From Kappaphycus alvarezii (Eukaryota > Rhodophyta > Florideophyceae > Gigartinales > Solieriaceae): a DNA stretch of 64,000 nt. The stretch is from the NCBI GenBank assembly GCA_002205965.3, contig NADL03000534.1:992001-1056000 (forward strand). The letters are read 5' to 3'. A program made the translations under genes and the position numbers. How positions within the stretch are numbered: the stretch's first letter is position 1; every line of letters starts with the position of its first letter. The notes under the pieces are model-generated. The model did no database searches. It worked only from the letters and a program-made list of their open reading frames with translations, and was not told the DNA's origin. Below are positions 1 to 64,000 of this stretch, piece by piece.

Positions 1-600
1 TCTGGCTGACAGAGCGGATGTGATTAAGCCTAAAAAGACAAGCAACGCCGCAAAAAACGCATGTGCAAACTGCACAACGTCACGTGCAACCGGTCAAAGA
101 AGTTTTTTGACCACGTCAAGAGCAAAAAACCCCTCAACTGCATCCAAAAAAAAGAACTCCTTACTGCACCGACTGTAAGTGCATATTTGACAGTTAGTTG
201 CGTTTACAGCGCCATCTATCTGGCAACAAACATCTCAAGGTTATCAGTAATAAGTTGGAGCTAGCCTAAATTAGATCTGGATCTCCCCTGTTGTTTTGAG
301 TAAATTGAATTATCAAGTTAATTATGATTCCTGCTTGAGAATTGAAAAAGAATTAAAAAAGCAAACTATTTGCAAAAACAAATTAAAAAACATATTAAAA
401 ACAAAAAACAAATTTAAAACAAAAACAAATTGAACAAGGTTTCCAGTTGGTTCAAAAAAAAGCAATGAGCGAAAAAACACTAAGCCACCCACAAAAAAGA
501 GGACGTACAGCAGTACAAAGATAACTAAAAAGGGCTAAAATTTTTGAAGCATTAAGTCACCATTACTTTGCACTTGCGAAAGGGTATATTGATATAATTT
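1..600. other. A-rich sequence, no gene recognised
   Basis: This stretch holds many A runs (about 340-540) and no reading frame I can relate to a known family. It may be the decayed left part of the LTR fossil that follows, but I found no copy of a terminal repeat here. It does not match the LTR of the related element at 14,552. Confidence 0.3.
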
Positions 601-3600
601 TCGGTCAAGGTATTAGGTAGACCACAGAGTTGCAACATTTTCTGGTGGACTGCGTCAAAGGTTAATTTGAAGATAGTTCCCTCGCTGCTGATGAATAAAA
701 GGCTCGGTTATTTGAAGACTTCTCTATCTCAATGCTTTTCTGGGGACAGATTCTGCAATCCTTCGATCATTCGCAAGTTGACTGTCTTTCTCGCGGAACG
801 CAATGTGCCAACCATCCGCCATGAATCTTCTGTCATTTAAAAGACCTTTGCATCAACTATTCTCCGCAATGCTGACCTCAGCACAGTATTAAACCAAACG
901 GATGCATACTTCAACTCTCTTGCATCACCAACCGGATCACCGATTAGACTCGCCCAAAACGTGATACGATCCCCTCCAGTGTCCACCCAACCTCTGGCAT
1001 CATCGGAAGAAAAGGTCTCACACTACACGTCCAGTTGCTTCAGAGAAGAAAATAAGTAATGTTCTGGAAGCTTAGCCGAATGTTAGAACGAGTTTATAGA
1101 TGAATACAAGCATGGCTGCCAAGATTATATGATCAATGAAGAACAACAGCTCAAGTATTTTCACTTTCTTCTTACAGGAAATGCCTAAAGATTCTACATA
1201 ACGAATGTTGAAGGTGTGTATGAGCATTATTCTAGAGCTCGTAAAGCTCTGGAAAATGAATATAACTCAGCCTCAAGGCAAAACAGATTGCTGTATATTT
1301 TCGCAACATTCGTGTCAGCCAGTATTTTTCTCCACTTGTACTGTAAATGATGCTATCGAGAAAGTCCACGAGGAAATCTCTAAGCTCACTCCCCAAGCAC
1401 CATCTTATTTTCGTTCAGAAAGGCACAAGATTGAGTATCTTCAGTCCGCCGTTATTGGATTCGCCATGACTCGTGTTCCTTGCAGCAGAGAAAATTCTGT
1501 TGACCTAAGTTACCAATTATTTTACAGCCAGCTCATTTCTGCGCTCAGTTCGAGCAAGATGAGAAAGGTGGATGAATCAGGGATCAGAGAAACCTACGTA
1601 TGACATCGATCTCAGATGCAGACCCTACACTGCGTAGCCGTCTTGCTGATACATTGTATACTGAGCAACCTCAATAAGGCCGTGACCCGCGTTCCACCAA
1701 AGTCAATCGTCGCGATGGTAAATTACGAAGCAACGACGATTTGAAAATGAGGAAGAAAAAACTCGTGATGATAGAGTTTGTTTGGGTTATGGTAAAAGGG
1801 TCCATATTGCTTCTCAATGTCTGCAATCAGTGGCTCAGAATGTTGCTCGGAAGGTTCAATACTATCAGAGAAACCCATTTAAAGATCCGGCCAAGGCCAT
1901 GAAATGTGCAATTTTTGAGCTTTGCCAGGAATTGGATCGTGATGATCAATCAGTTGATGAAGAAATACTACCTGCTCAGGATTTCTTCGGAGACGTCAAC
2001 AGTGATGATGAGATTGACAAATCTGAGAATGGAAGAATAGATAAAGATGACTGAACGATTGTCCCCGAACAGTTATTTTCGCAAATTTCAGTTAAGGACC
2101 AACCGTTTTTGGATGACGAGGATTTTTAACAAGAAGTACTCAAACAACCCGACGTGCTCCTAACGAAAACAAATCTATAAGAGAAAGCGAACAGCGTCCT
2201 ATCCGTAACGTAAACTCGTCTCTAGTCCACGGCATCAAAGAAAAATGACGAATGAACACGTAAAGATACATGAAAATTTTTCCGTTAAAAGCAGCAAATT
2301 GCCAAAACACTCCAACTCATAGAAATTACACGGAGTGTTCCTCGACACTGGTGCTCAAAGATCAGTGATTAGAAAATCACAAGAAAAGGCATATTGTAAC
2401 GTAGCTGGGACTAAGATAAAACGTAAACATATGACAACTGCTTAAAAATTTGGTGATTGAATCTTTCCAAGCAATGGACTGATTCCAATTATTATCCCAA
2501 CGCCTGATGGTTCTTTTATCCCGCTAAACGTCTATGTAGTTAATTCTAATGTTCCATTCTTGATTGGCCTGGGAGCTTTAGACAAATTTGGACTTGTTGC
2601 AGACAACGTTAAAAAACTACTTGTGTCGAAAAGAAATGGATGGAATATGCCAATCACACGCAATCGTGGTCATCTTTACGTCGTGTGGGATTTTAATCCT
2701 GTTCAAAAAGTCCCAATTAAAGCGTCTCCATTTACACTTTTTCCATCCCTCTGCCTCAAAGCTATATAATCTGATAAGCAGAGCTAGACCAGAGGAAGAA
2801 ACACCTGAGACGCTAGATTTGATTTCGGAGATATCTAAACAGTGTCGCACATGTCAGCACTTGAACCGAAAACCAGATCATTCCAGGTTAGCACGCCCAA
2901 TAGAATCATATTCAATCAATAGTTAGCTCTTTATATTATGTTTCTTGAAAAAAATCCTCTACTTCATATAGTGGTTACGCAAACCCATTTCGGTAATGCT
3001 TTATTCCTACAAAGTCAAAGTTAAGAATCTTTTTGGAACTCTTTTCTTGAGTGCTGGGCTACAATTTAAACCGTATTTACTGATAGAATGAATGTGGACC
3101 ATGGTAGATAATTCATTTTCAAAGCGTGGAAAGGTTTGATAAAATGGAATGGAATCAAACTCAGCCTATCTGGATTTGATAGTCATAATTCTATTTGTTC
3201 CGGTGAACTTTAAGAGGATCTGTTACGACGTATTTACCACAAAAATCGCAATTCATTGTCTGACCTTGAAACAGAACTTGTTCTACGTCTCACCATTAAG
3301 GCTATGAACGATAATATGAGCCCAGACGGACTGGTTCCATCGTTACTCGTCTTTGGAGTTTTGCAGAGGTTTCTGCTCATGAATAGCGACCTTCCGAATC
3401 AAATAGAATAAATGAGAGCGCTCCAAATGGAAAGAGCTGAGATAGAAACTATCTCTTCAGAACTCAGACTCAGAACCGCTCTGAATACGCAGCTTCCAAG
3501 TACCGCCCACCAAGAACTTAACATTGGAAGTAAATTTCTTGTCAATCGTGAAAAGTTTAAGGGTATTTACACGTGGTAGGTAGCACAGTTTCACACATAT
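600..3600 (+). mobile_element. LTR retroelement fossil, Copia-like part order
   Basis: This is a broken LTR retrotransposon fossil in forward orientation. Parts seen in order: a gag-like segment (about 1,200-1,600, containing LTSQAPSYFRSERHKI), an acidic linker (1,780-2,055), an aspartic-protease-like piece with DTGA near 2,345, a His/Cys pre-integrase segment with FFHPSASKLYNLI near 2,735, and an integrase C-terminal segment (about 3,070-3,590) with the AMNDNMSPDGLVPS type of motif. The gag and pre-integrase pieces resemble those of the element at 14,552-20,336, so the two are one family. Protease before integrase fits the Copia order. It carries many breaks and looks old. No LTR pair was found, so both limits are approximate. 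Confidence 0.72.
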
Positions 3601-6600
3601 TAGAGAAACGGAGAAGGAGAGCCTGCCTTTAGTAGATACAATATGTGTGCGCGAAGAATAAATAGTATAAAGTTAGCAAAAAAATTACTTTGATACTATA
3701 ACGGAGATCTTTCCGGAAGCAGTATCCAACGGAAATTTATTATTTTGACTGAACTGTGCATAAATTTCTTGCGGAGCACCCCTAGTAATCCCAAATCATT
3801 TGCTATTAAACCTGCTGACCTCGGTTATAAAAACAGTCATTTTTAAGAATATAATTATACGTAAATACAACAGAAGTATTAGTTTTATAGGAGAATACTA
3901 TAGTGGTGCATTTTTAAGAATCCGATATTCATATATTGAAGTCCTAAAACGCGATCTCTCTGTTCTTTCAACAGTGTTCTTTTCGCTCGTAGCGACGAGG
4001 TGAGGAATTTGACTGACAATACTGGTAGCTATATAGTTTTGTTTTTATACATGTATAACAAATATTATTTTGATTTAAATTTTAATCTTAAACGTAAAAG
4101 CGCAACAGCTCATTTTCGAGTAATCCGTCGCTCGCTGTTTTTCCGCCCATCTTCTTTCCTTTAAGCGTTTTCTGGAGCATTGACGGAGGCATCTTTCAGC
4201 GATTGGAGCTGTTTAATCGCTCGTAGCTCCGAGTTGGCGTATCGCACCGTGCAATGTACAGTAGGGAATATAGTATTAGACCCAAAGGGAACAGGTAGAA
4301 GGGAGAGCTACAGCAGAGAACATGATAAGAAGTAAAGTCTAAAGTAAAAGAATGGAACGTAACTGAGGTAGATGTCTGGGGTTTGAAAGTGCCACTTTCT
4401 GCCAGATTGAATGAATAGGACACAATGTTTTTAGCCTTTTTGGGGGAGTGCATTGGCTTCTCAAATTATGTAGTAGTTCAACGAGCTAACTAAATGTTAC
4501 AACTCGGACAGTGGTAGGAAAGATGGACCTAGCGATTGGGGACCACATGATATTACTTAAGCGCTGGTAGAACATCGGCTTGTCAATAAATTAAAAGTGT
4601 TCTACAGCACGGTAATGTGTTGCACAGAACGGATTTATAAGTTTTCTTCTTTTCGATGAATAATTCTTCACCAAAAGTATGTGTACATGGAAGATGCCAA
4701 GAAATTTAACACTCTACTGAAAAATATAGAGAGTTAGGCTTGAATAAGGAATCTTATTTCTTCATCCGCTGAGATTAATACTACGTGTGCAATACGACAT
4801 ATTTTTCTTGAGCGTGGTACGTGTTTTTGATCTTATAAACCGTACTGTACACCTCAGAGGTCAAAAGTGTGAAGAGTTTTGAGTTGTTTTGGACGGTCAA
4901 GCGCTGATGAAAAGAGGAATAGGAGGAAGTCAATGAGGTACCGGAGCATTCAGATTGGTTGCTGGACAATTCTCTGTTTTTATTTAGCGTCCTTGTATAT
5001 TTTCCTGTAGTCACCTTTAGTGTCTATTGAGCTATTGACCCCATATGAGGACAATTTTAAGAACATTTTTGAAATAAAACTATTGTATGTCCGCTTTCTT
5101 TGGTTCCATCACACACACAGATCTTTTGGGCTGTTTACGCAAATATATGATTCAGTCAGACTTCTTGGGGGAGTAGACGAAGTTAGATGAGACAAGGTAG
5201 TATCTGTTGATTGGACCTTTTAAGGATATCATTGACCACCACAGCAAATGTTCATTTCATGTTTTCATATCTGCATTGATACAAGTATCCGAAGGTGGAA
5301 AGTTTTAAGGTTGATTGAATAAAGAAGGGACTACCACAATTCGTTGCCTATTACAAGGAGAACAAAATGGCTGAGAGTTGAATGCTTTAACATGTTGTCC
5401 GCCTGGAGTAATTATGATAATGAAGCTTGCGATAGGGAAAATTTTGACTTCGGAGTAACATCACTGAAGCATTTTTTCATACTGCCACTTTTATGCTTCT
5501 CCTTTTCCAACCAAGACTAAAGTCGGAATGCGTCGTATGTGGGGTTTAATTTTTTGCCTCGGTTTTAACGGCGGAGGAATTGATGAGGCATGGAATTGGA
5601 TTTATTTCTGTGGTAAAAAATGTGGTCAGGGAATTTCTGATGCTACAACTATCCTCAAAAGGCTTTAAGGAGCGCTGATATCGTATTTAGAGGCCTTGGA
5701 GACTTTTCAGATGGAAATTTCATAAGTACGTGCTATGAAACCGATAAGGGGACCTGAAATTGAAAGGAAAGGTGAGAACTATCGAGGGCGAGAAAAATTA
5801 GGTGGAATTTCGTATTTAGATCCCAAAAAATGTAGGTACATGTATTCTAAAATATTGAATCGCAGCAGATGTAGGAACGATAGCCTTAGAAGTGAAAGGT
5901 AATTGGACGTGAGGGATTAGTTGCTCAGGGTCAGTTATTCTCTCCTTTCGATCATCATTGTTGATTCGTGATTACTTTGTACGAAATATTTCGCTCGAAG
6001 ACTCCGCTTATCAAAATCTAATGTTTATGAGATTCACGCTGAGGAACTTAATATGTTTGATTCCATATCTCACGGGGAATGATAAAAAGATGTTGGATGC
6101 TCTCGTTGTACTAATGTAACCAACAAGAAGAGTAAATTGGGTAATGATGAATATTAAAATGTATATAAACAGGGTCGCTTTTTAGTTTGTAAGGTCAGGA
6201 AGTAAAACTTTCGTTGTTATACTTTCCGCGACAGTGGCCTTGTATATATTTACATCTGCCACAAGAAAAAAATGTGTTGTTCCATGGATCATGTGCAAGA
6301 AGATCAAAATGTTGATCTTAAATAGGATAAAAAGATGATATGAATTAGAGCAACCTTTTATGGCAAAAGCCAAAAAAACATCTTCTGAGTTTTGTGATCT
6401 AAGTCATGAATGGACATGAAGGTATTGATCAAATTATCTAGAACATTGTTTGCATCATATCTAGAACGTATTTATAATGTCTTATGGGCCCCAATAATCA
6501 CATTTGAAACAATGTCGGAAGGCAGATCGTTGTTTCATTCGTTCAAGACCGCCTTACTACTGCAAATCAGCCCTATTTTCCATTTTTTCCTTCTTAAATG

Positions 6601-9290
6601 ATTAATATAACCAACGATTTACTTTTTATATTAAACATTCCCACAAGTAGCACATTTGCCTTTCATCTTCAAATTCGTGGAAATTAAGACTTCATATGTC
6701 CCCGCGGAGGGCACTTCATAAGGAAGTAATATTGAAATCTTGACAGCAGGACAAATCAAAAGACTGAAACAACGAATGAATTTTATCCCAACCAATGAGT
6801 TTATTTATATCACTAGAAGAATTGATCCTGACTCACAAGTTTGAAAATTTATACATTTAAAAATAAAATTAACTAAATCGTGCGAAAAAACAAGTCACTG
6901 CGAAAGAATGAATTCTGGTTTTGATGTGACGCAATCCAAAATTAATCTTTTCTATTTAGCTGATGAGTATCTAAATCGCGATAATCTGTCTCAAAAACTT
7001 GACTATCTGCTAAAAATTCTTCAGGAATTTAGAATTCTTTCACAAAGCAGCTTATATAATCAAAACTTAGTTTTCGCCTTGCGCTGAGACATTCATATTG
7101 AGAAAGTACTGGAGAGAGAAATTACATAGGTGTTTGAAATCTTCAACTAATCGAGTGAGATTGATGATTTTGAATTTCCTAGGAAAATCTAAATCATACT
7201 GTTGTATGAGGTTGTCGTGGGAATTAGCTGTACCAGGAGATTTTGAGGAAAAGAATTACTTTTAATTGAATCTGAAACGATCTTATGTTTGAAGTTCGGT
7301 GATGAATTTGAGACTTCCTCCCCTTTCGCTATTTCTTGCGATTTCTGTGGAAATTATAGGCAGGTTTACCTTTTTTTCCTATCGAATATTATAATATTTA
7401 GAAAGGATATTCGACTGAACTCAGAGCCATTGAGATTATAAATTCTGTTTATTGCCGATTTTTGTCTGTGGTGGAAGACTCAGACATCTCTCGTGCAATA
7501 GTTGACTTGTTTAAGACTTTAGTAAGTATGAATAATTTTTTTTGCAAAAACTTATTATCTGCTGTCAGAATCTTTTACATTGTATTATAGTCATCCAATT
7601 CCAATGAGAATATTACTTTTGATTCGATATTTACTGTTTTAATATGATTCTTATGAGACTGTCGACCAGAAATCGACTGGTTTACTGAAATGGTTATTCG
7701 ATTGAAAACAGCCGACTAGAATATCTATGAATATAATTTGAATACATTGATTATTTCTAGATGTATGCCCCAATTTTACGGCCTCAATAACCATACAGGC
7801 CTGGGATACATTTACGGATATCCAGGTTTCCTAGATTCTCATTTTCTGGAGGCGTACAATTTCTTACACTACACTAGGAACATGTTTTGGTAGTCTCAAT
7901 TTCTTTAGACGAAGCGAGAGTTAGGAAATTCTTTCCTACTTCAAAATAAATTTTTCTACACCTCGCACTATAAAAACGATTTGAGTCCTTTGCACTTTTG
8001 ACTTTTCATTTTCAATATGTTAAAAATCATGGTAGTATATTTTGAAATGATCAAGAGCATCCAGAAGCCTTACGAGATATAACAAATCTTACACGGTTAG
8101 CTGTAACCAGGTAAATATCGAAATTGATAAGCATAAATCTTTTTGGATGCATAAAGTGGCTCTCGCAGCACCTTTCATAAAAAGCACTAACAAGCCTGAA
8201 TACATTTGTTTTGACAATATTTAACAGGAGTCAATGAATAAAACCAAACTTTAAAATATAGATCTCATGATTGCAATTAAAAGTACTTTACTGGACAGCA
8301 CACTACTTTATCTCTCGAAGACTTTCTCTGATTCTGTTTTTAGTGTTTTTGAGTGCAGTATAACATGATGGAGGACGCCTCTAATTCGGTAAAAAGTCAT
8401 TTGTAGCTCTTATCATACAAAATGGCTTCCTATTTACAAATTAGCAGTTTTTTGACCCGAAAACTCCACTTTTGAACTGTTCGTTTGGATTTTTTACTAC
8501 TAGGAGAATCACAATTTTCTTAAATAATAGATATCGACTTTGCTGAAGAGGTAATTTCAATGCATTCGAGCCCGGTCGCAGGATTAAATATTTGTAGAGC
8601 TTTTGAGGGAAATTGAACTTCCTTGATCCCGTCGCGATATCCGATGAAATAATCTACTTTTTATCTCGTTTGATTTTTTTAGCGATAAAAATTTAAGGAT
8701 AGTAATAAATTCAATGTGGAGGAAGAGTCTCAACGTTGCTCAATGAATAATATATTTGCGACATGAAGTGTTACTCTCCGTTGAATCTACAGAAGAGACC
8801 TGATTTAAAAATTTTAATGCTTACAAGCCCTGTAAATTACATTATAAATGTGGTCTAGTACCGCTTTTTCTCTAATAGATTCGGACTGTGGTCATGCTAT
8901 TGTAACTTTTTTCAATCCAGCCAAATATTTGACTTTAAAATTGATTAGGAATGTATCCCTAGGCACCAATTTTACTGAAATAGACACCCGTGAATAAAGG
9001 AACAGTGGAAGCTCACGTATATGTAGTTACAATAAAATGCACATTTGTACCCTGTAAAGTAGCAGCTGCGTCGCTTGCGGGTTATATCTCGAGATGACAC
9101 GGTCACGTATAAAACCTATAGCTATTTTAGGAGAAACTTAATTTAAAACAAGAATGAAGGCGAAATTGTCATTACCAAAAAACATAGAACAATTTGACAG
9201 AAAAATACATATGATTGTAAATATTAACTGGGCTAAAGAATGAAAGGGTTTATGAACCATTTAGATAAAAAATAGTCGGCATTGTGTTTT
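3601..9290. other. AT-rich intergenic DNA, nothing recognised
   Basis: About 5.7 kb of AT-rich sequence whose only open frames are short (63-85 codons) and whose composition looks random. I compared the translated pieces with gag, pol, transposase and common host families and recognised none. It is probably decayed repeat DNA. Confidence 0.5.
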
Positions 9291-9411
9291 CTGTTGCCCT
9301 TCTCTGTCCATATCTGTCCATATCTATTGTCTTTGGATTTTTGGTTGCTTGTTCGGCAGCGTTTTTGTAATAAAAGAGTTCAGTGTTGTGTGATAAAAAC
9401 ATGAAAGGTCA

Positions 9412-9786
9412 GTGAAGGTGACACCAGAAGAAATTTGTAGCGGATTTAGGACTGGTGCGAGAGACAGGCCGCCAATGGTAGGAGAAATGCGTGAACCGGT
9501 GGGGTTAAAACAGCCTATGAGGAAGCCAAAATGCGGTCGGAGAGGTGAGAACGTTAAGAATAGGGGATTAAAGAAGAGGAGGAACGAAAAAAGAGGCGAT
9601 ATAGATGAAAAAAGCGTACAGAAAATAAAAGAGAACTTTTCGGAGAAGATGATAAGGGAAATGAGGGTGGATAAGACGGAAAAAGCAACGGGAGGGGCTT
9701 TTCATTTCCGGTTGACGGAGATGATAGTAGCATGGAGGATAAAAATTACCATGGAGAACGGGAAAGTAGTGAGGAGCTGTGTGTAG
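9412..9786 (+). CDS. Hypothetical highly charged ORF
   Basis: An open frame of 124 codons, rich in Lys, Arg and Glu (for example KNRGLKKRRNEKRGDIDEK), which I do not recognise. The purine-rich strand makes a long open frame likely by chance, so it may not be a gene. It stands alone in AT-rich DNA, with no clear promoter or neighbour. A duplicated TGTCCATATCT lies upstream at about 9,307-9,329. A disordered basic protein or a remnant of a transposon accessory ORF are possible, without support. Confidence 0.2.
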   Translation: MKVTPEEICSGFRTGARDRPPMVGEMREPVGLKQPMRKPKCGRRGENVKNRGLKKRRNEKRGDIDEKSVQKIKENFSEKMIREMRVDKTEKATGGAFHFRLTEMIVAWRIKITMENGKVVRSCV

Positions 9787-10719
9787 TTTATATGGTCTTG
9801 TTTTGCAGTCAGTTCGGGTTGGAATGGTAAATATTTGTGTATGGAAAGTGAAAAGGAAGCTAGAGCTCGATTAGAGATCCGTCGGGTTACTGTGAGAATG
9901 ATCAAATGAATTCAAGGCCCTCTCCGTGTGGCGGACGGGCAGTTACAGTCCAGACGGTAAGTATCGCTATGAGGAAAGACCCAAAGCAGTTGGATTTTTT
10001 TCTGATTATTTTGGCAGCTCTCTAGCCTATAATATTACTACATGACATGATAAAAGCTAGTTAAAATATATAGATCTAGAGTAATGCATGTTTCAAGATT
10101 TAAGCTCACCATTCAGTGATGTTTGTGAAGTATTTCTGTTTGAAACAATATATCGCGCACTCCACTGCTCGTAGCTGGCTTATATCACCCAGATGGATCT
10201 TAACATTAGTAATAGTAATGATTTTTTTTCAATATAGGGTATACGTCAAACAATAACCAGTATTTACCTGAATATTCGGTCAATTGTGGTCAATCTATGA
10301 GTCTACAGAGATCAAAGATCAGAAAGTGGACACATTGTGAGTCATCCCGATTTCTAAATTTGGATACATAGGTCATTCTATAAAAATGGAAGTTTTATCT
10401 GAACAATCCTATTTGTCATTGGTTACCTTTTGTTTGTAGCAAAGGGTTACTATGTTAACGCATACTTACCTTCTATAGCCTTGAGATGCGGCGTCGCATG
10501 CGGTGTATTGTTATGAAATTTGTTCCTCTTTGCGGAATATTGAAGTGCAGCAGAAAGAAAGAGCTGCTCCAGGTAGCAGTTCCCTCCATAAGAATGACTG
10601 TATCGATACCTTTAGCGATAAAAGACCTGCGTAAAGTAATAGTTGCTATGAACAACCTTTATTTTAGTCTTGAAAGGTATTTCATTGAGATTGGAGAAGA
10701 TATCTTCAAAAGTCTGTAA
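9787..10719. other. No gene recognised
   Basis: AT-rich spacer. Short overlapping frames on both strands at 10,473-10,719 have no family signature. They could be the decayed 5' part of the Harbinger relic that follows. Confidence 0.35.
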
Positions 10720-11640
10720 AGATTGGATATTTCAGAGGCCTATCATCTGTGTTCTCTTTTAATTCATTGTCTTGAATTACAGAAGACAATAATTCATATT
10801 TATAGTACCATAAAGAATACAAAACTAGTTATAACAACAATGCGCATACTGGCGGTTCAAAGCTATCTTGATGTCCGATCGCATATTTGTTTTGAACGGT
10901 CAACTACTTACGCTTTATTTGATAAAACTTTGACTTCCCTCGAAAACGTTTTCCATAATCTTACATTTAACATATTCGAAGAAGACTGCGCCTTCCGAGC
11001 CTTCTAGTTTAGATTTTTTTCATAAAATTCCCTTGAGTGAGATCATTGCGACCCATGATGGTATTGAAATTACAATTTCCAAACGAAAATTCATTGTACC
11101 TACAATCCTCTTAATCAATATGAAAGGAAGCAATTTTTTGCTTTGGATACAAGCAGATGTGGCTTTCGAACAAAGGTTGTTGTTCGTATCCATTCATTTT
11201 GTGAGGGGCATGTCCATTATGCGAGGGGCACGCAAGAATCTACAGATTTTCAAGTAAATAAATTGTACGTTGCTACAACAAAATGGGCCGCCCAACTGTA
11301 TTTGTATTGCTGCTGGTGATGCATATTCTATAATTACCGGCATTTTCGGACTATATGGAAGAACAGGACTTTCACAAGATCAAGAAGAGATCAACTTCTA
11401 TTTTTCCCTGTACGATTGCCGCGGGACAACCATGCCGTGGAACCAGTATCTAGTATGCTTGTTTCCCAATTCTGCCTATTTTGTGTTCCTTTATGATTCG
11501 GATTGGATAAAGATACAATTATTGTGCTGGTTTCGTGCAAAATGCATAGCTGCACCATTGACTATGGTTACTTATCTTATTTGGATAATCTCGAAGTCCG
11601 TGGAAAACAATCGTGTTGTAATGACTATTGTTAACGTACG
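10720..11640 (+). mobile_element. PIF/Harbinger-type DNA transposon relic (transposase)
   Basis: Three consecutive forward frames read as pieces of a DDE_4 (PIF/Harbinger) transposase. About 10,840-10,990 matches the helical N-terminal part (TTMRILAVQSYLDVRSH followed by RSTTYALFDKTL). About 11,033-11,255 matches the first catalytic region, where IIATHDGIEITI holds the first Asp of the DDE triad, followed by LLWIQADVAFEQRLLFVSI. About 11,270-11,440 matches the second region (CICIAAGDAYS, the family's GDxAY element, then TGLSQDQEEINFY). The frames are offset by indels and carry stops, so this is a dead copy. The family normally has a separate Myb-like ORF, not seen nearby. No terminal repeats were identified. 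Confidence 0.68.
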
Positions 11641-11659
11641 AATTTGTTTGCATACGTAA

Positions 11660-12160
11660 CTGTAAAATCAAAAACAGTGACAGAAGAGTCTGGAATAGTC
11701 TAGGAAAGGAGGAGAAATTGATAAAATATTCAATACACTTGGCCTCGTGCATCTTTGCACATAAAGATAACACGCAATAATAAAATCATGCAACTGGAGT
11801 GGAAATTTGATAAATAAACCATCAAATCCTTCAGTATATTCCGGTAAGGAAGCTAAGATAGCTATTTTACACGTTATTATCCCTACTTTGGCCTTTTAAA
11901 TAGATGCTAGAAATGATTGCGTTGAAAGACCCTCTGCTGCCGCCTCTAACTTAGATTTAACTTCGATTTTTCTCTTTCTATCTCCTTTGACTCCCTTACT
12001 ACGTTCTCCGAACAAGTTTTAAAGGCAGATGAAAAGCATTGCATGCCTAAAATCCTTATTCCCTACCTATTCGATTTCGTTTCCGGTCAGAGTGCAAAAA
12101 TGGCTCAATATCGTTTCCTGCTCCTTTCCTTCTCTACTATTTACTTTATATTGCTCCTTT
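11660..12160. other. No gene recognised
   Basis: AT-rich spacer between the Harbinger relic and the minus-strand ORF pair. No family signature was seen. Confidence 0.35.
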
Positions 12161-12162
12161 TG

Positions 12163-12685
12163 CTATTTTGTGTAATATAGGTTGCGTATGCGATAAATAA
12201 ATGCAAAAAAGATAAATTTCAACATCAATGTAGGATCCTTGGCGTTTTCAGCAAGTTCAAGAGCCTGCTCGACGTAGAGCTGCGATTTTTTCATTATGGC
12301 GGCGACTATCCTCACCCTAGTGCTTACTTTTGCGATACACAGTCCTGATATCTGAATAGATTTAAGGATTGCTTTGAATATGTAATTGTGCGGTAAGTCT
12401 AGACGGAAAAGAGGCTTATCATTTTCTGGAGTGGTCAGAATAATAATTTTAAAGACATCACTGGATTGTGGTCCAACAGTACTTTCATCTCGATTATTCA
12501 TGAGTGATAAACGGTGGACCGTCGAGATCTAGCACCCTTAAAATGGCGGATGTATCGGCAGGTATCAGTGAGGGCAGTGGAACATAAGGCTGGTGGTGGG
12601 CTGTTCTCTTAGAACTGGGATGACTTTCATGATGGGAGGTCAAGGACCGGGAAGAAAGGCAGCTTAGTGTGGGAATGTAGTTCAA
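12163..12685 (-). pseudogene. Hypothetical ORF pair, possibly one broken gene
   Basis: Two minus-strand frames overlap by a few bases: 12,494-12,685 (63 codons, Ser/Pro-rich, then ADTSAILRVLDLDGPPF) and 12,163-12,501 (112 codons, with KIIILTTPENDKPLFRLDLP and a helical stretch around QALELAENAKDPTLMLKF). Their texture resembles real protein and they could be one gene split by an indel. I recognise no domain. A host gene remnant or an accessory ORF of a Harbinger element are both possible. Confidence 0.22.
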
Positions 12686-12689
12686 AGGG

Positions 12690-13790
12690 AATTTTCTTTT
12701 AGTAGTAATGCAGTTGGAGAACTAGGTTGGGTTTGGCACACAGTAGCACCAAACAGATTATTATCCTCAACGTTATCCTGTTTTTTCATTACTTCCATGC
12801 AGGGGAAATTTAATTTTTTCCCGGCGAGGAAAGAAATAAGAAATCATGTTGTAGCAAATGACGATATCTGACTGGTTTTATGAAGTATGACAATTGCCAG
12901 TATCCTATTTTTCAGTCACTTTGAGATTCAAATATCGACCCTCAGTATAGACTCCATAAAGTGATTGAGTAAACTCATAAACTTCAACAGTATGTAGAGA
13001 GACGTGTGGAGGTCAGAGACCAGATAGACTGCGGTAAACCCCAGCACGACATGTCTTTCATGAATCGATCTCGCCCTCGCATATTGTCCCTAGATTTGCA
13101 GTACCGCAATTGGGGCCCACTCCAACGAGAAAGATATATGTGACATAATAAATATTGTGGTATGATAACTCTCATATATGGATCTGGACTCATTCCAACC
13201 GACGGACGCATTTTTGACCACACCATGTTCTCGACACCCTCTCCCCACCAACGACTCCCAACAACACATTGACACTCCAACAACACCCTTTTGACTTTCT
13301 CAATACCCTCTCTACCTACTTCAACCTACATTCCTATGAGCTCATCACCTAATCCGACCCCGATTTTGGGCATCACAACACCTTTATGGCAGAACTCTGG
13401 ATACTTGCTGTCATTTCCTGACGAAAGCCAGCTACTGCGGCTGCAAGAATGTGTGTCGTGGAATCAATAGGCAGGAGTGTACCCAGAAGGAGTTCCACTA
13501 TTCGCTGACCAGGGGGTTTTGAGCTGCATATACTGGGACTACAGTATAGGTTCTTCCGTCGTTTTAATAGAATCGCAAACTCGCTTTTATTTGGTTTGGT
13601 TACTAGGCTACAGCAACTGGATACGTCATCAGGGAAGAAACTGGTTACACCTGTGGAGAGGAGATTTTCCTTATCAATCGCCAGCTGAAGGATCTTAAAT
13701 AGACGTGTAAATGGCGCATAGGACACTGTTTTTTTCACCTGTATCATTCCACATTACTTGCTTTGGATGATATACTGGCCATTGAGTTCC
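12690..13790. other. No gene recognised, C-rich stretch on plus strand
   Basis: Open frames on both strands (13,373-13,747 minus; 13,477-13,698 plus) overlap each other and none shows a family signature. The plus strand is pyrimidine/C-rich at about 13,200-13,330. Part of this stretch could be the unrecognised 5' portion of the Harbinger relic that follows. Confidence 0.3.
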
Positions 13791-13799
13791 CCTATGGCA

Positions 13800-14510
13800 G
13801 CAGCTAATTTCTGGAATCGAAAAGTCGCGTGTTTGACATGGGACATGGTCCTCTTGGCGGGCGTTTTGGGGCTCCAAATTTGTTAGTAGTTCGATTAAGG
13901 GTTCCAACACGGCGCCATGTTTTCAAACCGATGTCGTCATACAACAGGAAAAGATTCCTTGCAGTTAATATGCAAGCCGTTCGCGATAGAAAATACCACT
14001 TTATTTACGCGTCCTTTGTTGCCCAAGGCGCGCCGCATGACATGTCAGCACTGAGAAAGAGGTCTCTATATGAGATACTGACAAAATAACTTCCCACTCT
14101 GCGGGTGTGTTCCTGGATTGAGGCTGATGAGGCGTATATATGCAGCAATATTGTTCTATTTTCATGGCTTGTTCCTTTAATGTTTCAAAAGCTTGTTTCA
14201 ACTACTGGATTTCTTCAGCTAGCATACACAACGAATCAATGTTCGGTATATTTTTGGTTGCTGGGGGTAATCTGGAAAACACTTCGTACTAGAATAAACC
14301 ACGTGAAAAGGGTATTTTCTGTCTGCGCAAAGCTGCATAACTATGTTATTGATTATAAACTGTCACAAAGCAGAGTTCCGGAAAGCATCCTACCACCACT
14401 AAATATTGATGTAATGTACCATTACTGTGAGCCAGATATGAACCTCTACTTACAGGAAGAATGCGATACTGACAAAGTAGCCCATGCGCGAAGGCGAGGT
14501 TTAGAGTAAT
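13800..14510 (+). mobile_element. PIF/Harbinger-type transposon relic, second lineage
   Basis: A forward frame at about 13,905-14,086 reads as the central part of a Harbinger transposase: RRHVFKPMSSYNRKRFLAV, then NMQAVRDRKYHFIYASFVA and GAPHDMSALRKRSLYEIL, matching the family's NxQAVCD ... GSxHD region. The C-terminal helical region follows at about 14,250-14,400 (GVIWKTLRTRINHVKRVFSV, then CAKLHNYVIDYKL, the family's CxxLHNFxID element). The stretch between them is in a different frame and carries stops, so the copy is dead. The sequence differs clearly from the relic at 10,720, so these are separate lineages. It ends about 40 bp before the left LTR of the next element. Confidence 0.7.
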
Positions 14511-14551
14511 CACAGTTAAGGCCTTTATTTACGAAAACATTTGAGTATCCC

Positions 14552-14843
14552 TGTCAATTGTACTGTAATGCCGCATTACACACCAATTTTTTCGGACACA
14601 GTGTTGCAAGCCTTTGCATTTTTATGTATCTGCGATCTCAGCTTCTCCGTTGCCTCGATCATGATCATCGAGAAGTTTCGCTCCGTCTGATTCCGCAGAA
14701 TCCGTAGTCCCGCCCACGCCACAACGTCGGCCCTTCTCTTCTATTAAATTTTATTTTCCCTACTCCTCCGCGTACGCTATTGGCTATTAAGGCTGATTGC
14801 AGAGCTTTACAATAGCTGCTCAAAGAAGGCGGATGACAGGACA
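14552..14843 (+). repeat. Left LTR of the Copia-like fossil
   Basis: It starts TGTCAATTGTACTGTAATG and matches 20,045-20,336 over its length, with scattered substitutions. Shared blocks include GAGAAGTTTCGCTCCGTC and CGTACGCTATTGGCTATTAA. The right edge is uncertain by about 10 bp. I saw no matching target-site duplication. Confidence 0.85.
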
Positions 14844-17800
14844 ATCTGGATTCGTTTTTCGCTTTCATTGGGCTTATCACTGTGTACTCTTTCTTTCGCT
14901 TCTACTGCTGATCTTTTAATACCATTCTTTCACAAGCATTGAACACTGAAAGATGCCTCCTCTTTACCGTAATAATTTCAAGTAGAAGAGTAACCAAATT
15001 CTTCGGATGATTTCCACATCCTCCTTGACAACTTTTTTCCCAGGAAAAATCTTGAACGCAGCCAAGGCCACTTTGGTATTCTTCAAGATTCCTGATCCTC
15101 AAACTTTAATAGCCTCCGACTCCTCCTTTGTACTCTCGGATCGTAACGATGTTGCTGAATTTATGGTTGATCTTCTACCTGTCCCTCAGATTATCTTCGG
15201 AGAGTAGTACTTCTCTATGCTGCTATTTCCGATCAAAATTCTCTTCAAGGTTGCTGAATTGTACGAATCTGAGCAGATTCCTGTTCATTTCTCCCCTAAT
15301 CTCAGAATTTAAGATACAGATAAGAATGAAGTATCAATTCCTACCAGCATAAAGCTTTTTCGCTTAATGAATTGCACACAAGAATTTACGCAGGCAGTCG
15401 TCTGAAAATTCAAAGATTCCCGTGAATTGGGCAGCCGTTTTCTGCTTGCTCCAGGTGGATCAAGTAACAATCAAGGTGGCCACAATGGTCAAAACTTAGA
15501 GCAGATTCCCAATGTCCCTGGTAATGTGTCTGCAGGAACAACGGCAGTTCCCCGTCGCTTCTTTGGTTTTCCCCCTCTCAGTGGTGCAGCCGCATTTCAT
15601 GCCGGGCCTATGAGATATCAAGTGGACAATCGCGCAACCGAACAAGACATGCAAGGCAGAGATTCCTATCCGAGTCAATTTGTCAGTAATGGCAATAATC
15701 TGCCTATCAGAAATGGTCCAGATGATTCACGTAAAGTTAATTACGTACAATATATGTTTAAGGAGGCCAAATTCACAGGAGATATTTCGCAAGACATCAA
15801 CGGGACTCTTCAGATGTAGTGAATTCGCGCAAGACAGTACAAATTATCTACATCCCAGAAGGCTGAATTCTTATTGCACATTCTTGACGGTGCAGCTAGG
15901 CGTTTCTTCTTAGAAAACTGCAATGGAAATGAATTACGGAGAAATTGTTCGAGTGATGACTTCTGAGTACCTCAGCGATGCCAAGCATATTCAAGTGAAG
16001 GGATCCCTTGAGACTCTTCGCCTCAAGTCTTTTATGCATGCTAAGGGGATAAGGAATGTCTCAGAAGGACTGACTAAGTTAGTGGAAAATATCAACGAAC
16101 TGACTTCTCAGTGCCCCCTGGATTTCCGCACGGATTACCATAAGACTGATTTATTACGAAGGCCAGTTACTGAGTACAAGGAGAGGTCGAAAATCCCCAT
16201 TCAGAGTATAACATCGCAAGACTACTCATTCGACAAATTCGTGACGACATTGCAAGAATCCATCCAGAACTTGCGCCAGCTGACCCAACTCGCAGGCGAC
16301 AATCGTGGGTTTGTAGGACGTGGGGACATGTATGATGCGATATGATCGCAATCCTCGCTACAATCGTCGAAATTATCGTAATGCAACTACAAGGAAGGGT
16401 CCTGAGAGCCGTTCGGACAGAGCTTCTTCCAAAGAATTCGGGAAGGCCCGACACCGCAACAAGTGTGTTAGGTGTGGGGAGTCGTGGAACCCCAAACATC
16501 GCTGCTCCCAGGAGGCAATGACTATTCATACTCGCCGTCGTGTAGAACGTGGGGAATCATCTGTTCATATTCTTCCCTACATTGTTAAGGAGCATGAAGA
16601 TGGTGATAGGAATGATAGCTCTAACTCCAATCACGTGAGAACGATGAGGAGCACACAGAATTGGAGGAGTTTGATGCTCATTTCGCCGAAATAGATACCT
16701 AGGATGCGGAAGCTATCGAGTCCGCCGACAGATCCATTTACGTCACGCAGCTTTCATCAAATATTTCCCATTTGAATGGGGCAAAAAATGGTGATCCCGC
16801 TAGAGATTTTTGTCTCGGCGGCGGGGCGTTGCAGTAAAAATTCAAGACCGTTTTCGCGCTTGCGTCGCCGGAACAAGGACATGAGTGGCACTCGATTTGA
16901 GAAATGGAGAGATATATGGATTGCTGGCGTGTTCTATGGTAGTCTGAAGTCCTAAATTCATTACAGACGCCCTCTAGGTAGCTATGCGACACAGGAGCAC
17001 CATCTTCTGTAGTCGGTAGAAATGAAGTGAATAGAATATGCAACGATCTTGGAATACGCCATAAGAGGATAAGCATACGATAATTATACCTTCAAGGAAC
17101 AGATTACGCTTCGCTGATGCTACGTATGAGTCGCTAGGCCGAATTGATTTTCCCATTGACGTACCTCTTGGCGTTCCCAAATTCACGTTCATGTTGGACA
17201 TCGTCAATGCAGATATACTGGCATTGCTTGGATTGAACGCCATGGAAATCCAGTCAGACAATCCATGCACTTTCTCTAACAGACTTTTGAAAAGGATTCC
17301 ACACGTCTCCAAGGACGGTAACGCAGTCTACCTTGATTAATGATCCATTTCTATGATAATATCCCGTAGCTCTCACCTCTATGTGCAGATCAGAGTCTCC
17401 AATGATGTGTATTTCTCGTAGGCGGGGTTGTCGAAATTGCACCGGCAATTCTTCCATCCGACAGCACAGAAGTTATACGATCTGATCAAGAGAACTCGCC
17501 GAGAGGAAGCTACTTCAGAAACGCTGAACACGTTCCAGGAGCTTTCAAAGCGATTTGATCCTTGCCGACGGACTCTGCATGCTTTGATAAGGTTTCGGAT
17601 TACTCTAGGAGCTGAGAATGTTAAGTTTAATGAGTGCGTCATAATTGACATCATGTAGATCGACAACGAGCCAGGTCTCCATATTGTCGATGAAGGAACA
17701 AGGTTCAGTGCAGCGTGTTTTCCCCAAGCGTATCCGCTGAAGGCATTTGGACTATCATTATTGAATGCTGGGCCTCTGTATGTACAGGGCTCCCAAATAA

Positions 17801-19112
17801 CATATTGACAGATCAAGGTTCCCAGTTCGGCGACAAATTCTTGCACTTGGCATGCATCTCTGACGTGGCTGTTGTTCAGACCAGAGTAGAAGCCCACTCA
17901 AGCCTTGGCTTGGGTGAAAGATATCACGAACCGCTCCTAACTACTCTCCGTAAGATCAACGCTTCTCATTCAGATGCCGATAAGAGACTTGCCCTTGCCT
18001 GTGCCGTAAAAGCCATGAATGATACTCTTGGACCATAACAAAGCCATCACGTATGCCACTGACCATAGAGTCAAACTTAGGATGCGTAAGGTTGATCCAA
18101 CATCGTTGCAGATCATTGCTTTTTCCGATTCTTCCTTTGCAAACAACGCCGAATTATCATCACAGCTAGGTTTCATTGTTTTCCTTGCGGACGGGAGCGC
18201 AAATTTTGCACCCATTTCTTTCAAGTCGTACAAGTCGAGGCGAGTGACAATATCCGCAATTTCGGCCGAAGTCATCGCATTTAGTGGTATGTTTGATGTG
18301 GCTATTTCCCTGTCCAAGTAACTCGAATTGTTATTGGGGAGTTACATCCCAGTTCAACTAATTACAGACAGCAAAAGTCTGTTCGACGTAATATCTAAGG
18401 GTTACCGCACTTCTGAAAAGCGCGCAACGCTAGACATCGCCGCTGAGAGGGAAGGTTTCCGCGACAAAGAGATTTCGGACATCGGTTTTGTTCGAAGTCA
18501 TAACAACGTTGCCGATGGATTGAGGAAGGTGATGTCTCAAGCCGCGCTGAGGAATGCCATTGAAACCGGGGAGACACACATTGTACCAGAGCAATGGATA
18601 GTCAGATCGAAAAATGTAACCTCATCTGTACCTTACTTTATATCTTATTTGCTCTATCATCTCCCTAACCTCTGCCAACTCGAGATTAGCCAGTTTCTGC
18701 CCACCACACATCTGTAAGCTATCCGAGTACAAGCGGATAGCGAAGGTTTTCGCCGGGTCTAAAGTTATTCCCTTGTTCGCGTTAAAAAGGACGCAATGGT
18801 CGACACGGCGACCAGAATTCCGAACAAGCCTTACCAACCATACACCATGGTCCAGATCACTGACCATTTTAAAAGCATAACTCATCATGTTCTTGTGGAG
18901 CTCCCTCCGGAAACTGGTTTGCGCAACGCCAACTTCAATCCGAAGCTTTGAACCATATCCCCTACTTGTCCAAGGTTGAGAGGTTTTGCACTTGATTTGA
19001 GTAATCTTTGTTTTGCCACCTCAACCTCCGATGTACCTCGGAAGTATTAAACCCCATTCAAAATTGAAGACGGGATACAGTCCATTTTCCCCGATAATTG
19101 GATAAGGTCTTT

Positions 19113-20020
19113 TTAATTCCTGACACTGTACCGCACGAGATCTGGATTGCGATCACGACCCCTGGGACCTCCCCCTGCGATCACTGCGACCCCAGGGTGC
19201 TGTTTGCTTAACTGCAAAATGTTTTCCAATGCATATTTCTTCGCATCATGTTCTAGGACGCCTGGTCTCAATGTCCTCCCGTACGCAAGCCGACACTCAG
19301 TTGGTGCCTCATGTATGGACCTGTCAATTACCTTGACCGGAAATGCTACAGGCCTTGTGCCACATTCCGGTGCTGTCGAGGACTTGTGCGAAATTTCAAA
19401 GTAGCTCACGGCATCATTGACAGAGGTTTGACAGCCATACCATACTCCTCTGTGAAGGGCCTGGGTGCCGATTTTGGTATCATAGCAAGAACAACGCCGT
19501 CGATCTCATACTGAGTGCGGTCTATTGCGATCACTATATGTTCTATTTGGCGGTCCCCGTCGTCGGTCGCTTCCACAGTGGCGCATCCCGAACCGTTTTG
19601 CTGTGTGATTTTGTCACTACGTGGTACATGTTCCACATCATTACCATTATCTGAGTCAAGCTGCTGGGTATACTCACTCCTCTCTTCGTTGGGTGCGTTT
19701 AGCATCGCAATGGGTCGATGCGATGCCGTCGTAGGTACGAGAGGCAACATCGTGTCAGTTATCAACGCGAATCGGGATCGCTTACGAGTTCGTTCCATGC
19801 TTGGGTCTGGCAGAACGCGCCTTGGCTCAGAACCTCCCGTCGATATATGCGCAGCGCGCCCATTCATGGCACGCACAATAACAATAGGTAAGAAGTACAA
19901 AGAAGGGTCAGTAAGATCAAGCAGACATCCCCCAGAAGATAAGCCGTCGATCTTGGGGGGAGGGGAAGGTGAAATCGTGCCACTCAAAATATGCAGTGCT
20001 ACATATACAGTGCCGTGCAA
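19113..20020 (-). other. Reverse-transcriptase-like part on the opposite strand of the fossil
   Basis: Two minus-strand frames inside the LTR fossil, between its RNase H part and its right LTR. The longer (204 codons, 19,406-20,020) reads like the linker between integrase and reverse transcriptase in this type of element: basic RTRKRSRFALIT, an acidic stretch, then YEIDGVVLAMIPKSAPR. The other (19,113-19,409) reads like the start of a Copia-type reverse transcriptase (LEHDAKKYALENILQLSKQ). The rest of the fossil reads on the plus strand, so this part is either inverted or belongs to a second copy. It is broken, and the assignment is by eye. Confidence 0.45.
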
Positions 20021-20044
20021 AGGCTGTGCTCGGGATTAGGGGAG

Positions 20045-20336
20045 TGTCAATTGTACTGTAATGCAGCATTGCAAACCACGTTTTTCGGACGCAGTGTTGC
20101 ACGCCATTGCATGTTTACGTATCTGCGATCTCGGCTTCTCCGATTCCTCTATCATGATCATCGAGAAGTTTCGCTCCGTCTGATTCCGCAGAATCCGTAG
20201 TCCCACCCTCGCCACAACGTCAGCCCTTCTCGTCTATTAAATTTTATTTTCCTTACTCCGCTGCGTACGCTATTGGCTATTAAGGCTGATTGTAAAACTT
20301 TACAATAGCTGCTCAACGAGGGCGGATAGCTCCACA
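20045..20336 (+). repeat. Right LTR of the Copia-like fossil
   Basis: The partner of 14,552-14,843, with the same length and start and scattered substitutions. The purine-rich GGGATTAGGGGAG lies directly to its left and would be the polypurine tract. Confidence 0.85.
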
Positions 20337-21633
20337 ATTCTGGGCTACGTCGTCCTAATTAATTCTTTTGAACGGAATCATGCAAAGCATAAGAGAGTCT
20401 TTGTTCCTCGTAATCATCAATTTTAATCTAATTCTCGTTACCCGGATAGATATTATCGACTGCGGACATGTTATTTTCGATACATATCTTGACCCAGTCA
20501 ATTATTTTGCGTAGAATATTGTGGTAGCCGGGCTGGTCGAATTCTGAAACCAATGTAGTATCACTGATTAATTTTTGTTCCAATTCCATCAACCTAGCGA
20601 GACTCGCCAAAGAATTGTCACTCATAGGGAAATGATCAAATTGTTTTGAGTTCCTAGGATCAAGTTTTTCCCCTTTATTGAGGTTAAAAGGAACCAGTTA
20701 TTGCGAAATATTCCGCAAGTTCTTTTGAAAATTCAGATATATTCTTGCGACTACTTCTCTTTCTCATTATTTTTCGAGAAGAATCATCAGAATCACTAAT
20801 TTTCTGAAATTTCTGACTTGGAACTCCTACATGTAGACGGAAAGACTCCGGAAATAGATGAATCACTATGTCCAGAGAAGTCAGTCAATAAAATACAAAA
20901 TGAATGCTACAAATTGTATCATCACCATCGAAAAACCTAGGGAAGAAATCACTAGTGTTCTGTCCAGATTTTGCAAAATCCCTGTATGCAGTAGTGTATT
21001 TTGTTCAGAGCCGATTCCATCATTACTTCCCCATATTTGAGGGTCGATAAGTTGAATGAATATTTGCATCACACACAAAATATATCATCTGTAACTCCAT
21101 TTTTTTGAGTCGGAGGCATCAAATGTGACATCAAGGGTATCAAATTGATCACAAAAGGCATTGTACTAGGGATCACACTTTTCCCGGTCGATCACGAATC
21201 GGTGATCAAACTTTTTGTAAATCTTTGTGACTATACTGCTGTTTCTTAGGTCTGTAATAATGTGACCGAGACGTGGACTCTCATATTTTGTCCAATTTGA
21301 TGCTTTTATCTTTCTATGGATTGAATCATAGGCAGCATCCTTAAGGAGCGGGCAAGCAAGCTGCTGTATTTAATCGGATACCTTCAGCCCGTAATCATTT
21401 AGGCTCTTGAATAGTTCTGCTTCGATCTCGAACTAAATACTTTGATATGACTACATGCCGCTTCCAGTATCTTCTAAGTCTTCCTTTTTATTACATTATA
21501 AACATTTACTGCTTCCTGCTGCTGCTGTTTTGCCCTTTTATTGAAAAGATCTAGGTGAGCGGATGGGACGACATCTGATTCATCTTCTAGGTACCCTCTT
21601 TTTCCGGTTGCACTAGTCGGAGATTTGGGTAGA
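20337..21633. other. AT-rich spacer with short unassigned ORFs
   Basis: Minus-strand frames at 20,428-20,625 (acidic, helical: SLASLARLMELEQKLISD) and 20,684-20,866 (SDSDDSSRKIMRKRSSRKN) look protein-like and might be pieces of one decayed ORF, but I recognise no family. Nothing else can be supported before the Copia array. Confidence 0.3.
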
Positions 21634-21638
21634 TGTGG
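21634..21638. repeat. Left target-site duplication of the Copia array (TGTGG)
   Basis: TGTGG directly abuts the left LTR end (CGTTAG) and recurs directly after the right LTR end (CAACG) at 36,096-36,100. Five base pairs is the usual Copia duplication length. Confidence 0.8.
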
Positions 21639-22201
21639 CGTTAGAGAAGGGCCAAAGACTTTCTATAGAGAAGAGCTTAGGAAAGAAAAAGAAAACAATT
21701 GAGTTGATCCTTTTTATTTTCATTCTTGTTGTGTGTCCTCCACTTTACCACAAGAAGCTACATACTTATACAACTCTCGTCCATGTAAACCTGCAGAAAC
21801 CGCGAAACACATATGACTAACTATTTCCAGGGGCATTATCTACAGAATAAAGTGAGATATAGTATTATAAACGCAAATACACACATACATAAGTCCCAGT
21901 GACGAAAAAGAATCACAACGAACAAGTGCCAGAACGAGATTGCGTACTCGTCCCTTGATAATGTGCTCTTGAACTAAACCATGGTGATGCATGATGATAC
22001 TGCATCCGAACATCAGACATCAATAGAATCAATATAGCGAATAAGCAATAGTAGCACGAATAAACGAAATCAAGACAAACCCAAATGAGAAAGCAGTACA
22101 CGTCCTAGATCAACAAGGAAGTTCTAGAACGAACTTAACATTCTCGAATAATTCTGAGAACCAAGAATACTCCCTAAGACATAACCCTTATGTCTTCAAC
22201 G
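21639..22201 (-). repeat. LTR A (outer 3' LTR of the array)
   Basis: 563 bp. It is the only LTR of the four not followed on its left by an internal region. It matches the other three nearly perfectly except in its outermost 25 bp, where about four substitutions cluster. The plus-strand termini read CGTTAG ... CAACG, so the ends form a short CGTT/AACG inverted repeat rather than the usual TG/CA. Confidence 0.88.
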
Positions 22202-25200
22202 TGCCTTCTTATTCTTGGTTAGAGGAATGAAATGACTGAAGACCAAGTGATGTTGAGTGTCACTGATGAAGTTGACGCTGTAAGGTTTGGTCAACAAATC
22301 GGCAACCATCTCGGACGTAGGGCAGAATCTGATAGCAACTGTACCTGATCGAATGAGATCCTTGACATAATTCCGACGAATTGAAACGTGTTTTTCGTTT
22401 CGAACCCCTTCTGCTTACCACTTCAAGGCACCCTGATTATCTTGATGTAATACAGTTGGGTCCTTCAGTTCAAAGTTGAGCTCAGATAGAAGCTGTCGTA
22501 TCCAAACAAGTTCTTTGCAAGCATCACAAGCCGATATAAACTCTGCTTCAGTACTCGAAAGAGCAATCAAATGTTGTTTAGCAGTGCGCCAAGTGATGGT
22601 TGTAGAACCGAGCTGAACCAAAAAGCCAGAAGTTGATTTTCTGTCAGAAGAGTCACCAGCTTAGTCCGCGTCCGCATAGGCTATGAGCCTCCCAACCTTG
22701 TCATCGATTGACAGAGAAAGGTCCTGTGTACCACGTAGGTAGCGATAGACTCGCTTGACTGCTACCATGTGCTCCTCGTTTGGGTCAGAAACATGATGGG
22801 CGAGTATCGAAACCGATGCACAAATGTCTGGTCTGGTTCTAGTTGAAAGATAGAGTAGGGCACCGATCATTTCACGGTATAGCGTATGATCGCAGCTTAC
22901 CGAGTTGTCTCGTACAACAAGCTTTGTACACATGGGAGTCTTAACTGGCTTACAGTCCTTGAGTCCAAACCTTCGAAGTATCTTTTCCACATAACGTGAC
23001 TGCGAAAGGTAAGCGCCGGTTTCGTGTCGTATGAAGGAAATACCAAGGAAGTGATTTAGGTTACCAAAGTCCTTCACGTCAAGGTGTGACTGTATTAACC
23101 TAACTGCGTCCTGTGCTTTGTCTTCGGAAGAACTGATGACTATGATGTCATCGACATATAGCAAAAGCCAAGTACTTTCATGAACAAATATGCACTTGTC
23201 AGCTCTGAGCGGTGTGAAGCCAATTTCGTGCATCACTTGCAACCAGCGTTCATGCCATAGCTTCGCGGATTGTTTCAGACCATAAAGACCTCTTTGTAGC
23301 TTAAGAAACTCCTCAGCACTACAAAGTGTAATGCTCATTGCCTCAAAACCTGGCGGGGGAGTGACATAAACGACGGAGCCAATTATGCCATTGAGAAATG
23401 CTGTGCGTACATCAAGCTGTCTGATGATCATGCCTCTCTGTACTGCAACTGTCAAAGCAATTCTCACTGAAGAGAAGTCAACGACTGGGGAGTAGACATC
23501 ATGGACAGGGCCCTGCATAAATCCGCGAGCGACAAAACGTGCCTTATACCTATCGACAGAGCCGTCCTCTCTTAGTTTCCGTACGAATGTGAACCTAGTC
23601 TGAAGTGGCTTACAGTCCTTTGGCTTGTTGACAGGGACCCAAGTCTGATGCTTGTTTAGTGAATCAAGTTCGGAACGTATTGCCTCGCGCCAGTACTTTA
23701 CATCAGGAGACGACAATTCCTCTGCAACATTGTTTGGTTCAATATCAATGAGGGCAACATTAGCCATGTTTGGGGAGTAAAACTCTGTCGCTTGCCTGTT
23801 TCGACGTGGATACCGCTGATTACTGTCACCGTTTTGTTCCGCTCCTGATGCATCCTCGTCTGCTGTGCCTCCATTGTTTCCCTCCAAGTCACCGCTACCT
23901 GGTCCATCTTCTTCCGGTCCGCTTCCATCCTCAGCTTCGGTTTGATCTCCGTCAGCAGGTGGTGGCGGTATATACGTCAAAGCGTCCAGGTCTATGCTAA
24001 AGTCAGAGTCATTTTCTTGATTATCAACATCGATAACCTCTGGCACCTCCTCTGGTTCTGTTCCTTGCTGTTGTTGCTGTTCGAGTTCATTTGCTCTTAG
24101 TGTATCAACGCGGGTAAGAGGAACCTCAGAGTCTTCAGGCAAGTTATCGGGAACCGGTTCGACTAGATCTGGGTGGTGCGCAAACCATGTCCTCCTTGGA
24201 AACTGGTCTTCGTGAAATATCACGTGACGAGCCACAACAACAGAGTGCCTACTGTGTATCCAAACCTTTTACTGCGAGTTTTCATTACAGTAGAGTAATA
24301 ACCCCTTCTCAGCCTTAGCGTCCAGATTCCTCCGTTTCTGCTTAGGAATAAAGACCCAGCAAAGGCATCCAAACACCTTAATGTGGTCGACGCGAGGTTT
24401 AAAACCTCTAGCAAGTTCATATGGAGTCTTTGTGGCATTCCTTGGAGCGAACAGACGGTTGCGTACATGAGCGACGAATGTTACTGCCTCTGCCCAATAT
24501 TGCTTTGGTATATTTGCATGGATAAGCATGGAACGTGCTGATTCTAGAATAGTTCTATTCATACGTTCTGCAACCCCGTTCTGATTGGGAGAGTATGGTG
24601 GAGATATGCTGAATTCAATACCTCGACTCTCAAGAAATCCACGCAGTCTTAAAAACTCGCCTCCTCCATCAGAGTGTATCCGCTTGATTGAACATGAGAA
24701 CTTCCGCTCAAACCATAGGTAGAATCTACGAAATGACTGGAACACATCAGACTTTCTTGCAACTACTGCAACATATAAGAAATTAGAATATTCGTCAATG
24801 TATGTTACAAAGTACTTGTTTCCGCCGATTGACTCTCTTGACATAGGTCCGCATACGTCAGAGTGGATGACTTCACCAACACTTGATGCTCTAGTACTCC
24901 TTGCCTTAGAGATTACTCGAGACATCTTACCAGCAGTGCAGCCTGGGCATCCGCTATTATCCAACAAACGATCATTCAACTGTAATCCAGTCACAGTATC
25001 ATGCCGCATTAGCCTTCGAATATCGCTGCTGTTGGCATGTCCAAGTCTCTCATGCCAACGTTGTACTGGATCAACACTCGTAGCAGCGTTAGCGAAATTA
25101 ATTTTCTCTGCTTTCTCACCACCAATCCAATACAGCTCATCATTCTTAATACCCTGAAAAACCAGCAAACCATCCTTCCTACCTGAACATCCTCTTTTTC

Positions 25201-26269
25201 CAAAGTGTAAATCATATCCTTCGTTGGACAACTTGGAGATTGACATAAGGTTAAAGTGTAGATCAGGAATAAGTAAGACATCTCGTAATGTTAGCAATCT
25301 TTCAGCAATTTCGACTTGACCAAATCTGTTGGAGTTAACCCTAACATTTAGAAGAAAATCACCCTTGACTTCGGCTGTGATTATCGAACCGTCTCCCAGA
25401 CGGACATCTTGGGGAGGAATACGATGTAGGTTGGACATTATTGTCTCATCCTTACACATGTGCTCGCTAGCACCGGAGTCCACAATGAACACAACAAGGT
25501 CCCTTTCAACCGAAAACGGCGTTTCAGTATTTGCCATAAGTAGTCTTGATTGACTTGATAAGGCCTGATATGCAGAGTCAAAACTCCGGTCTGTCTCAAT
25601 CTAGATCCATCTTTGATACCGTTCTGACAATTTCTCGAAATGTGACCGATCCTACCGCACCTGTAACATCGACGACGTTCCTGACTTTGCTGATAGCCAC
25701 CTTTTCCTCCTAGACCTCTCACCATGGTACTCCTTCCAGTGGGACGTGAAAAAAGGGCATCACTGAACGGGTTTGATCTTCACTCACAGCAGAATCCATT
25801 CCGGCCAATCGATTGAACACTTCTTCAAAATTGCCGATGTAGTCGGACATTATCTGGCCATTATAGGATAGCTGAGACAAGCGGGTCTGTAACTGTAGCT
25901 TCGTTACAACGTTAGTTACAGAATACCTTTCCTGCAGCTTCTTCCACATGATGAAAGGGTTCTCAACATAAGCCATACACATTCTTAAAGGCTTATCACC
26001 TAGCCCTTGGATTAAAACTGCCCGGGCCTGGTCCACGAGCTTCTGTTCCTCACTTGACAAAGGGTTCTCTTCTGTAGCTTCGTCCACGACATTGCTGGTT
26101 ACGACCTTCAACGCCTCCTTAGCAGCCAGTGCCACCACAGTTCTCGTTTTCCAAATCTGAAAGTCCTCTCCCGGCTTGCCTAGAAACTTGTATATCTTTC
26201 TTGAATCCTCCATGCTGATTAGAGCTGTGATCAATTATAATCTAGAGGCTACAAGCTGGGCCCATAAAC
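22202..26269 (-). mobile_element. Copia internal region, copy 1
   Basis: Parts, reading right to left: gag (from about 26,234, EDSRKIYKFLGKPGEDFQIW) with a CCHC knuckle (CYRCGRIGHISRNC, about 25,650), protease (FIVDSGASEHMCK, about 25,480), pre-integrase zinc segment (HERLGHANSSDIRRL), integrase core (HSDVCGP, IHSDGGGEF and NGVAERMNRT, about 24,880-24,560), Pro/Asp/Glu-rich linker, reverse transcriptase (YVDDIIV near 23,155), and RNase H (SSTEAEFISACDA, HQDNQGA, about 22,660-22,420). This is the least interrupted of the three copies, but it still has breaks. Confidence 0.92.
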
Positions 26270-26832
26270 CGTAAGAGGAGGGCCAAAGACGATCTATAGA
26301 GAAGAGCTTAGGAAAGAAAAAGAAAACAATTGAGTTGATCCTTTTTATTTTCATTCTTGTTGTGTGTCCTCCACTTTACCACAAGAAGCTACATACTTAT
26401 ACAACTCTCGTCCATGTAAACCTGCAGAAACCGCGGAACACATATGACTAACTATTTCCAGGGGCATTATCTACAGAATAAAGTGAGATATAGTATTATA
26501 AACGCAAATACACACATACATAAGTCCCAGTGACGAAAAAGAATCACAACGAACAAGTGCCAGAACGAGATTGCGTACTCGTCCCTTGATAATGTGCTCT
26601 TGAACTAAACCATGGTGATGCATGATGATACTGCATCCGAACATCAGACATCAATAGAATCAATATAGCGAATAAGCAATAGTAGCACGAATAAACGAAA
26701 TCAAGACAAACCCAAATGAGAAAGCAGTACACGTCCTAGATCAACAAGGAAGTTCTAGAACGAACTTAACATTCTCGAATAATTCTGAGAACCAAGAATA
26801 CTCCCTAAGACATAACCCTTATGTCTTCAACG
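26270..26832 (-). repeat. LTR B, shared by copies 1 and 2
   Basis: 563 bp, plus-strand ends CGTAAG ... CAACG. It serves as the 5' LTR of copy 1 and the 3' LTR of copy 2. The conserved bases on its left (GGGCCCATAAAC) would hold the primer-binding site, although I could not name the tRNA. Confidence 0.9.
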
Positions 26833-29800
26833 TGCCTTCTTATTCTTGGTTAGAGGAATGAAATGACTGAAGACCAAGTGATGTTGAGTGTCACTGATGA
26901 AGTTGACGCTGTAAGGGTTTGGTCAACAAATCGGCAACCATCTCGGACGTAGGGCAGAATCTGATAGCAACTGTACCTGATCGAATGAGATCCTTGACAT
27001 AATTCCGACGAATTGAAACGTGTTTTTCGTTTCGAACCCCTTCTGCTTACCACTTCAAGGCACCCTGATTATCTTGATGTAATACAGTTGGGTCCTTCAG
27101 TTCAAAGTTGAGCTCAGATAGAAGCTGTCGTATCCAAACAAGTTCTTTGCAAGCATCACAAGCCGATATAAACTCTGCTTCAGTACTCGAAAGAGCAATC
27201 AAATGTTGTTTAGCAGTGCGCCAAGTGATGGTTGTAGAACCGAGCTGAACCAAAAAGCCAGAAGTTGATTTTCTGTCAGAAGAGTCACCAGCTTAGTCCG
27301 CGTCCGCATAGGCTATGAGCCTCCCAACCTTGTCATCGATTGACAGAGAAAGGTCCTGTGTACCACGTAGGTAGCGATAGACTCGCTTGACTGCTACCAT
27401 GTGCTCCTCGTTTGGGTCAGAAACATGATGGGCGAGTATCGAAACCGATGCACAAATGTCTGGTCTGGTTCTAGTTGAAAGATAGAGTAGGGCACCGATC
27501 ATTTCACGGTATAGCGTATGATCGCAGCTTACCGAGTTGTCTCGTACAACAAGCTTTGTACACATGGGAGTCTTAACTGGCTTACAGTCCTTGAGTCCAA
27601 ACCTTCGAAGTATCTTTTCCACATAACGTGACTGCGAAAGGTAAGCGCCGGTTTCGTGTCGTATGAAGGAAATACCAAGGAAGTGATTTAGGTTACCAAA
27701 GTCCTTCACGTCAAGGTGTGACTGTATTAACCTAACTGCGTCCTGTGCTTTGTCTTCGGAAGAACTGATGACTATGATGTCATCGACATATAGCAAAAGC
27801 CAAGTACTTTCATGAACAAATATGCACTTGTCAGCTCTGAGCGGTGTGAAGCCAATTTCGTGCATCACTTGCAACCAGCGTTCATGCCATAGCTTCGCGG
27901 ATTGTTTCAGACCATAAAGACCTCTTTGTAGCTTAAGAAACTCCTCAGCACTACAAAGTGTAATGCTCATTGCCTCAAACCTGGCGGGGGAGTGACATAA
28001 ACGACGGAGCCAATTATGCCATTGAGAAATGCTGTGCGTACATCAAGCTGTCTGATGATCATGCCTCTCTGTACTGCAACTGTCAAAGCAATTCTCACTG
28101 AAGAGAAGTCAACGACTGGGGAGTAGACATCATGGACAGGGCCCTGCATAAATCCGCGAGCGACAAAACGTGCCTTATACCTATCGACAGAGCCGTCCTC
28201 TCTTAGTTTCCGTACGAATGTGAACCTAGTCTGAAGTGGCTTACAGTCCTTTGGCTTGTTGACAGGGACCCAAGTCTGATGCTTGTTTAGTGAATCAAGT
28301 TCGGAACGTATTGCCTCGCGCCAGTACTTTACATCAGGAGACGACAATTCCTCTGCAACATTGTTTGGTTCAATATCAATGAGGGCAACATTAGCCATGT
28401 TTGGGGAGTAAAACTCTGTCGCTTGCCTGTTTCGACGTGGATACCGCTGATTACTGTCACCGTTTTGTTCCGCTCCTGATGCATCCTCGTCTGCTGTGCC
28501 TCCATTGTTTCCCTCCAAGTCACCGCTACCTGGTCCATCTTCTTCCGGTCCGCTTCCATCCTCAGCTTCGGTTTGATCTCCGTCAGCAGGTGGTGGCGGT
28601 ATATACGTCAAAGCGTCCAGGTCTATGCTAAAGTCAGAGTCATTTTCTTGATTATCAACATCGATAACCTCTGGCACCTCCTCTGGTTCTGTTCCTTGCT
28701 GTTGTTGCTGTTCGAGTTCATTTGCTCTTAGTGTATCAACGCGGGTAAGAGGAACCTCAGAGTCTTCAGGCAAGTTATCGGGAACCGGTTCGACTAGATC
28801 TGGGTGGTGCGCAAACCATGTCCTCCTTGGAAACTGGTCTTCGTGAAATATCACGTGACGAGCCACAACAACAGAGTGCCTACTGTGTATCCAAACCTTT
28901 TACTGCGAGTTTTCATTACAGTAGAGTAATAACCCCTTCTCAGCCTTAGCGTCCAGATTCCTCCGTTTCTGCTTAGGAATAAAGACCCAGCAAAGGCATC
29001 CAAACACCTTAATGTGGTCGACGCGAGGTTTAAAACCTCTAGCAAGTTCATATGGAGTCTTTGTGGCATTCCTTGGAGCGAACAGACGGTTGCGTACATG
29101 AGCGACGAATGTTACTGCCTCTGCCCAATATTGCTTTGGTATATTTGCATGGATAAGCATGGAACGTGCTGATTCTAGAATAGTTCTATTCATACGTTCT
29201 GCAACCCCGTTCTGATTGGGAGAGTATGGTGGAGATATGCTGAATTCAATACCTCGACTCTCAAGAAATCCACGCAGTCTTAAAAACTCGCCTCCTCCAT
29301 CAGAGTGTATCCGCTTGATTGAACATGAGAACTTCCGCTCAAACCATAGGTAGAATCTACGAAATGACTGGAACACATCAGACTTTCTTGCAACTACTGC
29401 AACATATAAGAAATTAGAATATTCGTCAATGTATGTTACAAAGTACTTGTTTCCGCCGATTGACTCTCTTGACATAGGTCCGCATACGTCAGAGTGGATG
29501 ACTTCACCAACACTTGATGCTCTAGTACTCCTTGCCTTAGAGATTACTCGAGACATCTTACCAGCAGTGCAGCCTGGGCATCCGCTATTATCCAACAAAC
29601 GATCATTCAACTGTAATCCAGTCACAGTATCATGCCGCATTAGCCTTCGAATATCGCTGCTGTTGGCATGTCCAAGTCTCTCATGCCAACGTTGTACTGG
29701 ATCAACACTCGTAGCAGCGTTAGCGAAATTAATTTTCTCTGCTTTCTCACCACCAATCCAATACAGCTCATCATTCTTAATACCCTGAAAAACCAGCAAA

Positions 29801-30900
29801 CCATCCTTCCTACCTGAACATCCTCTTTTTCCAAAGTGTAAATCATATCCTTCGTTGGACAACTTGGAGATTGACATAAGGTTAAAGTGTAGATCAGGAA
29901 TAAGTAAGACATCTCGTAATGTTAGCAATCTTTCAGCAATTTCGACTTGACCAATCTGTTGGAGTTAACCCTAACATTTAGAAGAAAATCACCCTTGACT
30001 TCGGCTGTGATTATCGAACCGTCTCCCAGACGGACATCTTGGGGAGGAATACGATGTAGGTTGGACATTATTGTCTCATCCTTACACATGTGCTCGCTAG
30101 CACCGGAGTCCACAATGAACACAACAAGGTCCCTTTCAACCGAAAACGGCGTTTCAGTATTTGCCATAAGTAGTCTTGATTGACTTGATAAGGCCTGATA
30201 TGCAGAGTCAAAACTCCGGTCTGTCTCAATCTAGATCCATCTTTGATACCGTTCTGACAATTTCTCGAAATGTGACCGATCCTACCGCACCTGTAACATC
30301 GACGACGTTCCTGACTTTGCTGATAGACACCTTTTTCCTCCTAGACCTCTCACCATGGTACTCCTTCCAGTGGGACGTGAAAAAGGGCATCACTGAACGG
30401 GTTTTGATCTTCACTCACAGCAGAATCCATTCCGGCCAATCGATTGAACACTTCTTCAAAATTGCCGATGTAGTCGGACATTATCTGGCCATTATAGGAT
30501 AGCTGAGACAAGCGGGTCTGTAACTGTAGCTTCGTTACAACGTTAGTTACAGAATACCTTTCCTGCAGCTTCTTCCACATGATGAAAGGGTTCTCAACAT
30601 AAGCCATACACATTCTTAAAGGCTTATCACCTAGCCCTTGGATTAAAACTGCCCGGGCCTGGTCCACGAGCTTCTGTTCCTCACTTGACAAAGGGTTCTC
30701 TTCTGTAGCTTCGTCCACGACATTGCTGGTTACGACCTTCAACGCCTCCTTAGCAGCCAGTGCCACCACAGTTCTCGTTTTCCAAATCTGAAAGTCCTCT
30801 CCCGGCTTGCCTAGAAACTTGTATATCTTTCTTGAATCCTCCATGCTGATTAGAGCTGTGATCAATTATAATCTAGAGGCTACAAGCTGGGCCCATAAAC
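26833..30900 (-). mobile_element. Copia internal region, copy 2
   Basis: Same parts and order as copy 1: gag from about 30,865, protease about 30,110, integrase about 29,510-29,190, reverse transcriptase about 28,250-27,600, RNase H about 27,290-27,050. It is nearly identical to copy 1, with a few more breaks of its own. A fossil or non-autonomous copy. Confidence 0.92.
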
Positions 30901-31463
30901 CGTAAGAGGAGGGCCAAAGACGATCTATAGAGAAGAGCTTAGGAAAGAAAAAGAAAACAATTGAGTTGATCCTTTTTATTTTCATTCTTGTTGTGTGTCC
31001 TCCACTTTACCACAAGAAGCTACATACTTATACAACTCTCGTCCATGTAAACCTGCAGAAACCGCGGAACACATATGACTAACTATTTCCAGGGGCATTA
31101 TCTACAGAATAAAGTGAGATATAGTATTATAAACGCAAATACACACATACATAAGTCCCAGTGACGAAAAAGAATCACAACGAACAAGTGCCAGAACGAG
31201 ATTGCGTACTCGTCCCTTGATAATGTGCTCTTGAACTAAACCATGGTGATGCATGATGATACTGCATCCGAACATCAGACATCAATAGAATCAATATAGC
31301 GAATAAGCAATAGTAGCACGAATAAACGAAATCAAGACAAACCCAAATGAGAAAGCAGTACACGTCCTAGATCAACAAGGAAGTTCTAGAACGAACTTAA
31401 CATTCTCGAATAATTCTGAGAACCAAGAATACTCCCTAAGACATAACCCTTATGTCTTCAACG
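30901..31463 (-). repeat. LTR C, shared by copies 2 and 3
   Basis: 563 bp and essentially identical to LTR B, including the CGTAAG left end. Confidence 0.9.
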
Positions 31464-34400
31464 TGCCTTCTTATTCTTGGTTAGAGGAATGAAATGACTG
31501 AAGACCAAGTGATGTTGAGTGTCACTGATGAAGTTGACGCTGTAAGGGTTTGGTCAACAAATCGGCAACCATCTCGGACGTAGGGCAGAATCTGATAGCA
31601 ACTGTACCTGATCGAATGAGATCCTTGACATAATTCCGACGAATTGAAACGTGTTTTTCGTTTCGAACCCCTTCTGCTTACCACTTCAAGGCACCCTGAT
31701 TATCTTGATGTAATACAGTTGGGTCCTTCAGTTCAAAGTTGAGCTCAGATAGAAGCTGTCGTATCCAAACAAGTTCTTTGCAAGCATCACAAGCCGATAT
31801 AAACTCTGCTTCAGTACTCGAAAGAGCAATCAAATGTTGTTTAGCAGTGCGCCAAGTGATGGTTGTAGAACCGAGCTGAACCAAAAAGCCAGAAGTTGAT
31901 TTTCTGTCAGAAGAGTCACCAGCTTAGTCCGCGTCCGCATAGGCTATGAGCCTCCCAACCTTGTCATCGATTGACAGAGAAAGGTCCTGTGTACCACGTA
32001 GGTAGCGATAGACTCGCTTGACTGCTACCATGTGCTCCTCGTTTGGGTCAGAAACATGATGGGCGAGTATCGAAACCGATGCACAAATGTCTGGTCTGGT
32101 TCTAGTTGAAAGATAGAGTAGGGCACCGATCATTTCACGGTATAGCGTATGATCGCAGCTTACCGAGTTGTCTCGTACAACAAGCTTTGTACACATGGGA
32201 GTCTTAACTGGCTTACAGTCCTTGAGTCCAAACCTTCGAAGTATCTTTTCCACATAACGTGACTGCGAAAGGTAAGCGCCGGTTTCGTGTCGTATGAAGG
32301 AAATACCAAGGAAGTGATTTAGGTTACCAAAGTCCTTCACGTCAAGGTGTGACTGTATTAACCTAACTGCGTCCTGTGCTTTGTCTTCGGAAGAACTGAT
32401 GACTATGATGTCATCGACATATAGCAAAAGCCAAGTACTTTCATGAACAAATATGCACTTGTCAGCTCTGAGCGGTGTGAAGCCAATTTCGTGCATCACT
32501 TGCAACCAGCGTTCATGCCATAGCTTCGCGGATTGTTTCAGACCATAAAGACCTCTTTGTAGCTTAAGAAACTCCTCAGCACTACAAAGTGTAATGCTCA
32601 TTGCCTCAAAACCTGGCGGGGGAGTGACATAAACGACGGAGCCAATTATGCCATTGAGAAATGCTGTGCGTACATCAAGCTGTCTGATGATCATGCCTCT
32701 CTGTACTGCAACTGTCAAAGCAATTCTCACTGAAGAGAAGTCAACGACTGGGGAGTAGACATCATGGACAGGGCCCTGCATAAATCCGCGAGCGACAAAA
32801 CGTGCCTTATACCTATCGACAGAGCCGTCCTCTCTTAGTTTCCGTACGAATGTGAACCTAGTCTGAAGTGGCTTACAGTCCTTTGGCTTGTTGACAGGGA
32901 CCCAAGTCTGATGCTTGTTTAGTGAATCAAGTTCGGAACGTATTGCCTCGCGCCAGTACTTTACATCAGGAGACGACAATTCCTCTGCAACATTGTTTGG
33001 TTCAATATCAATGAGGGCAACATTAGCCATGTTTGGGGAGTAAAACTCTGTCGCTTGCCTGTTTCGACGTGGATACCGCTGATTACTGTCACCGTTTTGT
33101 TCCGCTCCTGATGCATCCTCGTCTGCTGTGCCTCCATTGTTTCCCTCCAAGTCACCGCTACCTGGTCCATCTTCTTCCGGTCCGCTTCCATCCTCAGCTT
33201 CGGTTTGATCTCCGTCAGCAGGTGGTGGCGGTATATACGTCAAAGCGTCCAGGTCTATGCTAAAGTCAGAGTCATTTTCTTGATTATCAACATCGATAAC
33301 CTCTGGCACCTCCTCTGGTTCTGTTCCTTGCTGTTGTTGCTGTTCGAGTTCATTTGCTCTTAGTGTATCAACGCGGGTAAGAGGAACCTCAGAGTCTTCA
33401 GGCAAGTTATCGGGAACCGGTTCGACTAGATCTGGGTGGTGCGCAAACCATGTCCTCCTTGGAAACTGGTCTTCGTGAAATATCACGTGACGAGCCACAA
33501 CAACAGAGTGCCTACTGTGTATCCAAACCTTTTACTGCGAGTTTTCATTACAGTAGAGTAATAACCCCTTCTCAGCCTTAGCGTCCAGATTCCTCCGTTT
33601 CTGCTTAGGAATAAAGACCCAGCAAAGGCATCCAAACACCTTAATGTGGTCGACGCGAGGTTTAAAACCTCTAGCAAGTTCATATGGAGTCTTTGTGGCA
33701 TTCCTTGGAGCGAACAGACGGTTGCGTACATGAGCGACGAATGTTACTGCCTCTGCCCAATATTGCTTTGGTATATTTGCATGGATAAGCATGGAACGTG
33801 CTGATTCTAGAATAGTTCTATTCATACGTTCTGCAACCCCGTTCTGATTGGGAGAGTATGGTGGAGATATGCTGAATTCAATACCTCGACTCTCAAGAAA
33901 TCCACGCAGTCTTAAAAACTCGCCTCCTCCATCAGAGTGTATCCGCTTGATTGAACATGAAAACTTCCGCTCAAACCATAGGTAGAATCTACGAAATGAC
34001 TGGAACACATCAGACTTTCTTGCAACTACTGCAACATATAAGAAATTAGAATATTCGTCAATGTATGTTACAAAGTACTTGTTTCCGCCGATTGACTCTC
34101 TTGACATAGGTCCGCATACGTCAGAGTGGATGACTTCACCAACACTTGATGCTCTAGTACTCCTTGCCTTAGAGATTACTCGAGACATCTTACCAGCAGT
34201 GCAGCCTGGGCATCCGCTATTATCCAACAAACGATCATTCAACTGTAATCCAGTCACAGTGTCATGCCGCATTAGCCTTCGAATATCGCTGCTGTTGGCA
34301 TGTCCAAGTCTCTCATGCCAACGTTGCACTGGATCAACACTCGTAGCAGCGTTAGCGAAATTAATTTTCTCTGCTTTCTCACCACCAATCCAATACAGCT

Positions 34401-35532
34401 CATCATTCTTAATACCCTGAAAAACCAGCAAACCATCCTTCCTACCTGAACATCCTCTTTTTCCAAAGTGTAAATCATATCCTTCGTTGGACAACTTGGA
34501 GATTGACATAAGGTTAAAGTGTAGATCAGGAATAAGTAAGACATCTCGTAATGTTAGCAATCTTTCAGCAATTTCGACTTGACCAAATCTGTTGGAGTTA
34601 ACCCTAACATTTAGAAGAAAATCACCCTTGACTTCGGCTGTGATTATCGAACCGTCTCCCAGACGGACATCTTGGGAGGAATACGATGTAGGTTGGACAT
34701 TATTGTCTCATCCTTACACATGTGCTCGCTAGCACCGGAGTCCACAATGAACACAACAAGGTCCCTTTCAACCGAAAACGGCGTTTCAGTATTTGCCATA
34801 AGTAGTCTTGATTGACTTGATAAGGCCTGATATGCAGAGTCAAAACCTCCGGTCTGTCTCAATCTAGATCCATCTTTGATACCGTTCTGACAATTTCTCG
34901 AAATGTGACCGATCCTACCGCACCTGTAACATCGACGACGTTACTGACTTTGCTGATAGCCACCTTTTCCTCCTAGACCTCTCACCATGGTACTCCTTCC
35001 AGTGGGACGTGAAAAAAGGGCATCACTGAACGGGTTTGATCTTCACTCACAGCAGAATCCATTCCGGCCAATCGATTGAACACTTCTTCAAAATTGCCGA
35101 TGTAGTCGGACATTATCTGGCCATTATAGGATAGCTGAGACAAGCGGGTCTGTAACTGTAGCTTCGTTACAACGTTAGTTACAGAATACCTTTCCTGCAG
35201 CTTCTTCCACATGATGAAAGGGTTCTCAACATAAGCCATACACATTCTTAAAGGCTTATCACCTAGCCCTTGGATTAAAACTGCCCGGGCCTGGTCCACG
35301 AGCTTCTGTTCCTCACTTGACAAAGGGTTCTCTTCTGTAGCTTCGTCCACGACATTGCTGGTTACGACCTTCAACGCCTCCTTAGCAGCCAGTGCCACCA
35401 CAGTTCTCGTTTTCCAAATCTGAAAGTCCTCTCCCGGCTTGCCTAGAAACTTGTATATCTTTCTTGAATCCTCCATGCTGATTAGAGCTGTGATCAATTA
35501 TAATCTAGAGGCTACAAGCTGGGCCCATAAAC
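31464..35532 (-). mobile_element. Copia internal region, copy 3
   Basis: Same parts as copies 1 and 2: gag from about 35,497, protease about 34,740, integrase about 34,140-33,820, reverse transcriptase about 32,880-32,230, RNase H about 31,920-31,680. It differs from the others at only a handful of bases in about 4 kb and carries several breaks. Confidence 0.92.
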
Positions 35533-36095
35533 CGTAAGAGGAGGGCCAAAGACGATCTATAGAGAAGAGCTTAGGAAAGAAAAAGAAAACAATTGAGTTG
35601 ATCCTTTTTATTTTCATTCTTGTTGTGTGTCCTCCACTTTACCACAAGAAGCTACATACTTATACAACTCTCGTCCATGTAAACCTGCAGAAACCGCGGA
35701 ACACATATGACTAACTATTTCCAGGGGCATTATCTACAGAATAAAGTGAGATATAGTATTATAAACGCAAATACACACATACATAAGTCCCAGTGACGAA
35801 AAAGAATCACAACGAACAAGTGCCAGAACGAGATTGCGTACTCGTCCCTTGATAATGTGCTCTTGAACTAAACCATGGTGATGCATGATGATACTGCATC
35901 CGAACATCAGACATCAATAGAATCAATATAGCGAATAAGCAATAGTAGCACGAATAAACGAAATCAAGACAAACCCAAATGAGAAAGCAGTACACGTCCA
36001 AGATCAACAAGGAAGTTCTAGAACGAACTTAACATTCTCGAATAATTCTGAGAACCAAGAATACTCCCTAAGACATAACCCTTATGTCTTCAACG
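35533..36095 (-). repeat. LTR D (outer 5' LTR of the array)
   Basis: 563 bp. Homology to the other units stops exactly at its right end (CAACG), where unrelated flanking DNA begins. That stop point defines the LTR edge for the whole array. Confidence 0.9.
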
Positions 36096-36100
36096 TGTGG
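36096..36100. repeat. Right target-site duplication of the Copia array (TGTGG)
   Basis: The partner of 21,634-21,638. It directly follows the LTR D end and differs from the bases found at this place inside the array (TGCCT). Confidence 0.8.
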
Positions 36101-36812
36101 GACGTGGTCACATGGAGGGTCACATGTCTGTTCCGATGAAATGGTTTCATCAGACCGCTCTGGGACATTTCACTACTGAATACTGAAGATATAAACGCCA
36201 ACAAAGTCTTTGGTGCAGGAGTAAGGGATGACATTGCGCTGGTTGTTTGCGGATTCCTGCGCACTGACTGTGGTAATGTCCTAAACTTGGGCTTTTTGTT
36301 CACACGAGTACGATACACTCCCTTGTATCCTTGGCAATTAAGCTCGGGTGCGTTCAATCTGCTTGGTACACTTGATCCTCTTTTATTACAGCGGTACATG
36401 GATTGAGTATTGTTTTGGTGCTTTTGGTGGGATTTGTGCATTGCTGTTCTATCCGGATTATATATAGTGAATCACGATTAGAAATGACAAACCAAAAAAC
36501 AGCACGTTCCATGCAGCCTTTCAAACAAAAGTTGACTTGCAGAGCGGGGGGGTTGGGACCGACGAGGTTGGCTCGTTTCAAAAATATGATAAATATGTGC
36601 GCCAATTAAAAAGCAGCACGTGCCTCATGTACTCTTGTTAAGCTTTTGATTGGAACGGGTTTAAGGATTTGTACTCAAAACTGCAAAATCTTCCTGCCTT
36701 CGGTCAGTCGGTGTACACTCTAGATAAGTAAAGAGTAAAAGCTACCCCTCCAAGTACGAAGGTAAAGTCTACACACGCAAGGCCATACGTAACGAACTCA
36801 GCCGCCGGTAGC
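36101..36812. other. No gene recognised
   Basis: Mixed-composition spacer between the Copia array and the tRNA gene. The frames here (36,082-36,441 and 36,354-36,605 minus) overlap shadows on the other strand and show no family signature. Confidence 0.4.
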
Positions 36813-36816
36813 AAAA
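36813..36816 (-). terminator. Pol III terminator (TTTT) of the tRNA gene
   Basis: The first run of four T on the minus strand lies 36 bases past the tRNA 3' end, a plausible RNA polymerase III stop, although longer than the usual spacing. Confidence 0.4.
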
Positions 36817-36851
36817 GTATACCGGCGAGGATCACTCAGAAGGTTGCAGAA

Positions 36852-36923
36852 GTTCCTGCTGGGACTTGAACCCAGGCTTCGAGATTCAGAGTCTCGCGTG
36901 CTAACCAACTACACAACAGGAAC
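36852..36923 (-). tRNA. tRNA-Gln (anticodon CUG)
   Basis: A complete 72-base cloverleaf on the minus strand. The acceptor stem GTTCCTG pairs perfectly with CAGGAAC. The D arm is GTG ... CAC around TAGTTGGTTAG. The anticodon stem CGAGA/TCTCG closes the loop CTCTGAA, giving anticodon CTG. The T arm is CTGGG-TTCAAGT-CCCAG. The internal A box (TAGTTGGTTAGC type) and B box (GGTTCAAGTCC) are intact, there is no intron, and CCA is not encoded, as expected for a eukaryotic nuclear gene. This is very likely a functional host gene. It marks the left edge of the GC-rich island. Confidence 0.93.
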
Positions 36924-37099
36924 ATGGCCGAACTGGCCACAAAATGGTGGCTCGAGAAATATTTATAGCACCCTCAACGGCAACCCGGAAGGTTTACACG
37001 TGGCCCACGTGGAAAGCAGCCGGGATAGTTAATTACCTTCCTCCCCGCATGCGCAAATGTAATCACAAGGTCGCTGGCCGTTGCAACTGCTAACAGAGG

Positions 37100-38560
37100 C
37101 ACAGCCTCTGAGCGTCTGGCTGTCTTAGTTGATCATGTCTTCAACCTCATACACCCGACATTCGCCCTTACCGCTGCCAAAGCCTATGACGGCCTCCAAC
37201 GGACGTCCTTCGCGGAGCTTAACGGTGTCACGCTGTCGGACGAAGCATTGTCGCGGGCCACACGTCCCTTCCGCCAAGGTGGCCTCAGCTTCACGCTTAT
37301 CGAGCCGCTTCTCCAAGCTGCTGCCGCCGCAAGCTTCATCGACGCCGCGCCGGCCCACGTGAGGACCGGGGCACACATCGGACCCCACTCCACTGCCCTT
37401 ACCGGCTCCCGAAGCCGCCGCGATAAGTTCTCCCTCCGCCAAACCGTCATCCCAATGCGCGAGTTTGTGCTCCGCATCCCTGGCTGTCCCTCCTCCGTTG
37501 ACCTGGGCTCCTGCTACGTACTTCCCGTCTCTGCAGCACATGCTCACGACCAAACCTACCCAAAGGGTTTGCGGCAGGAGGCGCAAGCCAATGCAGGCCA
37601 AGGTACGCTACGACGGCGAAGCCTGGGCTCGTTCACCGAGTCCCAACCATCACACCGCCGCCGAAGTGAGGCACCGGATACGCGGCCTCGCATTCCGCAA
37701 AATCCCCGATGCCGCATTCCTCCTTTCGCATCCCACCCGCGACACGGAAGTGTCTGTGATGAACTAGCGGACCATGTTGCGCCGCTACCTCGGACTGTCC
37801 GCTTACGATGCCTCGCTCCCTCGGAGCTGCGATCGTTGTAAAAGACCTATGGGCAGGTTGGGATACCTCGCATGGACCTGTGCCGTCAGGGTTCCGTCGC
37901 AAATACCGGCATGACTCGCTCCGCGACGTAATTGCCTGCCGTATCGTCCGTGCAGCCAGCCTGGGCTGTCAGAACGAGGTCCCGCTACTGGTTCCATGCA
38001 CCGAGCAGCGACCCGCTGACGTCCTTGTCCACCCACCAGCAGTTCCCGACGGCACAATCGCCTGCGATGTCACCGTCGTCTCATTGTTCAAGGACGACGT
38101 ATGCGGCGATGCAGGTTGCACTGCACGCTCTGTGGGACCGCGTAACCACCCGTCGCCCTGGATACGAGGCCGCCCAATGTCACGACAACGTGTGATATAC
38201 CACGCCCGCAATCTTTGTGAAATAGCAGATTCCGTCGCACCAAACTCGAGCCTCGTTTCAGCTTAATTCATTCATTGCGCTGCCACTGGCATTGCTGACT
38301 CCGAAAAGGTACACCCACATGCCGGCCAACACCGCCACGCTCTCACCCTACGCATTCCGCCGACCCGTCCTCACCATGCTTGATATTGGCCCCAATCGCA
38401 TTTGACACGCCGGGCGCCCTTTCCCTACGCACTGCCACCATCCGCACAGAACACGCTACCTGCATTCTGGACTGCTGGGGGGTCCACTCGGCCTGCCATT
38501 ACACTTCGCATGAGCCAAAAGAGCAGATTCTTAGGTCGGTACTCTGCACGTCCTGCACGC
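37100..38560 (+). mobile_element. LINE relic, C-terminal half with restriction-like endonuclease
   Basis: GC-rich forward frames read as the end of a non-LTR reverse transcriptase protein. The region after the RT palm is at about 37,180-37,350 (FRQGGLSFTLIEPLLQAAAA, the usual GGLGL element). A Cys-rich knuckle follows at about 37,795-37,890 (LGLSAYDASLPRSCDRCKRP). Then comes a restriction-like endonuclease core: RHDSLRDV near 37,905, RPADVLVHP near 38,010 and IACDVTVVSLFKDD near 38,060. The tail FAPIAFDTPGALS type is near 38,393. The endonuclease motifs (RPxDV ... DVTV) are of the PD-(D/E)XK kind found at the C-terminus of early-branching LINEs. Several frame changes and stops show it is dead. 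The missing fingers/palm suggests ordinary 5' truncation. Confidence 0.68.
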
Positions 38561-38899
38561 AACGTAATGTTTCGGTGGAGCTGTTTGCAGGCAACCTCTG
38601 TAAGTCGACTATAATTGCTTTCCTCCCAACAATGCATAGTGCTGTCGCAGCTTTGGTCATCAAACCGCAAAGCACATGCTCTGACGAGTGCCGGCTTTTG
38701 ATCATTGGCCACGACCTCCACTCGGTTAACATCAAGGAACGAACCCCCATCTCTACGACCGGCACTGCTGGCGAAACCCCCAGGCCCAGGGTGATACAGA
38801 CTGGCTCCTATTCAATGATGGGTCCACTGTTGCAGCAGCATGTCGAGCAGGAGCCGCCTATATGGCCCCTCTTCAGACTGGATATCATGGATGGACGCA

Positions 38900-39170
38900 C
38901 TTGAGGATGTACTGTATGGCAATGCATCTGCTGACTGCAAGTTCTACCCCTTGGCCATTGACATGCCGGGCGCCGTGTCGCGAGTAACACCCGAGTTTAT
39001 TGCCTTACATGCATCCCCCCACCATGGAAACCAGCGTTCATCGTTTGTGCAGCGAAACTGACGCGCCGAATTGAGCAGCTGCTGTTAGCAACTTTTTTGA
39101 ATCCACAAATGCGCAAGCCATCCTCTCTCTACAGCAGTCTCTTTGTTTCACGTCTGCATGGCAACCCCTT
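38900..39170 (+). mobile_element. Second LINE tail fragment
   Basis: The frame at about 38,925-39,060 reads CKFYPLAIDMPGAVSRVTPE, then FIALHASPHHGNQRSSFV, resembling the C-terminal tail of the preceding LINE (FAPIAFDTPGALS type). Further pieces follow in other frames to about 39,170. It is likely an additional, more decayed copy. The match is short and by eye. Confidence 0.4.
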
Positions 39171-40147
39171 CTGAAGTTTATGTAGATGATAACGTGTCCA
39201 CTGTTGCGGATTTAGACATTTTTACAGAAAGCCCCATAGCATTCATTCCCCTGCCTTGTCGCCGAGCAGAAGATCGCCTGATGCTGAGCCGTTGCCAAGT
39301 TTTTTCCAATGCAGGTTCCTCTACTCATAAGCCTGCCGCAATATGCTACCCGCCTCACTTATGAAAGCAAAGAATCGCATAGACGAAGTGTTGAATTTAG
39401 CTACTGTTTCGAATATTCTGGCATATTACATTTAAACATATCTACAGTATCTCGAATAGCTTTTCACTGGACGGCTTCCCCTGAACTCCCTCACCTGCGA
39501 GAGTCCCTGCTCACTCCCTAGGTATGTAGACATCCAATCGACTCCTTGTGAGAAGTTGGAACACCCCTTTTCAACTAAGGAGCAATGATTGTTTTTGAAG
39601 CCAGCGCCCTCCAGCCCTCGAAGTAAACTCTCCTCTATGATAACAAGGCCAACTTTTACTCCTGAGAAATGCATCTTAGAAGTCTGTTAGCTTTCCATCG
39701 CAAAGGCAACTTCGCGAAATTCTTAAGCAGTACAATAGAATGATAAACGCGGTCCTCGCGACCCAATGTTACCCATGAGATAAATCATACCCACAGAATT
39801 CAGTAGTGAACATGGTAAGGCACGGAGTCTGGGCCTGTTCGACCGCCAGCTCTAGCATTCTCCTGCTATATTCACTACACCTGACATGTCCTAAACTGAT
39901 CCCCGTCTCTGTAGTGGCTTCCACCATACACTTCTCATTCCGGGCCTGGCAGCGGATGATGCTACACAAACAATGCGCTAGCAGGGCCTACAGTATCTCG
40001 CCGTTTCATATAATTCGAGCACCATCGGCACCGGTCCCAAACTCCTCTTGATCAAATAGCCGGCTCGTGTGCATTCATGTCCCGGCGCAGGTGCCTGTAT
40101 TCACTATGCAATCTAACTTGGAATGAGCTGGGTACCGACGTTGTTTA
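39171..40147. other. No gene recognised
   Basis: Short frames on both strands (for example 39,432-39,674 minus and 39,769-39,969 minus) with no recognised domain. Confidence 0.35.
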
Positions 40148-40813
40148 TTGCGGTGGCAAGTGTTGTATGTGTGTTTACCACTAAGCTTGGCGGTCACGAG
40201 TGGCTATGACCAGTTCTTTGGTAGGATGGCGACAAAAGCACCCTCAAGGGCCATTTTGTACAGATGTCAGGCATCCGTGGGTGTTTCGCACCCTGATCCG
40301 TTTGGTTACCACCTGGTGGCGTCGTTTCTAAAACCCCTTCGCCACCCATCACGACTTGCAATTCGCCCAAGACATTGTAGATGCTTTCCAGCGAGGTCCA
40401 CCCTCCACAATGCAGGACAAAACCAATCGCCCCCAATGTGGACTCACTATGTTCGCAATAAGGGCTCGTTAAACTCTATGGAAGGGACGTGTTCCTTTCT
40501 CTGCCATCAGGGACATTTTATCGAACCATTTTCGATGGGGCATGAACTCCATGCTCTTTCCAAAACCTCATACCCAAACCCCTTTGCAGACTTCTTGTAC
40601 TCCTACAAAACGCATCCTCCAGCTAAAGGCATAAAGTCTTGCGACATTTTTGAAACACCCGCCACCGTTTCTAGAGTTGTCGCGCGGTACGCGTGGATAT
40701 TTGCAATCGGATGCAATTTCCAGGCCAGCCAGGATTTTTTGGACGAATGGGGGAAAGAATGTAGGGATGAAGTTGGCAGGGTGATGGACCGACCTTGGGG
40801 CAAACTTTTGTGA
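40148..40813 (+). CDS. Hypothetical protein, 221 aa
   Basis: This is the longest uninterrupted frame in this part that I cannot assign. It has no signal peptide or membrane segment and no family motif I recognise. The final 60 residues (FETPATVSRVVARYAWIFAI, then FQASQDFLDEWGKECRDEV) look helical and protein-like. The FETPATVSR part recalls the FDTPGALS tail of the nearby LINE relics, so it may be another remnant that happens to stay open. The first 150 residues are rich in Pro, Arg, His and Cys and look less convincing. Host gene and repeat remnant remain about equally possible. Confidence 0.3.
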   Translation: MRWQVLYVCLPLSLAVTSGYDQFFGRMATKAPSRAILYRCQASVGVSHPDPFGYHLVASFLKPLRHPSRLAIRPRHCRCFPARSTLHNAGQNQSPPMWTHYVRNKGSLNSMEGTCSFLCHQGHFIEPFSMGHELHALSKTSYPNPFADFLYSYKTHPPAKGIKSCDIFETPATVSRVVARYAWIFAIGCNFQASQDFLDEWGKECRDEVGRVMDRPWGKLL

Positions 40814-41770
40814 TTGGGCGTTTAGTCAACCGTGGTTGTTTCTTTCTTTAGATCTGAATGGAGGTGGACTGTTTCTGGTTGGGGCCACATTCAGGTTATG
40901 CAAGTGTGTGCCTCTGGGGGAGTCACGAATGAGAGGGAGAGAGACCAACCTTTCAGTCCGTTGGTGCATTGATCGAAATGTTGTAAGTATTCCTTCGACC
41001 GAGTTATGGCCTGGGGCCTGCGTGTTTCTGGAAGGAATTGTGCGACGGTCACACTGCCAGGATGTTGGGGCCAGCCTGTTGCACATCCTGATGGCTGCTT
41101 CCCCCTTTTTGAGACTATGCAAGTGCAACCGACCCCTTACGGCTGGCTAAGTCGCCGCGCAATTCAAAGGCATTGGAGACATGTGTACACTCGAAATGAC
41201 AAGAGAGAAATATCGTCTCAACCTGGTGTCGAGTTAGTTACCTTGCGCGTTATACTGTAGGTGCATATTTTTCAGGTTGTGCTGATACCAAAGCCGCATT
41301 CCGATGTGATTAAAACTGCAGCTTGCTTCCAAGTTATCGATAAGGTTTGTATTTCATCGTCCCAAATCTGTTATCAGGATGGGGCTTGGGACTCGATGTG
41401 ATCAGCGGCTGTAACGAGTGATGCTGGGCTTCCTGCCTGATTATCACCGTGAAGTATAGGAGAGTAATGAAAACGGTGCGAAATTCGTGCTTCTGAGACA
41501 AGAAGGCTTGTCGTGCTCCGGCAAATGTTGGAAAATGCCGGTTGTTGCCATACTATTGGAGAAGAAACTCATGTGCAGTTCACCCGGAAGAGGGCTCGAC
41601 GTCATCCGTAGGCCCATCACATTCTGGGTAACATTTGTCGTACTGCACAAAATCAAACGATTACGATGAAGGTTTAGCAATGGGAAGATGAGCGCGCAGA
41701 GAACAGACGACAAGTCGATGACTGTTTAGCTTCATGACAAAAGTCATGATTCAACATTGGCACAAAGGCT
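40814..41770. other. No gene recognised
   Basis: Spacer with short frames (40,836-41,150 plus; 41,444-41,713 minus) and no recognised domain. Confidence 0.35.
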
Positions 41771-41772
41771 TA

Positions 41773-42464
41773 TCAGTTGTCCTCCTCTGCAATGAACCGT
41801 ATCTTGTGTGCAACAAACCGCCTTCTCCAATATGGCAATGCCCATTTTCGTATAGGTGCCGGAATGTCCCTCCGGAAATCGCTCTCATCTCTCCTAGATG
41901 CCACGACGGGCGGTGTCTGTCTCACTGCATCCCGAAACACGACCAACGAAACCCTCGCCTGTTGCCCTGTAATTCTTTTCAAGACCTGCTCATTAAACCG
42001 TCTTTGCTCCACTTGCGAGAAAGTGTCAACGACCTCTGGTACAAACATCGCCTCACTCGCTCGAAACAACACCCCCGCGCGTTCCCTCAATCTTCCCACC
42101 TTTCCCCGGATCCTACAACCTCCCTCCTACACTTTGCCCCCGCCGCCATAGTCACCCAACTTTCAACGTCTGTCAACAAACCTGCCGCCTCTCCCATCAA
42201 TTTCTCGCGCTCCTCTCCAACCATTCTCACCCCTATCTCCACCCTTTTCTCGCTGTGCGCCTTCACTCCCTCCTTGAGCCACGGTAGAAATAAACCTTTT
42301 TCCACCATATTATGCAGTCCCCAATTTTCCCTGACAATGTATTCCAACACATCCAGTACTTGATTTCTTCCCACCCCTGCATCACACAGTGCCCTCCCTT
42401 TCCTCTGCAACGTGTCCTCGACCCTTTTCAGATCCCTCACGACCCCAAATGATGCCACCTCCAT
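41773..42464 (-). pseudogene. Hemerythrin-like (HHE) domain gene, frame broken
   Basis: Two minus-strand frames read as successive halves of a four-helix hemerythrin-like protein. The first (42,087-42,464) has DVLEYIVRENWGLHNMVEKG followed by LFLPWLKEGVKAHSEKR. This fits the helix with HxxxEE/ffPwL that supplies iron ligands in the family. The second (41,773-42,099) has LFRASEAMFVPEVVDTFSQV then EQRRFNEQVLKRI, fitting the fourth helix with its final acidic ligands. The frames are offset by one indel near 42,090. The gene is divergent to the aminopeptidase at 43,133. HHE proteins bind oxygen or act in iron and redox sensing. Which applies here cannot be said. The break may be real or a sequence error. 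Confidence 0.45.
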
Positions 42465-42515
42465 GCACGCACCCTAATCCTTCCGGCGGTGCACTTGCCT
42501 TGGAAGCCCACTGCT

Positions 42516-42911
42516 TCAAGTGGGCTCTTCGGGCGAAATCGGATGGATTCGGCACTTGCACAACTGTATCCCGCATGGCAACAAGTCGTCCTTACACATA
42601 CGACAGGAATATGGTGCGAGAAACCCCGACGCGAACCAATGCCCGCCCATCTCTTCAGTTTGTAATAAATCGCGGACGACGTCCTTTATTGTTACAATAG
42701 TGTTACAGTACGGTACCTTTGTGGCAGTGGGTGGTTGGCCCTCAAATCCAGTCCCTCGAGAGGTAGTTGATAACACCTCAAACTCCATTCGATCAATCCA
42801 TTGGTACGGTATGTAAGAAAATTTGAAAAAAACCGCAATAATAAGGTTCCCATCAAATAATACCTCCAGCGGCCGACTCGCCCGATCTCCTCTGACGCCT
42901 GTCAACAGCAA
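42516..42911 (-). CDS. Hypothetical ORF upstream of the hemerythrin-like frames
   Basis: A 131-codon minus-strand frame. Its second half contains a Cys cluster (SCRMCKDDLLPCGIQLCKC) that might bind zinc. It ends where another minus frame begins (42,382-42,576, RRAHLKQWASKASAPPEG), and then the hemerythrin-like part follows. The three could be one gene with indels or unrelated ORFs. I recognise no family. Confidence 0.25.
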   Translation of the reverse strand: MLLTGVRGDRASRPLEVLFDGNLIIAVFFKFSYIPYQWIDRMEFEVLSTTSRGTGFEGQPPTATKVPYCNTIVTIKDVVRDLLQTEEMGGHWFASGFLAPYSCRMCKDDLLPCGIQLCKCRIHPISPEEPT

Positions 42912-43132
42912 CAGTCCCCCGTCCCACGAATCGTAGCCCTAAGCGATTTTATTTTTTTGCACTCGCATAATAAAGCCACTGCGACGTCCGCTCAAAACCC
43001 CACGCTCATGACGATTAGGCTCGTTCCCGCTTTTCTCAACACCGCCTTCCCCTCACCTATCGTCACTTTATTGCACACTCCCGTTTTACACGCCCGCCTA
43101 CATTTATCATCCCATCTCGCCCCTCCGTCACA

Positions 43133-44695
43133 ATGGTCGCCAATGCCATATCTGCCCCGGGTGTATTAGATACTGATAATAGTGGCGGCGTCTTAATGGC
43201 CCCCCGCAATGGCACCATTGCTGTGAAATTTTCCCCCTCATTGGCAGAATATACCGGCGAATTGCTTGTTTTGGCCGTTTGGGCACCTGAGGATGACGAA
43301 AAGGATTATCAAGTACCACCTGCCATTGGCGAGGCTCTCGGCCTGGAAGATGTATTCGCGGAAATCGTCGCCGATTCAGAGTTCAAGGCAAAACCGGCAA
43401 GTAGCACTGAAGTGGTCAGGGTTGTTGGAAAAGGCCCGAAACGTGTGGCCCTGTACGGGTTGGGGAAGAAAGGAAAGGAGGGATCGCCGGTGGCGGGGGC
43501 AGCAAAGTTTGCAGTTCAGAAGGCCATCGGAGTGAAGATGTGCTCGAGTGTGGGCTTGTACATTGATGATGCCGGATTGACGCAAGTGGCACAAGCGGCA
43601 GAGGGAGGAACTGTGGGCGGATATGTGGATGAAAGGTATAGAGAGAAGAAGGAGACGGAAAAGGTGCCGGAGAGTTGATGCTTGTGGGACTTGGAGGTGG
43701 GGCGGAGATGGAGGGGGCTGTGAAGAGGGGGTGGCGATTGCAACGGGAATCATTACGACCAGGGAAGTGGTTGCAGCCCCGGCGAATGCTTTGACCCCGC
43801 GACAATGGCTGTGGCGGCGGAGATGGTGGCAAAGGAGGTGGGCTTGGGGATTAAGGTGATGGGGAGGGCCGAGTGCGAGGAGTTGGGCATGGGTAGCTAC
43901 TTGGGTGTGGGGAGAGGTTCTACTGATGAGCCCAAGTTTATTCATATGTGGTACGTACCGGAAGGGGAGGTTAGAAAGAAGTTGTGTATGGTAGGGAAGA
44001 CAGTAACTTTTGATACCGGCGGTACCAACCTGAAGACACAAGGGGGAATTGAGATGATGAAGTTTGACATGGGGGTGGAGCGGTTTGTCTCGGGACGGCC
44101 AAGGTGCTGGGACAGTTGAAACCGGAGGGCGTAGAGGTGCATTTCATTATGCCAGCGGTGGAGAATATGTTGAGTGATCGGGCGATTCATCCCGGGGATA
44201 TTCTCAAGGCGTCGAATGGAAAGACGGTGGAGGTGTTGAATACAGACGCGGAGGGGAGGTTGACTCTGGCTGATGCGGTGGTATATGCAGAGGGTTTGGG
44301 GGATGTGGATTATGTGGTGGATTTGGCGACGTTGACAGGAGCGATTATCGTGGGGTTGGGGAATGAAGTGGCGGGGATGTGGAGTTCGTCAGATGAGATG
44401 GCGGAGATGTTGTTGGAGGCGAGTAAGAAGGTGGTGAGGGAATGTGGAGGATGCCGTTGGTAGAGGAATATGTGGAGCAGTTGAAGAGTAAGATTGCGGA
44501 TTTGAGGAATATTCGGGGCGGGGAGGGCGGGAGGTGCCATCACGGCTGCGTTGTTCATTCGAGAGTTTGTGAAGACTAAGAATTGGGCGCACATTGACAT
44601 TGCTGGGCCTGTGTGGAATGATAAGAAGGGAGGAGCGACGGGTATGGGTGAAGACGATGGTTGAGTGGATCGAGTCGGTGATGAGGAAGGAATAA
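43133..44695 (+). pseudogene. M17 leucyl aminopeptidase, with several frame breaks
   Basis: Cytosolic or plastid aminopeptidase of family M17, which removes N-terminal residues using two metal ions in a hexamer. The start ATG at 43,133 sits in CACAATGG. The N-terminal domain (residues 1 to about 170) begins MVANAISAPGVLDTDNSGGV. The linking region REVVAAPANALTP is near 43,760. The catalytic domain shows GKTVTFDTGGTNLKTQGGIE (usual FDSGG), the signature NTDAEGRL at 44,239-44,262, and [10 protein letters not shown] near 44,315. The end is WIESVMRKE with stop at 44,693-44,695. The total is near the normal size for the catalytic core. The frame shifts about seven times: near 43,675, 43,730, 43,797, 44,080, 44,445, 44,510 and 44,650. 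Several of these need only one base in a G or C run. It is either a very recent pseudogene or, more likely, an intact gene with sequence errors. Confidence 0.9.
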
Positions 44696-45002
44696 AGGGA
44701 ACGGGATTGGGTGTAGTGCGTGTGGGGAAAGGTTGGTTTGAAGAGATGAGGGTTTTGAGTCGGGAGTGGAAGCGGTGAGGAGCAGAGGTTGGATACGGTG
44801 TTGTGCAAGAGTTTAACAAGAGCAGTGGACACTAGAGTACATGCATGGATGAGCGGAGCAAACGGAGTAACTAGAAGGTTGGGTGCACTGATACAGTTGG
44901 ACTCTTGAATAAACGAGTGTAGGTGAAAGTGAGTGCAGTAGATGCAAACATGGCGTAGGTGAGGGCGGGGGTGGTGGTGGTTGGTTGAAGAATTGTTTGG
45001 TG

Positions 45003-45616
45003 TTAGGTTGCGGTACCTTGAAGACTGGGGCCAACGGCAGCGCCGAAGACAATATTCGGCTCGTTGGGATCCGGAACTAACGTCTGGACAAGCGGAGGTG
45101 GGGCTTGGGCTTGGTGTGTTGCATGTGTGGAGGGCGGGGTGTGGGAGGTATGCGAGGATGGCATGGGAGGATGGTTGGGAGAAAAGTGATCGGAATGAGA
45201 GGCGGGGGCTTGTCGTAGAGATCGGTGAGAAGGAGCTCGGGGAGAGGCGGGAGGGGTTGATGGGGAGGATGGGGGCGAGGTGTGGTGTTGGATATAGGGC
45301 AGGTTTTGCCGCCGACGGGGCGGCACGAGGGGGGAGGGCTGGAGAGCGAGGCGGATTGGTAAGGCGTCCGGGGTGAGGTTCATTTTGGTTTGGTTGGGAA
45401 CGGGGATGGTGTGGACTGTGTGGAGTGGAGCGATGGAATGATGGATTTATTATGGTGTGTTTTGGGGAAGACAGAGTTGAAGCGGGGGATGGTTGACGGA
45501 AAGATGAAGATGAGGAGTAGAGAGTGAGTGAGTGATGCGGAAGGAATAAAGCGATGGATTGCAGAGCATGTATGGAAAACGATTGGGGAGTGTGGTGGAG
45601 GGCGGATAAAATGCAA
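45003..45616 (-). CDS. Pro/Ser/His-rich ORF pair, status uncertain
   Basis: Two adjacent minus-strand frames: 45,380-45,616 (78 codons) and 45,003-45,383 (126 codons). The second starts MNLTPDALPIRLALQ, continues with long Pro/Ser/His/Thr stretches and ends DPNEPNIVFGAAVGPSLQG. The frames are convergent with the aminopeptidase gene. The G-rich plus strand makes open C-rich frames on the minus strand likely by chance, so these may not be genes. If real, they would encode a disordered protein. No domain recognised. Confidence 0.25.
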
Positions 45617-45938
45617 GTTGAGTTACGATGCCCTTTTTCTATATCTCGTGATATATCTGGTTGTCAACGCCCAATGGATTTGCAGCGCCAGATATTTTTC
45701 AGGTGTGGAAACTAGAGGGCGGATTGGTTGGAATGTCACGCATGATACCAAAAAAACATCAAAACACACTTGAAACCACCCGGATGTGTGCGGATAGCCA
45801 TCCTGCCACGCCGGGGCGTCAAATCCACCGTCAGTTGTCGATTGCGCAATGTGACAACCATGGGCCGCACCGCAGTATTGAGGCAGATACAAGACTGCAA
45901 ACGATGGTGCCCTGATCACTCGATTTGGGATGACACGT

Positions 45939-46253
45939 TCAATGGCGAAATGGACGTATCATAAATTTGAAAAGGCGGGTTGCGCGAGCACGAAGCGTTT
46001 TGTGTGTGTTGGTTGTTGTGTTGTGGGGGGTGGAAGAGGCGGGGGAAGGGGAGAGGAAGGAGGAGGGGTTGGGGAGAGGGTTGGAATGGATAGACTTGAG
46101 CGAGGTGGGGTGGGGTGTGGGGTGACGGCGGAGGGGGTGAATGGAGGGACACGAGGTTGTGGTGTGAGAATGGAATGAGGTGGAGGAGGGGTGTGAGAAT
46201 ACGCCAGTATACGAGTCTGTGAGGAGATCATCGGGAAAGGGGTCTTGTTCCAT
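45939..46253 (-). CDS. Hypothetical Ser/Pro/His-rich protein, 104 aa
   Basis: I place the start at 46,253 (MEQDPFPDDLLTDSYTGVF) rather than at the longer frame's Met at 46,466. The longer version would run through a hexanucleotide repeat that reads as alternating His-Arg, and a TATA-like box lies only 56 bases before 46,253. The body is Ser/Pro/Thr/His-rich and ends RATRLFKFMIRPFRH. No domain recognised. The acidic, well-mixed N-terminus argues for a true gene. The low-complexity remainder argues against. Confidence 0.3.
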   Translation of the reverse strand: MEQDPFPDDLLTDSYTGVFSHPSSTSFHSHTTTSCPSIHPLRRHPTPHPTSLKSIHSNPLPNPSSFLSPSPASSTPHNTTTNTHKTLRARATRLFKFMIRPFRH

Positions 46254-46308
46254 TGTGCTGTGGTTTGCATGGGAAGAGGATGGGGCTAGCCAGTTTGTTG
46301 GTGGGGGA

Positions 46309-46314
46309 TTTATA
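46309..46314 (-). promoter_or_regulatory. Possible TATA box (TATAAA)
   Basis: TATAAATCCCC on the minus strand, 56 bases upstream of the ATG at 46,253. Spacing suits a core promoter with a short leader. No other evidence. Confidence 0.3.
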
Positions 46315-46418
46315 TGCAGTTTGGTCGGGTGTGCAGTGTGCAGTGGCGACCGTTGGCGGGTACAGTATGCGCGCAAATATTTGGGTTTCGATACAAACTT
46401 GTGTGTTGGCCATGTACG

Positions 46419-46456
<38 letters not shown>
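46419..46456. repeat. Hexanucleotide microsatellite (GTGCCT)n
   Basis: About six perfect units of GTGCCT in a row. On the minus strand the unit reads as alternating His and Arg codons. Confidence 0.9.
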
Positions 46457-46959
46457 CATGCAACATGTTTCAAAATCTCGTAATCGGGCATGTTGCTTGT
46501 AAGGGGTGCCACGCTACTCACTCACTCACTCGGTCAACGGCGACATGTTTTTCCGGGTGCGGATGGCACCGCAAACCATTCGTCCCTTCTTGTCAGCAAA
46601 TCAATCCTTGTCCACAGTCCGCTGCAAGGTCCTTTGCGACGTAAATTTCGAATGCGCTTTCAAGGACATCATGCACTGCACCTTCTACTCCTGTCCTGTA
46701 CTGTACAGGACTACTGTACCTACTGTACAGTGGTGCTTCGTATGTTTATCAAGGCAAAAGTCCCTTTACGCGATGGCCATGTGCTCGACGGTGCAGGTCG
46801 TTACTGTACAGTACTATACGTGTCCATGCAGCAAAGTCACCAGTCCTTACAGCTGTGTTAACATTACAGCACTATTGTACACTAGTAAATTTTCATTAAC
46901 CGTCACTGCCATACAGTCTCTTCCTCCATCCAACTCTGCAACGCTCAGTGTACCCTTCC

Positions 46960-49340
46960 GCATGTAACCACAGCTGTCTTCGTGCCTTCTGTTGCCACGG
47001 GCAGCCGTGGCGGGTCCAGTCTGTTTGGAAGAACCACCGTTCGCTTAATTTTAAGCTCTCTCTTTCTTTCTCGACTCGTGTCACAATGCCCAATCTCCGC
47101 GGCACCACTGCGCTGTGTTGCCATTGTGCGTGTAGTGGATTTGATTTGGGACACGATGGTCATTTCACACGCACAGGGCGGGACTCGGACGCAAATGACG
47201 TGGTTGGGAGGTGGAGGAGAATCTCTGCTGGCCCCAGCTTGATGCCGAGGACGAGGTGAAGGGCCTCCATCTCGCAATCGCGCCTTGCAGCGCGTATCAC
47301 GTGGAACGCAACCTCGTCACGGACCGAATTGTTACCGTGGAGACTGCTTAAAATTAGAAGGCCAGAGGCAGCAGCGTGCTCCCCGAGCTCATCCATCTCT
47401 CGGCGGCAGTGCTGGCAAATAAGTGGCAAACTCTCGGTAAGACCGAAAGGCGAGATGCCGCTGGAGTATCTCCATCCTATGGGTTGATGGGGTAGTGGTG
47501 CCGTTGGTGGGGAGGCCGCTAAGGAAGGTATCAGCAAGGCTGTAGCGGAAGGCGAGTCCGCAAATGTGATTGCGAATCTCAGCATTACTGCCTTGCGAAG
47601 TCATGGCAGTAGTATTCCAGTCGCCATGCTTCCGGTGAACACAGCCCGTGGTACCCTTCTGCATTTTGTCTAGGGGGGAGAAAATATGACTTGGTGAGGC
47701 AGCGAGGATATTGCGGGCGCAGGGGCGGAGTTCTGGGAACGATTGGGAGCCGGGGATTATGCAGAGGAAATATGTTGTAATTGGTTCGGCATGTGAAAGG
47801 CTGGAACTGGGGGCAGCAGCGCATTGGTACTCGAGCAGCCAGGAAGTGCTAGCCGTTGAGAATTGAGCGATGTGAGTTCGGGCAGGGCCTGATCGATGAC
47901 GCTGGCGCCGACAACGACCTAAAGAGAAAAATGAACGGGGAAGCCCTGACCAACCAGCCGTATTTAAAGGCGAGCGTGGACCTACGCTTGGTCAGTGAGG
48001 ATTGCGCCGTTCAGGGACTGGAGGGTGGTCCTTTGCAGATAGTCGAACTGAAGAGCAACGCTGGTAGAATGCTGCGGGTTGAAGAGAAGGAGAACGAGGG
48101 TCATGAGGCAAGCTCTGGCGCAAATGAGATGAATGTGAAGAGGTGCACCAGGGTCGCGGACTCTTTGCAGCATGTGGAGGGTGATCCGACAAGCTTGTGT
48201 TTTGGCCTGAATAAAGAAAATGAAGTTAAGGCCCTTGAATGAAGCACATAGCAGTTCGAAGCCTCGATCTGTCCATTCCTAGAGGAGGAACTCAAGGTCG
48301 AAGCTGGAGCGGGCCGGAGAGGGGTTACCAGGCCAGAAGATCTCGGGCATGCGTGGGTTGAGGCAAAGGCCGACAGCTTTGCAATGATGGATTCGACTTG
48401 AAAGCAGTGCGAAGATCGGCAAGTGACCTAATGAGGATACCATCATCCTCGAAACATTGGTTGAGGGGAATGTCGGTAGAGTCTGCGATCTGGCGGACAA
48501 GGGTGTGGATTGCAGGAGAGAAAAGGAACATATTGGTAAGGTCTCCTGCTTTGGCACCCTGGGCGCTGGAGATCGGAATGCTTTGGAGGTTCGTGACCTA
48601 CACAGGTGGTTCGTAGCGGCTGTGTATCATGTCCATGAGACGTGCGACGATGGGTGTACCAGAAGGGAGAATGTTCAGCATTTTCTGTCGGTCCGAACGG
48701 TTGAAAGCGTTGCGAGCATCGACGAGTTCATGTAAAACGTTTGAAAGGTGGAGGACCATTTTGGACGAGAGTACGTGTACCGTGCACCATGGCTTCCGTA
48801 GTGGGACTTATATTGTACCACTCGCCATTTACCATAGTGAGAGGAATTTTCTCCCATCGTTGATGGCGATCGACAGCAAAGCTTTACTCAAAATTCAGCC
48901 AAGAACAGAGCCGACGACAATGGGTCTGACCTGCTCTTAGGGCAGGACTGGATTGGTAACAGTGTGGCTGCGGCCATAGGGGAAGGACGGAGTCAGGTAG
49001 GTCACCCGTAGCGATGCGGTTGACCGGCTTGATGAGGACAGAGAGCCCCGTGACCCACGCTTCGGGGCTGACCGGGGTCTTGATCAGTAGATGCGCCTAT
49101 CGGGGAGGAGTGCGGCCAGGCCCTGCTCATGTGTCTCGAGGGATAGTCCGCGGCGCAGAGGAAAGTAGCCTCCGTGATGCAGGGCTGGGGGGTAGGCTGG
49201 AGGCAGGGAGAACGGCGATGCGCTATTTGATAACAGGATGCACCTTGCCGTAGCGTCCGCGGGCCGTTCAAGTCAGCTAGAGAAAAGTTGTGTATAAACC
49301 GGATGACTTTGCCGTAGTATTTTGGTTTGAACATATCCGC
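46960..49340 (-). mobile_element. LINE relic with RT and restriction-like endonuclease
   Basis: A minus-strand non-LTR element, more complete than the plus-strand copy at 37,100. RT pieces are at about 48,900-48,300. The palm segment reads ISSAQGAKAGDLTNMFLFSP, the family's SxxGxxQGDPLxP element near 48,540, then DIPLNQCFEDDGILI. A Cys/His knuckle (LICQHCRREMDELGEHAAA) is near 47,410. The endonuclease-like part is NNSVRDEVAFHVIRAARRD near 47,310, then GPAEILLHLP near 47,240, then VKMTIVSQIK near 47,150. The same knuckle-endonuclease order as at 37,795-38,070 shows both copies are one family. Many frame changes and stops show it is dead. The 5' limit is uncertain. Confidence 0.62.
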
Positions 49341-49752
49341 TGTTTCCATTAATCAGCATGACTCAAGGCGGATTTGGGCATCTGGATCAGGCGAGACCGG
49401 GACATGAGAGCTTACCGCGGGCTATACAGAAATATTCCCCATATGTTTGTCACGGCGAAACACAGTCGAATAAGCTGGCGGTTGGGATAATGCGGGTGAG
49501 TGCGGGACAGGAGCGCAGCTTTACTGGCACAGGTCCCCGGTAGGTGCAGTAATGCAGTTGTAAATGCGAATTGGCAATCGCAGCAGATACCAGCATCGTC
49601 TCGAGCATTTTGTCCTTTATCACATGCTCCGAAATAAGATAGAGATGAAAACAAAACATCACAATTTCCATTAAAATTACCAAACCACTGAAAGTAATTG
49701 AAAGCAGCGAATAGTGCCAAGTACTAAGTTGGGCGTATCTCGCGGGACTATC
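49341..49752. other. No gene recognised
   Basis: Spacer between two LINE pieces. The frames at 49,412-49,720 (minus) show no family signature. Confidence 0.35.
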
Positions 49753-50200
49753 TCAGAAAGCTTGCATAAGACCAGCCGTAAGACATGCTGCTTTGGACGA
49801 AACCATCGCCGCAGCGTGCCTTTGAGTGAGGACGTATCGCACATGCCCTAATGTCTCCATGGTTCGCACGGCGACGTGCATAGCCATGTCTGTCAGCACC
49901 ACTAATGCATTGCGGTTCCACTCTCCAAGAGTGGATATTGCCACTGGGATCAGTCGTGACCTAGCGTGCGTGGTGATAACCTCTTGATACCTTCTGAACG
50001 CTGACGCTTTCGCGGCGCTCAGTGATGTTAAGGGGTTGGAAAATCGGGCCCGAGTGTTTGAGGGAGCGAGCGGATTCACCAATGTAACTTCCGAAGAAGT
50101 CTATCCATCCAGTGCTCCCTATGGCCCTGATATCTGGGCCCGTTCGATTTGGGCCATTGACCCAGTTAGGGGGTGGAGATGATTGGTAGTTTACTTCGTC
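49753..50200 (-). mobile_element. LINE tail fragment, separate copy
   Basis: Minus-strand frames read as the endonuclease and tail of a LINE of the same general type. GPDIRAIGSTGWIDFF near 50,130 is the endonuclease Asp region. VNPLAPSNTRARF follows near 50,070, then AKASAFRRYQEVITTHARSR and LIPVAISTLGEW near 49,940, the family's FIPxaxxxxG element. One frame change lies between the halves. The motifs differ from those at 46,960-49,340, so this is another copy or subfamily. Confidence 0.55.
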
Positions 50201-50527
50201 GTCGGACACTTCTAGCGGAGGGAATCTAAACGGAGATTGACGATGTTGGCCGCCTCTTCAAACGGCAGAAAGGTTGTCTGCATCGAACACTCCAACTCTG
50301 GGAGCATATAATTATTATTATTCAGTGCATCGATGATTTTCGTCTACAGTTTGCATTGCTCCGACATTAAGAACTCTGGCAAAGTTCGTTCATTTCATTA
50401 AGGCAACAGCACTAAACACACTTTTACTTTTTTTTACTCCTTCGCCCTGCTCGGGCAATGACTCTCTCCGGACAAGCTAACCTGTGATTTAAACCCTCTC
50501 AATAAGCATTGCATCAATGTAACCATG

Positions 50528-50606
50528 TCTCTGTTACACCACTGTGTAATAGAGACTAGTTTGCTTTGTTATTTCAGTTCTCTATTACACAGTGGTGTAA
50601 CAGAGA
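50528..50606. repeat. Perfect 28-bp inverted repeat with 23-base spacer
   Basis: The left arm at 50,528-50,555 is exactly complementary to the right arm at 50,579-50,606. Each arm is itself nearly palindromic (CTCTGTTACACCA against CTGTGTAATAGAG, 10 of 13 paired), so the site can fold in nested ways. It may be two facing transposon ends or a miniature element. No coding sequence lies inside. Confidence 0.9.
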
Positions 50607-50609
50607 AAC

Positions 50610-52710
50610 TGCCTCGTCTTGAATGGATTTAGAAGTTTGATTTTCCTTCAATGTTTTTATTTGACGTGGAGCCCCAAGTCATCGTTTTATTTACTTAGTT
50701 ATATTCTAGATAGTACAATTCTATAGTCACACCTCCATTTTCTAGTAAGTTCTACTGAGCTAACAAAGTATGGAATTTCTAGAGTAGAGCTAAAGTACTT
50801 TCTATTTAAAGGGGGCTCATCTGGATTCTTGTGGGAATCCAGGTACACTTCATACACCCTGTGCCCCCAAATTTCTGAAAACCACTACCATCGTCTCTAC
50901 TGTTCCATTAGCAGCGACCCGGCTGTCTCCTTCTCTGTTTCAATCTCAAACAAACTACATATCTCTCTAGTATTCAGAGTTTCCGCTTCTGAGGCCTTAA
51001 TCAGGCCATTTCCCGTGTCAATCCCAACAACTTTAGGGGAAATAACGACCTTATCTTGCAACCACTAACTCATACTCTATTAATTAAATGCCTTTCGCAC
51101 CCTGTTGTCTATGCTAGCCCCTCTCACTGGGAATGTACCCGATGAAGGAGGTACCATTGTCGACTTGCCCGAGCCAGACGAAGATGAAGGCAACTTTACT
51201 GCCCTCTTCTCCATCGCCCAAGCTGATTTGAACACCCAACAAGGCAAAATACGTGCCGTCAACTGCTGAAGTAAGTAAAAGCAACGTAGAAAAGGAGGAA
51301 GTATATGGTAGCTAGTGTGACTGGAGAGAGAAATAATTGAGGAAAACGGGGACCGACTACCAAAAGGCCTAAGTTAATGTAAAATTTACCTACCTGAGGC
51401 GAATATTGTAGAATGCGCTCAGAATGTGAAATAATTTGTTATACTAAAGAAAATTGACTCTGTCGAATAAAAAAATATCAAGAAACGACCAATATGGAGT
51501 GCCAGATTCCAATCGCTTGCGTGAACAGTGCAAAACAGGACAATTTGGGGTAGATTGGTCAGTAGAGGTCTCCTTTTTGTCGATTGGATTTGAGGCTAGA
51601 CTCACCCACTAAATAAATCATCGGCTCTAAGAGATAAGATTTGAAAAAATATTATTTTGAGCGTGATGGGGATAGTGAATATGGGGGCTTTCCATCGAGA
51701 ACTCGAAGTACTAGGCATGTATAGCAGTAAAATCCATACAGGCGTTCGGATTCGGGATTTCTAATAATGTGAACACAGAATGCTAGTAATGAAGAGCCAT
51801 ATTCTGCAGATGAAAATCGAAAATATAAAGTTTCGCCTGACTAGATTCTGGTTCAGAATTTTTCGGGTTAAATGGCTAAATGACTAATTTCGCGAGATAT
51901 GGAGAGGGTGGAAGTGGGATTCAGAGAACTTTGAAAATTAATTCATATTTTCTGTTGCTTTATCAAATCTTAACATGAAGGCTCATTCATTTAGAGCAAA
52001 TGGGTTAATGCCTTCTAGGCGAATTTTCACTTGGACTCTTTAAATCAGGGTCATATGCTCCTTTAAACCGTGCTTGAAACAGCAGAGATATAAAGAGCGC
52101 AGAACTGCTAGTATGAAAATGCAATTTCTTGTTCTCGAGACAAACATCTGTTAACAGGTGGCAGTACCAGTCCAATATTTTGACCTGTGTTTGCTTTTTT
52201 TTGAATGGTTGCAAGTACCTCTTTTATTACCGTGCTATGTTCAAATACAGTGGCTCTCCACTATAAATAGAACGTTCTCCAAACTTTTTGGACCCAAATA
52301 CTTGATGAAAACACGTCCAGGTGCCCATTCCTTTCTTGCTTGGCCTTTACTCTATTAAAATATCTTTTGTATGGAATAATATTTAAAACTTAAATTTTAG
52401 TGCTGATAAAGTAGTGTTCAGTGCAATTCTGGGCATTCTACTCTGTGATCTGCAGTGCAGAGGTAAATTTAGCACTTTTAGGCGGCAAAGACACTGCACA
52501 TGTCAGTGATTACTTGATCCTCAAAGAATATATTCATACTCAAATTTCTCCCTCTGACCATACAAACTCTCCGCATAATATTTATATCAGCAGCGCCGCT
52601 GACGGCGACATTTCGGAACCGCAGTTGCCGTTAAATTTTAACAGTGGCACCACATAGGGACTTAGAAATCCAACCTCGTAACGTAGTAAATTTGAAAAAT
52701 AAAAAAAGAT
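50610..52710. other. AT-rich DNA, nothing recognised
   Basis: About 2.1 kb with only short frames (60-79 codons) that have no family signature. Confidence 0.45.
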
Positions 52711-52713
52711 AAA

Positions 52714-52989
52714 ATGACTTTCTTCGCAGTTGGGCCAAAAAGTTTCTTCTTAGTTTTACACCAAAAAGTGGTCCGCTTCACAAAAAAAAAATCCAGTCAA
52801 CTCAACCACCTGAAGGCGGATTTGAAATATAAGCAAATAGTCGGGGCAGTCTATGGCAGTTTAAACCACACATACCACACATATCCCAAAAAAACTTTTC
52901 AATTCAACCACCTGAAGGCGGATGTGAAATATAGCAAAATAATCGGGGCAGTCTGTGGTAGTTTTAAAAAAGGATCCTCCTTTCCATGA
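52714..52989 (+). CDS. Small ORF with an internal duplicated segment
   Basis: A 91-codon frame that contains the same unit twice: NHLKADLKYKQIVGAVYGS (DNA about 52,800-52,862) and NHLKADVKYSKIIGAVCGS (about 52,900-52,962). The DNA units match closely, with the block CAACCACCTGAAGGCGGAT shared exactly. No known domain is recognised. The substitutions between units are partly silent or conservative. The surrounding DNA is AT-rich and decayed, so a tandem duplication inside a dead repeat is also possible. Confidence 0.35.
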   Translation: MTFFAVGPKSFFLVLHQKVVRFTKKKSSQLNHLKADLKYKQIVGAVYGSLNHTYHTYPKKTFQFNHLKADVKYSKIIGAVCGSFKKGSSFP

Positions 52990-53229
52990 TATTTGTGGAG
53001 AAAATTTTTGGAGATGTTACAGAAAACGCATACGATAGCCGAAAATGGATATATTTTAGTTACTTCAAGTTTATTTTAATTATTATTGTTTACGTTTTTA
53101 CCTTTCGTTCCCTTATTTCTTCTTTATATGTAGAACTTGGGAGATTGGAACAGAAGGAGTGTACTAAAACTTATGTAAGGTGTAGTAGATGGATTATAAA
53201 GTTCTTCAAGGGGTTCTGCAATTCCTGAT

Positions 53230-53945
53230 ATAATATTCAAAAGTCGTTCATACAGTTCACAATATCAGAAATAGAGTAAAACTGGAAATCCTAGGCATAA
53301 ACTACGCGTCCTAGAATGTACCATAGATTAATCACAAGCTAAAGGTCCTGATAATTTGCAGAAAATTCCATCACCCTGATTCACGTGCTTGCAAACCAAT
53401 TATTTGCAACAAAAGAAGATTAGCGGAAGTTTTGTCTTTCTATTAAAGCTATTCAAATTGTAATTTTTCGTCATCCTACGGAATAAACCAATAGTTCAAC
53501 AACTTAAAACACTCTTATTTGTTGGGTATAGATCTTATTACTACCAAAAATATCTAACTTTGCCCACAAAAGGCAGGCAAAAACATAATTCCATTACCTC
53601 CATGCTGAAGTTTTAATTATGAACGGATCTTCTGTCTCAGAGCATTTCTATCGCATCTCAAAATACCGGAGCGATAATATTTGAACATGATATCATAAAT
53701 AAAAACTGTCAGTTACAAACGTTTGTTCCATTTCTTGGGTTCTTTCTCGAACATTGGAAAATTGCTCTCAATGCTGCAGATTCAACGGAGGCAGTAATTT
53801 AAATGGCTTGAAGCGAATATTGATGCCACAATTTACATGCGCCCGTATGCGGCCTACCAAGATCAAACATTTAACTTAGTTTCGAAGTATTGTGGCAGGA
53901 CCTGGCAATGTGATGGTGCGGAAGCCAGTAGTATTACTCTTCAAT
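53230..53945. other. AT-rich DNA, nothing recognised
   Basis: No open frame above 60 codons and no motif seen. Confidence 0.4.
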
Positions 53946-53949
53946 AATG

Positions 53950-54925
53950 CAGGAAATTGTAGCTTCCAGGGGCAAACATCAGCCTATAATGATCACGTGT
54001 CGACCACACAGATCGAATCGCAGTCGCTATCCCCGTGTCAGCATCGTCATGATCTCTCCAGGATGTAGGAAAAATAAATTACTGCTGAAATCCCCGCGGA
54101 ACACCGAAAAAATCGTATACATAGTCATCCTTCCGCACCTTTACAACCATATTTTGCATAATCACGTGCGCTTGCAGGAAGAGCTGTATATCTTCCCTGT
54201 CCCTAAATCTGGAAGGATTATCTAGTATTGAAAATCAGGCCTTCAATGTGGCAAATAACCTTTGCACAAATTTCAGTGCGGTTTTTGGCGCATGCAGTAC
54301 ACATTATCCCACTGTATTTGCGGTTCAGAAATGGAACAAAAGAGAAAGAAAAGAAAAACTTGTAGTCTTGGGAGATCCCATCAAGAGAAAATACTTATAG
54401 TTAAGCACTTCACCTGATATGGTATGAGTGGATAGTACAGAAGGAAATATGCCGTTGAAAACACTAGCAAAGAAAGGGCTTAACAATCTAATTTTTACAT
54501 CGCTCAGAATTCCTTGAAGCCCAGAGAAAAATCTCCAAATGCGAACGTCTAAGTCGCATAAAACTTCCATGCGCAAGGCCGGTATTTTGTCCTTGCCTAC
54601 TTTAATACCATTTTCTTCTTTCGTAGAAGACCTCCATTTCCATCCATTGAAGCCAGATATGACGGCACTGCAGAAATATTTCAAGCATTCACAAGCCGTA
54701 TATTCGCCAACCTGTATTGTCTTCTCTATGTAATCCGCAGGCACACCGTAGCATGATATTCTTAGCGCAGCAGTGACCTTCACGATTGGAGATATCTCCC
54801 TCCGTCCGTCACATCGCAGCGATTACCTGCCATAAAAAAAGGGTACTAACGTGTACTTTTTGAATATGCGATCGAATTGCTCCCTAGGCGTTCTATAGCG
54901 CATTCTAATGTCAGACTCATTGCAC
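53950..54925 (-). mobile_element. PIF/Harbinger transposon relic, plant-type lineage
   Basis: A minus-strand copy of a DDE_4 transposase. N-terminal: MRYRTPREQFDRIFKKYTLV near 54,890, then KVTAALRISCYGVPADYIEK and TIQVGEYTACECLKYF (54,783 to about 54,670), the family's AALRxLxYG ... GESTxxEcl region. Middle: LCDLDVRIWRFFSGLQGILS near 54,540, with the second catalytic Asp, then LNYKYFLLMGSP near 54,390. C-terminal: MQNMVVKVRKDDYVYDFFG near 54,140, the family's LHNMIVEDE region. It carries several frame changes and stops, so it is dead. It resembles plant PIF-type sequences more than the relics at 10,720 and 13,800. No terminal repeats identified. Confidence 0.78.
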
Positions 54926-56950
54926 CTAGGTCCAAGTAAGCAAGATCCATCCGACCTCTGCCGTATGATCAGCGAAAGTACTCCTCCATTGCTTCATCGT
55001 GAAACTGAGCATAGTTTCGTTTCCGGTTCCCCTTGCGTTCCTGTCTCGACCCCTTCACTTTCCTCTGAAAGTACGGCGCTTCCTACCCATCACGTCAGTC
55101 TCTAATATGGCCATTAATTCGTATAAATCGTCCTCCAGGACGAGCTAGCTCCCTTCCAATTACTGATGGATTGCGCGGCAAACCATAATCCATGATATAT
55201 TGTCAGAAATCCGTGGGGCCCAACTTCGGAGCTAACTACAACTGTACAGATTTGGCCGAAAATGAGTAAATCGCGCTGGGAGTCAAACAGAACAGTTGAA
55301 TGGAAATATTTCGAGCCTGGGGCCATAAGAGGAAGATTCTGCAGAGGGTGGTAAGATGAAGCAGGGTTAGAAATTTAGCCTTTTTGTGGACTAGGACGGA
55401 TAGGGGAGGAGGTTGATGTTGATAAGGCAGGGTGGACAGATTTAGGTTAATCGCACGAGTTTGGGGCGCGACCTCGAGAAAGCATTAAATGAGGACGCTG
55501 TAACGCCAGAGATTGCGGCAGCAGCTAGCGCAGAAGTGCAGATAGTAGACGATCTGATGAAATTCTATGCTTGCTTTCTCAAATTGAACCGATCGGGTGC
55601 TGATTTTGACGCAGTTTGATGAAACGAATTCGCAGGATGCCGGTGGAGACAGCATTCTTCCCCCATTTTGTCAGTTCAAGCGGGGCCAATTTTTCCGAAG
55701 AAATGGGACAAAATGGTTGATTTTTTATCATCCGATGAGGAGAGTCAGATTTCCAATGATACTTTACAAAATTACCCGAGGGGTGGAGATGCTATAAGTG
55801 AATACAATATGCTAAGTCTAATCTATTCAAACTTCAGTTATAGCATTCCCGCTTAATGCATAATCTCAGCTTATGCAATGAGAATTGGTCTCCCACATAG
55901 GGGATGCGTATAGCAGCTGTAATCTGGGGCCCCAGTTTCGTTGGATTAAGCAACTAAACCCCCGAAAACGCCTATTATGAGTCCTGAAAAAACAAAAAGT
56001 TAATTTTTTTATGATAAAAGTATGCATATCGTATGCATACTGGTTCCCCTCTACCCTTCAACGGTAACATTACGGAGGGTGCTTTATAAATAACCCCATT
56101 TCCCGCATCATCCCCGTAACGTTAAGTTGTGAAAAGAACACAAATAATACTCAGTGGCGCGAGAATCAGGGAAGCAAGATAGCCCTCGAATCCTGGTAGG
56201 GCGCCAAACTCTAGAATCAAAAAGCAAACTAAAAAATCTTTTAAATTTAGTCGTAACGAACTTCAACTTATTAAAATACAGATCGTAGCAAGAAAAGTTG
56301 TTAGAAGAATAAAAATAATGATATTCTATCTAAACCTCTAAACCTATGCTATAATAAAAATTGAGATAAGGAAATCAAAAAAAAGACGAATTAAATTGAA
56401 AAAGGATGTCCCTGCATCAAATTGAATTTACGAAAAAAGAGAAAATAAAAGCGTTAAACATGATATCCAAAGTGACAGTTTTCGGCATGAAATTTCATTT
56501 GAAGAACGCACTAAGAAAAGGGGGTAAAAATACCTACTAAAGGTGTTAATGAAGTCATTACCAGAAAATTTAAAGTTTCAATAACAATAGAGACCTTTTT
56601 TGTGAATCTAGATTGATTCAAACAATCAACATCACGCTTATCGAATTGCAATCGTTAATTTCAAATAACTTTGCCTAAAACTGTACGCGATAATTCCTAA
56701 AATTCTTAAGAGTATGCTTTATTTATCATACAGATTACTCTTAAGATAGATTTTAAGTTGATAAAAAAGCATATTTTATTCATTACGAATAAACTTTTGC
56801 TTTTAAAGTATCATTTTCGACTCAGCGTTTCGATTTTTTATTTGTTAAAATTAATAGAGCCTTAATTTATACCTGAATTGTAATAGATTTGAATTGAATG
56901 CACGCTACCCAATTTATTTTTAGAGTCTAGATATTTTCGATAAGTTCCTG
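54926..56950. other. AT-rich DNA, nothing firmly recognised
   Basis: Short frames at 54,908-55,105 (Ser/Pro-rich), 55,597-55,856 and 55,114-55,326 show no family. From about 56,200 the base composition becomes strongly A/T, like the mitochondrial insert that follows. The insert may therefore begin earlier than I can prove. Confidence 0.35.
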
Positions 56951-56989
56951 TACGTACTTATAAATTTATTTTAATAAAATAATCATATG

Positions 56990-57177
56990 ATTAATATTAG
57001 AGTTATTGGTTCAGTTTTTTACACTGACTATAGCTTATTATTTTTATTGTGTGAGATAATTTTACTTATAGCTATGATTGGATCTATCGTATAAACAATG
57101 CATCAACGTAAAGATGTAAAAAAAACAACGCATAGAGATACAATTAGTACGAAGTGCTGGCAAAATTGTAAAGTTTA
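56990..57177 (+). pseudogene. nad6: nad6 C-terminal fragment (mitochondrial origin)
   Basis: The frame reads NIRVIGSVFYTDYSLLFLLC, then ILLIAMIGSIV, a stop, TMHQRKDVKK and, after a one-base shift, QRIEIQLVRSAGKIVK. This is the last part of NADH dehydrogenase subunit 6, a membrane subunit of complex I. The final transmembrane helix (LLFLLCEIILLIAMIGSIV region) and the basic tail are recognisable. The stop in the usual LTMHxR position and the shift in an A run show decay. Upstream sequence is too diverged to follow. Confidence 0.75.
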
Positions 57178-57196
57178 TGGAAATTCGAAATAATTA

Positions 57197-57280
57197 TGGG
57201 TGTGACGGAAGTGGAAGACGTGTTAGGTTTAGGTTCTAACTATTTTTTAAATAGTGAGAGTTCAAATCTCTCCATCCATA
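57197..57280 (+). tRNA. trnL: tRNA-Leu (UAG), mitochondrial type, in the insert
   Basis: An 84-base class II tRNA. The acceptor stem ATGGGTG pairs with CATCCAT, discriminator A. D stem ACG/CGT, anticodon stem TTAGG/TCTAA with loop TTTAGGT (anticodon TAG), long variable arm CTATTT/AAATAG, T arm GAGAG-TTCAAAT-CTCTC. All stems are paired, so this segment is little decayed. It is unlikely to be expressed in its present nuclear context. Confidence 0.88.
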
Positions 57281-57284
57281 GTGT

Positions 57285-57341
57285 TTTAAATCAGCTTCAA
57301 GGTATTTCTACATCATAGACATAGCTTGAAGCTGATTTAAA
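57285..57341. repeat. 17-bp perfect hairpin between trnL and cob
   Basis: The arms TTTAAATCAGCTTCAAG (57,285-57,301) and CTTGAAGCTGATTTAAA (57,325-57,341) are exactly complementary, with a 23-base loop. The cob stop codon lies inside the right arm. In a mitochondrial genome a hairpin between convergent genes would suit a transcription end or processing signal. Confidence 0.88.
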
Positions 57342-57770
57342 CCGTGAAGTTAATCAAAATTTGTTCCAGTTTTCCTAGGAAAGGCAATAAAATTAGAAAA
57401 TTAAAAAAGGAAGATAAGCTTGCCGATTGTACTATTAAAATGTAAGGATCTTCAACAGTAATTCCGCCAATTCAACCTAGGATAAGACAACAGCTGATTA
57501 AAGTTCAATACAAATATTGATATAAAGGTCTAAACCTTGAACTCCTAATTTATGTACTATTTATTCAGGGAAGTAAAGCTAAATTAATGATTGCGGAAAT
57601 CATCGCTATTACACCCCTAATTTATGAAGTATACTTCGTAATAAAGCATAGAAAGGGAGTAAATATCATTCAGGCACTATATGTGCTGGAGTAACCATAG
57701 AATTGGCTTCAATATAATTATCTGGATGTCCTAAAATATTTGGTGTAAAAATCATTTCGCTTTGTACTTG
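57337..57770 (-). pseudogene. cob: cob (cytochrome b) C-terminal fragment (mitochondrial origin)
   Basis: The minus-strand reading gives [69 protein letters not shown] and LILGWIGGITVEDPYILIV, ending FLGKLEQILIN. This is the C-terminal 140 or so residues of cytochrome b, the quinol-oxidising membrane subunit of complex III, including the PEWY motif. The W of PEW, LPW, LYW and GWIGG are all TGA. One indel follows LRS/KLG, and one stop is present before RSSRF. Homology ends abruptly upstream of NILGHP, which marks an edge of the insert. Confidence 0.9.
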
Positions 57771-59249
57771 AATACGTGTGGATTTAGGACTTCATTTCAT
57801 GAGATATGATGTAAATGATATGGAATATGCTATTCGCTACCATTTAGTGTCTCATTTTAGTGATCCTACGGGTCTGACAAAAATCTGTGTGGTCTCTTTA
57901 ATCATTGAAACTCAACGAGCGTAATACAGCTGAATCTATACATGGCAAACAGAGACGCATCTATGCTTCGCTTCATTGATTAAATCTCATATGATGCAAA
58001 TCATAAGTGAAGAACGACTGATTTTTCCCTAAGGGCTATGGATAGCAGTCTCTTGATCTCATGATAAATAGTTGCAGGTACCATGAGAAAAGCCTATATC
58101 TGCTATGAAAAATCGGAGCAATCTGTCGGAGGGCCACAAACTGCATTTTTTGGACCACAAAACTCGCCTTCAGAAAAAAAATCGTCGCATCAACCAGTCA
58201 GAAATTGTTAAATGGGAAGAGCAGAAGTTCAAACCCAAGCACCTATTGATTTAATCCACATTGTCTCGCATTTGGAAAGATAGTGACTTTTTTTATCAGA
58301 TTCACAACAAATAAGAGAGAAAGTGGGGTCATAAGGGACAATTCCCGGCTATCGAAGATGCAATATTCAACTAGCTGTGTGATGAAAACAGTAGAAAGCT
58401 TTATGTTTCGAAAGGTAATTTATGAAATTTTGCTGAACGACTGGTGATTGGATTGAATGCTGTCTTGCTAACCGAAAGCCATGTCTAATTGAAATTCTCT
58501 CGGGGTTGGCATTACAGTTTTCATAAAGTACAATTTGAGGTCCGTTACGTAGCATGGAGAAAGAATGGATGCCAATATCCATGCAATTGCAGAAAGAATC
58601 TCTCGATTGAAAAAAATGCTAAGGTAACTCAAACTAGAGGATGTCTGGAACGCAGATGAGTTCGAAACTTTAGTCTCGCGCCTGACGAACCTATCGCTAC
58701 TTGGGCAATTAGTGGCGAAAAGAAATCAAAGGAACTGTTGTAAATTTTTGCGTGCTGCGACGCCTTCAGTTCCGAGAAAATGAAAATGATGGTCCTAGAT
58801 AAATCTAAGCAACCGCGGTGCCTCAAGAAGGAGACAGCTGCCGGATTGGGATTGGAATATAATGCTAATAGGAAAGCATGTATGGCATCTTCTCCTTGTC
58901 AGGAATGTACTTCACGTTTTGATTGAATGATTGGAAATACAGATAGATGAAATGTACTTTTATTGCTGGATAAATGCACCGCACATGGGAATGAAACTAA
59001 CTTACCGACTTTGCGACATATAAAAGTCTTAAGTCTTCCGCACAACACCACCTCCAAACTACAGTCATTAGATGCTGGGCTCATTTCCACAGTGAAGCCC
59101 CGTTACCGGTGCTGACAATACGAGGGGTCACTTGATACTTTAGATAAGGATGCCGATGATTTATGTAAGATTGATGTTCTTACTACATTGCTTTGTACAG
59201 AGCAGATAGTGTGCTCACTTCTCTCTTCTGTTATTGGTAGTCGTTGGGG

Positions 59250-59690
59250 CAACTTGTTAGTGTAATTACTTTCTGTTGCCTCTGCTGGCAGCTTACAGCT
59301 AGCAAAGATGCTTACAGACATTATTGTAGTCTACTGTCCAACTTTGAAATTGACCGTTACGTTTATGCACTGTACAGTGCTGTAAGCTTGAGCTGATCTT
59401 CTTTCGGCCAGCTCAAGCAGTATTGGGCTAGCCTCCCACTGTCGTCTACGCGGCTTCTGGAAACTTCCTGTGATCAGCCGGAATCACACCATTAAGCTCG
59501 CGTTGAGAACTATAGAAGCAACGGTCTCCCTCTATATTCTTTCCGAGTAAATTCCCTTACCACCTTTTCTCCTCTTATCTGCCTTTCTTGATCCCTCATT
59601 CCCTCTCTCTCTTAGTCTCTCTCTCTCTTTCCTTCCCGTTTCCCCCTTTTCTTCTCTCTCCCTCGCTCCCTCCATCACAATACTGGTCTT
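59250..59690. mobile_element. Probable insertion inside the pogo relic
   Basis: The transposase reading stops at about 59,250 (SVIGSRWGN) and a plausible continuation resumes at about 59,692 (NTGLLGGSAFNNNANF), so about 440 bp appear inserted. The insert contains the perfect palindrome GCACTGTACAGTGC (59,367-59,380) and a CT-rich tract. It has no coding capacity. It could be a solo LTR, a SINE or a miniature element. Confidence 0.4.
59560..59672. repeat. CT-rich low-complexity tract
   Basis: Long runs of CTCTCT and CCTT on the plus strand. Confidence 0.75.
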
Positions 59691-60160
59691 TTAGGAGGCA
59701 GTGCTTTCAATAATAACGCCAATTTTCGAGTCGCTTGTGAAGTGGATACAGATGCTACTACAGTTACATTCGATCTTTCGGATGTAATGATATTCTAGTG
59801 GTGCCAAAATATCGGTTCTCAATGGCGAACTTGCTCAACACAGAGAGCGAGAATGAATGTACATAGGCTATTTCAGGAGTTATTATGTTCATGGTATTAG
59901 CAAATGGATAAGATAGCTTTGTTGACAACAAAATTGAGAAAGTTTCCCTCCCATCTTTCAGGGAACAACTACAAACTCTATCCGTCGTCAATCGTGTCTT
60001 AGAATCTCAAAACATTTGTATTTTAGCGGTATTTCATCCAATACGTAGTATGAAACGGTCTTCAAGGGTACAGAGAATGTCTTCTGCGCATTAAATTACG
60101 ATTGATAGTTGCTGGTGAAAAATAGGGTGAAAAATAGGGTGATTTCATAGCCGTTTTACT

Positions 60161-60212
60161 AACCTCAGTTATTGCATTTTTGGTCTCCCGACGGCATGCT
60201 ATAACTGAGGTT
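60161..60212. repeat. Inverted repeat at the right end of the pogo relic
   Basis: AACCTCAGTTATTGCAT (60,161-60,177) faces ATGCTATAACTGAGGTT (60,196-60,212), with one mismatch and an 18-base loop. The right arm is the outer part of the transposon terminal repeat. A second partial end facing it would explain the structure. Confidence 0.8.
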
Positions 60213-60229
60213 TGACTGTAACAAGAATT

Positions 60230-60850
60230 CTAACAACTTGCTCAACTGCGATTAGGTATGATGAAAAGTATTTGGCCGGCCTCCCGTCAGTGTTCTATTG
60301 TTTTGACGTCTTCCTGCCATTTCTTTACATTGTAAGCCTTTCCCATCACGACATCCCTCAGGGAACACCTGACCATATTTTTCATGCATTCAGAACACCC
60401 CAAATTTCCCCTGATGGAAAGTAGTGTTTAAAGTTTTCCTTCGATCGGGACATTTTCCCGCTAGTGCACGGTGTCGTATGTGTACTCTGTTCTGGCTCTC
60501 ACCATCTGCTTAAATAATACCCCATTCTGGGAGGAGGTAAAATTTTAAAAGTACCGGTAATATTATTTATCTTAACGCGGCCTTTTCATACGATGCATCG
60601 GCACGTCTTATCATTCAACAAAGAATTATGTTTGGTTCCTACAGCAGCTTGTACAGAAACGGCGAAAAATAGTTTCACGTACTGGCGCTTTTTTCGGGCC
60701 AGCTGTTTCCGCGAGTACTAGTTGCTGAACCCATTACAACAACATTTAGAGAGCAAAAGAGAAACCTTTTGGTTCATAAGATTCAGGGGGGGTCATGCAT
60801 GAGCCCCTTCTGGAGGTCAGGTGGTGGAGTGTGTGTCCAGTTTTCGCTGA
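60230..60850. other. No gene recognised
   Basis: Spacer with no frame of interest. Confidence 0.4.
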
Positions 60851-60851
60851 T

Positions 60852-61352
60852 TCAGGGTAACAGCGGCATATTGTGGGACAAAAGCCGAGACACTTGTCTT
60901 AACATTCCGGATTCAGAGAAGGGGTGCTTCACTCGACGATCAGCTGTAAAGTTGCTAAGATCATGAGGACCCTGAAGTATGGTTGCTCCGATTTTGTCTG
61001 TAGATATCGATGGGATAGGAAGGTCAATATATCCGGAAGGTCGCGGTATCGCGTAGTGTTCCTTTTCCGCCTTCAGACCCTGGAAAGGATCTACAGTAGC
61101 AATAACTCTATAGATTGTCGATTGTTTCCCGCGACGAAAAGATCTTGCAACTGGTTGACATTCCCCATCAGATTTTGGATGCGAAATAGGGTTCAGTTGA
61201 TCATTCAAATCGGTGGCTGTCTGATTAAACGTATCATATCTTGCTGTCGTACTAATAAAATTATCAAAAATGGCCCTCTGCGCGAGTGTAGGGCTGAACC
61301 GGGACGCGTACCGCTGCCGGTTCCGTGCCTCTCTCGTGACTACGGATTGCAA
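60852..61352 (-). CDS. Hypothetical protein, 166 aa
   Basis: An uninterrupted minus-strand frame with balanced composition (ARNRQRYASRFSPTLAQRAI near the N-terminus, YIDLPIPSISTDKIGA in the middle). A similarly long plus-strand frame (60,924-61,460) overlaps it, so at least one is a shadow. I favour the minus strand because its composition is less Arg/Cys-biased. No domain, signal peptide or membrane segment recognised. A repeat remnant is possible. Confidence 0.25.
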   Translation of the reverse strand: MQSVVTREARNRQRYASRFSPTLAQRAIFDNFISTTARYDTFNQTATDLNDQLNPISHPKSDGECQPVARSFRRGKQSTIYRVIATVDPFQGLKAEKEHYAIPRPSGYIDLPIPSISTDKIGATILQGPHDLSNFTADRRVKHPFSESGMLRQVSRLLSHNMPLLP

Positions 61353-61499
61353 GCTCCCCGCAGGAGAGTTTGTGCGTTCACCAAGGTGGATGCGGGGTGG
61401 TGGTTATTCAATTCGCCTCTTGGCTCTTCTCAGCCGGCAGCGCGTGCTTTACTTAATTGATATAGTGGTACCACACCGCCAGTCACCTGAGCCCTGTCC

Positions 61500-62514
61500 T
61501 CCCGTTGAATGCAATTCGAAGCAATGCATTTTCTGCGGGAGTGACTCTCACTGACACTGAAGTAATCAGAGACCTCTATGAAATTACTTGTCACCATTGC
61601 AAGTACTTCTGTGAGAGATTAATTCCACAAAAATCAAGACATAGGCTCCAGCTAGAATTTTCCAGGTCACAAACAGATCCACACGAACTGGCGCAGTTGC
61701 GTCAGAGTTGGTTTTTCGTATCTTTTACCTTCAAAGACATGGATAAGCAAGTTGACTAAGTATATTAAATTTGTGTCGAAAGGCGCAGTAAATGGCTTCA
61801 ACTGGTAGGATCGATATGATTCCCAGTGGCAAAAATAGCACGACATCTTCCAAAGCGATTAGTTCCTTCACCGAATTTCTTGATTGCAGTTTGTGCTGTA
61901 GTTGATGTAATTGCCACCGTACCCACGACGGACAGTCCTCTCCAGAGTCTCTTCCATCGTGGATTTAGGTTTCAGGGAGTGGCTTTTAGCCAGTCCTTAC
62001 CGTGCGTAGACTCCCTCACACGTTCTCGCACATACTGTACTCTGATCGCCTGGTGGGGAATTTCCTTTAGTCTCGCGGTTCAGCAGAGCCTGGGAGATTA
62101 TCACCAGTCGTGTCTCGTGGCTCTCATCATGGAGGTGCATTCCAATGTTTTCCATTCTTTTCAATTTCATTCGGATGATTCATAAAATGGATTCCAGTCT
62201 GTTTCACTTTTTCAATGGTTCAGAACTTCAAGTGCTCATACAACCCCCTGAGGTGCTTGCAGATTCTTGCGCAAATAGAAGAAAAACTCTTGCGACTCTT
62301 TGCTCCATTAGAGGCGTGTGAGGTGAGGTGTCTAGTCGCGATCCGCGGTACATGGTTTTCTAGAAACAGGTTGGTAGCTTGGGGGCGCGCCGAGGGAATC
62401 CAGTCCCCAGTAGATACTGAATGCATTAAACTTCTGAACGAATGGCAGGAAGCCGAAATCCGGCAGCGAACATCGCATTCCGCCGGGTGCCAGATACTCA
62501 CTGAAGGAGGGTAA
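61500..62514 (+). other. Short unassigned frames
   Basis: Plus-strand frames at 61,505-61,759 (two CxxC-like pairs: CHHCKYFC), 61,826-62,185 and 62,215-62,514 (helical: LRLFAPLEACEVRCL, then IKLLNEWQEAEIRQR) look partly protein-like. They could be pieces of one decayed gene. No family recognised. Confidence 0.25.
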
Positions 62515-62954
62515 ATGTAGGGTGATTCAATATTTGAAAGATATGGTCGGTTGTGGCCTGGAAATATCTTAGTGTGCCGAATAATACTGTACCTCTCAAT
62601 GAAGTCAAGTTCCAGTTCCTTGTATTAGTTTATAGACGCCGCACAAGTGGAATGCTGTACTGTACTGTACTTGCCGTACCATTCTACTGATGCCATAAAG
62701 TTATCACATAGCCGCATTAGGTCGACTTCTCCATCGCGGCCTGTTTGTTGCCTGGTCTCCTGGCTAGCTAGCTACACTAGATAGAATGACGTCTTCTGCC
62801 TTCCTTACACAACGTCTTCCTCACAAGCTCCCCTGGTTCTCAGCCTTCCGAACTCCCACAGGTCACACACACCTTATTCTCCACACCCGTTGATGGAGAG
62901 ATACTGCATTTGAAAATAGGAAACCATTTTCAGACAGGGCCTCTGTCCAAATCA
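62515..62954. other. No gene recognised
   Basis: Intergenic stretch downstream of the kinase. It contains a TGTACTGTACTGTAC repeat at 62,656-62,670. Confidence 0.45.
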
Positions 62955-62960
62955 TTTATT
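62955..62960 (-). promoter_or_regulatory. Possible polyadenylation signal (AATAAA) of the kinase
   Basis: AATAAA on the minus strand, about 79 bases after the kinase stop codon, which is suitable spacing for the 3' end. Confidence 0.45.
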
Positions 62961-63038
62961 TATCAAAGATGAAATTGCTTCTGGGCTAACGCTCAAAAAA
63001 ACAAAAAAGCCAGACATGCCAACCATGCAAGTGTGCAA

Positions 63039-64000
63039 TCAAACGCCTGCAACTTTTTGCACGTCCTCATCAACAATTTCAACGGCCTCAGCCGCGTCAA
63101 TCGTAAACGCCTCCACTTCCGCGGCTAGCGGGTCAACCACATCCCCGATATCCATCCCTAAGCTCATACCTAACCCCACTCCCATCCCGACTCCTATTCC
63201 ATCTCCGACATTCGCGTTTGCAGCGCCAAGAAACCCTGGTGCATCTTCTCCTCGCTTAGCCGGGCCTGCTAACTCAAAATGCACCTCCATACCAGGGGCT
63301 ACGAATGAAAACCCTTGCCACATCGTATCCCCGCTCCCTTCCCTCGTCGCTTCGTCACCATCAATAGGAATCGGCCTAGACGCCCCTCCCCTCCCCATCT
63401 CTCCATGGCTCGACAAATGCAACGGAGAATGAGGCATTGAGCAGTCCACCTTGGTTAAGCTGGGTGAAAAACAGGCTGTCGGTGATGCTTGCGATGGCAA
63501 GATCGGCGCGATCATCTGCTTGTTTCGCACTTTGTCCCAATCCACAGACGCAAACCAGGGATGATTTCGAATTTCCTCCGGGTTTGTCAATCTTTTCGCT
63601 GGGTCCTTTGTTAATAATCGCCTTAATAGCGCGTGGCACTGCGGTGTCAGATACGCCGGTAACTTGTATTTACATTTCAGAATGCGTTCATGCAGTCTCT
63701 TCCTCGTTAATTTTCCTTTTTCATGCAGCGGCGAGAACGGCGGCTGTCCACACAGGCAATCGTACAGAAACACGCCATATGCCCAGTAATCCGCTGGCTT
63801 CCCGGCATGACTCTTCCTACCGATAATTTCGGGTGCCATGTAATCCTCTGACCCACACCATGAATGTGTCTGTTCCTCTCCCGCGTTGACCTCTTTTGCA
63901 AGTCCGAAATCTGTCAGTACCAGATGCCCCTCTCCATCCAACAGTACATTCTCCGGCTTGATATCACGATGCACAATGTCCATATTATGCAAACTCTCCA
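63039..64000 (-). CDS. AGC-family Ser/Thr kinase, S6-kinase type (N-terminus outside window)
   Basis: The frame is open to the window edge, so the ATP-binding lobe lies beyond it. Visible parts: catalytic loop HRDIKPEN, DFG (TDFGLAKE), activation loop THSWCGSEDYMAPEI with the Ser that PDK1 would phosphorylate, DYWAYGVFLYDCLCGQPPF, KDPAKRL, then the AGC C-terminal extension. The hydrophobic motif WQGFSFVAP near 63,296-63,322 matches the FLGFTYVAP of p70 S6 kinase, with Trp in place of the first Phe. Such kinases act below TOR and PDK1 and phosphorylate ribosomal protein S6 and others. After the motif comes an unusual tail of about 80 residues with a Gly/Met/Val repeat (GIGVGMGVGLGMSLGMDIG) and an acidic end. 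No intron in the visible part. Akt or SGK are less likely given the VAP after the motif. Confidence 0.9.
   Translation of the reverse strand, partial: ESLHNMDIVHRDIKPENVLLDGEGHLVLTDFGLAKEVNAGEEQTHSWCGSEDYMAPEIIGRKSHAGKPADYWAYGVFLYDCLCGQPPFSPLHEKGKLTRKRLHERILKCKYKLPAYLTPQCHALLRRLLTKDPAKRLTNPEEIRNHPWFASVDWDKVRNKQMIAPILPSQASPTACFSPSLTKVDCSMPHSPLHLSSHGEMGRGGASRPIPIDGDEATREGSGDTMWQGFSFVAPGMEVHFELAGPAKRGEDAPGFLGAANANVGDGIGVGMGVGLGMSLGMDIGDVVDPLAAEVEAFTIDAAEAVEIVDEDVQKVAGV

Follow-up and report, generated by a model that had tools for sequence, protein, structure and literature searches.

In the red alga Kappaphycus alvarezii, a Copia element present as three tandem units probably arrived in a single insertion and then grew in place by unequal exchange between its own LTRs. 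The window (i.e., the whole stretch of 64,000 nucleotides that was analyzed) covers bases 992001 to 1056000 of contig C530 (2.07 Mb), and the assembly searched for related copies comprises 336 Mb in 884 contigs. Searches of this assembly gave 22 matches to light-harvesting proteins and none to RuBisCO; set against solved structures, one of the light-harvesting matches retrieved chains named LHCI, FCPI, ACPI, and VCPI. Chains of these kinds point to the red lineage, and a photosynthetic alga of that lineage is likely on this basis. As assembled, four LTRs of 563 bp each are interleaved with three Copia internal regions of ~4.07 kb (4068 bp in units 1 and 2 and 4069 bp in unit 3), all in minus-strand orientation (Table 1). 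The coding strand being the minus strand, the left LTR (LTR1) is the outer 3' LTR, and the right LTR (LTR4) is the outer 5' LTR. An earlier reading made from the sequence only had described four 563-bp LTRs and three internal regions with a period of 4,631 bp, and the measured start-to-start spacing of the LTRs (4631, 4631, and 4632 bp) agrees.

Table 1. Features of the array, in coordinates of the window
Feature	Position	Strand	Basis or remark
Left target-site duplication TGTGG	21634..21638		Sequence; single copy at related empty sites C809 (TGTGG) and C454 (CGTGG)
LTR1, outer 3' LTR	21639..22201	-	563 bp; lacks two marker substitutions common to LTR2 to LTR4
Internal region, unit 1 (gag, integrase, reverse transcriptase; broken frames)	22202..26269	-	Pfam and alignment
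pol reverse transcriptase part, unit 1, 524 codons	22661..24235	-	RVT_2, E 1.3e-52
In-frame stop	24269..24271	-	Aligned triplet is a stop in 3/3 units and 0/6 other full copies
pol Pol_BBD/integrase part, unit 1	24269..25537	-	Pol_BBD, gag_pre-integrs, rve, SH3_retrovirus
gag fragment, unit 1, 171 codons	25719..26234	-	Retrotran_gag_2, E 8e-12
177-bp deletion site, common to the three units	25775..25776		Deletion missing from six other full copies
LTR2, shared inner LTR	26270..26832	-	Identical to LTR3
Internal region, unit 2	26833..30900	-	Alignment with other units and copies
LTR3, shared inner LTR	30901..31463	-	Identical to LTR2
Internal region, unit 3	31464..35532	-	Alignment with other units and copies
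LTR4, outer 5' LTR	35533..36095	-	One private substitution
Right target-site duplication TGTGG	36096..36100		Sequence

Based on its predicted domains rather than its LTR ends, the element is placed among the Ty1/Copia LTR retrotransposons. The Pfam search, in which unit 1 was the sole unit submitted, returned RVT_2, Pol_BBD, rve, gag_pre-integrs, SH3_retrovirus, and Retrotran_gag_2, arranged in Copia order (i.e., gag, then the integrase-side domains, then reverse transcriptase). On the minus strand, integrase lies upstream of reverse transcriptase, with rve and gag_pre-integrs within 24269-25537 and RVT_2 within 22661-24235. The direct LTRs and the 5-bp target duplication are those of a Ty1/Copia element. 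Ty1/Copia LTRs canonically end in TG..CA, and other ends are a known exception; canonical ends are missing here, the outer edges of the array and most other copies of the family ending in CGTT..AACG.

That the array goes back to one insertion is indicated by its borders and by related empty sites. TGTGG is found only at the two outer edges, as had been reported from the sequence only, and the chance of a given 5-bp match is ~0.001 as calculated from base composition. The inner borders, where different target duplications would have spoken for separate insertions, read TAAAC before an LTR and TGCCT after one and thus carry no duplication. Such duplications are the rule in the family: read from the borders, an exact outer 5-bp duplication accompanies 14 of 18 other copies, and among the remainder, the duplication is recovered in C263 once the border is moved by 1 base, shows a single mismatch in C812 and C633, and is absent from C50. 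Both flanks of the array also match another locus, C809, over kilobases on each side at 87 to 90% identity by BLAST (82 to 86% in the first search); there, the flanks join without interruption at the exact insertion point, with a single TGTGG. At a second locus, C454, the flanks match in pieces at 75 to 80% and again join uninterrupted, at one CGTGG; a third, partial match (C622) stops short of the insertion point. These are related loci in the same genome, not alleles, and both that reach the insertion point lack the insert. Since the duplication is confined to the outer edges and two related empty sites hold a single target copy, we conclude that there was one insertion, as originally proposed.

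The three units, in turn, share a history of damage. Fifty-three substitutions and a 177-bp deletion are common to all three and missing from the six other full copies found in the genome, a count that omits the columns in which the internal regions of C50, C669, and C5 are ~60 bp short at the primer side. A nonsense codon is likewise found in all three units and in none of the six. Among themselves, the units differ by 1 to 2, 4, and 5 to 6 substitutions over ~4068 sites in the three pairwise comparisons (the ranges reflect the choice of alignment), compared with 63 to 161 differences between each unit and the six other full copies. The common substitutions, deletion, and stop indicate that the units descend from one damaged copy; judged from these alignments, they would thus have been copied from one another, or from a single source, after the shared changes arose, although part of the 53 substitutions may be older than the insertion. 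These shared lesions uphold the earlier suggestion that multiplication followed decay. The accompanying claim that reading-frame breaks are common to all three copies stands in part: the in-frame stop at 24269-24271 is shared, and the 171-codon gag piece ends at the identical place in all three units, with pol continuing in a different frame, but the units also carry private 1-bp indels, with eight indel sites among the three internal regions.

The order of events is best approached through the LTRs. We aligned the 4 array LTRs with 23 others (11 from the six full copies and 12 solo LTRs), having dropped the second LTR of C18, which is interrupted by an insertion. Six sites vary within the array (positions 4, 9, 22, 23, 167, and 468). 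At positions 4 and 23, LTR2 to LTR4 share a base that is seen neither in LTR1 nor in any of the 23 others, of which, at position 23, 15 carry the ancestral base and 8 an alignment gap. At positions 9, 22, and 167, LTR1 is unlike the rest of the array, so that it differs from the inner LTRs at five sites, and at position 468, LTR4 alone deviates. The changes shared by LTR2 to LTR4 lie at the U5 end, which adjoins the internal region (the primer side) in these LTRs but forms the outer edge in LTR1. Because the markers are missing from LTR1 and from the 23 others, the primer-side LTR end would have been copied after it mutated. Such a distribution would arise if mutations in the old 5' LTR came first and an exchange with the 3' LTR then carried the mutated U5 end into the inner LTRs. 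For the U3-side half of such a chimera, position 468 offers no marker, the inner LTRs having the ancestral base there.

Can the array also be dated? LTR1 and LTR4 differ at 6 of 563 sites (1.1%), the units by 0.02 to 0.15%. Five other LTR pairs of the family show 10/556, 5/561, 9/498, 6/501, and 7/493 differences (0.9 to 1.8%); the sixth pair, that of C18, was not measurable and was omitted, and the LTRs of C50, C669, and C5 carry a deletion. On the face of it, then, the insertion is of ordinary age for the family and the units are roughly tenfold younger. In keeping with this, LTR1 has three changes not shared with the other array LTRs, against an expectation of 0.24 had it been no older than the units (P ~0.002, a post hoc value resting on few sites). 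However, four of the six variable LTR sites fall within the first 25 of 563 bp (chance ~5e-5), and differences so clustered do not behave as a simple clock, which makes the age contrast less secure than it appears. If the clustered differences are counted as one event, or if the first 25 bp are excluded, the contrast with the units nearly vanishes: the remaining 538 sites hold a single difference between LTR1 and the inner LTRs, hardly above the difference between units. The topology of the array is firmer than its dating.

The cluster is not a general property of this end of the LTR, for in 15 other full-form LTRs, minority bases are no more frequent within the first 25 bp (1.6%) than elsewhere (1.9%). 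The placement of differences was examined in two other LTR pairs: in C812, all 11 are confined to the first 76 bp, where the alignment is poor, and in C700, the five are scattered over positions 100 to 549. One interpretation is that LTR1 was brought into line with the inner LTRs, by exchange or conversion, everywhere but at its outer end, which lies beside unique flank and would rarely be reached by such tracts. Read in this way, the LTR1 pattern supports active recombination among the LTRs while weakening the dating. Conversion of LTR1 by another copy was also considered; none of the 23 other LTRs has its states at positions 22 and 167, one has its state at position 9, and no donor was found among them.

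In total, these observations are consistent with a mechanism in which a single element, inserted in minus orientation, duplicated TGTGG, as its outer borders record, and in which its 5' and 3' LTRs then diverged, mainly at the U5 end, as the marker sites show. We posit that a misaligned homologous exchange between chromatids, pairing the 5' LTR of one with the 3' LTR of its partner, added a unit, and that three units would have been reached through a second such exchange or through one exchange involving a double unit. The U5 end of the inner LTRs would thus come from the old 5' LTR, without a fresh target duplication. The similarity of the units may have been maintained by later exchange or conversion between them. 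Unequal exchange between LTRs, whether on sister chromatids or homologues, is in our view the simplest account because it would account at once for the growth, the LTR markers, and the similarity between units, and the original proposal of multiplication in place by this route fits both the shared private mutations and the markers with no extra steps. The array would be a passive product of host recombination, with no function indicated, and is probably unstable and able to collapse to a solo LTR.

Could the same structure have been built in another way? The sequence-only reading had also offered arrival as a multimeric or circular intermediate, and the two parts of that suggestion fare differently. 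A circle or cDNA of the same element leaves the same marks: cDNA or a one-LTR circle could recombine into the element's own LTR independently of integrase, adding one unit each time and likewise giving the inner LTRs their U5 end from the 5' LTR without any fresh duplication. Indeed, exchange, circle reintegration, and recombination with the element's own cDNA have an identical footprint, and the excerpts of PMC11899658 report a precedent for this route in yeast. The donor, however, must be this damaged copy, with its 53 private substitutions, deletion, and stop, rather than one of the six further full copies found, and cDNA from a different member of the family would not account for the marks of the array; we regard this route as unlikely. 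A ready-made multimer (a tandem transcript or concatemer) that integrated once would account for the single outer duplication, and the excerpts of PMC11899658 name such arrival as possible, but it needs later homogenization of the units: otherwise, all LTRs and units would be equally old and no derived bases would be confined to LTR2 to LTR4. Conversion reaching all of LTR1 but its outer end could both create the cluster of differences and homogenize an array that arrived whole. Given that cluster, multimer arrival is only disfavored; it invokes the same recombination as unequal exchange plus a multimeric intermediate, and we rate it as distinctly improbable, below either the own-cDNA route or an artifact of assembly.

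Might the true number of units be smaller than assembled? Eight 1-bp indel sites compared with five substitutions among the internal regions suggest some base-level assembly error. Against an expansion, units and LTRs also differ by substitutions (LTR1 and the inner LTRs at the five sites noted above), and a 563-bp LTR is short relative to long reads, if such reads were used; such an expansion, which would be compatible with growth in place, seems to us fairly improbable. By comparison, it is hardly credible that members of the family inserted here three times, whether independently or nested in one another. Members of the family are certainly present elsewhere in the genome, but inner duplications are missing, the LTRs are shared between units, and units 1 to 6 differences apart stand against the 63 to 161 that separate them from the six other full copies; on these grounds, both independent and nested insertion were rejected.

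LTR retrotransposons in tandem have been described in plants, yeast, and animals, and the array reported here is a further case. Reportedly, Ke and Voytas in 1997 found tandem Ty5 elements produced through cDNA recombination. Ty5 and Ty1 tandems of this origin have shared LTRs and no new duplication; there, the donor is cDNA, whereas the units here descend from one damaged copy. The closest parallels are the tandem structures of rice, Arabidopsis, almond, and cotton in Morales-Diaz et al. 2025 (PMC11899658), whose excerpts describe the same LTR-internal-LTR-internal-LTR alternation, with shared inner LTRs, similar units, and a 5-bp duplication at the outer edges only; there, an empty counterpart of the site is found in another accession, and our empty sites are related loci of one genome. 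The features by which those excerpts recognize a tandem, alternation that starts and ends with an LTR and a duplication outside but not inside, are both present in our array, which differs in being Copia in an alga and in having three units. Cassandra TRIM arrays similarly alternate LTR and internal domain head to tail, and the excerpts of PMC7215508 propose local recombination; the Cassandra internal domain is non-coding, whereas the element here carries gag and pol remnants. A kangaroo endogenous retrovirus, as summarized in the excerpts of PMC11899658, forms repeats of LTR and internal region for which LTR-LTR recombination has been proposed, but at megasatellite scale in centromeres rather than as three units at one site. 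Judging by titles and the beginnings of abstracts, none of the papers listed in our literature searches describes a tandem LTR retrotransposon array in a red alga.

The excerpts of PMC11899658 leave undecided whether tandems arrive as multimers or grow in place, and its authors call the order of events unsettled for the chromosome 2 rice locus; here, the LTR markers bear on that order. Asking whether LTRs share derived bases, how the age of the outer pair compares with that of the units, and where within the LTR the differences are located is a test applicable to any array. At this locus, growth in place from a single damaged copy is the simplest answer, complicated by conversion among units. 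More tentatively, Copia elements in this genome may habitually become head-to-tail, megasatellite-like arrays through LTR-LTR exchange, the three-unit array being an early stage of the process behind runs such as those on contigs C884 and C161, but we think this rather doubtful. If true, such longer runs may form heterochromatin or centromeres.

Across the genome, the LTR has at least 39 matches, some of them partial. When ~2.4 kb of the internal region was used as the query, the three units were matched along with six further full copies and some short pieces. We retrieved 18 other copies, of which six are full and the remaining 12 have only one LTR within 10 kb; LTR pieces on C873 and C81 lie outside this set, and several short matches at 77 to 78% were not counted as family. 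The 12 solo LTRs compare with seven full loci, the array included, and three of the solos (two on C486 and one on C263) have flanking letters in common and appear to be copies of a single insertion. From these counts, LTR-LTR recombination appears to be common in this Copia family, which suggests that a solo LTR and an array are opposite outcomes of one recombination process.

A broader search with RVT_2 gave 8199 candidates in the genome, of which the best 150 were scored. These 150 include 36 neighboring pairs within 9 kb, 35 of them on the same strand and many spaced near 6.5, 6.0, or 8.0 kb; 21 same-strand runs, the longest of seven, hold 56 of the 150. The first 20 kb of C884 consist of one head-to-tail repeat with a period of ~6.55 kb, 98.7 to 100% identical, in which no stretch occurs twice within the period apart from short local repeats near 5.0 to 5.3 kb. 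This repeat belongs to a different Copia family, on a contig of only 62 kb in which assembly effects are possible.

Other Copia elements of the same genome also form same-strand, head-to-tail runs (table). In an RVT_2 (Copia reverse transcriptase domain) search of the genome, among the best 150 of 8199 candidates, 35 of the 36 close neighbour pairs lie on the same strand and 21 same-strand runs can be counted, the longest of seven; many of the elements in these runs keep open frames of more than 1,000 codons.

Features of the window and of other contigs of the assembly (C-numbers)
Feature	Location	Position	Remark
Array termini	window	21639, 36095	minus strand
Array LTR positions 1-25	window	21639-21663	and equivalents in other LTRs
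283-bp direct repeat	window	14552-14834, 20045-20327	91% identity, 5.5 kb apart
Dispersed repeat	window	37064-37595	relatives at ~75-80% identity
Leucine aminopeptidase gene	window	43133-44700	Peptidase_M17_N domain match
G over C excess, + strand	window	44001-46000	strong, skew 0.50
Head-to-tail Copia runs	C884	1-20000	same strand
	C161	41683-78240	same strand
	C514, C774, C301, C391, C229		same strand
Solo LTRs	C486	24532-25093, 95823-96384	
	C263	35243-35792	

Within single elements, LTR differences cluster at the U5 end (position 1 of the minus-strand array's LTRs), both in the array, where four of six variable sites fall within the first 25 positions, and in a related copy on C812, where all 11 differences lie within 76 bp, a poorly aligned stretch. 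The LTR pair on C700 has spread differences and no such clustering. Conversion that spares the outer end is one guess at the cause.

LTRs usually end in TG..CA; those of the array and of other copies end in CGTT..AACG, accompanied by 5-bp target duplications. Three solo LTRs of this family share identical flanking letters, and they are probably a single insertion that was multiplied when its surroundings were duplicated.

The 283-bp repeats have many relatives in the genome, several paired ~6.7-7.4 kb apart, and are probably the LTRs of another, older element, found also at C809, the related locus that lacks the array. The dispersed repeat has dozens of relatives genome-wide.

In the aminopeptidase gene, conserved stretches seemingly occupy more than one reading frame, as judged by eye, and the gene appears to be either a pseudogene or a carrier of 1-bp assembly errors; it counsels caution over 1-bp indels in the window. 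The G over C excess extends through this gene and past it.
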